NCBI GenBank assembly: GCA_017554665.1
Contig: JAFZHX010000024.1
Location: 1 to 33,873, forward strand
Direction: 5' to 3'
DNA: 33,873 nt
Origin: Alphaproteobacteria bacterium
GTDB lineage: Bacteria; Pseudomonadota; Alphaproteobacteria; Rs-D84
Shown: positions 1-33,873 of the stretch, one piece after another
Layout: the number at the start of each line of letters is the position of its first letter
How positions within the stretch are numbered: position 1 is the first letter of the stretch
Notes under the pieces: model-generated
The model's database searches: none
What the model was told of the DNA's origin: nothing
The model's input: the letters and a program-made list of their open reading frames with translations, nothing else
Translations under genes and position numbers: made by a program

Positions 1-1
1 A

Positions 2-151
2 ATTACACCGTTTTTATCTGATTGGTACTATGTAACGCGTTATACAAAATATGGTGCCGAAGGATGTGATACATATTGTTATGCACAGTGTGTAGATTCT
101 ATGAAATCGAGCTCGACGATGCATGCGGCAATATATAATTCTATGAAGTAA
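2..151 (+). CDS. C-terminal end of an exported Cys-rich family protein (partial)
   Basis: Open from the window edge to a TAA at 149-151, so only the last 49 residues are visible. I do not recognise a named family. The piece carries PFLSDWYYV, then a C-x3-C-x3-C cluster and a short tail ending in YNSMK. The same elements in the same order (P-x-PS-x-W, then C-x3-C-x3-C) end the next two genes, at 425-868 and 873-1640, so this is a third member of one tandem family. By analogy its missing part should hold a signal peptide and a CWC motif. A terminator-like hairpin follows at 200-223. Confidence 0.75.
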   Translation: MTPFLSDWYYVTRYTKYGAEGCDTYCYAQCVDSMKSSSTMHAAIYNSMK

Positions 152-193
152 TTTTGTCTTTACAGATATAAGCATTTTTTTCTATAGTTTAAG

Positions 194-223
194 TATAATC
201 CACAAGGGAATCTGTGGTTTTTT
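194..223 (+). terminator. Likely terminator of the partial Cys-rich gene
   Basis: CCACA at 200-204 pairs with TGTGG at 213-217 and a run of T follows at 218-223, in the style of the other terminators here. A TATAAT at 194-199 overlaps the upstream arm, so this stretch could instead be a promoter whose transcript would start near 206. I favour the terminator. Confidence 0.45.
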
Positions 224-224
224 G

Positions 225-391
225 GCGGTTATGAATCCGCTTTTGGCTGCATAAGTCATTGACTATACGCAGTTGTTCTTGGTTGCGTGTTGCAATCAAG
301 GTGGCTTGTTATATGGTGAAAAAATGATTAAAAAACACCAAATAACAGCATGGCGATTCGTAAGCTTGAACCGATGTTCCTTGTGTCGGTT
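225..391 (+). ncRNA. Hairpin-rich intergenic region: possible structured leader or small RNA
   Basis: The 273-base gap between the partial gene and the gene at 425 holds a row of inverted repeats. They are GCGG/CCGC (225-228 with 237-240); CTGC/GCAG (247-250 with 269-272) with an inner AGTC/GACT; TTGGTTGC/GCAATCAA (279-286 with 292-299); TGTTAT/ATAACA (307-312 with 342-347) extended by GGTG/CACC; and AACCGA/TCGGTT (369-374 with 386-391). A GGGAGG ribosome binding site follows just before 425. It does not look like tmRNA, RNase P, SRP RNA or a riboswitch I know. It could be the 5' leader of the 425 gene or a separate RNA. Confidence 0.35.
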
Positions 392-424
392 TAGTGTATG
401 AAAGGCGTATAAGAAAGGGAGGGT

Positions 425-868
425 ATGTATAGAAGTATATTTTTAGTAGTAATAATAGCAATCTTTACCGTCGCAAACGTCGCGAACGCAGCGTTATATC
501 AGTGCTTGAAGTTAAATCCAAGCACCGTTTGTAGTGCAGTAACGGGACGTGTGTATAATGTCGCAGAAACAACCGTTAATTGTGATAATCAGCAAATTAC
601 AATGGTTGGTATTTGTGGTTCAAATACAGGAACTGCGGATGTTACAACACGCGATAATATTTCAGTCAGTACAACCAATACAAGCAATATATATTGTTGG
701 TGCATGATGATAGAACCTGTGCCTTCTAGATGGGTGTATAGATACCAATACCAAGATGCGTATAACTGCAAAATGCAGTGCGCCGTTGGTTGCAATAATG
801 CGTTTGTGTATGACGGAACAGGGGATAGATCGTTTAGGAGTGCAATGATATCAAACTTGATACAATAA
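425..868 (+). CDS. Exported Cys-rich protein, CWC/PxPSxW family (unknown function)
   Basis: A 147-residue protein I cannot name. Residues 1-22 form a signal peptide with a likely cut after ANA. The mature part has ten cysteines, with CWC at 91-93, PVPSRW at 98-103 and C115-x3-C119-x3-C123 before a short tail. This arrangement is shared with the next gene and with the partial gene at the window start, so all three are paralogues. A GGGAGG ribosome binding site sits at the right distance from the ATG. The gene ends four bases before the next start, so the two are probably co-transcribed. Even cysteine content and export suggest disulfide bonding in the periplasm or outside the cell. Function is unknown. 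Confidence 0.75.
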   Translation: MYRSIFLVVIIAIFTVANVANAALYQCLKLNPSTVCSAVTGRVYNVAETTVNCDNQQITMVGICGSNTGTADVTTRDNISVSTTNTSNIYCWCMMIEPVPSRWVYRYQYQDAYNCKMQCAVGCNNAFVYDGTGDRSFRSAMISNLIQ

Positions 869-872
869 AATA

Positions 873-1640
873 ATGAAAAGACTGTGGATAGTATTTTTAT
901 TGTTGTTTGTAGTGGATGCATTTGCAGCCAGCTGTCCTACTGGCTTTGTTAAGTATGATCGGTCTTTACAATATTCGCTGGCTACATCTTGTGCGTCTGG
1001 CACGACAGATGTAGGCGCAGTATCTGGCAGTTGTGATGCTACTGATTCTGGTTGCTTTATTGACTATGTTTGTAACGCTGGTGTTTCCACGTTAAAAACA
1101 AGTACGGGTCTAAGTGTTCCATTGTATGCGACTAAGCTAACAACTCCATCGCTAAATGTATCGGTGGATGGGGGTGTTTGTTATGCTCCGTTGGCAACAG
1201 GAAAAACAACAGGGGCGATAAATGTGGTGCATGGTGGAAATCAGTATCATTCGTCTTCGCTTAGAAAGTGTAAAAGAACTTTGAATGCGGCGACTACTCC
1301 TACAAAAGTAACACCAGGGGACAGCTCTGTTAACTGGTCTGTGGTTGTGGGAGATAGGACATTAAAAGGAATCTCTTATTGTGGCAGCAAGGGAACTTTG
1401 TCTTTGTCTGCTTTGAATGTTACTGCGACTTCTGTGTCAAATACTACGGCAGGTTCTAATTTGTCAGCAAATATTCGTTGCTGGTGCCGTGTGTATAGTC
1501 CGTTCCCTTCGGATTGGATTTATGTGAACTGGTTTGAAAGTGCAGGGGCATCAGGATGTAATAGATCTTGCGCCCAAGCTTGTGTAAATGCCTTTGGTCA
1601 GGTGCAAACTGTTCGCGCTAATACTTATAATACAATGTAG
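873..1640 (+). CDS. Exported Cys-rich protein, CWC/PxPSxW family, longer paralogue
   Basis: A 255-residue protein with a signal peptide (about residues 1-19, cut near AFA) and many cysteines. Its C-terminal third repeats the family pattern of the previous gene: a Y-CGS segment near 169-172, CWC at 203-205, SPFPSDW at 209-215 and C229-x3-C233-x3-C237. The N-terminal 140 residues are an extra Ser/Thr/Gly-rich region absent from the shorter paralogue. The start lies four bases after the preceding stop with no clear Shine-Dalgarno sequence, so translation may depend on coupling. No terminator is visible after the gene, which is followed directly by the nifJ promoter. Function unknown. Confidence 0.75.
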   Translation: MKRLWIVFLLLFVVDAFAASCPTGFVKYDRSLQYSLATSCASGTTDVGAVSGSCDATDSGCFIDYVCNAGVSTLKTSTGLSVPLYATKLTTPSLNVSVDGGVCYAPLATGKTTGAINVVHGGNQYHSSSLRKCKRTLNAATTPTKVTPGDSSVNWSVVVGDRTLKGISYCGSKGTLSLSALNVTATSVSNTTAGSNLSANIRCWCRVYSPFPSDWIYVNWFESAGASGCNRSCAQACVNAFGQVQTVRANTYNTM

Positions 1641-1659
1641 TGTTTTTTATGAAATAATC

Positions 1660-1688
1660 TTGCCTTTGTGGCGGTTTCGTTCTATTAT
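1660..1688 (+). promoter_or_regulatory. Promoter of nifJ-bamE
   Basis: TTGCCT (1660-1665), a 17-base spacer and TATTAT (1683-1688). The bases after the -10 box, TTTACCTGATAAA counted from the T at 1687-1689 onward, recur at the tyrS promoter. Confidence 0.65.
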
Positions 1689-1719
1689 TTACCTGATAAA
1701 AAACTTAGAAGGAAAAAAT

Positions 1720-4700
1720 ATGTCTAAATTGATTGTTGATGGAAATTGGGCAGCAGCAGATGTTGCTTATAGATGTGTTGATTTTGCGGCGATTTATCCA
1801 ATTACTCCAAGTAGCACAATGGGCGAATTGGCGGACGAATGGTCTTTTCAGCATAAAAAAAATATATGGGGTGCAATCCCTCAAATAGTTGAAATGCAAT
1901 CCGAAGCTGGTGCGGCTGGTGCAATGCACGGTGCGTTACAGATGGGTGCGCTGGCTACAACTTTTACGGCTTCGCAGGGGTTGTTGCTGATGATTCCAAA
2001 TATGTATAAAATTGCAGGTGAACAAACTCCGTTCGTTATGCATGTTGCAGCGCGTGCTTTGGCAACACATGCTTTGTCTATTTTTGGAGACCATAGTGAT
2101 GTTATGTCTGTGCGTGGAACTGGTTTTGCAATGTTGTCTTCACATAATGTTCAGCAAGCACATGATATGGCTGCAATCGCACATGCGGCAACGGTTCGAA
2201 GCAGGGTGCCTTTTTTACACTTTTTTGACGGTTTTCGTACAAGCCACGAAGAATCAAGACTTATACGCATCGAAGATGAAGTGTTGCAAAAAATGATTCC
2301 TGACAGTGTTGTCTTGGAAAATCGTGCGCGTGGTATGTCGCCTGATAATCCAACTATTCGTGGTACTGCACAAAACCCTGATGTTTATTTCCAAGGTCGT
2401 GAAGCAGCAAACCCATTGTATGAAAAAACTCCTAGAATCGTTCAAGATTGTATGGATGAATTTGCAGAGCTTACAGGGCGTAAATATGGCTTGGTGGAAT
2501 ATGTAGGCGATAAAAAAGCAGAAAATGTGATTGTTGCGATGGGTAGTGCTGTTGATACAATAGAAGAAACTCTGCCACATTTGCCTGGCGGTTTGGGATT
2601 GGTGAAAGTACATTTGTATCGTCCTTTTCCTGTCGAAATGTTCCGTAACATATTGCCGAAAACTGTTAAAAGAATTGCGGTGTTGGATAGAACAAAAGAG
2701 CCTGGTTGTATCGGTGAACCTTTGTACCAAGATGTTAAGTCTGTGGTTGATGCTGGTATCGAAGTGTTTGGTGGTCGTTATGGCTTGGGCTCAAAAGAAT
2801 TTAAACCGCGCGATGTCAAGGCTGTGTATGAAAACTTGATGCGCGGTACAATCCATCACAATTTTACAGTTGGTATCGATGATGATTTAAGTGGCTTGTC
2901 TTTGGAAACTGATAAGGCGTTTTCTGTTGAAGAGCCTAATTTTAAAACAGCTATCTTGTATGGTATTGGTAGTGATGGTACAGTAGGGGCTGTGAAAAAT
3001 ATCGTAAAGATTGTTGGTGAAAATTCAGAATTGTACCCTCAATCATATGCTGTTTATGATTCTAAAAAATCTGGTGGTTTGACTGCATCTCATATCCGTT
3101 TTTCGGATGCGCCAATAAAAAGTCAATATCTGGTAGAGGTTGCAGACTTTATAAGCGTTTCAAACTTTATGATAGCACAACGTTTTGATGTGTTCCGTGG
3201 TTTGCGTGCTGGCGGAACTGTCATGATTAACACTGCGTTGGCTCCAGAAATGGCATTTGCGAATTTGCCAAAAGATGTACAAGAACATCTTATTCGTATT
3301 CGTGCAAATGTTTATTTCTTGGATGCGAATCGTGCAGCGGCAGAGTTGGGATTGGGAAATCGTATTAATACATTTATTATGCTTAATTTCTTTAATTTAA
3401 CTCAGGTTATTGACCCAAAAGTAGCTGCAGATAGTGCCAAGGTTGCAATCGAAAAAACATACAGAAAAAAAGGTATGGATGTCGTAGAAGCTAACTGGGC
3501 TGCAGTGGATAAGGCTTCAGAATATTTGCAATATTACAAGTTACCTTCTTCAATATCTGGTTTTGCGCCTGATTTTATTCCTGCAATGACTTTGGATACA
3601 CCAGCGCATATAGCTGGTACATTGGGTGAAATCGCAGCACAACGTGGTGATGATATACCTGTGTCCAGATTCCGTGTTGATGGAGAATTTGGTGGCGGAC
3701 AATATCCGGTTGGAACTTCGAAGTATGAAAAACGTGCGGTTTCTGATAAAACAGCTTCTGTAGATATAAATAAATGTATCCAATGTGGAAAATGCTCTAT
3801 GTTGTGTCCACATGCCGTTATTCGTATCAAGGCTATGACAGAAGAGCAGGCAGAACAAGCTCGCGCAAATGGTGTTCATGTAGTGCCAATGAAAACACCA
3901 GAGCTGGGCGCAAATATGTACTTTACTATCAATATTTCACCGGCGGATTGTACAGGGTGTAATATTTGCGTGAAACATTGTCCTGTTGGTGCTTTGTCAA
4001 TGGTGCCAGCCAAGGAAGTTATGGAAACACAGCAAGCTCAATTTAATGCTGCAGAAAAAATACCAAATATAGATAAAAGCAAGCTGAATCTTAATATTCC
4101 AAAGCATATAGAGTTGTTGCCTCATTATTTTGAATTCCCAGGTGCTTGTGCGGGATGTGGAGAAACACCATATGTCAGAATGTTGGCGCATTTGTTCGGT
4201 GATAAAATGATTGTTGCAAATGCAACCGGTTGTTCATCGATTTATGGTGCTAATTTGCCAACTACACCTTGGACAAAAGACTCGAAGGGGCGTGGTCCTG
4301 CATGGTCGAATTCTCTGTTTGAAGATAATGCGGAATATGGGCTGGGTATGCGTTTGGCATTGAATCAAAAACGCGATAACCTAAAAGCTTTGTTGTTCGA
4401 ATTGGGTATTGGAAATGTTGAACAAATGTTTGACGAAACAGATGCCGCAAAACAACGTGAAATCGAATCGAATTTGCGTAAACAACTGGCGAATATCCCG
4501 GGAGATAGGGCAAGATTGGCAGAAAGCTTGGTTGGTGAAATTGTTGACAAGTCTGTCTGGGTTGTTGGTGGCGACGGTTGGGCATATGATATCGGTTATG
4601 GCGGTGTTGACCATATATTACATAGTGGTGAAAATGTAAATGTTTTGGTGCTGGATACCGAAGGCTATTCAAACACAGGTGGTCAGCAATCAAAATCAAC

Positions 4701-5229
4701 TCCGTTTGGCGCCAGTATGAAGTTTGCTATTGGCGGTAAAGAGCATGCCAAGAAAGATTTAGGTATGATTGCGATGATGTCTGGTGCTTATGTTGCTCAA
4801 ATTGCAATGGGTGCTAATCAGGCACAGGCGATTCGCGCATTCCGCGAAGCTGCTTCGTTTAATGGTCCTTCTATTATATTGGCATATGCTCCTTGTATTG
4901 CGCATGGTTTTGCCTTGCAAAATGGCCCTGAACACCAAATGCAAATGGTTCAAACAGGTGCTTGGCCTTTATTCAGATTTGATCCTCGTTTGATTAGCGA
5001 AGGACACAATCCTTTGACAATGGATTCTAATACAGATAACCCTGCGCCATTAGAAGAATTCTTGAAGACCGAGTCCAGATTTGGAGCAGCAAAATCTGTA
5101 AATCCTCAGTTTAATAAATTGGTAGATTTAGCAAAGGCAAATAATGCATATAAAAGTGAACTGAAAAAGCATATTGCACAATTTGCAATGGCAAATAAGC
5201 CAATAATTAAAGAAAATGGAGAAGGTTAA
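1720..5229 (+). CDS. nifJ: Pyruvate:ferredoxin (flavodoxin) oxidoreductase
   Basis: The single-chain enzyme oxidises pyruvate with CoA to acetyl-CoA and CO2 and passes electrons to ferredoxin or flavodoxin in the cytoplasm. At 1169 residues it is the usual full length. In order: the pyruvate-binding N-terminal domain with YPITPSS (26-32); the gamma and CoA-binding domains; a two-cluster ferredoxin domain with CIQCGKCSMLCP from C686 and CTGCNICVKHCP from C744; and the C-terminal thiamine-diphosphate domain with CAGC (810-813), C838 and C1059 as ligands of the proximal cluster and GDGWAYDIG. All expected ligands are present. I chose the ATG at 1720, preceded by AGAAGG; an in-frame start at 1588 would overlap the previous gene and cross the promoter. 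It implies anaerobic pyruvate metabolism. Confidence 0.97.
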   Translation: MSKLIVDGNWAAADVAYRCVDFAAIYPITPSSTMGELADEWSFQHKKNIWGAIPQIVEMQSEAGAAGAMHGALQMGALATTFTASQGLLLMIPNMYKIAGEQTPFVMHVAARALATHALSIFGDHSDVMSVRGTGFAMLSSHNVQQAHDMAAIAHAATVRSRVPFLHFFDGFRTSHEESRLIRIEDEVLQKMIPDSVVLENRARGMSPDNPTIRGTAQNPDVYFQGREAANPLYEKTPRIVQDCMDEFAELTGRKYGLVEYVGDKKAENVIVAMGSAVDTIEETLPHLPGGLGLVKVHLYRPFPVEMFRNILPKTVKRIAVLDRTKEPGCIGEPLYQDVKSVVDAGIEVFGGRYGLGSKEFKPRDVKAVYENLMRGTIHHNFTVGIDDDLSGLSLETDKAFSVEEPNFKTAILYGIGSDGTVGAVKNIVKIVGENSELYPQSYAVYDSKKSGGLTASHIRFSDAPIKSQYLVEVADFISVSNFMIAQRFDVFRGLRAGGTVMINTALAPEMAFANLPKDVQEHLIRIRANVYFLDANRAAAELGLGNRINTFIMLNFFNLTQVIDPKVAADSAKVAIEKTYRKKGMDVVEANWAAVDKASEYLQYYKLPSSISGFAPDFIPAMTLDTPAHIAGTLGEIAAQRGDDIPVSRFRVDGEFGGGQYPVGTSKYEKRAVSDKTASVDINKCIQCGKCSMLCPHAVIRIKAMTEEQAEQARANGVHVVPMKTPELGANMYFTINISPADCTGCNICVKHCPVGALSMVPAKEVMETQQAQFNAAEKIPNIDKSKLNLNIPKHIELLPHYFEFPGACAGCGETPYVRMLAHLFGDKMIVANATGCSSIYGANLPTTPWTKDSKGRGPAWSNSLFEDNAEYGLGMRLALNQKRDNLKALLFELGIGNVEQMFDETDAAKQREIESNLRKQLANIPGDRARLAESLVGEIVDKSVWVVGGDGWAYDIGYGGVDHILHSGENVNVLVLDTEGYSNTGGQQSKSTPFGASMKFAIGGKEHAKKDLGMIAMMSGAYVAQIAMGANQAQAIRAFREAASFNGPSIILAYAPCIAHGFALQNGPEHQMQMVQTGAWPLFRFDPRLISEGHNPLTMDSNTDNPAPLEEFLKTESRFGAAKSVNPQFNKLVDLAKANNAYKSELKKHIAQFAMANKPIIKENGEG

Positions 5230-5230
5230 T

Positions 5231-5659
5231 ATGAAAAAGATATTACTGCTGGTGGCGATAGTGTTGTCTGCTTGTACTTTTCAGACCAAGCATCGCGGGT
5301 ATGTTTTTCCAGAAAATCTATCAGAAAAACTTGCCGGTGTAAAAACAACAGCTGCTTTGTTGGATACGATTGGCGCGCCACAGGTAAAGACTGTCTATGG
5401 CGATGATGTTTGGGTGTATTATGGGGCAGATGAAAATTATCGCGGTCCATTGGCACCTAGTTATACAAATAAAACAGTGTTGCTGGTTTGGGTTCGTGGT
5501 AACAAGGTTTTAAAGACACAAGTTTTGCATGATGCAGATTTGCCGAATGTAAAAATTGCAGAAGAAGAAACTCCAATTCCAGCAGCGATTGAGTTAAATG
5601 CAATTGAAGAATTGTTTAATAATATCGGTCGTTTCAGTCCAGCTGGTCTTGGACAATAA
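5231..5659 (+). CDS. bamE: Outer membrane assembly lipoprotein BamE (SmpA/OmlA family)
   Basis: A 142-residue lipoprotein with a signal peptide and lipobox LSAC, so Cys15 should be lipidated. It has the SmpA/OmlA layout: a RGYVFPE segment, a helical stretch with ALLDTIGAP, a DDVWVYYG strand, and a strand with TVLLVWV. The C-terminal tail NNIGRF is typical of alphaproteobacterial BamE. The protein is an accessory subunit of the BAM complex, which inserts beta-barrels into the outer membrane; several barrels are encoded nearby. The start at 5231 lies one base after the nifJ stop and uses a GGAGAAGG ribosome binding site inside nifJ. An earlier in-frame ATG at 5216 would add residues before the signal peptide and is less likely. 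Confidence 0.85.
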   Translation: MKKILLLVAIVLSACTFQTKHRGYVFPENLSEKLAGVKTTAALLDTIGAPQVKTVYGDDVWVYYGADENYRGPLAPSYTNKTVLLVWVRGNKVLKTQVLHDADLPNVKIAEEETPIPAAIELNAIEELFNNIGRFSPAGLGQ

Positions 5660-5663
5660 AAAA

Positions 5664-5688
5664 ATGCCCCAAAAGGGGTGTTTTTTTA
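5664..5688 (+). terminator. Terminator of nifJ-bamE
   Basis: CCCC-AAAA-GGGG hairpin with flanking pairs, followed by a run of T. Confidence 0.85.
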
Positions 5689-5690
5689 TA

Positions 5691-5719
5691 TTGTTATATG
5701 TTTAAAAATGGTGTATAAT
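5691..5719 (+). promoter_or_regulatory. Promoter giving a probable leaderless transcript
   Basis: TTGTTA (5691-5696), a 17-base spacer and TATAAT (5714-5719). The expected transcription start, 6-8 bases after the -10 box, falls on or next to the ATG at 5727. Confidence 0.65.
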
Positions 5720-5726
5720 TGAAAGC

Positions 5727-6272
5727 ATGAAAAAGAAATTATTTTTTACTTTATTGTTGTCTATTGGTTGTGTCTTTGGCGCAAGTGCTGTTGAATTGTC
5801 ATGTGGTGCCGGCTATGTTTTGGTTGATACTCGTGATAAAATTGACGGTATTCGTGTGGCAGAATGTCAAAAGTTGTGGTGCTATGACTTGGAGACAGGA
5901 AAAAAAATGGGCTCTGATAACAAGGCTAATAGTGGCTATATCATGACAGTAGATACAATAAAGTTGTGCGATAATAGTAAAAATTGTGTCGAATGTTGGG
6001 GTGATCGTAAGTGGTGTGCTGGTGAAGCTCCTGGTTATTGGAATCCTAAATATGGCGCATACACCAGAAATGGTGATGATAATGCTTCGTATGAATCATA
6101 TCAAAAGGGTAGCTGCTTTGCTTGGCGTTTGGAAAAACCTCAGTGTGAAAGCGGACAGACTGCAATCTTACAGGATAATGAATGGGTTTGCGTAACAGCA
6201 GAAGGTGGCAGTGGTGTATCTCGTGATTCTAGTGTGCGCAGAACCGGCTCGATGAAGCGCATTAAATTATAG
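5727..6272 (+). CDS. Exported Cys-rich protein of unknown function
   Basis: A 181-residue protein with a signal peptide (cut near ASA at about residue 21). The mature part is rich in Cys and Trp, with short clusters such as CQKLWCYD, CVECWGDRKWC and CESGQ. The C-terminus is basic (RRTGSMKRIKL). I do not recognise a family. It is a single-gene unit with its own promoter and a strong terminator after the stop. There is essentially no 5' leader and no good Shine-Dalgarno sequence. Export and cysteine content suggest a disulfide-bonded periplasmic or surface protein. Confidence 0.75.
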   Translation: MKKKLFFTLLLSIGCVFGASAVELSCGAGYVLVDTRDKIDGIRVAECQKLWCYDLETGKKMGSDNKANSGYIMTVDTIKLCDNSKNCVECWGDRKWCAGEAPGYWNPKYGAYTRNGDDNASYESYQKGSCFAWRLEKPQCESGQTAILQDNEWVCVTAEGGSGVSRDSSVRRTGSMKRIKL

Positions 6273-6280
6273 GTATATTT

Positions 6281-6311
6281 ACCCCACATTTGAAATGTGG
6301 GGATTTTTTTT
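6281..6311 (+). terminator. Terminator
   Basis: CCCCACATT-TGA-AATGTGGGG stem (6282-6302) followed by eight T. Confidence 0.9.
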
Positions 6312-6320
6312 CGTCAAATA

Positions 6321-6349
6321 TTTGTTTTTTGGTTTTTTTGTGGTATAAT
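6321..6349 (+). promoter_or_regulatory. Promoter of carD
   Basis: TTTGTT (6321-6326), a 17-base spacer and TATAAT (6344-6349) in a T-rich stretch. The -35 match is weak, the -10 match exact. Confidence 0.55.
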
Positions 6350-6391
6350 GTCTGGGACAGAGAGAATGGCAACCGTAAAAGGGTGTAGATT

Positions 6392-6949
6392 ATGCCAAGT
6401 AAAAAATTAGATTTTAAGACAGGACAGTATGTTGTTTATCCAACCCAAGGTGTTGGTAAATTATTGCGTATAGAAGAGCAGGTTATCGCAGGACAAAAAA
6501 TCAAAATGATGGTTATTGATTTTGAACGTAACCATATGACATTGCGTGTGCCATTGGAAAGGGCAGAGATTTCAGGTTTGCGCCCATTGACAACAGCGAA
6601 AAAGATGGATGAAGCAATCGCGGCAGCCAAAGGTCGTGCTGGTGCAAAGCGTATGATATGGGCTCGTCGTGCCGCTCAGTACGAAGAAAATATTAACTCT
6701 GGCGATCCTATGAAATTGGCAGAAGTTGTGCGTGATTTGCAAAGACGCAGTGCTGCGGACACTATGACTTTTTCTGCGCGTCAATTGTACTTGCGTGCTT
6801 TGGAACGTATGGCACAAGAATTTGCGGTATTGCATAAAATAGATTTAGATGCTGCTTCGGACAAGATAGAAGATATTTTGGGTATTCCAAAAGAAATAGA
6901 TTTAAATGCCGTTGATGTGGACGAAGAAGATATAGAAGAAGATAGCTAA
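6392..6949 (+). CDS. carD: CarD family transcription factor
   Basis: A 185-residue CarD/CdnL-type regulator that binds RNA polymerase beta and steadies the open promoter complex. Residues 6-65 form the Tudor-like RNA polymerase interaction domain (GQYVVYPTQGVGKLLRIEE, then VPLERAE near 50-56). Residues about 70-165 form the helical DNA-contacting domain, with basic stretches such as KRMIWARRAAQYEEN. The acidic tail (DVDEEDIEEDS) is of the kind often seen in alphaproteobacterial members. The ATG at 6392 is preceded by AAAGGG eight bases away. The gene is monocistronic, between its own promoter and terminator. Confidence 0.93.
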   Translation: MPSKKLDFKTGQYVVYPTQGVGKLLRIEEQVIAGQKIKMMVIDFERNHMTLRVPLERAEISGLRPLTTAKKMDEAIAAAKGRAGAKRMIWARRAAQYEENINSGDPMKLAEVVRDLQRRSAADTMTFSARQLYLRALERMAQEFAVLHKIDLDAASDKIEDILGIPKEIDLNAVDVDEEDIEEDS

Positions 6950-6950
6950 G

Positions 6951-6973
6951 AATCCCCGTTTCGGGGATTTTTT
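6951..6973 (+). terminator. Terminator of carD
   Basis: AATCCCCG-TT-CGGGGATT hairpin and T run right after the stop codon. Confidence 0.9.
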
Positions 6974-6986
6974 ATTGCCCCATTTC

Positions 6987-7015
6987 TTGCAAGTTGTAAA
7001 AATACATGGTATTAT
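6987..7015 (+). promoter_or_regulatory. Promoter of tyrS
   Basis: TTGCAA (6987-6992), a 17-base spacer and TATTAT (7010-7015), continuing as TTGCCTGATAAA, nearly the same as at nifJ. Confidence 0.7.
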
Positions 7016-7037
7016 TTGCCTGATAAAGGGTTGTATT

Positions 7038-8246
7038 ATGCAAAATGAATTATTACAAGAATTGGAAGCTCGTGGCTTTATAAATCAAGCATCTAATATG
7101 GAAGCATTAAATGATGCTCTGAATGCGGGAAAAATTGCGGCTTATTGGGGTACTGACCCAACCGGTGATTCTTTGCATGTTGGGCATTTGGCTTCGCTGA
7201 TGTTGATGCGTTGGTTTCAAAAATATGGACACAAGCCTATTACTTTGGTTGGTGGTGCAACTGGAAGAATTGGCGATCCTTCGGGTCGTGATAAAGGACG
7301 TCCAATGATGACAGACGAACAGATTGAAAAAAACTGTGCTGGATTGCGTAAGTCTATTGCAAAGTTTATCAACTTTGATGATAATCAGGCGATTATGGTT
7401 GATAACTATGATTGGATGAAAAATTATAGCCATTTGGATTTCTTGCGTGATTTTGGAACTGATTTTACTGTTCCTCGTATGTTGTCTATGGAATCTGTAA
7501 AGCGTCGCTTGGACAATGGTATGACTTTCTTGGAATTTAATTATATGACCTTCCAAGCTGTTGATTTCTTGGAGTTATATAAGAAGCATAATTGCATCTT
7601 GCAGTTTTGTGGTGCGGATCAATGGGGAAATTCTATTATGGGAATCGAATTGGTTCGTAAAAAGTTGGGCAAGGAAGTGTTTGTGCTGTCAACTTCGCTG
7701 ATTACAGATGCAAATGGTAATAAAATTGGTAAATCTGCTGGTAATGCTGTTTGGGTTAACGAAGACAAGACTTCTCCATACGAATACTATCAATATTTCC
7801 GTAATACGCCAGATGACTTGGTTGAAAAGTTTTTGAAAATCTTTACAGAGATTCCTTTGTATGAAATAGCAAAGTTGGCTGCGTTGCAAGGTGCTGAAAT
7901 TAATCATGCAAAACAAGTTCTGGCTTTTGCTGCAACAGAAATTGCACATGGTCGTGATGCTGCTGTTGCCGCTGAACAAGCTTCGAATGCTTTGTTTGGT
8001 GGTGGTGCAGATATGTCAAATGTTCCATGTACAGAAATTGAAATGGGTACCGATATGGGAATCCTTGATTTCTTAGTTGCAACAGGCTTGTTTGCTTCAA
8101 AGTCCGAAGCAAGACGCATGGTGGAACAGGGCGGAATTCAAATCGATGGCAATAAAATCACGGATATAAAATATATAGTCGCTGTCGCTGATGAATTTAT
8201 GGTGCAAAAAGGTAAAAAAGTCTTCTTGAAAGTGATAAAAAAATAA
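7038..8246 (+). CDS. tyrS: Tyrosyl-tRNA synthetase
   Basis: Charges tRNA-Tyr with tyrosine. The 402-residue protein has the class I Rossmann core with the HIGH-type motif HVGH (47-50, after DPTGDSL), GGATGRIGDPSG, the tyrosine-binding region with QFCGADQWGNS, and the KMSKS-type loop KIGKS (229-233). The C-terminal 60 residues form an S4 RNA-binding domain (ASKSEARRMVEQGGIQIDG). The ATG at 7038 is 22 bases after the -10 box; a start 63 bases upstream would lie inside the promoter and is rejected. The stop overlaps the next start by one base (TAATG), so the two genes are translationally coupled. Confidence 0.96.
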   Translation: MQNELLQELEARGFINQASNMEALNDALNAGKIAAYWGTDPTGDSLHVGHLASLMLMRWFQKYGHKPITLVGGATGRIGDPSGRDKGRPMMTDEQIEKNCAGLRKSIAKFINFDDNQAIMVDNYDWMKNYSHLDFLRDFGTDFTVPRMLSMESVKRRLDNGMTFLEFNYMTFQAVDFLELYKKHNCILQFCGADQWGNSIMGIELVRKKLGKEVFVLSTSLITDANGNKIGKSAGNAVWVNEDKTSPYEYYQYFRNTPDDLVEKFLKIFTEIPLYEIAKLAALQGAEINHAKQVLAFAATEIAHGRDAAVAAEQASNALFGGGADMSNVPCTEIEMGTDMGILDFLVATGLFASKSEARRMVEQGGIQIDGNKITDIKYIVAVADEFMVQKGKKVFLKVIKK

Positions 8247-9319
8247 TGAAGAGAATTTTTACGATTTTTTCTTTGTTATTTGTTATTACTGGCCCTGTGC
8301 TTGGTGCCAGTGAATTGTCCAAGATTAATGCTCAGATTAAGCAAACAGAGCAGCAAAATAAAAAGCTGGAACAGCAAGTAAAGTCTTCGGATAAAGAAAT
8401 TTCAAAGACTAAAAAAGAGCTGATCAAGGCTGCTGACAAGGTTAGTTCTTTGGAAGACAAGCGAACACAGATGGAAAAGAAAATAGCTGAACTGGATTCG
8501 CAAATTGAAAAAAAGTCAACAGATATGAAGAAAAATTACAATATCGCTGCTGATTCAGCTGCTAGTATATTGTTTGTTGCTTCGCATCCTAATTTCGATA
8601 CGGAAAATATGCGCGATTATGTCTTGATGTCGGCTGTGCTGTCGGGTGCTACTGACAAACTTAACGAGCAAATTAAAATAGCAGAAGAAAATATAAAAGC
8701 CTTGGAAAAAGTTCGTGCAGAACGTGCTGCAGAAAAAGAAAAACTAGATCGTACTGCAAAAAAATATACTCGTGAAAAGACAGAGCTAGATAAGCTGTTA
8801 CGTGTGCGTAGTGCGCAAAACGAAAAATTGAAAAATCAACAGTCCGCATTGCAGAAGAAATTGCGCGATTTGTCTGCGCGCGCTAAAAGTATTTCGGAAT
8901 TGTCCGCAGGGGTAGGCAGCTCGGAAATGTCTGCAGATTCACGTTTTTCACGCAGAAAATTGAACTTGCCTGTGCGCGGTCGTGTAACTGTTCGCTATGG
9001 TGAAAAAACTGCTTTGGGCTTAAAGTCTGATGGTTGGCGCATTCGTACTCGTGGTGATGCTTTGGTATTGGCACCTGCGGACGGGGTTGTAAAGTTTGCA
9101 GATAGTTTTCGTGGCTTTGGTCGTGTTGTTATTATGTCGCACAAAAACGGATATAATACAGTTATGACAAATCTTGGCGATATTGATGTGGCTCTGGAAC
9201 AAGAAGTGCTTGCGGGTGAGCCTGTGGGTCGTATGAACCCTAATAAGCCAGAAATGTATCTGGAAGTTAGACGCGGTAACAAGTCTGTCGATCCAGCAAG
9301 GTTATTTAAAGACGATTAA
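8246..9319 (+). CDS. EnvC-like murein hydrolase activator (coiled coil plus degenerate LytM/M23)
   Basis: A 357-residue exported protein with a signal peptide of about 20 residues. A long coiled coil (about 22-215, rich in K, E and Q) is followed by a LytM/peptidase M23 domain (about 240-350). The metallopeptidase zinc ligands are missing: the usual HxGID segment reads SDGWRI (261-266), and the final HxH site reads EMYLE (336-340). That is the pattern of EnvC, which switches on cell-wall amidases during division and does not cut murein itself. The end of the domain has GDIDVALEQEVLAGEPVGRM, typical of alphaproteobacterial homologues. It overlaps tyrS by one base, so no separate promoter is needed. 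The exact amidase partner cannot be seen here. Confidence 0.82.
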   Translation: MKRIFTIFSLLFVITGPVLGASELSKINAQIKQTEQQNKKLEQQVKSSDKEISKTKKELIKAADKVSSLEDKRTQMEKKIAELDSQIEKKSTDMKKNYNIAADSAASILFVASHPNFDTENMRDYVLMSAVLSGATDKLNEQIKIAEENIKALEKVRAERAAEKEKLDRTAKKYTREKTELDKLLRVRSAQNEKLKNQQSALQKKLRDLSARAKSISELSAGVGSSEMSADSRFSRRKLNLPVRGRVTVRYGEKTALGLKSDGWRIRTRGDALVLAPADGVVKFADSFRGFGRVVIMSHKNGYNTVMTNLGDIDVALEQEVLAGEPVGRMNPNKPEMYLEVRRGNKSVDPARLFKDD

Positions 9320-9320
9320 A

Positions 9321-9347
9321 AAAAATCCCCAAAACGGGGATTTTTTT
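9321..9347. terminator. Bidirectional terminator between the envC-like gene and acpS
   Basis: AAATCCCC-AAAA-C-GGGGATTT hairpin with A run on one side and T run on the other, serving both convergent genes. Confidence 0.85.
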
Positions 9348-9723
9348 ATTTTGTTTCAATCACAACCATTGCAGCACAATAATCGCCTTGGTCGGTGATG
9401 GATAAGTGTATGTTCACGTCGTTGCCCGCCAGTTCTTTTAATGCTGTTTTTGCGCCACCGGAAATTAATAATTCTGGACGGCCATTGTCGTTATGGACAA
9501 CAGATACATCAGAAAATGCAATGTCATCGCCAAAGCCTGTGCCAATAGCTTTTAAGAAAGCTTCGCGTGCGGCCCAAAAGTTTGCCAGATGACGTTCTGA
9601 ATTTGCATTGTCGTTGTCTGCGTATTCTAGTTCTTTCTTTGTGAAAATGCGCTGTTTTTTAAATGCAGACCAATCCAAGAAACGGCCGCATTCAACCAAA
9701 TCGATTCCAATCCCGATAATCAC
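9346..9723 (-). CDS. acpS: Holo-[acyl-carrier-protein] synthase
   Basis: Transfers 4'-phosphopantetheine from CoA to apo-ACP, activating it for fatty acid synthesis. The 125-residue length is normal. It has both signature motifs of the family: GIGIDLVE with magnesium ligand D8, and WAAREAFLKAIGTG with E54. The start is GTG at 9723, preceded at good distance by AGGGGG; no ATG fits. The gene converges on the envC-like gene and shares its terminator hairpin. Confidence 0.94.
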   Translation of the reverse strand: MIIGIGIDLVECGRFLDWSAFKKQRIFTKKELEYADNDNANSERHLANFWAAREAFLKAIGTGFGDDIAFSDVSVVHNDNGRPELLISGGAKTALKELAGNDVNIHLSITDQGDYCAAMVVIETK

Positions 9724-9804
9724 TTTTTCCCCCTGTGTGGTGTTTGTCGATATGGCATACTAGTAATATTTAGCCGATTCGTGCAAGCATAAAATTTATC
9801 ATAG

Positions 9805-9829
9805 AAAAACCGCCCAGTCGGGCGGGGCG
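9805..9829 (-). terminator. Terminator of the 34-codon Cys-rich gene
   Basis: On the minus strand CCGCCC-GACT-GGGCGG followed by TTTTT, starting two bases after the TAA of the small gene. Confidence 0.85.
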
Positions 9830-9830
9830 A

Positions 9831-9935
9831 TTATTTGTCGCAACTCTTTGGTTTGTGCTCTTTTTTTTGATCTTTGCTGTCGCACAAGCCAGAACAGTTT
9901 TTACAGCCACAAGTTTTATTTTCTGATTTTGACAT
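9831..9935 (-). CDS. 34-residue Cys- and Lys-rich peptide, possible metal-binding protein
   Basis: A small gene with all the marks of a real one: AAAGGA ribosome binding site eight to nine bases before the ATG, a -35/-10 promoter 50 bases upstream, and a strong terminator right after the TAA. The product has five cysteines at 9, 11, 14, 18 and 32 (TCGCKNCSGLCDS), nine lysines, one histidine at 27, and no signal peptide or membrane segment. The C-x-C-x2-C-x3-C spacing resembles metallothionein-like or zinc-knuckle peptides. I do not recognise the exact family. A cytosolic metal-binding or redox role is an inference. A perfect palindrome at the predicted transcription start suggests control by a dimeric regulator. 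Confidence 0.7.
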   Translation of the reverse strand: MSKSENKTCGCKNCSGLCDSKDQKKEHKPKSCDK

Positions 9936-9968
9936 ATTTGTTTTCCTTTGATTTTGTTGTTTTTTTGT

Positions 9969-9980
9969 TTGTCCGGACAA
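9969..9980. promoter_or_regulatory. Perfect 12-base palindrome TTGTCCGGACAA (possible operator)
   Basis: The palindrome is at the predicted transcription start of the 34-codon gene, just downstream of its -10 box, a usual place for a repressor site. The regulator is unknown. Confidence 0.4.
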
Positions 9981-9985
9981 TAAAT

Positions 9986-10014
9986 AATATACATATATGC
10001 GCGTGTTAACTCAA
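9986..10014 (-). promoter_or_regulatory. Promoter of the 34-codon Cys-rich gene
   Basis: On the minus strand TTGAGT (10014-10009), a 17-base spacer and TATATT (9991-9986). The rest of the 9724-10080 gap holds only acpS upstream sequence and the approach to the tRNA gene. Confidence 0.65.
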
Positions 10015-10080
10015 TATGCGTGTTTTCCCAAAAAAAGTATTTGTAATTCAGGCACTTAGATAATAAGATTCTGTTGTTTT

Positions 10081-10157
10081 CGGGGTGTAGCTCAGCCTGG
10101 TAGAGTACTTGCATGGGGTGCAAGGGGTCGCAGGTTCGAATCCTGTCACCCCGACCA
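10081..10157 (+). tRNA. tRNA-Pro (anticodon GGG)
   Basis: 77 bases with acceptor stem CGGGGTG/CACCCCG, a D arm with AGCCTGGTAG, anticodon stem CTTGC/GCAAG around loop ATGGGGT (anticodon GGG), T arm with GGTTCGAATCC, and an encoded CCA end. It reads CCC and CCU. Confidence 0.95.
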
Positions 10158-10167
10158 TAAAATTCAA

Positions 10168-10190
10168 ACCGCCCAATCAGGCGTTTTTTT
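10168..10190 (+). terminator. Terminator after tRNA-Pro(GGG)
   Basis: CGCC-CAATCA-GGCG hairpin followed by seven T. Confidence 0.75.
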
Positions 10191-10200
10191 GAGTTTTTAT

Positions 10201-10229
10201 TTGTGTTGGCAATTTTTTTTGATTATACT
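10201..10229 (+). promoter_or_regulatory. Promoter of the membrane protein gene at 10258
   Basis: TTGTGT (10201-10206), a 17-base spacer and TATACT (10224-10229). Confidence 0.6.
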
Positions 10230-10257
10230 ATGTGTATGATGATAAAGGAGTTTTGAT

Positions 10258-11112
10258 ATGGCAGAAAAGAAACTTTTTCCTGGTGTAACAGAAAAAGACT
10301 TGCTGAAGTTAGGTGCAGAAAAATTGAAACAACAAGAACAAATGAAAGCTATGCGTGAAGCGGAAGAAAAATTTGCAGTCGAAGAGGATGATAAAAAAAC
10401 TAAGCAGGCTGCGTATAAGAAATATACTTCTAAAAGCGCAAGAATGACAGCTGCGGACCGTATTAGGTATTTTTGTAAAGTGAATGCGGTTTCAGCGGCT
10501 TCTTTATTTTTGTTAGGAAATGCAAGCTGGGCGCTCACGCAAGCTAGTCCTTATACAGATAGCAATGGACATGGTTTTGTCAGTAATTCATGGTATAAAC
10601 CATATAAAGCAGCGATACACGATGCCTATATTCCAACAGATAAATATTATGGCTATGGCTGGGAAGATGAAGATGGATTTGTTAATGAAAAACCTGGTTT
10701 TGCTCCAAGTGCAGCATGGGGAATTAATGTATTTTTGTCTTTGACAGTACTTCTTTGTAGCATAGTTGGTGCAAAAAGACTTAATGATGAACAAGATACA
10801 GTTGATATGATGCTTGATTTAGAAGAATTTGGCAAACAGTACAAATTGGATGCAAAGCAAGTTAAGCGATTGGTTGATAAGTATAAAAAAATAATCGAAC
10901 ATATGTCTGCGGATAAGCGTGTTTATTTTGATATGTTGATGGCAGGCGAAATGCCAATCAAAGATCAAGAGACATTACAGGCTATGGCTGTTTCGGTTAT
11001 GTCTGGTCATTTGCAATCGCATCCAGAAGACTTGAAAATGGTCTTGGAAACTTTCGAAGAACGTTCAATACCAGAACAAATTAAAAATATGGTAAAACAG
11101 ACAGAAAGATAG
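10258..11112 (+). CDS. Two-TM membrane protein of unknown function
   Basis: A 284-residue protein I do not recognise. Residues 10-60 are charged and probably coiled coil (KLGAEKLKQQEQMKAMREAEE). A hydrophobic segment at about 74-93 and a second at about 153-172 frame a loop rich in Tyr, Gly, Asp and Pro (KYYGYGWEDEDGF). After the second segment comes a soluble, mainly helical domain of about 110 residues. There is no cleavable signal peptide, so N- and C-terminal domains are probably cytoplasmic and the loop periplasmic. The ATG has a strong AAAGGAG at proper distance. It is a single-gene unit with its own promoter and terminator. Confidence 0.75.
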   Translation: MAEKKLFPGVTEKDLLKLGAEKLKQQEQMKAMREAEEKFAVEEDDKKTKQAAYKKYTSKSARMTAADRIRYFCKVNAVSAASLFLLGNASWALTQASPYTDSNGHGFVSNSWYKPYKAAIHDAYIPTDKYYGYGWEDEDGFVNEKPGFAPSAAWGINVFLSLTVLLCSIVGAKRLNDEQDTVDMMLDLEEFGKQYKLDAKQVKRLVDKYKKIIEHMSADKRVYFDMLMAGEMPIKDQETLQAMAVSVMSGHLQSHPEDLKMVLETFEERSIPEQIKNMVKQTER

Positions 11113-11130
11113 GTTGTGAATGTATTTATT

Positions 11131-11154
11131 AACCGCCCAATCGGGCGGTTTTTT
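11131..11154. terminator. Bidirectional terminator
   Basis: AACCGCCC-AATC-GGGCGGTT hairpin with T run on the plus side; it lies between two convergent genes. Confidence 0.85.
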
Positions 11155-11596
11155 ATTCGGTGGTTCCGCAATTTGCTTTTATCAAATCGGCAAGCTGTTG
11201 TTGCTTTGCAACGAGGCGAGCTGTTGGAACTGCACATGGGTCGCATTCGCGTCTGGTCTGACCCGATACGCAAACAAACGCAATGTTTTGGCACAGACCA
11301 TAGGTGCGGTTGACGATGGGTTCGTTCAAATACTGAATCGCAATATCCCAATATTTTTGTGGTACTGATTTCGGGTCGTAATGCCACATTTTCTCGACCG
11401 CTTCGGTTGTGCGTTTTACACACGGCGAGCCACTGTTAATGTGGGTAATGGTTGTTGTTACATTGTTGCTTGGGGTGCTGTTATAGCGTCTAATTATAAC
11501 CCACGAAACAATGCATATGCATAATACAATGACAGCAAATAATAGTATATAGTGCGCAATCGTAAAGGTGTTGATGTCGGTCTTGAATTTTGCCAT
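11153..11596 (-). CDS. Single-TM anchored protein of unknown function
   Basis: A 147-residue protein with one strongly hydrophobic segment at about 16-37 near the N-terminus, then a soluble part predicted to face the periplasm. The soluble part has six cysteines (C59, then five between residues 101 and 143, including CDPC). I do not recognise a family. The ATG at 11596 is preceded by AAAGGA eight bases away. The inverted repeat TGCTAA-TT-TTAGCA upstream (about 11620-11633) may be regulatory. It converges on the membrane protein gene at 10258 and shares its terminator. Confidence 0.65.
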   Translation of the reverse strand: MAKFKTDINTFTIAHYILLFAVIVLCICIVSWVIIRRYNSTPSNNVTTTITHINSGSPCVKRTTEAVEKMWHYDPKSVPQKYWDIAIQYLNEPIVNRTYGLCQNIAFVCVSGQTRRECDPCAVPTARLVAKQQQLADLIKANCGTTE

Positions 11597-11676
11597 GTTG
11601 AAAATCCTTTGGTTTATGTGCTAATTTTAGCATAGGGCAGGGTTGATAAAATATAGTTTTCTATTCCCATAAAAAG

Positions 11677-11705
11677 TTGATTTTGAAAAAAAATTAATTT
11701 ATTAT
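11677..11705 (+). promoter_or_regulatory. Promoter of corA
   Basis: TTGATT (11677-11682), a 17-base spacer and TATTAT (11700-11705), followed by TTCCAACGATAAA, a looser version of the element seen at nifJ and tyrS. Confidence 0.6.
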
Positions 11706-11735
11706 TTCCAACGATAAAACTATAGGAGAGTGTGC

Positions 11736-12620
11736 ATGTTTGTAACAGAAAAGTTAAAGACATTCTCTTGGGTTAATGTTGGTAACCCAGATCATGAAGA
11801 TTTTGAAAAACTGCAAACAGAATACAAAATTGATGAAGATACTATCTCTGACATTTTGGATCCTGATGAACAGCCAAGGTTGGAAGTCGAAGATGATTAT
11901 AAGGTTATAATCGTACGATTCCCTATTATTAATCGTGAAAATTATACAATGTGGCATACCGAACCTTTGTCGATAATTTTTTCGGCTAATCGGGTGATAA
12001 CTGTTTGCCGTAAAAGATGCGATTTGCTGGATAAAATTAAAAAGTCAGAAAAAACTTCGCGTGAAGAGTTTATCTGGAATATTATGTACTATATTGCAGA
12101 GTCTTACTTGCGTATGTTAAAAGAATTGAATAAACGTGTTTTGGAATCTAAACGCGTGCTGCAAGAAAGAATCCGTAAAAAAGAATTGATGGAACTGTTG
12201 GATGTAGAAAACAGTTACACATTGTATATGGCTGGTATCAAAGGCAATATGGCTGTGCTGGATAAACTTGAAAAAGTTCGTGGCTTTGTTAAAACCGATG
12301 AAGCCGAAGAACTTGCCGAAGATGCACGAATCGAATTAGGGCAGGCTACCGAAGTCGTTACTTCGTACAGTAAAATGCTGAAGTCTATCAAGGAAACATT
12401 TGAAAGCGTCATTAATATGGATTCGAATACTAATATTAATCGCTTGACCATGTGGAATATTATTTTGGTTGTGCCTACTGTGATTGTTGGCTATTACGGC
12501 ATGAATTTGCAATTGCCTTTTGCAGAGTATGAGCAAACTGCAAATGCTATCTTTATATTTATAATGGTTTTGCTGTTGGGGTTCGCCTTGTTCGGTGCAT
12601 TAAGACGCAGAATTTCATAA
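11736..12620 (+). CDS. corA: CorA family magnesium/divalent cation transporter
   Basis: A 294-residue CorA-type channel of the inner membrane. The N-terminal cytoplasmic domain (to about 200) is followed by a long helix and two transmembrane segments close to the C-terminus. The first ends in the family signature YYGMN, with GMN at 255-257, and the second runs through FIFIMVLLLGFALFG. The tail is basic (RRRIS). I use the ATG at 11736, seven bases after AGGAG; the in-frame GTG at 11730 is too close to that site. The gene stands alone with its own promoter and a terminator shared with polA. Mg2+ is the usual substrate; Co2+ or Zn2+ cannot be excluded. Confidence 0.9.
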   Translation: MFVTEKLKTFSWVNVGNPDHEDFEKLQTEYKIDEDTISDILDPDEQPRLEVEDDYKVIIVRFPIINRENYTMWHTEPLSIIFSANRVITVCRKRCDLLDKIKKSEKTSREEFIWNIMYYIAESYLRMLKELNKRVLESKRVLQERIRKKELMELLDVENSYTLYMAGIKGNMAVLDKLEKVRGFVKTDEAEELAEDARIELGQATEVVTSYSKMLKSIKETFESVINMDSNTNINRLTMWNIILVVPTVIVGYYGMNLQLPFAEYEQTANAIFIFIMVLLLGFALFGALRRRIS

Positions 12621-12627
12621 ATAAAAT

Positions 12628-12652
12628 AACCGCCATTTCGGCGGTTCTTTAT
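12628..12652. terminator. Bidirectional terminator between corA and polA
   Basis: AACCGCC-ATTTC-GGCGGTT hairpin between convergent genes; the T run on the plus side is interrupted by one C. Confidence 0.75.
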
Positions 12653-15423
12653 TTTCCCCACTTGGTGTCGATTACATATTCTGCAATCAGTGGTACAGAT
12701 AATTTTGTTATATTTTCCATAGCGTGTTTAATCTGTATGGCAAATTGGTCTGCAAAAGTAAAGTTGCATTCAAATACCATTTCATCGTGTACCTGCATAA
12801 TCATACGGATTTTGTCTGAGTTTGGTTGCACAATGTTTTTGTCGATTTCAACCATCGCAAGACGCATTAAGTCTGCTTCGAATCCTTGGATTGGTGCGTT
12901 AATTGCGGCACGCATTGCGTATGCGCGCATGCGTGGATTGCGTGCTTCGGGCAGTTCTATTTTGCGACCCCAAGGGGTGTACACACACGCATTGTCCAAC
13001 GCGAATTGTTTGGTCTTGTCTATGTATTCTTTTACTTCCGGCAGTCCCGCCATGTACGAGTTTATGATACCTTGAGCTGTGGTTCTATCAACCCCAAGTT
13101 GTCCCGCCAAGCCAAATGATGAAATGCCGTAGATAATCGAAAAGTTAACTGTCTTGGCAGCGCGACGCATTTCTTTTGGTACTGGTTGAACAGCAGGAAT
13201 GTTAAATATCTTGCGGGCGGTTTGGCTGTGGATGTCTTCACCGTTGTTAAATGTGTCTTTGAAGGTTTTTATGTCCGCAATGTCCGCCAACAAGCGCAAC
13301 TGAATCTGAGAATAGTCAACAGAGATAAGAACATTGCCAGGTGAGGCAATAAAACACTTTCGAATTTCTTCGCCCAATTCTGTTTTTATTGGTATGTTTT
13401 GCAAGTTAGGATCACGACTGGACAGGCGACCGGTGTTTGTGCTGGTCTGTAAATAGGTCGTGTGTATGCGACCGTCAGATGCAATTTGCTGTGGTAATGC
13501 GTCTGCGTAAGTGCCAGCCAGCTTTGCAATCGAACGCCATGATAGTATCTTTTCTATTATTTGATGTGTTTCAACTAGCTCGCTTAGGCTGTCTGCGTCC
13601 GTAGAACGTTTCTTGTTTGCAGGTAGTTGTAGTTCGTCAAACAAAACAACCCCAAGCTGTTTTGGACTTGCGATGTTGAATTCGTGGCCTGCTAACTCCC
13701 AAATTTCTGATTCTAGTTTTTGTAGTTGCTGATGAAAAATGCCAGACAGTTGGTTTAGTTTTTGCTTGTCCGCCATAACCCCAAGCCGTTCCATATTTAA
13801 TAAAACACGCATTAACGGCAAGTCGCAAGTTTCGTATAAATGCTTTAACTGTTCTTGGTTGTCAAGTTCTGGTCGCATTAATTCATACAAGGCAAAAGAT
13901 ATACAGGCATCTTCGGTGGCGTATTTTGTTGCTGTATCAATTGGCAATGTGTCAAAGTGCATGTCGCAACTTTTTGTGCGTGTTGGGAATAAAGAAGAAA
14001 ACTTGATTGTTGAATGACCTAAATATTTTAGAGCTAATTCGTCTAAGCTGTGGCCATGTGCTGTGCCGTGCAAAATATAGGACAGTAACATAGTGTCATC
14101 AATAGGGCTGATTTTAGATATATCCCAGCCTTCGTTCGCCATGATGTGCAAATCGTATTTTAAATTATGCCCAATTTTAGTGATTTTTGTATTGGTTAGA
14201 ACCGGCCATAGTGTTTTATAAACATCTTCGATACTTATTTGATTAGGTGCAAGTGTGTCCCCACCAAATAAATCTATGCTGCCTGTTTTATGTCTAATAG
14301 GAATGTAAATGCCGTTGGTTGCAGATGTTGCTAAAGATATTCCAACCAGCTTGTCTGTTGTTGGATTTAGCCCAGTTGTTTCTGTGTCAATTGCCAAAAT
14401 AGTATCAATGCTAGATATGAATTTTTGTAATTCTGATGTTGATTTAATAGGTTTGTGTTTAAAGTCTATTTGTTTGCTTTCTGATGCTGTACTGGTTTGT
14501 GTTGCCGTATCGGATTCACATGCGTTACCTGCAAAACTAAAAGTTGGAGTGCTGGTTACTTGTGTTGTTTCAGGGAATAATTTGCTGATTTTTTCAAACA
14601 GAGATTTACTTTCTATTTTTGTTTTTACAAATTCCAGTGCGCCGTTCGTATTAAATACAAAAGGACTGAATTTTAACCCCGATAAATCTACATCGTCTTT
14701 TAATGTAACTAGTTGTTTTGAAATGTATGCCAGTTCGCGGTTGTCTTGTAATAAGTTGCGTATTCTTTCGTTTTTTACTTCGCCCAGGTTGGCATATAAG
14801 TTGTCCAAAGAGCCAAATTGGTTAATAAGCTCAGAAGCTTTTTTAGGTCCAATGCCAGGTACACCCGGTACATTGTCCGAAGAGTCGCCCATCAAAGATT
14901 GTACATCGATAACTTGGTTTGGCTTAACACCGAATTTTTCCAGTACTTGGGGTTCATGGATTTCCAAGTTCTTCATAGTGTCGTACAGGAATATGCAATT
15001 TGATACCAGTTGCATCAAGTCTTTGTCGCTGGTGATAATGCGAGTTGCACTGGCTGTATTACAGTTGCTGCGCGCCAATGTTGCGATAACATCGTCTGCT
15101 TCGACCCCTGGAACACATAATACAGGCATGCCTATTTGTAACAGACCTGATTGTAGCATTTCGCGTTGGGAGATTAAGTCTGCGGGTGTTTCCGAACGGT
15201 TCATTTTATATTGTGGGTAAATATCTTGTCGAAATGTAATTCGAGAGGCATCAAATACACAAATAAAAGAATCATCTGGCTTGGCAGCAGACAAAATCGG
15301 CAGAATCATATTAAAAAATCCATAAACTGCACCAATCGGAGTTCCGTCTGTACGGGTCAGGCGACTGTGTACCCCGTAATAAGCACGAAATAATAACGAA
15401 TTTCCATCAATCAGTGTCAGCAT
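12649..15423 (-). CDS. polA: DNA polymerase I, with an altered steric-gate residue
   Basis: A full-length 924-residue Pol I for gap filling and primer removal. The 5'-nuclease domain fills about 1-290 (DGNSLLFRAYYG, GVEADDVIA, GDSSDNVPGVPGIGPKKA). The 3'-5' proofreading domain looks active, with DTET (D346, E348), HNLKYD and YATEDA. The polymerase domain has motif B RRAAKTVNFSIIYGISSFG and motif C QVHDEMVFE. Motif A is unusual: it reads DYSQIQLRLLAD (703-714) where the family almost always has DYSQIELR-x-x-AH. The replaced Glu (Gln708 here; E710 in E. coli) is the steric gate that excludes ribonucleotides. The gene has an AGGA site before its ATG but no obvious promoter, so it may be read from the beta-barrel gene upstream. 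Confidence 0.97.
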   Translation of the reverse strand: MLTLIDGNSLLFRAYYGVHSRLTRTDGTPIGAVYGFFNMILPILSAAKPDDSFICVFDASRITFRQDIYPQYKMNRSETPADLISQREMLQSGLLQIGMPVLCVPGVEADDVIATLARSNCNTASATRIITSDKDLMQLVSNCIFLYDTMKNLEIHEPQVLEKFGVKPNQVIDVQSLMGDSSDNVPGVPGIGPKKASELINQFGSLDNLYANLGEVKNERIRNLLQDNRELAYISKQLVTLKDDVDLSGLKFSPFVFNTNGALEFVKTKIESKSLFEKISKLFPETTQVTSTPTFSFAGNACESDTATQTSTASESKQIDFKHKPIKSTSELQKFISSIDTILAIDTETTGLNPTTDKLVGISLATSATNGIYIPIRHKTGSIDLFGGDTLAPNQISIEDVYKTLWPVLTNTKITKIGHNLKYDLHIMANEGWDISKISPIDDTMLLSYILHGTAHGHSLDELALKYLGHSTIKFSSLFPTRTKSCDMHFDTLPIDTATKYATEDACISFALYELMRPELDNQEQLKHLYETCDLPLMRVLLNMERLGVMADKQKLNQLSGIFHQQLQKLESEIWELAGHEFNIASPKQLGVVLFDELQLPANKKRSTDADSLSELVETHQIIEKILSWRSIAKLAGTYADALPQQIASDGRIHTTYLQTSTNTGRLSSRDPNLQNIPIKTELGEEIRKCFIASPGNVLISVDYSQIQLRLLADIADIKTFKDTFNNGEDIHSQTARKIFNIPAVQPVPKEMRRAAKTVNFSIIYGISSFGLAGQLGVDRTTAQGIINSYMAGLPEVKEYIDKTKQFALDNACVYTPWGRKIELPEARNPRMRAYAMRAAINAPIQGFEADLMRLAMVEIDKNIVQPNSDKIRMIMQVHDEMVFECNFTFADQFAIQIKHAMENITKLSVPLIAEYVIDTKWGK

Positions 15424-15453
15424 ATGATTTTTTTCCTGTGTGTTGTTAAGTTA

Positions 15454-15469
15454 GGGGGCTGACGCCCCC
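15454..15469 (-). terminator. GC-rich hairpin between the beta-barrel gene and polA
   Basis: GGGGGC-TGAC-GCCCCC stem on the minus-strand path from the barrel gene into polA. No proper T run follows, so it may attenuate rather than fully stop transcription, or protect the 3' end of the first message. Confidence 0.5.
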
Positions 15470-15476
15470 CTTGATA

Positions 15477-16022
15477 TTAGAAGACATAACGTATTTTTAC
15501 GCGTCCTTCGTATTGTAGTAAATCATACTTTTCTGTTGCCAACTCAAACAAGTCGGAAGCATATAAAATACGACCTTCAAAATCAATGTTAAATGGAATT
15601 ACTGGAATGTCCAATGTCAAGCCCAACATACCTTGGTATGCGATTGTGTTGTCAATATCAATGCTGGAACCTGTTGGCTCGTAAGAGCTAGAGAATGTAG
15701 TACCAATACCAGCACCAATGTATGGTTTTAATACAGGAGTTGGGATTTTAAAGTAAGCATTTGCCATACCTAAATTTAAATCAAGGGTATCTGCATCAAT
15801 GTGGTTGTATTCCATTTCAATACGGAACATTGGAATATCAACACCAAGTACTGCACCGTATGATTGTGATGACTGAGATATATCATGGTCTGCTAGTAAT
15901 GTATAGCCGCCCATACCGTATGTGCCACCTGCATAAATATCAAACAAGAGATTTGCATTTGCTGAACCTGCTGTTAGCATAATTGCAGCTGTTGTTAAAA
16001 AAACGAGTGTTTTTATTTTCAT
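15477..16022 (-). CDS. Small outer membrane beta-barrel protein
   Basis: A 181-residue protein with a signal peptide (cut near ANA, residue 23) and alternating hydrophobic strands throughout. It ends in aromatic Phe (KIRYVF), the signal recognised by the BAM machinery. Gly-rich turns such as YGMGGYTLLAD and PYIGAGIGTTFS suggest an eight-stranded barrel of the OmpW/OmpA-barrel/opacity-protein kind, but I cannot choose among them. An AAAGGAG ribosome binding site precedes the ATG. Its promoter shares a palindromic -10 region with pth. Confidence 0.8.
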   Translation of the reverse strand: MKIKTLVFLTTAAIMLTAGSANANLLFDIYAGGTYGMGGYTLLADHDISQSSQSYGAVLGVDIPMFRIEMEYNHIDADTLDLNLGMANAYFKIPTPVLKPYIGAGIGTTFSSSYEPTGSSIDIDNTIAYQGMLGLTLDIPVIPFNIDFEGRILYASDLFELATEKYDLLQYEGRVKIRYVF

Positions 16023-16040
16023 GTTTTCTCCTTTCTATGA

Positions 16041-16073
16041 TATTATAATAAAAAAAGGGTGTTTAATATGCAA
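16041..16073. promoter_or_regulatory. Divergent promoters with a shared palindromic -10 (TATTATAATA)
   Basis: TATTATAATA (16041-16050) reads the same on both strands. On the minus strand TTGCAT (16073-16068), a 17-base spacer and TATTAT form a good promoter for the beta-barrel gene. On the plus strand the same bases give TATAAT or TATTAT for pth, with a poor -35. The minus -35 box lies in the first codons of pth. Confidence 0.55.
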
Positions 16074-16598
16074 GAAAATAAACCTGTTTTAGTTGTTGGA
16101 TTAGGCAATCCAGGAACGGAATATTTGCTGACTCGTCATAATGTTGGTTTTATGGCACTGGATGTGTTGGCTGGAGAGTCGACAACTTGGAAGTCCGAGA
16201 AAAACGCATTAACAACCAGAGTGGATATAGATGGTATGCGTGTAATATTAGCCAAGCCACAGACTTTTATGAATAATAGTGGTGTTGCTGTGCTAGCATT
16301 GATGACTTTTTATAAAGTACCGCTTGAAAATTTGATTGTAATTCATGATGATATGGATGTTGCGGTTGGAAATTGCCGCATAAAAATAGGTGGTGGCAGT
16401 GCAGGGCATAATGGAATTAAGTCCATAGATGCTAATGTTGGGCGCGAATATAAACGCATCAGGGTTGGTGTTGGACATCCGCGTGATTATGATTTGAAAA
16501 TTGATCCAGCTGATTGGGTGCTGGGACGTTTTACTTCTGAACAAATGGAAAAAATTACTACTGTTATTTCAGATATAAATGTTTTTGCAGAGAAATAA
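16068..16598 (+). CDS. pth: Peptidyl-tRNA hydrolase
   Basis: Recycles peptidyl-tRNA released from stalled ribosomes by cutting the ester bond. The 176-residue protein has all family motifs: VGLGNPG (10-16), RHNVGF with catalytic H24, KPQTFMNNSG with N69/N70, IHDDMDV with the Asp that assists catalysis, and GGGSAGHNGIKS. The end is 10-20 residues shorter than common homologues but no active-site part is lost. The ATG at 16068 has AAAGGG eight bases upstream; the in-frame GTG at 16059 overlaps that site and is rejected. It ends in a terminator shared with the next, convergent gene. Confidence 0.95.
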   Translation: MQENKPVLVVGLGNPGTEYLLTRHNVGFMALDVLAGESTTWKSEKNALTTRVDIDGMRVILAKPQTFMNNSGVAVLALMTFYKVPLENLIVIHDDMDVAVGNCRIKIGGGSAGHNGIKSIDANVGREYKRIRVGVGHPRDYDLKIDPADWVLGRFTSEQMEKITTVISDINVFAEK

Positions 16599-16623
16599 AA
16601 AAACGCCTTTTAGGCGTTTTTTT
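16597..16623. terminator. Bidirectional terminator
   Basis: AAACGCC-TTTT-A-GGCGTTT hairpin with A run and T run, between convergent pth and the Cys-repeat gene. Confidence 0.85.
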
Positions 16624-18664
16624 AATTGCTGCTTCCGCGCCAGAATATTTCTTTTCCTCCGTAATCTTTTAATAATAATACGTCTATTGCATTAGAATCT
16701 GTAAATTTGATTTTTCCTGTGTTGATATAGCACTCTTCTCGTTTAGTCGCTCCGGTAGAAGATGCAGTTGTGAACAAGCTGGTTGGTGTTGCTGTGGTTG
16801 TCGTCTTGCCATCTTGGCAACTGATACAATTTTGTTGTTTTGCATCAGGTTGATATGTTCCTGTTGGACAATTATTGCAAACATTACTCCCGCTTGGGCT
16901 ATAGGTGCCGGCCCCACATGATGTGCAAGTTGTGTGCGGTTGGTTGTCATTAGCAGAAACTGTACCGGCATCGCAAGATTTACAACTACTTTGTCCTGTT
17001 AAGTCTTGATATTGTCCGTTATGGCAATTAGAGCAAGAAGTATTTGCTGTGCCGTTACTATATGTTCCTGCTGCACAAGGTGTACATGTTGTGCTGGAGC
17101 CCTTTGTAGCAGAACCAGCAGGGCAATTCGTGCAAGAGCTTTGTCCAGTGTTGGGTTGATAAGTTCCTGCTGCACAAGATTTGCAACTTGCTTGTCCTGT
17201 TTGGTTTTGGTATGTGCCTGCATCACAAGATATACATATGGCTTGTCCTGTGTCTGGTTGATAAGTTCCTGCTGTACAAGATTTGCAACTTGTTTGTCCT
17301 ATTTGGTTTTGGTATGTGCCTGCATTACATGCGTGGGCTGTACAGCTGGCGTCGCAATAGTGTCCTTTTGGGCAGATGGCTGCATCAGGAACAATAACCG
17401 CTACTTGATAGTAAAGAAAACCACTTGAGTTCGTGTAGTATATTCCGTCAGTTGGCGCGATAACAATGTTAGTATTTTCTTTTATTGGATTGCCGCAATT
17501 CTCAAATGTTCCGCGTCCGCTGCTGTTTTCATGAAACTCGCAATGGTACACTGTAAAAGATGTTCCATCTGGAATATACATCCCTGGTGGGCATGTGCCA
17601 CTTGGTATGTCGCTAGATTTTACTGTGTTTACTGAACCAAAATTAACTTGGAAAGATTTTAAATTAGATGGGTCGTTTCCGCTTCCTTCTATGTTATATC
17701 CGGGAGAAGTTACATAGTATATGTACATGTCTGGGTTCAGTGTAATATTTAAGGTTATTGTTTGTGATTTTGCATGTGGGTAAGTGTTTCTTAAATATTC
17801 GGCAAATTCTGCGTCTTTGATACCATTGATGTTTGTTTCAGAGCCTAAAGATACTGTCTTTTGCGTGCCTTTGGAATCATAAATAGTTACGTCCACAGTA
17901 TATCTGCCTTTGAGATCGGCAAGGAAATTTTTGTAGTCAGTATTTTTTGCTAAAACGTTGGAAGAAATGATTTCATCGTTATATACAAATACCAGGTCTT
18001 CCTTCGAGAATTGTCTGCTAACAGTATATGATAAGCCTTTAATAACTCTTGCGCTAATATTTGTGCCATCAGCGGTATTTAAGCCGTCAAAATTTAGTTC
18101 GATATTATATGTATTGCCTGTACATTTTGAGGCTGTTAAATCGCTATCTTCGTATACGTCAACAGGGTTGTATTCGGGTACTGAACTACTTGTTGTTATG
18201 TCATAACTGTATTTATCTGGTGATAAACTGCTTGCGTAAATTTTATAAGAGCCTGTGTCTGTCCCTTCGTATTTGTATCTGAAATAATAAAATATGTTAG
18301 GATTATTAAGCCCCAGCTCACAAGTATGGCAATTATAAGATTTCGTATTACTGTTATATGTCAACTCTGAATTTGTGGGGCATACCACAAACCAAGGGCA
18401 TACGTCCATGGATTGGTACATTTGTTGTTTGTACAAGTTGCGACCGTTAGATGTTAATATTTCTGGACCGTAATCTGCTTTATAAATTGTGACTTTTGGT
18501 GTAGTAGAGCATTTTGTGCATACGCTGCTGGAAGAAGGGCAGTATAATCCTTCGTCACAACTTACGGTTTCAGGTTCGCAAGTTTCGCCTTCGACAGCTG
18601 CAAATGCGCTGAATGGCGAAGATATGGTAAATAATGCAATTAAAATCAGTATATGTTTTTTCAT
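16622..18664 (-). CDS. Exported Cys-rich protein with ephrin-receptor/GCC2-GCC3-like repeats
   Basis: A 680-residue protein with a signal peptide (about 1-22). A short Cys-rich segment comes first (CDEGLYCPSSSSVCTKC), then a beta-rich region of about 350 residues with few cysteines. About ten repeats follow at about 443-617, of the form AGTYQP-x-TGQ-x-x-C-x-x-C. The repeat consensus matches the GCC2/GCC3 or ephrin-receptor-like Cys motif common in eukaryotic surface proteins and found in some bacteria. Two neighbouring repeat pairs are nearly identical at the DNA level with a 102-base period, so the array is still changing in length. The C-terminal 40 residues (from TGKIKF) are not repetitive. 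It starts seven bases after the stop of the 992-residue gene, so they form an operon. A surface or adhesion role is an inference. Confidence 0.8.
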   Translation of the reverse strand: MKKHILILIALFTISSPFSAFAAVEGETCEPETVSCDEGLYCPSSSSVCTKCSTTPKVTIYKADYGPEILTSNGRNLYKQQMYQSMDVCPWFVVCPTNSELTYNSNTKSYNCHTCELGLNNPNIFYYFRYKYEGTDTGSYKIYASSLSPDKYSYDITTSSSVPEYNPVDVYEDSDLTASKCTGNTYNIELNFDGLNTADGTNISARVIKGLSYTVSRQFSKEDLVFVYNDEIISSNVLAKNTDYKNFLADLKGRYTVDVTIYDSKGTQKTVSLGSETNINGIKDAEFAEYLRNTYPHAKSQTITLNITLNPDMYIYYVTSPGYNIEGSGNDPSNLKSFQVNFGSVNTVKSSDIPSGTCPPGMYIPDGTSFTVYHCEFHENSSGRGTFENCGNPIKENTNIVIAPTDGIYYTNSSGFLYYQVAVIVPDAAICPKGHYCDASCTAHACNAGTYQNQIGQTSCKSCTAGTYQPDTGQAICISCDAGTYQNQTGQASCKSCAAGTYQPNTGQSSCTNCPAGSATKGSSTTCTPCAAGTYSNGTANTSCSNCHNGQYQDLTGQSSCKSCDAGTVSANDNQPHTTCTSCGAGTYSPSGSNVCNNCPTGTYQPDAKQQNCISCQDGKTTTTATPTSLFTTASSTGATKREECYINTGKIKFTDSNAIDVLLLKDYGGKEIFWRGSSN
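17156..17332 (-). repeat. Imperfect 102-base tandem repeat inside the Cys-repeat gene
   Basis: The segment from 17156 and the one from 17258 match at nearly every base over about 70 bases (TTGATAAGTTCCTGCTG and onward), differing by a few C/T changes. The period of 102 bases equals 34 codons, two protein repeat units. Confidence 0.85.
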
Positions 18665-18671
18665 GTGCTTA

Positions 18672-21650
18672 TTATGAACCTGTTGTGTTTCTGTTTGGTG
18701 TGCCTATCATTGCGCCACTGTTTTCTGCTGGTATTCCTAGGGTGCTGCTATTGGTTTCGTAATAGAAGCTGTTTGATGTATTTGTTGCGGTAGGTGTTTC
18801 ATATAGTGTGGTCGAGTTTTTGGTAGAGCGGCTGACCGTTGTCCATACGCCACCCGTACAGTTTACTGTTTCACCACTGATGTTTATTGTGCCGCCTGTG
18901 CAATAATAATCTTTTGAGTCGGTGCTTAAAAATAGTTCGGTTTTATTGTCGTTTACCGTCTCGGACGGTTTGCAGATAGAAGATGTTGATGTGCTTGTTG
19001 TGTTTGAAGTTGAATAGTGTTCGTTTGTTGTAACGGTGCCAACAGTGCCGTCAACACAGCATATGTTCTTGCCTTTATCATCCGTAATAACTGTTGCGTT
19101 CGTGTCATATTGGCCGTGGCAACAGTTTGTAGTGTTTGGTTTTATGTTAATTATAGTATATTCAGTGGAATTACTTGGGCAATATTCGCCATCGCTTGTG
19201 AATTCAGTTTTGTTTATGCAAGCGCCATTGTGTTCTGTGAAGCCGTATCCGCATGTTGTATCACGGCAGCTGTCAGTTGCGTCTGATGTGTTTGTGTTGC
19301 GCGCAAACCATGATAGCAATGTTTCATTGCTGTTGTCTGCACCTGTTTCATAATTAAAGTTAAGGATAATTCTGTTTGTTGAATCTGAGTCTAGTTCTAG
19401 GCCAGGGACGTTTTCGCAGTTACCCCAGATTTGTTCAGTTAAACGACATACTTGCCAATCAAATTCAGATATGTTGCCAGCACCGTAATCTGCGTTGCAC
19501 CAGTCATATATGCTGGAACCGTTGTTAAGCTCAATTACACCAGGTGCAATATTCGAGACAGTAGCAGTTTCGGCACGATCAATTCCGTATAATTCGCCAT
19601 ATTTGTCGCCACTAAATTGTGTCGCAACGCGGTTGTGCTGTTTCATAATTTGGGCAATAGATTCAGAGCCTGCATCGCGGATGCATTGTTCTACTTCGGC
19701 CCAGCAAGAACGACGGCTTACAATCGCTTTGCGGTTAATAGATGTGTTGATGTTTTCACATAGACCAAAGTTGCCTGAAATGTCAGAACATGCCTGGATA
19801 ATGCAGTTCTTACCAACTTCGCGACATGTGCTTAGGAGAGTTGAATATGTTTTTTCGGCTGTGATTTCTGTTATGCCTTCGGTCCAGTCGTTAGAGCCGT
19901 CAGCGCGACTGTCAATAGCATTCATCAATGCCGTACATGTGTCTTTAATGTCGCTGCACATTGCGTTTACTGTTATGTCGGCTTTGATCCCAAATATAGA
20001 TAAGGCACGAGCATCGAATTCGGTTATTGTTTTGTATGCATTGTCTAGGCATTGGCTGGTCAAGGTGGTGCATGATTGACGCACTTGTTCCAGTTTGGCT
20101 TCTTGTGCAAGCTTTATTTGTGATAACGCATCTTCTATAAATGCATCCCAAACATATTCGGAAATGTCCTGACAACTGCTCATAGTTTCTTCTAAATAAA
20201 CCTTTTTAGATTCCAAGAACAGTATAAAGTTTTTGTTGCCTGGTGTTTTTGTCCAAGTTTCGTTCGGGCCAGGGCGGGTGATTAAGTTGCCTAGATCTGC
20301 TAGGGTAGTGTTTAAGATGGCTTCACCCGTAGTTGGATCGATGTACTGCCCAGAAATGTCAAGACATTTTACCATGTCTTTACCGCAGACTGTTGTGTCA
20401 GTTAGCATATCAAGCATCTTTTTCTTACAGGATAGCATGTCGTCTGAGTTGCGTTCTTGATGAATGTTCAAGCGCGACATATCCAGTAATGCGCTACTTT
20501 CTTTAATCTTTGCACGTGCTTGCTCGTTCTGCGATTCGTATGATTTTTCAACTGTATTGCAATCTTGGGCAATTGACATTTGATAGCCGCTTTCTGCAAT
20601 ATTAAGGTCTGATTCAGAACAAATTTCTAGCGCCATTTCGCGACAAATTGGTAAGGCTGCATTATATAACTCTGTTCCCGTTTTTGTCGTTGTGGATGCA
20701 CCTTGCATCGAATCGACACTGTCAAATGCAGCATCAGCATTCAGAGATAATGATATTGTGTTAAGATTTTGGTCGAAACTTTTGTTGTTAAAACTGGAGT
20801 TCAATTTTTTGGAAATTTCGTCCAGCATTTTTTTAGATTTGCTGGTGTCTTTAATCGCGTATGCAGTTTCACCTTCGGTTGCGCTGTTGATGGCCAGCGC
20901 GTCTTCTTTGTCCAGGTTGACAGTCAATAGACGTTGACTAAAGTCTAATAATTTGTCTTCGACAACTGATAATTGTTTTTTTGTCTTGTCAAAATCGTGA
21001 ACCCTGGAAGAACAAGCGCAACGCTTGAGAGAGCTATCCTTGTTTGCGCAGAATTCATCCATACATTCATAGAATATGTCGCGACATGAAGAATAGTTGC
21101 GTGATTGTATTGCGCTTGCAGTAATGGCGCCTGTGGTGCCAGAACGGGCAATCATAGCACTGCGAGATTGGGTTCTAGACTTAGTCGCTGTGGTGTTCGA
21201 AGCAGAACGAGATACGATTCCAGAACGAGAGCGAGTCTGTTGAACAGGTGTGCTATTACGATTCATAACACGTGATGTCGATGCAGGCTGTGTTCTAAGC
21301 TGAACAGAAGAGGCTGTGCGCGCAGATACAGATTTGTTTGTCTGATTTGTGCCCGTGCGACTGACAACATTGGAGCCCCTGTTGTTTGCGCTTTTGGTAG
21401 TAGTAGTGCGTTCGCGAGAAGTTTGTTGTTGTTCTGGCTTGCTAATATTTACTGTTCTGGATGTTGGGGAATGGGAATTAACAGTAGATTTAGGTTCGCT
21501 AGAACTTGGTTTTTGGCGATTCGATAAAACTGTGTTTGTCGTACCACGACGAGTGGCAGCACGCGAAGTGTCCACATCATCGTTAGCAAATGCCGCTTGA
21601 AAAGCAAGCGGTACAAGCAGTACAGCAAAAAGCAGTTTTAATCCCTTCAT
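18672..21650 (-). CDS. Large exported protein, RT/RS-rich N-terminus and CxC Cys motif (unknown)
   Basis: A 992-residue protein with a signal peptide (about 1-22, FAN). Residues 23-185 are low complexity, rich in Ser, Thr, Arg, Asn and Gln, with repeated basic bits such as IVSRSAS and MIARSG. Next comes a fixed cysteine pattern at C189, C196, C201, C211 and C213 (ECMDEFC, KRCACSS), followed by a probable coiled coil. Further Cys pairs are spread over the long middle part, and the last 250 residues are Thr/Asn/Ser-rich. The same signal-basic-Cys layout with identical spacing occurs in the protein at 32577-33560. I do not recognise a named domain. It is first in an operon with the Cys-repeat gene. 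A surface or matrix role is a guess. Confidence 0.75.
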   Translation of the reverse strand: MKGLKLLFAVLLVPLAFQAAFANDDVDTSRAATRRGTTNTVLSNRQKPSSSEPKSTVNSHSPTSRTVNISKPEQQQTSRERTTTTKSANNRGSNVVSRTGTNQTNKSVSARTASSVQLRTQPASTSRVMNRNSTPVQQTRSRSGIVSRSASNTTATKSRTQSRSAMIARSGTTGAITASAIQSRNYSSCRDIFYECMDEFCANKDSSLKRCACSSRVHDFDKTKKQLSVVEDKLLDFSQRLLTVNLDKEDALAINSATEGETAYAIKDTSKSKKMLDEISKKLNSSFNNKSFDQNLNTISLSLNADAAFDSVDSMQGASTTTKTGTELYNAALPICREMALEICSESDLNIAESGYQMSIAQDCNTVEKSYESQNEQARAKIKESSALLDMSRLNIHQERNSDDMLSCKKKMLDMLTDTTVCGKDMVKCLDISGQYIDPTTGEAILNTTLADLGNLITRPGPNETWTKTPGNKNFILFLESKKVYLEETMSSCQDISEYVWDAFIEDALSQIKLAQEAKLEQVRQSCTTLTSQCLDNAYKTITEFDARALSIFGIKADITVNAMCSDIKDTCTALMNAIDSRADGSNDWTEGITEITAEKTYSTLLSTCREVGKNCIIQACSDISGNFGLCENINTSINRKAIVSRRSCWAEVEQCIRDAGSESIAQIMKQHNRVATQFSGDKYGELYGIDRAETATVSNIAPGVIELNNGSSIYDWCNADYGAGNISEFDWQVCRLTEQIWGNCENVPGLELDSDSTNRIILNFNYETGADNSNETLLSWFARNTNTSDATDSCRDTTCGYGFTEHNGACINKTEFTSDGEYCPSNSTEYTIINIKPNTTNCCHGQYDTNATVITDDKGKNICCVDGTVGTVTTNEHYSTSNTTSTSTSSICKPSETVNDNKTELFLSTDSKDYYCTGGTINISGETVNCTGGVWTTVSRSTKNSTTLYETPTATNTSNSFYYETNSSTLGIPAENSGAMIGTPNRNTTGS

Positions 21651-21760
21651 CCTATATGGAAAATCTTAGCAAAATTATGAAAATTTGAGCAAGCAGAAAA
21701 TGTGTTTTTTTATGGATAAATATTCCGCTTATGTATTTTTTCTTAATACATATAAAAAAC

Positions 21761-21845
21761 TGGTGCGACCAGGGGGAATCGAACCCCCACGGGTTGCCCC
21801 ACAGCATCCTTAGTGCTGTGCGTCTACCAGTTCCGCCATGGTCGC
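21761..21845 (-). tRNA. tRNA-Leu (anticodon AAG)
   Basis: 85 bases with acceptor stem GCGACCA/TGGTCGC, D arm with CTGGTAGACGC, anticodon stem CAGCA/TGCTG around loop CTAAGGA, a long variable arm (TGGGGCAACCCG), T arm GGGGG-TTCGATT-CCCCC, and an encoded CCA. Aligned base by base with bacterial tRNA-Leu(UAG) of the same length, positions 34-36 are A-A-G. Bacteria normally use GAG here to read CUU and CUC. A34 would need conversion to inosine to read more than CUU. Confidence 0.93.
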
Positions 21846-21879
21846 ATAAAGATTTTTTTATATTCTTGCAAGTTGGCAT

Positions 21880-21908
21880 TTGTTTTTCAACCTTTTTTAT
21901 GATAAAAT
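21880..21908 (+). promoter_or_regulatory. Promoter of the 21936-24938 operon
   Basis: TTGTTT (21880-21885), a 17-base spacer and TAAAAT (21903-21908). Confidence 0.5.
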
Positions 21909-21935
21909 AGTTTTGTTAATGAAAAGGATCTTATT

Positions 21936-23444
21936 ATGAAACTGTTGTCAAAAGTTTTGCTTAATTGTTCTATATTTGCATTGTTGCCTGTTGTAGCAAG
22001 TGCAACTGGTACTTATTATACGGGGGCTTATCAATCACCACAAACCAGATATTCTCAGCAGGGTTATGGTCAACAACGCATGAAATCTAGCTATTCTCAA
22101 CAGGGGATGTCTTCATATAATCGCAGTCAGTATGCTAATGCAGGTTATTCAAATTTTACACGCAATAGTCAATATCAACAAACTAGATATGGACAGCCAC
22201 AGCAACAAGCTAAACAGACACAACAGAAAACTAATAATAATGCGGTAGAAGTAGCAGGTAATGGATTTACTTTGGGTGCTGGAATTTCTCGCAAGACAGG
22301 AATGTGGCAGTTTGAAATGAAAAATTCCGAATCGATTTTGCACTATGATAATATCGATTGGAATGTGTTTGATGTGAACGCAAACTATGTGTTTGGCGGT
22401 AATACAAAGTTTCAAGCAAGCGCAGGCTTCCAATATGGTATGCAGGCCGGTGAAACTACTATGGTTGACGACGACCTTTCTAATGGCGGCTACTTTATAT
22501 CAGAGCTGGTTGACTTAGATGGTAATGTAGTTGGAAAACAAGTTGGTCGCGCTTTCTCTATTGGTACAAGTAAAAGCGGTTCAATGATGGGCTTTAATGC
22601 TGGTATTGGGCTAAAAGATTTTATGACATGGGGTAAATTAAAAGTTACACCATCTGTTGGTTGGCGTTATTTGAGTTATACTTTGGAGACAACTAATAAT
22701 CACGGTATGTCAATGGAAAGTTTTGATGGTGAACATAGTTGTTATGTTGTAGAAGGTTCTGATGAATTGCAATGTGATCCATTGATTGGCTGGTACACAT
22801 TTAATGGCAGTGGTCAAATCACAGATTCTGCGTATTTGGTGCGTGATGAAAATGGTTTGATTTCTGTGCCTGCTGGCTATATCGATTTGGGTGGTAATTA
22901 TTATTATGCTCAACCAGGAGTTAGCCATAAATATGAGGTTGAATGGTCAGGTCCTTATGTAGCTTTGGAAATGTTGTATGATATTAACCAGAATAACAGT
23001 GTTGATGCATATGTAGAATTAGGCTTGCCTTCTTATACAGCGACGGGTGATCAGCCATATCGTTTTGATTGGCAACATCCAAAGTCTGTAGAAGACAGTA
23101 CTGGTATCGCAGGTGCCTTCCATTTAGGTTTGGGCGCAAACTATACAACTTCTTTGACAGATAGCGTGGCTTTGACATTTGGTGTAACATATGATCATTA
23201 TAGTGTGTCGGGTGCAGATGCTAAGACTTTCTTGAATGGTGATTACTATGCCGGAATTTATGAAGAAATTTGGAATACTGGTAATTATGCTACTGAAGAA
23301 GAAATGCTGGAAAATAACTCGGTTGCTAGCGATATAAAGAAAATCGAAGAAGAGTGCCCAGGTTGGGTATGTACAGCAAACAGTGAAATAGAATCTTTCT
23401 ATAAGTCATTGGGTGTTCGTGTCGGTATAAATGCGAAATTCTAA
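21936..23444 (+). CDS. Outer membrane beta-barrel with Q/N/Y/S-rich N-terminal region
   Basis: A 502-residue protein with a signal peptide (about 1-23). Residues about 25-100 are low complexity and rich in Gln, Tyr, Ser and Asn, with repeats such as YSQQGYGQQ and YSQQGMSSY. The rest alternates polar and hydrophobic residues as a beta-barrel does, and it ends with RVGINAKF, a C-terminal Phe barrel signal. The layout is faintly like omptin-family barrels, but I see no safe catalytic match. It is followed three bases later by the next gene and probably leads a three-gene envelope operon ending at 24940-24965. An AAAGGA site precedes the ATG. Confidence 0.75.
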   Translation: MKLLSKVLLNCSIFALLPVVASATGTYYTGAYQSPQTRYSQQGYGQQRMKSSYSQQGMSSYNRSQYANAGYSNFTRNSQYQQTRYGQPQQQAKQTQQKTNNNAVEVAGNGFTLGAGISRKTGMWQFEMKNSESILHYDNIDWNVFDVNANYVFGGNTKFQASAGFQYGMQAGETTMVDDDLSNGGYFISELVDLDGNVVGKQVGRAFSIGTSKSGSMMGFNAGIGLKDFMTWGKLKVTPSVGWRYLSYTLETTNNHGMSMESFDGEHSCYVVEGSDELQCDPLIGWYTFNGSGQITDSAYLVRDENGLISVPAGYIDLGGNYYYAQPGVSHKYEVEWSGPYVALEMLYDINQNNSVDAYVELGLPSYTATGDQPYRFDWQHPKSVEDSTGIAGAFHLGLGANYTTSLTDSVALTFGVTYDHYSVSGADAKTFLNGDYYAGIYEEIWNTGNYATEEEMLENNSVASDIKKIEEECPGWVCTANSEIESFYKSLGVRVGINAKF

Positions 23445-23447
23445 AAA

Positions 23448-24065
23448 ATGGTAAAATTGAGACGATTTTTTGTAGTGTTGGCTCTGCTGTGTGTGGCGAC
23501 TGTTGCGAATGCTATAGAGTTGAAAGGGGTGGCTTCTGTTAATGTCACTAGTGATACTGCGGCTAGTGCTAAAAGTATGGCTTTTGGTGAGGCAACACGT
23601 CAAATAATCGTTGATGTATTGCGGCAATATGTAGATGTAGATGCTTTGAAAGAAGTTGTTTTAAATGCTAAAAACTCGGAACTGTCAGGTTTGGTTCTTG
23701 CTTCTAGTATAGATGGTGAACAAACTTCTGATACTACATATGCAGCAAGAATTTCTATGACGATTGATGCAGAAGCGGCTAGGGTTTGGCTTGATGAAAA
23801 AGAGATTAAGCACTGGTTGCCAAGTGATGCAGATCAGAATATGTTCACTGTAAGCGCAAGGCTTTCCAATGGATTGTATGATTGGGGACAGTTGAATCAA
23901 ATCGCAAATACAGAAAACCTAGATTTAGGTACCAAGAATATTTTTGGTAATGTTGTAACTTTACAGATGCCTTCAACAAAGCGTGGTGCTTTTACTATTG
24001 GTGTTCGCGGTGCTGGTTGGAAGTATGCGGATAAAGACGGTGTGCTTCATATATGGAAGCAATAG
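23448..24065 (+). CDS. Exported periplasmic protein of unknown function
   Basis: A 205-residue protein with a signal peptide (cut near ANA, about residue 23). The first mature stretch reads GVASVNVTSDTAASAKSMAF followed by a helix (GEATRQIIVDVLRQYV). This resembles domains found in DUF2066 and FlgT-N-type periplasmic proteins, in which a strand leads into a long Ala-rich helix. The match is by eye and not secure. It starts three bases after the stop of the beta-barrel gene with no clear ribosome binding site, so translation probably depends on coupling to that gene. There are no cysteines in the mature part, unlike many neighbours. Confidence 0.65.
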   Translation: MVKLRRFFVVLALLCVATVANAIELKGVASVNVTSDTAASAKSMAFGEATRQIIVDVLRQYVDVDALKEVVLNAKNSELSGLVLASSIDGEQTSDTTYAARISMTIDAEAARVWLDEKEIKHWLPSDADQNMFTVSARLSNGLYDWGQLNQIANTENLDLGTKNIFGNVVTLQMPSTKRGAFTIGVRGAGWKYADKDGVLHIWKQ

Positions 24066-24086
24066 TTTGATATCAAGGGGAAGAAA

Positions 24087-24938
24087 TTGAAAAAAATATC
24101 GTTATTGTTACTGGGATTGTTTTTGCCAGTGGTTGCTGTCGCTGCAGATGGTGCGACTTTGGATTTAAATGTACGTCGTATAGGGCTAGAATGGTCCAAG
24201 ACGGATGTTAGACATGCGGATAAATATGAAGATTCTCCTGTTTCTGCGCTAAAGGCTGATAGTCAAGATTTTGTCAAAGGTATATTTGATACGGCTTTGC
24301 AATATAAAAAGAATCGTTTGCAATGGGATAATGCTTTGTTTATGGAATATGGTGAAACAAAGCTGAAGCCTTATAATGCTGCGGCTACAATCAGTGAAAA
24401 TGCAGATGATATCATTTTATCTAGTGATTTGTCTTATGCTTGCTGGGAATTTACTGGCTTTAAGTTTGGTCCGACAGTTCGTGGTGCGTATGATACAGAA
24501 TTTAAATCAACAGGTGATGTGCCTCGTCAGAATATATTGCGTGCAAATGGCGGTATCTCGTTATTTGATAATGAAATTATTAAAAGCTTATATTTGACTG
24601 GTGTGTACGAATATGACTTTACATATGCAGGTGAACAAACTAGCAAGTTAGCTGCAGAATTGGGTTGGCGTATGGAATATCAAATTCGCGAGGGTGTAAA
24701 AATGTCAACCAATGGTTATTATCGTGAATATTTAAGTTATTCTGAATATGTGGCAACGGATTTGGAACGCGATTTAAGTGCAGTTTTGCGTTTGGATACT
24801 AATTTATGGGGTGACTTAACAATGGGGCCATATGTTCAATATCGTCGTGCGCGTGCACGTGGTGTAGATGTTTATGGAAGCAACTTTGTTGTTGGTGTAT
24901 CCTTTAACTATATAACTACATTTGGTTTGATTAAATAA
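24087..24938 (+). CDS. Exported beta-strand-rich protein, probable outer membrane barrel
   Basis: A 283-residue protein with signal peptide MKKISLLLLGLFLPVVAVAA. Alternating strands with aromatic girdle residues fill the mature part (YKKNRLQWDNALFMEYGET, YLTGVYEYDFTYAG, MGPYVQYRRARARG). The length suits a 10-12-strand barrel, though the terminal residues (TTFGLIK) lack the classic aromatic end. The start is TTG at 24087, six bases after AAGGGG; no ATG gives a full signal peptide. It is the last gene of the operon, ended by a terminator shared with lptB. Function unknown. Confidence 0.7.
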   Translation: MKKISLLLLGLFLPVVAVAADGATLDLNVRRIGLEWSKTDVRHADKYEDSPVSALKADSQDFVKGIFDTALQYKKNRLQWDNALFMEYGETKLKPYNAAATISENADDIILSSDLSYACWEFTGFKFGPTVRGAYDTEFKSTGDVPRQNILRANGGISLFDNEIIKSLYLTGVYEYDFTYAGEQTSKLAAELGWRMEYQIREGVKMSTNGYYREYLSYSEYVATDLERDLSAVLRLDTNLWGDLTMGPYVQYRRARARGVDVYGSNFVVGVSFNYITTFGLIK

Positions 24939-24939
24939 A

Positions 24940-24965
24940 AAATCCCCAAAATGGGGATTTTTTTA
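24940..24965. terminator. Bidirectional terminator
   Basis: AAATCCCC-AAAA-T-GGGGATTT hairpin with A run and T run, shared by the barrel gene and lptB. Confidence 0.85.
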
Positions 24966-25691
24966 CATAACAAAATCTTCACCAAGATAGACTTTCTTTA
25001 CCATTTCGTCTTTGATAATTTCTTCTGTGGTGCCATGCTTTAAGATTTTTCCATCGTGCAAAACATAGCTGCGATCTGTAATGCCAAGTGTTTCGCGTAC
25101 ATTGTGGTCTGTAATAATAACACCAAGACCACGATTTTTTAGCTGAGATACCAAGCTGCGGATTTCGTTTACTGCGATTGGGTCAATACCAGCAAAAGGT
25201 TCGTCCAGCAAAATAAACTTTGGGTTGTTAGCCAATGCACGGGCGATTTCAACACGTCTGCGTTCGCCACCAGATAGCGCAGTAGCAGGACTGTGGCGCA
25301 GGCTGGAAATTGAAAATTCTTCTAGTAATGAGTCTAGCTTCTTTTGACGTTTTTTCTTGTCAGGCTCAACAACTTCTAGGATTGCCATAATGTTTTGTTC
25401 AACTGTCAGACCACGAAAAACACTGTTTTCCTGTGGCAGATAGCCAATGTGTAATCTGGCGCGTTGGTAAAATGGCAGGTGGGTTATGTCTTGAGAATTT
25501 AAGAATATTTGACCACCTGTTGCAGCAAGTTGTCCTGTGATGCAATAGAATGCAGTGGTTTTGCCAGCTCCGTTTGGGCCCAGCAGACCAACGGATTCAC
25601 CTTGGCGGGCGATCATTGATATGTCACGAATTACCATACGTTTGCCGTATGTTTTTGATAAGTGTTCAATTCGCAGTATTGATTGTTTCAT
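24963..25691 (-). CDS. lptB: LPS export ABC transporter ATP-binding protein LptB
   Basis: The cytoplasmic ATPase that powers removal of LPS from the inner membrane with LptF, LptG and LptC. The 242-residue length is standard. Walker A GPNGAGKTT (38-46), Q-loop Q87, signature LSGGE (139-143), Walker B FILLDE (159-164) and the switch histidine H196 are all present. It follows LptB-type sequence closely (GYLPQENSVFRGLTVEQN). The start overlaps the lptC stop as ATGA, so the pair is translationally coupled. No lptA lies between or beside them. Confidence 0.95.
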   Translation of the reverse strand: MKQSILRIEHLSKTYGKRMVIRDISMIARQGESVGLLGPNGAGKTTAFYCITGQLAATGGQIFLNSQDITHLPFYQRARLHIGYLPQENSVFRGLTVEQNIMAILEVVEPDKKKRQKKLDSLLEEFSISSLRHSPATALSGGERRRVEIARALANNPKFILLDEPFAGIDPIAVNEIRSLVSQLKNRGLGVIITDHNVRETLGITDRSYVLHDGKILKHGTTEEIIKDEMVKKVYLGEDFVM

Positions 25692-26167
25692 AATTTTATC
25701 ACCAATTCTTTTGTTCTTATACGATCGCCATTGCTGGAATCGATTTTTACATTTCCTATTAATGTAATGTTTTTTTGTTTGCTGTTATATTTACCTGTGT
25801 CTGCGCTGATGTTGTCGGTTATTGTTGTGCCATTAGCATCGCGATTGATTGTGCCATTCACGGCTTGCATAAAGATTATATCAGGATTTTTATATTCTTG
25901 ATAGCCAATTTTTGCATGTAGCTTAAAGGGTTTGCCGTCTTTGTCTGTGCCTATGAATGAAGCATTAGACATTTTGAATTGGTTTGTAACGATGTCGTTC
26001 ATGTTGATTGCAGATATAGGAGTCCATAATAACTGCTTGGTGAACAAGGTGCTTGCGACCAATGCCGTAATCATTACCAAGCCCCAACCAGTAAAGAAAA
26101 ACCGCCACAAGCGCTTTAAACGGCGGTGTTTTGAAAATATAATAAAGTTGCGTTTATCTGTTTGCAT
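25688..26167 (-). CDS. lptC: LPS export protein LptC
   Basis: A 159-residue protein with one N-terminal transmembrane segment (about 24-45) and a periplasmic beta-jellyroll. It links the LptBFG transporter to the periplasmic bridge. The strands MNDIVTNQFKMSNASFIGTD and YNSKQKNITLIGNVKI match the LptC/OstA-like fold, and position upstream of lptB supports the call. The fold is also shared by LptA, but LptA has a cleaved signal peptide rather than a retained anchor. The predicted transcription start lies at the ATG, so the message may be leaderless; the preceding GGGA is too close to act as a normal ribosome binding site. Confidence 0.82.
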   Translation of the reverse strand: MQTDKRNFIIFSKHRRLKRLWRFFFTGWGLVMITALVASTLFTKQLLWTPISAINMNDIVTNQFKMSNASFIGTDKDGKPFKLHAKIGYQEYKNPDIIFMQAVNGTINRDANGTTITDNISADTGKYNSKQKNITLIGNVKIDSSNGDRIRTKELVIKL

Positions 26168-26173
26168 GTTCCC

Positions 26174-26202
26174 AGTTTAAACCGACAATAATAAAAATGC
26201 AA
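26174..26202 (-). promoter_or_regulatory. Promoter of lptC-lptB, probably leaderless
   Basis: On the minus strand TTGCAT (26202-26197), a 17-base spacer and TAAACT (26179-26174). Transcription should start at about 26167-26168, the first base of lptC. Confidence 0.55.
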
Positions 26203-26233
26203 TTTTTATATTTATCTAATTAAATTTTTATGT

Positions 26234-26239
26234 TATAAT
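26234..26239 (+). promoter_or_regulatory. -10 box of the exported-protein gene at 26253
   Basis: TATAAT, with a weak -35 (TTTATC, 26211-26216). The leader would be about seven bases long. Confidence 0.5.
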
Positions 26240-26252
26240 TGCTTCAAGAGAG

Positions 26253-27071
26253 ATGAGAAAGATTTTACTATTCTTTATAGGTGTGTTTGTTGCGGTGCAT
26301 GGTACGGCATGTGCTGTAGTTATTAACAAGGCTCCGACTGTGGCTACTAAAAAGGTTACCGCACAAGAAGCTGGTGCCTCTTTGTTGCCAACTGCGCTTG
26401 GTGTGGTTAGTGGTGTTATGCAACTGACACAGCAACAAAAAGCTTTGAGTGAAGAGTGTGTGCCAACTGGTCAGGAATTGTCTTTTGTTAACGATATTAT
26501 AAAAGAGTGGGCAAAAACAGGTGCCGCAACCGCAGAAGAAATCGAAGGCGGAAGAATGAATGGTATGAAACGCTGTGCAGACGGTAATACCTATGATTCA
26601 AGTATTCGTATGTCTGCTGATTTGAATGATAGTACACTGATTTGTTATGATGCTTATACTGATGATAAGTCAGCTGTTTGGTATCGCTATCCAAAGGCTT
26701 CCAGTTCTTATTATTGTACAGATGGCTCTACGAACTGTAGTGATAAAACAAAACAACATATGTCTAATATATATGATGTGTTTAACTTGGTTGATTTTGG
26801 CCAGGATGATTATACGGTCAAAGAAGGTGAAATGGCTGCTAAGTTGATGGCAAAAATTGAACAGTGTTCGTCCGCAAGACTAAGTGCTCGTAAAAAAGAA
26901 CTGTGGGGTAATTTCTTGGTGGGAACAATTGGTGGAATGGGACAAAAGACAAATACAGCAAATATTATGGAAACTGTTTCGGGTATGGCAGGCTCAATGT
27001 CGGGTGGTGGCAATGTGTTACAGTCGTTGGGCGGTTTGACTAATATGGTACCACAATTGTTGAATAAATAG
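26253..27071 (+). CDS. Exported protein of unknown function
   Basis: A 272-residue protein with a signal peptide (about 1-21, near GTACA). The mature part starts with an Ala/Thr-rich stretch, then has eight cysteines in a central region (CVPTGQE, KRCADGNTYD, YYCTDGSTNCSD), a helical segment, and a Gly/Met/Ser-rich tail (GMAGSMSGGG). I do not recognise a domain. The ATG is preceded only by AGAGAG with a very short leader. No terminator is obvious before the promoter of the next gene. It neighbours the OmpA-like lipoprotein and may act in the same compartment. Confidence 0.7.
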   Translation: MRKILLFFIGVFVAVHGTACAVVINKAPTVATKKVTAQEAGASLLPTALGVVSGVMQLTQQQKALSEECVPTGQELSFVNDIIKEWAKTGAATAEEIEGGRMNGMKRCADGNTYDSSIRMSADLNDSTLICYDAYTDDKSAVWYRYPKASSSYYCTDGSTNCSDKTKQHMSNIYDVFNLVDFGQDDYTVKEGEMAAKLMAKIEQCSSARLSARKKELWGNFLVGTIGGMGQKTNTANIMETVSGMAGSMSGGGNVLQSLGGLTNMVPQLLNK

Positions 27072-27091
27072 TGTGTTTGTTTTTTTCCGCT

Positions 27092-27120
27092 TTACTAGTT
27101 TGTCAAAAAATCGTATAATA
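27092..27120 (+). promoter_or_regulatory. Promoter of the OmpA-like lipoprotein gene
   Basis: TTTACT (27092-27097), a 17-base spacer and TATAAT (27115-27120), continuing as ATGCTTAATAAA, similar to the element at nifJ and tyrS. Confidence 0.65.
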
Positions 27121-27147
27121 TGCTTAATAAAAAGAAGGATAGGGCAG

Positions 27148-28806
27148 ATGAAAAATAAATCTTGCGTTGCAACTTGGGCTGTATCTCGCTTAATGATGAT
27201 GACTGGTGTTGTTGCATTAGCAGCTTGTAGCCAAGGTAATATGGGACAATATACAGGACCAGTAGCAACTCCGACGGTCGATTATGTTGAAGCGTTGGAT
27301 GTTTATTCTGCACCACACAAAGATTCTTTCTTGAATCAGTTGGCTATGAACTATCGTTCTTATGCTATTTATAATGCACGTACTAGCGGTTATTCAGAAA
27401 TGGGTGAATTGTTTGCAAACAAGGCTGTGGCTGCATTTTCTGGCGAAACACCTTTCCCAGAAGTTTTAGATAACTGGCCAGTTGAAAACGAACAAGAAGC
27501 TTTTGAACTGTATAATGCATATAATGATTTGATTGAACAATTAAAGAATGATGCAACTTATGCAAATCCAGAACTGGCTGCAGAAGCACAAGCAAAGTTT
27601 GATTGCTGGTTGTCTGCAACTGCAAGCGGACAAGTCGCAACAGCACAACAATGTCGCGAAAGATATAATAAAGCTATTGCTGCTTTGCGTGATTGTCATG
27701 GTGGAAAAATTGTAAAAAAACAACAAGAAGTAAAAAAATGCACTTCAGAAGAATGCACTACAACAGTCGAGACTGTTACAGCTACTGCAGAAGTGCAACA
27801 GACTTACTATCCAGACACTCGTAATATGATGGTTGTTCGTGGTGATGCACGCGAAGGTGTTATTATTGTTAATAATGTAAATGTTCCAGAACATTTGATA
27901 AAGCCTGTTCCTGTTCAACCATTGGTGTTTAATCAAAATATCTATGGTGGCGATAAGACAATCAATAAAACAAAGAAAACATCTCCTGGTGGCATTGTTG
28001 TAGTTGCTGAAACACAAACAGATTGTCCTGCATGTAAAAATGATTGTGAAAAATGTCAGAAATGTCCTGCAGAAAAAGAATGTCAAGAATGCCAAAAATG
28101 TCAGGAATGTCAGCAGTGTCCAGATTGTACAGTGCATCCTATTGTAGATTTACCAACAGAAAATTTGCCTGCTTTAGAACAGCCTGCGGTTGTAGAACAA
28201 CCTGTGATTCCTCAGATTGGTGATGAATTGGTTTCTCGTGAAGAATTTATCAATATGATGATGGCAATGCGTTCCGAGCTGGCCGCAATCAATGCTCGTT
28301 TGGACGAATTACAGGCTGCTTCTGGTGAAAAAACAATGATTAAGGTTCAACAGATTCCTTTGGAGCCAAAACAGCATGTTATGGAAGAAGTGTTTGAAGT
28401 AAGATTTGATTTTAATAAATCTATTATTAAACCTGAATATCAAGAGCTGATTAAGAAGTTGGCTTCTGCAACACAGGAAAATAAAAATATTAAAGTTTCT
28501 GTGGTCGGTCATACAGATACAACTGGTTCAAGTAATTATAACTATGCTTTGGGTGGACGTCGCGCAGAAGCTGTTCAGAAGATGCTGATTGAATACGGTA
28601 TCCCATCAAGTCAGATTGTTGCTGTGTCTGCTGGTGAAGAAGATTTAGCAGTTCCTACTCCTGATAACACACCAAATGCGGCAAATCGTCGTGTGCGTGT
28701 TGTCAAAGAAGTTCACTCTACAGAACCTGCAAGGCCTGTGCCAGTTGAGCTAACGGTCGAAGAAGTTTCTGTTGAGGGGTGCGGTGAGAAAGGTTGTAAT
28801 CGATAA
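27148..28806 (+). CDS. OmpA-family lipoprotein with an 11-cysteine cluster
   Basis: A 552-residue outer membrane lipoprotein (lipobox LAAC). The N-terminal half is helical and Ala/Glu-rich. Residues 293-327 hold eleven cysteines mostly spaced C-x2-C (KCQECQKCQECQQCPDC), an odd insert for this family. A short helix (about 370-395) precedes the C-terminal OmpA peptidoglycan-binding domain (about 410-525), with VRFDFNKS, VVGHTDTTGSSNYN, GRRAEAVQKML and NRRVRVV; the peptidoglycan-contacting Asp and Arg are present. It should tether the outer membrane to the cell wall. The ATG at 27148 follows AAGGATAGGG; a start 75 bases upstream would read through the promoter. Confidence 0.88.
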   Translation: MKNKSCVATWAVSRLMMMTGVVALAACSQGNMGQYTGPVATPTVDYVEALDVYSAPHKDSFLNQLAMNYRSYAIYNARTSGYSEMGELFANKAVAAFSGETPFPEVLDNWPVENEQEAFELYNAYNDLIEQLKNDATYANPELAAEAQAKFDCWLSATASGQVATAQQCRERYNKAIAALRDCHGGKIVKKQQEVKKCTSEECTTTVETVTATAEVQQTYYPDTRNMMVVRGDAREGVIIVNNVNVPEHLIKPVPVQPLVFNQNIYGGDKTINKTKKTSPGGIVVVAETQTDCPACKNDCEKCQKCPAEKECQECQKCQECQQCPDCTVHPIVDLPTENLPALEQPAVVEQPVIPQIGDELVSREEFINMMMAMRSELAAINARLDELQAASGEKTMIKVQQIPLEPKQHVMEEVFEVRFDFNKSIIKPEYQELIKKLASATQENKNIKVSVVGHTDTTGSSNYNYALGGRRAEAVQKMLIEYGIPSSQIVAVSAGEEDLAVPTPDNTPNAANRRVRVVKEVHSTEPARPVPVELTVEEVSVEGCGEKGCNR

Positions 28807-28812
28807 AAATAC

Positions 28813-28840
28813 TTGACAAAAGTTTTTATAGGTATATATT
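28813..28840 (+). promoter_or_regulatory. Near-consensus promoter of the 60-residue protein gene
   Basis: Perfect TTGACA (28813-28818), a 16-base spacer and TATATT (28835-28840); one of the strongest promoters in the window. Confidence 0.75.
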
Positions 28841-28878
28841 AGCTGTTGTCAGAGAGATGTTTTAAAGAGGCATTTGAA

Positions 28879-29061
28879 ATGACTGATAAAGTAAAAGATT
28901 TTAATTTAGGTATCGATGCTCTGAGACAGCAGGGTGCCATTGATACAGGGTTTGGACCAGCAAACAAGGCACGCGGCTTCAATAAAGGAATAGAACCATT
29001 AAATGTTGCTGATATCTTTAGAACTAAGTTTGGTTTGACTTTTGGTGGCAACGAAAATTAA
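28879..29061 (+). CDS. Small conserved-looking protein of 60 residues (unknown)
   Basis: A 60-residue soluble protein with no signal peptide or membrane segment, rich in Gly, Phe, Lys and Asn (KDFNLGIDALRQQGAID, then FGPANKARGFNKGIEPLN). I do not recognise it. The ATG at 28879 lies eight bases after AAAGAGG; an upstream in-frame ATG at 28846 would start just a few bases after the -10 box and has no ribosome binding site. It is a single-gene unit with a near-consensus promoter and a strong terminator, so it should be well expressed. It sits between an envelope gene and rpsD. Function cannot be inferred. Confidence 0.7.
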   Translation: MTDKVKDFNLGIDALRQQGAIDTGFGPANKARGFNKGIEPLNVADIFRTKFGLTFGGNEN

Positions 29062-29075
29062 AAAATAAGCAATTG

Positions 29076-29108
29076 AACCCCAGTAGATGTATTTCTGCTG
29101 GGTTTTTT
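29076..29108 (+). terminator. Terminator of the 60-residue protein gene
   Basis: AACCCCAG-T-AGA stem paired with TCT-G-CTGGGTT, then T run. Confidence 0.8.
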
Positions 29109-29131
29109 TGTTTTTCAAATTTAGAAAATAC

Positions 29132-29160
29132 TTGATTTTTCAAATAAAAACATATAAACT
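29132..29160 (+). promoter_or_regulatory. Promoter of rpsD
   Basis: TTGATT (29132-29137) with TAAACT (29155-29160) at 17-base spacing, or TATAAA (29153-29158) at 15. Confidence 0.55.
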
Positions 29161-29162
29161 AA

Positions 29163-29246
29163 GCACCGCTGGATAACCAGAACTGATTAAGAGATGGTGC
29201 ATTTTGGTCCCATCAATGATAAGGATTCTGTTAAATATCTGGCACC
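29163..29246 (+). promoter_or_regulatory. rpsD leader with competing hairpins (possible S4 autoregulation)
   Basis: The leader before rpsD holds GCACC (29163-29167), an inner CTGG-ATAA-CCAG hairpin (29169-29180), GGTGC (29196-29200) and a second GCACC (29242-29246). The middle GGTGC can pair with either outer copy, so two exclusive folds exist. Ribosomal protein S4 is known to control its own operon in other bacteria; whether it does so here is inference. Confidence 0.4.
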
Positions 29247-29274
29247 GAAAAACCAAAAACAAAGGAAAATAAAA

Positions 29275-29907
29275 ATGGCAAGAGCTGGTGCAAAGCGTAG
29301 CACACGCAAATTAAAAATTGGACGTAGTCTGGGCGTCAATCTGTGGGGTCAGGCTAAATCTCCATTTAATAAACGCAAATATAAACCTGGTCAGCATGGC
29401 CCAACATCTCGTGGTGGTAATTCTTCTGATTACGCAAAACAGATGCGTGCTAAGCAGACTTTGAAAGGTTATTATGGTAATGTTGGAGAAAAGAAATTCC
29501 GCAAATATTATCTGGAAGCTGTTAATATGAAGGGCGACACTCCTGAAAACTTGATTGGTTTGTTGGAACGCCGTTTGGATGCAGTTGTATATCGTGCAAA
29601 ATTAGCACCAACTGTATTCTCTTCACGTCAGTTAATCAGCCATGGTCATATCAATGTTAATGGTAAACGCGTTAAAGTTGCTTCTTACCAGGTAAAACCA
29701 GGTGATGTTATCACAGTAAGTGAAAAAGCAAAACAAATGCCTTTGGTAGTATTGGCATTGGAATCTGCAGAACGCAATTTTGCAGACTATGTTTCTGTTG
29801 ATAGCGCAAACTTTACAGCAACATTTGTTCGCGTTCCTGCATTCGAAGACGTACCATATCCTGTACAAATGTTCCCAGAATTGGTCGTCGAATTCTATTC
29901 TCGTTAA
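29275..29907 (+). CDS. rpsD: 30S ribosomal protein S4
   Basis: Primary 16S rRNA-binding protein of the small subunit and translation-accuracy protein. The 210-residue protein has the S4 layout: basic N-terminus with GRSLGVNLWGQAKSPFNKR, then KYKPGQHG, LRAKQTLKGYYGNVGEKKFRKYY, the S4 domain with LERRLDAVVYRAKLAPTVF, and ends in VEFYSR. The ATG at 29275 follows AAAGGAAA; an in-frame start 81 bases upstream lies inside the structured leader and is rejected. It is monocistronic, as in many alphaproteobacteria. Confidence 0.97.
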   Translation: MARAGAKRSTRKLKIGRSLGVNLWGQAKSPFNKRKYKPGQHGPTSRGGNSSDYAKQMRAKQTLKGYYGNVGEKKFRKYYLEAVNMKGDTPENLIGLLERRLDAVVYRAKLAPTVFSSRQLISHGHINVNGKRVKVASYQVKPGDVITVSEKAKQMPLVVLALESAERNFADYVSVDSANFTATFVRVPAFEDVPYPVQMFPELVVEFYSR

Positions 29908-29925
29908 TAGATGGTATGCTGAAAT

Positions 29926-29955
29926 TAAATCCCCCAATTTCGGGGGATTTTTTTG
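29926..29955 (+). terminator. Terminator of rpsD
   Basis: AAATCCCCC-AATTT-C-GGGGGATTT hairpin then T run. Confidence 0.9.
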
Positions 29956-29984
29956 TTGTCAAATTTTAATAAAAATAATAAAAC

Positions 29985-30013
29985 TTGACTTTTTTGTCAA
30001 TTTAGTGTAATAT
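29985..30013 (+). promoter_or_regulatory. Promoter of rho
   Basis: TTGACT (29985-29990), a 17-base spacer and TAATAT (30008-30013). The -35 box is part of an inverted repeat TTGAC-TTTTTT-GTCAA. Confidence 0.65.
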
Positions 30014-30073
30014 GTATGACATCAAAACGGTGTCGTTCGAATTACCGTAATCTCCAAACAAAGGAAAAATTTT

Positions 30074-31342
30074 ATGCATATTAATGAACTAAAGGCTAAA
30101 TCGCCACAGCAGTTGCTGAAAATGGCAGAAGATATGGGTATTGAAAATCCATCACAGTTAAATGTACAACAGTTGCGTTTCGCTGTTATGCGTGTATTCG
30201 CAGCAGATAAAAAAGTTGTATTGATTGGTGATGGTGTTTTGGAACGTATGCAGGATGGTTTTGGTTTCTTGCGTGCGCCAGAATCTAATTATTTGGCAGG
30301 ACCAGATGATTTATATGTGTCTCCAAATTTAATTAAAAAGTATGGCTTGAAGACAGGTGATTATGTCGAAGGTCAAATTCAAGCTCCACAAAATGAATCT
30401 GAACGCTATTTCGCGTTGGAAACAATTGAACGCGTTAATGGTGATTTGCCAGAAAAATTAAAGCATCGTGTGTCTTTTGATGATATGACACCTTTGTATC
30501 CTGATGAAATGCTGAAAATGGAAGTGCCAGACGATAAAGATAAAGGTCGTAATTTGTCCGCGCGTGTTATCGATTTAATTTCTCCTACTGGTAAAGGTCA
30601 GCGTTCTTTGATTGTTGCACCTCCTCGTACTGGTAAGACAGTTATGTTGCAGAATATAGCTCATAGTATCGCGACAAATTATCCTGATGTTAAGTTGATT
30701 GTATTGTTGATTGACGAACGTCCAGAAGAAGTTACAGATATGCAACGCAGTGTAAAAGGTGAAGTTATTTCTTCTACTTTTGATGAACCGGCTGCGCGCC
30801 ATATCCAAGTTGCAGAAATGGTTATTGAAAAAGCTAAACGCTTGGTCGAAGCAGGGCAGGATGTTGTTATTTTGCTGGATTCTATTACTCGTTTAGGTCG
30901 TGCATATAACACATGTGTTCCTTCCAGTGGTAAGGTTTTGACTGGTGGTGTTGATGCTTATGCTTTACAACGCCCAAAACGCTTTTTCGGTGCTGCACGT
31001 AATATCGAAGGCGGTGGTTCCTTGACTATTATTGCTACTGCATTGGTTGATACAGGCTCCAAGATGGACGAAGTTATCTTTGAAGAATTTAAAGGTACTG
31101 GTAACAGCGAAATTATCTTGGATAGAAAGCTGTCTGACAAGCGTGTGTATCCTGCTATTGATATTACAAAGTCTGGCACACGTAAAGAAGACTTGTTGGT
31201 TGGTAAAGAAATTCTATCAAAAATGTATGTCTTGCGTCGTATTATCAATCCAATGGGAACATTGGAAGCAATGGAATTCTTGTTGGATAAGTTGCGCCTG
31301 ACAAAAACAAATGATGATTTCTTTTCATCAATGAATCAGTAA
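30074..31342 (+). CDS. rho: Transcription termination factor Rho
   Basis: Hexameric RNA-dependent ATPase that releases transcripts. The 422-residue protein has the usual order: N-terminal helical domain (1-45), cold-shock RNA-binding domain (about 52-120, [18 protein letters not shown]) and the ATPase core. The core holds the P-loop APPRTGKT (182-189), [30 protein letters not shown], the Q-loop segment near [15 protein letters not shown], and the R-loop. The length is standard. The ATG follows AAAGGAAAAA. It is a single gene between its own promoter and terminator. The window has at least fifteen intrinsic terminators as well, so Rho probably acts mainly on untranslated RNA. Confidence 0.98.
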
Positions 31343-31346
31343 AATT

Positions 31347-31372
31347 AAATCCCGCTTGTTGCGGGATTTTTT
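31347..31372 (+). terminator. Terminator of rho
   Basis: AAATCCCGC-TTGTT-GCGGGATTT hairpin then T run; it ends about ten bases before the next ATG. Confidence 0.85.
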
Positions 31373-31383
31373 ATAGGGAAAAT

Positions 31384-31611
31384 ATGAGTAAAATATATTT
31401 TGTTTTAGCGGTGTTTGCCGCTTTGTTTTTTGCGTATTTGGCTGGTATTAGTAAAGGTGTGCAAAAATGTCAGAAAGATGTAGCGTATAACAATGTTAAA
31501 CAACAAATGGAATTAATACAGGCAAAGGAACAAGTAAATGCAGAAACAGTTACTGTTGGGACTGGTGTTATTCGTGAGCGCTTGTACCAGAAATATACCA
31601 TCGCAGACTAG
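31384..31611 (+). CDS. Small membrane-anchored protein, inner-spanin-like
   Basis: A 75-residue protein with one N-terminal hydrophobic segment (about 4-22) and a charged, helical periplasmic part (KCQKDVAYNNVKQQMELIQA, then RERLYQKYTIAD). A second gene, in another frame, starts inside its 3' third and encodes a lipoprotein. Membrane-anchored helix plus overlapping lipoprotein is the layout of phage Rz/Rz1 spanins, which fuse inner and outer membranes in lysis. The protein is shorter than typical Rz (about 150 residues) and I see no sequence proof of homology. TAGGGA precedes the ATG. The rho terminator ends ten bases upstream, leaving no room for an ordinary promoter between them. Confidence 0.6.
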   Translation: MSKIYFVLAVFAALFFAYLAGISKGVQKCQKDVAYNNVKQQMELIQAKEQVNAETVTVGTGVIRERLYQKYTIAD

Positions 31612-31729
31612 TTCGTGCGCAAAAATTGCTTGTGTGCCGATATATGGGCGCGCTAATGACTGGAAGGTTATTAGTGATGATTTGGCGCGAAATATCTATC
31701 GGCATAATAAGTTGTGCGAGTGCTTGTAA
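31538..31729 (+). CDS. Small lipoprotein overlapping the preceding gene, outer-spanin-like
   Basis: A 63-residue lipoprotein in the +1 frame relative to the gene at 31384, overlapping it by 74 bases. The signal peptide ends in lipobox VSAC with lipidated C16. The mature part is 48 residues with four more cysteines (27, 32, 60, 62), and carries NDWKVISDDLARNIYRHN. An AAAGGA site lies eight bases before the ATG, inside the upstream gene, which supports real translation. The layout is that of Rz1, but the mature part is not especially Pro-rich. Its last 34 bases overlap the end of the convergent arginase-family gene. Confidence 0.65.
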   Translation: MQKQLLLGLVLFVSACTRNIPSQTSSCAKIACVPIYGRANDWKVISDDLARNIYRHNKLCECL

Positions 31730-32580
31730 AAATTGTATTTGCCTTTTTCTTGATATAGAATATTAATCAAACTTTGAGCTATTTGTCTGCTTTTTTGATT
31801 GCCCGTTGGCGAGTATTCAACAAATTCAAAGCTGTATGCATCACGAAATGACTTTACTAGCTTTTTTGCCATTGGAAAAGTTATACCACCAGATTCAGGA
31901 ACCAAGACATCGGAAAAATATTTTGGGTCAATTGCATCAAAATCAAAAGAAACGATATATGGGCGACTGCCAATTTGTTGGCGGATAGAGTGTATTATAT
32001 TATCTAGGTCAGATGATTTTTTTATGTCTTTGTCAAAATTTATATTTATGTTTTGCTTTAATGCATATTCTTTTTCTGCAGGCTCAAACGAGCGGGTTGC
32101 AATGTAAAATAAATTCTCGGGGTGCAGTACAGGGCATCGTCGTGGTAATCCTAACCATCGGCTATCTCCTTCGCCTAGTAGTGCGCGGACATTGGTGCCG
32201 TGTGGTGCGCCAGATGCTTCTTGCTTTGATGAGTCTGGTGTGTGTAGGTCTAGATGAGCATCTATATAGACCAAACATAAGTCATCTGTGTTTAAATGGT
32301 CTGCGATTGCAGCAAAGTGACCAAAATTCACAGAATGGTCGCCACCAATCATAATATGCTGTATGTATGGTGTTTGTTTGTAAATTTTCTGCTGAATTTT
32401 ATAATTTTCACCAAATCTGTCGTTCGTAATTTCTAAGATGTTTAACGGATCTGGGGTTACAATCGTCCAATCCCCCTTAGGAAACATAGATTGTATAACA
32501 CGAGGAGCTAGTGCAGGTCCTGCAATGTTTATGTTTTTAGTTGCACCACGACCATATTCGATACCAAGAAACTTTGTCAT
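31696..32580 (-). CDS. Arginase/agmatinase (ureohydrolase) family enzyme
   Basis: A 294-residue cytoplasmic enzyme of the ureohydrolase fold, using a two-manganese centre to split a guanidino or related C-N bond. All metal ligands are visible: H82 in GGDHS, D107, H109 and D111 in DAHLDLH, and D213 and D215 in SFDFDAIDP. H127 in HGTN fits the catalytic histidine. The substrate cannot be read from sequence: arginine, agmatine, formiminoglutamate and others share this core, and the usual VExNP segment reads VEYSP. The start overlaps the stop of the upstream exported-protein gene by four bases (ATGA). Its 3' end overlaps the small lipoprotein gene on the other strand, and no terminator is visible between them. 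Confidence 0.88.
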   Translation of the reverse strand: MTKFLGIEYGRGATKNINIAGPALAPRVIQSMFPKGDWTIVTPDPLNILEITNDRFGENYKIQQKIYKQTPYIQHIMIGGDHSVNFGHFAAIADHLNTDDLCLVYIDAHLDLHTPDSSKQEASGAPHGTNVRALLGEGDSRWLGLPRRCPVLHPENLFYIATRSFEPAEKEYALKQNININFDKDIKKSSDLDNIIHSIRQQIGSRPYIVSFDFDAIDPKYFSDVLVPESGGITFPMAKKLVKSFRDAYSFEFVEYSPTGNQKSRQIAQSLINILYQEKGKYNFYKHSHNLLCR

Positions 32581-33560
32581 TTGTACGATTCCACTATACT
32601 TTCTGCTGCATTTTTAATTTTGTATAAATATTGTTCATAAGCTGCGCAATCGCGTGATATTTCAGAGCGATATGCGTCACGAAGGTTTGTTGACATATAA
32701 TAACAACCTGTTAAGTGTTGTGAACAAAATTGATGCCCTGTGGCAAATGCATTCTGTCCACGAACGCGACTGTCTAAGTCTGTCCAGTTAATGCTGGTTA
32801 AAGCATCGTCAATGTTTGTCCAAGAATTAGAACCATAGTGCTTGCCAATGCTTTTCATCCAATATTCGTTCATTTCCGAATCAGACCATGTGCCACTGTC
32901 CTTTATTGTCAGTATTTGCTTAATTAGCGATTCGATGTCGTTTTGGTACTTTGCGTCAATCTGAGATAACTTTGAACTGCAATAGCAACGTTTATAAGCA
33001 GTGTTAGCGCGTTCGCAATAGCTGTTCATACATTCTGTGTAATCTGCCAAACAGCGTGCTGATGATACGCGTTCTTCGGTAGAAGCATAATTCGTTGTAA
33101 CATTGGAATTGCTGTTTTTATTAATTCTCTTTGTTGTTTCGCGTGCCATTATTCTGGGGCTGTTTTTGCCAGAGCGGGCAACAACGCGACGCCCCGAAGC
33201 GTTATTAGCAGGAGCAACACCAGTACGTGCAGGCATTGCCTGTGCATATTGTTGTCTTTGTGGAGTTGTGCTGCGTAGGGTAGTAGTGCTGGCTGTGCGT
33301 TGTCTTTGTGTTGTTGGACGTGGCACAACGCGGCGTTCGCCAGGGAGCTTGGAAGTGCGAACAATAGAATTAATAGGGCTTGCCACTTGTGGATTTGTAA
33401 CACCAGGATTCAAGTCCGTACGCATTTGATTGTTCAAATAAGGGTACATATAGTTGTAATTGTATTTTGTTGTATTGGTTAATTGAGCGTCGCGAGTCGC
33501 AGCATTTGTCACTGTGACAATGCAGAATACGGCAGCAAAATACAAGAGTTTCCTTATCAT
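32577..33560 (-). CDS. Exported protein, paralogue of the 992-residue CxC-motif protein
   Basis: A 327-residue protein with a signal peptide (about 1-20, TNA). A Tyr/Asn-rich stretch (about 33-45) is followed by a low-complexity basic region rich in Arg, Thr and Gln (about 75-150), with VVARSGKNSPRIMARE. Then come five cysteines at 170, 177, 182, 192 and 194 (ECMNSYC, KRCYCSS), a helical part, and further cysteines near the end. Cysteine spacing, KRC-x-CSS and the ARSG motif match the 992-residue protein at 18672-21650, so the two are paralogues. I do not recognise a named family. It is first in an operon with the arginase-family gene. Confidence 0.75.
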   Translation of the reverse strand: MIRKLLYFAAVFCIVTVTNAATRDAQLTNTTKYNYNYMYPYLNNQMRTDLNPGVTNPQVASPINSIVRTSKLPGERRVVPRPTTQRQRTASTTTLRSTTPQRQQYAQAMPARTGVAPANNASGRRVVARSGKNSPRIMARETTKRINKNSNSNVTTNYASTEERVSSARCLADYTECMNSYCERANTAYKRCYCSSKLSQIDAKYQNDIESLIKQILTIKDSGTWSDSEMNEYWMKSIGKHYGSNSWTNIDDALTSINWTDLDSRVRGQNAFATGHQFCSQHLTGCYYMSTNLRDAYRSEISRDCAAYEQYLYKIKNAAESIVESYK

Positions 33561-33569
33561 TTCGTAGCT

Positions 33570-33598
33570 ATGATAGAAAAAATAACAAGTCCGTACAA
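33570..33598 (-). promoter_or_regulatory. Promoter of the 33560-31696 operon
   Basis: On the minus strand TTGTAC (33598-33593), a 17-base spacer and TATCAT (33575-33570). Confidence 0.55.
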
Positions 33599-33625
33599 GT
33601 ATAAAAATATTTTTTACATAAAAAT

Positions 33626-33653
33626 TTGCATTTTAAAAAAATGATGTTATAAT
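33626..33653 (+). promoter_or_regulatory. Promoter of tRNA-Pro(TGG)
   Basis: TTGCAT (33626-33631), a 16-base spacer and perfect TATAAT (33648-33653), 11 bases before the tRNA. Confidence 0.75.
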
Positions 33654-33664
33654 AGACTTCGTTT

Positions 33665-33741
33665 CGGGGTGTAGCTCAGTCTGGTAGAGTGCTTGGTTTG
33701 GGACCAAGATGTCGAAGGTTCGAATCCTTTCGCCCCGACCA
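33665..33741 (+). tRNA. tRNA-Pro (anticodon TGG)
   Basis: 77 bases with acceptor stem CGGGGTG/CGCCCCG, D arm AGTCTGGTAG, anticodon stem CTTGG/CCAAG around loop TTTGGGA (anticodon TGG), T arm GGTTCGAATCC and an encoded CCA. It shares most of its D and T arms with tRNA-Pro(GGG) at 10081. Confidence 0.95.
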
Positions 33742-33751
33742 GAAATAAAGG

Positions 33752-33784
33752 TAGACGCGTGTTCAGCACGCGTCTATTTCTTTT
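33752..33784 (+). terminator. Terminator after tRNA-Pro(TGG)
   Basis: TAGACGCGTG-TTCAG-CACGCGTCTA hairpin followed by TTTCTTTT. The remaining 89 bases to the window end hold nothing I can assign. Confidence 0.85.
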
Positions 33785-33873
33785 GTCCCAGAATTCTGCG
33801 GGGTTGCTGGCGTTATTTTCGGGTGTTTGCAAATGGATGTGTTTTTGCTGATGTGAAAATGCCTAAAAAAGGT

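Follow-up and report, generated by a model that had tools for sequence, protein, structure and literature searches.

What a spanin-like gene pair does in a bacterial chromosome, away from phage genes, is the question raised by a locus between rho and an arginase-family gene in the stretch of DNA analysed here (33,873 nt, hereafter the window), which comes from an alphaproteobacterium of the order Rs-D84. Spanins are known phage lysis proteins. The initial annotation had described a helical protein with one transmembrane (TM) segment whose gene overlaps, in another frame, that of a lipoprotein with its own ribosome site. It proposed either a domesticated lysis module or an unrelated linker of the inner and outer membranes. 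Both open reading frames and the ribosome site were found; they are listed here with their neighbours.

30074..31342, + strand: rho, the conserved upstream neighbour
31348..31372, + strand: intrinsic-terminator-like hairpin with T-run, directly 5' of the i-spanin gene
31384..31611, + strand: i-spanin, 75 aa, with an N-terminal TM segment (about residues 5-21) and a periplasmic helix, predicted from the sequence, phrog_1026 and AlphaFold2
31526..31530, + strand: AAGGA ribosome site of the o-spanin gene, within the i-spanin gene, read directly from the sequence
31538..31611, + strand: two-frame (+1) overlap, 74 nt, of constant length across the family
31538..31729, + strand: o-spanin, 63 aa lipoprotein with lipobox FVSA/C and Cys16, predicted from the sequence and phrog_1275
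31696..32580, - strand: arginase-family gene, convergent, a frequent downstream neighbour

The o-spanin ATG lies 7 nt downstream of the AAGGA site, and the 3' end of the gene overlaps the 3' end of the arginase-family gene in antisense over 34 nt. The AlphaFold2 models of both proteins consist of short helices at moderate confidence, that of the i-spanin showing one long helix (residues 2-57) plus another over residues 60-72 and that of the o-spanin a helix over residues 47-62. The N-terminal TM segment and the helical periplasmic part of the i-spanin are kept in 53 genomes. Its conserved features include a near-invariant Cys29 and a C-terminal motif of consensus DIRRxLREKYTIAE; the window version, VIRERLYQKYTIAD, has drifted, with VIRE in place of DIRR. 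In the o-spanin, the lipobox reads FVSAC in the window and IFVASC in most relatives, the Cys being invariant, and the conserved pattern is C..C.PIYGRA.DW..ISDDLARNIYRHN..CE.

The overlap proved to be conserved: its length is 74 nt without exception in the 79 named relatives having both genes. With a cruder choice of start codon, 74 nt was counted in 48 of 54 genus genomes. The exceptions mostly reflect the called start codon; in two, the i-spanin stop has really moved, by one codon or by four. Five genomes of the sister genera have the 74-nt overlap, and a sixth has it likewise with an inner ATG. The entropy of the overlap columns is about half that of the flanking columns on either side and is nearly flat over the codon positions (0.76/0.67/0.83 bits, versus 1.50/1.41/1.58 bits upstream). 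Such low and nearly equal values fit constraint on both frames. Constraint in the i-spanin frame is weak except in the TM segment, the Cys and the C-terminal motif, and the part of the gene read in this frame only has a dN/dS of 0.81, a value made hard to read by near-saturated pairs. The overlapping pair is real and not a product of chance.

A Pfam search with both window proteins gave no match. Against the PHROGs profiles, the i-spanin matched phrog_1026 (Rz-like spanin, E 3.2e-7) and the o-spanin phrog_1275 (Rz-like spanin, E 1.5e-5), which upholds the proposed likeness for both halves. When 41 relatives were scanned singly, phrog_1275 was matched by 41 of 41 o-spanins (best 5.7e-9) and phrog_1026 by 23 of 41 i-spanins (best 1.5e-8). 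The features of a two-component spanin are present, namely a TM i-spanin, a lipobox o-spanin, overlapping genes and a spanin-family match. The pair sits outside any phage lysis cassette, which is the usual setting and not part of the structural definition; its neighbours are rho and host genes. It can be assigned with strong confidence to the two-component spanins of the overlapped type, and bridging to and disruption of the outer membrane is its predicted role. As in the overlapped spanins of the phage P2 type (PMC6139136), the i-spanin has a TM segment, there are periplasmic cysteines, the proteins fall in PHROG spanin families, and the lipoprotein o-spanin starts inside the i-spanin gene (+1) and extends past its end. 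Unlike the P2-type genes, the pair belongs to the core genes of a bacterial family, lies beside rho outside a lysis cassette and keeps one overlap length over sister genera. The type of pair is already known; it is unusual in being part of the core of a whole family and in lying apart from phage genes.

No close relatives of either spanin were present in the viral contigs searched, and the best phage matches had E values above 0.5. Escherichia phages CharmingMan and Fostie resemble the pair in having short Rz-like spanins after holin and endolysin, in Fostie as two overlapping genes right after these. The likeness is remote (about 32-36% identity, E 0.6-3, the Fostie o-spanin being a weak tblastn match to the window o-spanin at E about 3), and the phage spanins differ in lying inside the lysis cassette.

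Relatives are labelled Candidatus Enterousia, gut Alphaproteobacteria that PMC12306168 assigns to the order Rs-D84; the window genome is 0.78 Mb and 78% complete. BLAST on 59 genus genomes gave strong matches to the o-spanin in 54 and to the i-spanin in 53, at one place each. Of 201 genomes of the order, 159 gave a match to an o-spanin profile, every one of them within a single family: 145 of the 156 genomes of the genus Ca. Enterousia and 14 in sister genera, in single copy except in one genome. When 84,980 species genomes were scanned, the best 80 of 155 matches were gut Alphaproteobacteria, Enterousia or termite-gut 'Rickettsiales' MAGs. Genus-wide, the location is between rho and an arginase/'duf' gene pair, with occasional insertions. 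The same overlapping layout occurs in six sister-genus genomes, three of them with rho adjacency, and in a few sister-genus genomes the o-spanin was not seen beside rho. The protein distances of both spanins track those of host genes, with r 0.65 and a permutation p of 0.0005, the lowest value that the test can give. Vertical inheritance, synteny and the fixed overlap together exclude a recent prophage. The case for a chromosomally domesticated, vertically inherited pair is strong on these comparisons, as had been proposed, lysis being the predicted function. A spanin pair has become a core gene in a family whose genomes are mostly 0.7-1.1 Mb, most dispensable genes having been lost.

The earlier remark that no phage gene is visible nearby stands for the window, in which none was recognised among the open reading frames scanned with Pfam; it does not extend to the rest of the chromosome, where these genomes carry a conserved particle cluster. 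An HK97-type, RcGTA-like gene transfer agent (GTA) was rejected, PF05065 and PF04860 being found in 0 of 59 genomes. PF03237 gave a weak match in 52 of 59 genomes, to a truncated terminase with viral-looking neighbouring genes. In the complete genome G100, a T7-like particle locus was found at 906-919 kb, with the following parts.

Portal: PF12236, 3e-83
Capsid: podovirus-type, PF19821, 3e-73
Scaffold: T7-type, PF05396, 1.5e-9
Terminase, ATPase half: phrog_38, 2e-44
Terminase, nuclease half: separate open reading frame upstream of the portal gene
Tail protein: phrog_376, 6e-80
gp14-like protein: weak match
Endolysin: SleB/Hydrolase_2-type, phrog_938, 1.4e-5 (6e-8 to 2e-7 in other genomes)
Holin-like candidate: small hydrophobic protein beside the endolysin, proposed from TM topology

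The two terminase halves are parted by dnaB, an XRE-type regulator and a 237-aa gene on the opposite strand (G100 908028-912834, L246), and this split layout is identical in the genus genomes checked. A small open reading frame with Lys/Ala/Pro repeats, resembling histone H1, also lies within the cluster (G100 916853-917260). By reading, the G100 cluster region contains no integrase or phage replication gene, dnaB being the only candidate and host-looking. Gene order is constant in the 20 genus genomes sampled (L305 in part). Of the 201 genomes of the order, 178 have the capsid gene, and they cover 22 of 23 genera; other families of the order have clusters sharing most parts. The spanin pair pointed the analysis to this order-wide particle locus of the podovirus type. 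The capsid is under purifying selection, with a dN/dS of about 0.09 from near-saturated pairs, and particle-gene distances correlate with those of host genes (r 0.69-0.84). Instead of the sporadic insertion of an ordinary prophage, both the pair and the cluster are fixed in place genus-wide. The nearest phage capsids are those of MT838907.1 (5 kb, human faeces, unannotated), at 63%, and of Pelagibacter phage Hodr, at 44%. MT838907.1 (L313) carries a portal, a scaffold and the capsid 63% identical to that of Enterousia, and may be either a fragment packaged by a GTA or a related phage.

The cluster is probably a vertically inherited, podovirus-derived, GTA-like element, judging from its gene content and inheritance. 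In G100, the particle cluster, a tail-fibre-like gene and the spanins are at separate loci. Among the characters by which GTAs are recognised (PMC9662315), endogenisation, often at several loci, was found, as were vertical inheritance and co-diversification with the host, the latter two from the synteny in 20 genus genomes, the order-wide capsid gene and the distance correlation. The same paper also lists particles filled with random host DNA, a head size that prevents packaging of the whole GTA genome, and delivery of the packaged DNA to other cells. The RcGTA-type agents of Alphaproteobacteria (Rhodogtaviriformidae, PMC9662315) are alike in having phage-derived genes at several loci, vertical inheritance and lysis for release. 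They differ from the T7-like podovirus module of Enterousia, which has a PF19821 capsid and a PF12236 portal, PF05065 and PF04860 being absent from the genus genomes searched. FpGTA of Faecalibacterium (PMC12946183), also from a gut bacterium, is likewise GTA-like with a probably podovirus-like particle, and has holin and endolysin in separate operons; its host is Gram-positive, and it accordingly has neither an outer membrane to cross nor a spanin. DNA packaging has been shown for FpGTA and is a prediction for the Enterousia element. The Caulobacter GTA (PMC13236601) shares an alphaproteobacterial host and lysis genes outside the particle cluster; there, LypABC is an immune-type lysis hub, whereas the Enterousia set is of the phage type (holin-like protein, endolysin and spanin). 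Among the titles and abstracts found on Enterousia, or on Rs-D84 with phage, none reports such an element, and PMC12306168 names no phage, capsid or gene transfer.

Particle release from a Gram-negative cell requires an outer-membrane step. A wall enzyme and a holin-like protein are encoded in the cluster; no spanin was seen in the Enterousia clusters examined, and the pair beside rho is a candidate for that step. The explanation judged probable is that the domesticated spanin pair supplies the outer-membrane lysis step for the podovirus-derived GTA-like element. Once the particle genes are on, the small TM protein would open the inner membrane and the SleB-type enzyme would then cut the wall. 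The spanin pair, held in the inner and outer membranes, would fuse or tear the outer membrane, and the particles, probably a gene transfer agent, would escape. As a weaker part of this scheme, the spanins and the particle operon would both stand behind intrinsic terminators and be expressed through read-through.

Among 53 genus genomes, 35 have a terminator-like hairpin at most 45 nt 5' of the start of the i-spanin gene; as a baseline, 53 of 839 genes in G100 have a hairpin within 45 nt. In the window, no room for a promoter is left between the hairpin and the i-spanin start, and the gene is therefore probably expressed by read-through. The spanin hairpin may in part be just the terminator of rho itself. 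With a limit of 100 nt, the endolysin gene is preceded by a hairpin in 19 of 19 cases and the capsid gene in 15 of 20. In most sampled genomes, the region upstream of the endolysin gene (L288-L307) contains a promoter-like element, TTGACTTTT...TGATATTAT, followed by terminator-like hairpins. This arrangement before the particle operon looks like antitermination control, a mode reported for the Bartonella GTA according to a title cited in PMC13236601. The hairpins suggest that terminator read-through may be a mode of control common to the spanins and the particle operon.

The functional link between the spanins and the cluster seems probable, with the position of the pair outside the cluster speaking against it. 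In families f2-f6 of the order, the particle cluster is retained without any recognisable spanin, and a scan for a lipobox and an overlapping TM protein found no spanin-like pair near the clusters of other families. The genome G012 has an intact cluster and has apparently lost the spanin. Within the genus, with incomplete genomes left aside, spanin and capsid show only a weak tendency to be present or absent together; co-loss was discarded as proof of linkage, the cases being too few and confounded by incomplete genomes. The broadest proposal is that Rs-D84 has a functional, vertically inherited GTA that arose from a T7-like podovirus before the present families, the spanins of one family being set apart behind rho and expressed, as the particle operon seems to be, by terminator read-through. 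Its chances fall slightly short of even. A working GTA would show a way in which DNA can still pass between gut bacteria that are so reduced and probably depend on partners, and two very small proteins would allow a direct test of how it is released.

The cluster of the window genome itself (L315, G000:C35, 3850-12202) is decayed. The portal is reduced to 103 of 407 aa, the scaffold is frameshifted, the terminase is truncated and joined to another gene, and the tail or virion genes tail573 and o115 are gone; the capsid gene is intact. The flanking host genes dnaB, xre336 and birA are whole, which makes decay likelier than an error in the MAG assembly, itself a possible cause. Both spanin frames are open in this genome. 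Spanins that are intact where the cluster is broken, and that lie outside it, are what would be seen if the domesticated pair lysed cells for a purpose unrelated to particles, such as setting free toxins or surface proteins, or altruistic lysis, with another wall enzyme. T4-type lysozyme genes occur in many genus genomes and could be cited for such a role, but they are patchy, in differing contexts and broken in the window genome, and conservation of lysis-type genes throughout the genus was seen only within the particle cluster. Lysis unconnected with particles is accordingly considered unlikely. The PF00959 lysozymes were rejected as partner of the spanins for the same patchiness, varied context and breakage in the window genome. 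Among these T4-type lysozymes (L276-L281; G000:C33:22786-23135), one is fused to a phage-head-like domain and some lie beside a transpeptidase-like open reading frame.

The persistence of the pair without a working particle in the window genome could also reflect a spanin-derived, non-lytic envelope linker or membrane-fusion device, serving for instance to release vesicles or to touch a partner cell. A dependence on partners has been proposed for Rs-D84 bacteria (PMC12306168), and the o-spanin head ISDDLARNIYRHN is strongly conserved. Against this, both halves match spanin families in a canonical overlapped layout, and a terminator directly before the genes is not suggestive of steady expression; a non-lytic device has a low probability. 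The match of both halves to spanin families also speaks against the alternative first offered, a linker unrelated to spanins. A remnant or moron of an ordinary prophage beside rho would account for proteins of phage origin, but it is already contradicted by synteny and distribution: place and overlap are constant over the genus and in sister genera, the genes co-diversify with the host, and no related viral contig was found, leaving it very improbable. A chance overlap or annotation artefact, conceivable for such short open reading frames, is contradicted by the 74 nt fixed in 79 of 79 named relatives and by family-level homology of both proteins, and its probability is negligible. The supply of an outer-membrane step to the GTA-like element is the preferred reading.

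The surroundings of the pair are variable in places. Inspection by eye of the open reading frames in the insertions between rho, the spanins and the arginase-family gene recognised none as a lysis gene; they encode a large secreted protein rich in repeats, small secreted proteins, an ABC transporter-like protein and a protein of 308-322 aa. The repeat-rich secreted protein, of 777-873 aa, lies between rho and the spanins in some species (L088 2349-4964, L092 2590-4923, L093 5436-8057), and a similar start follows rho in G012 (L258). On the other side of rho, the window contains a large lipoprotein-like open reading frame with a C-terminal OmpA domain (27073-28806, PF00691), conserved 5' of rho in several relatives.
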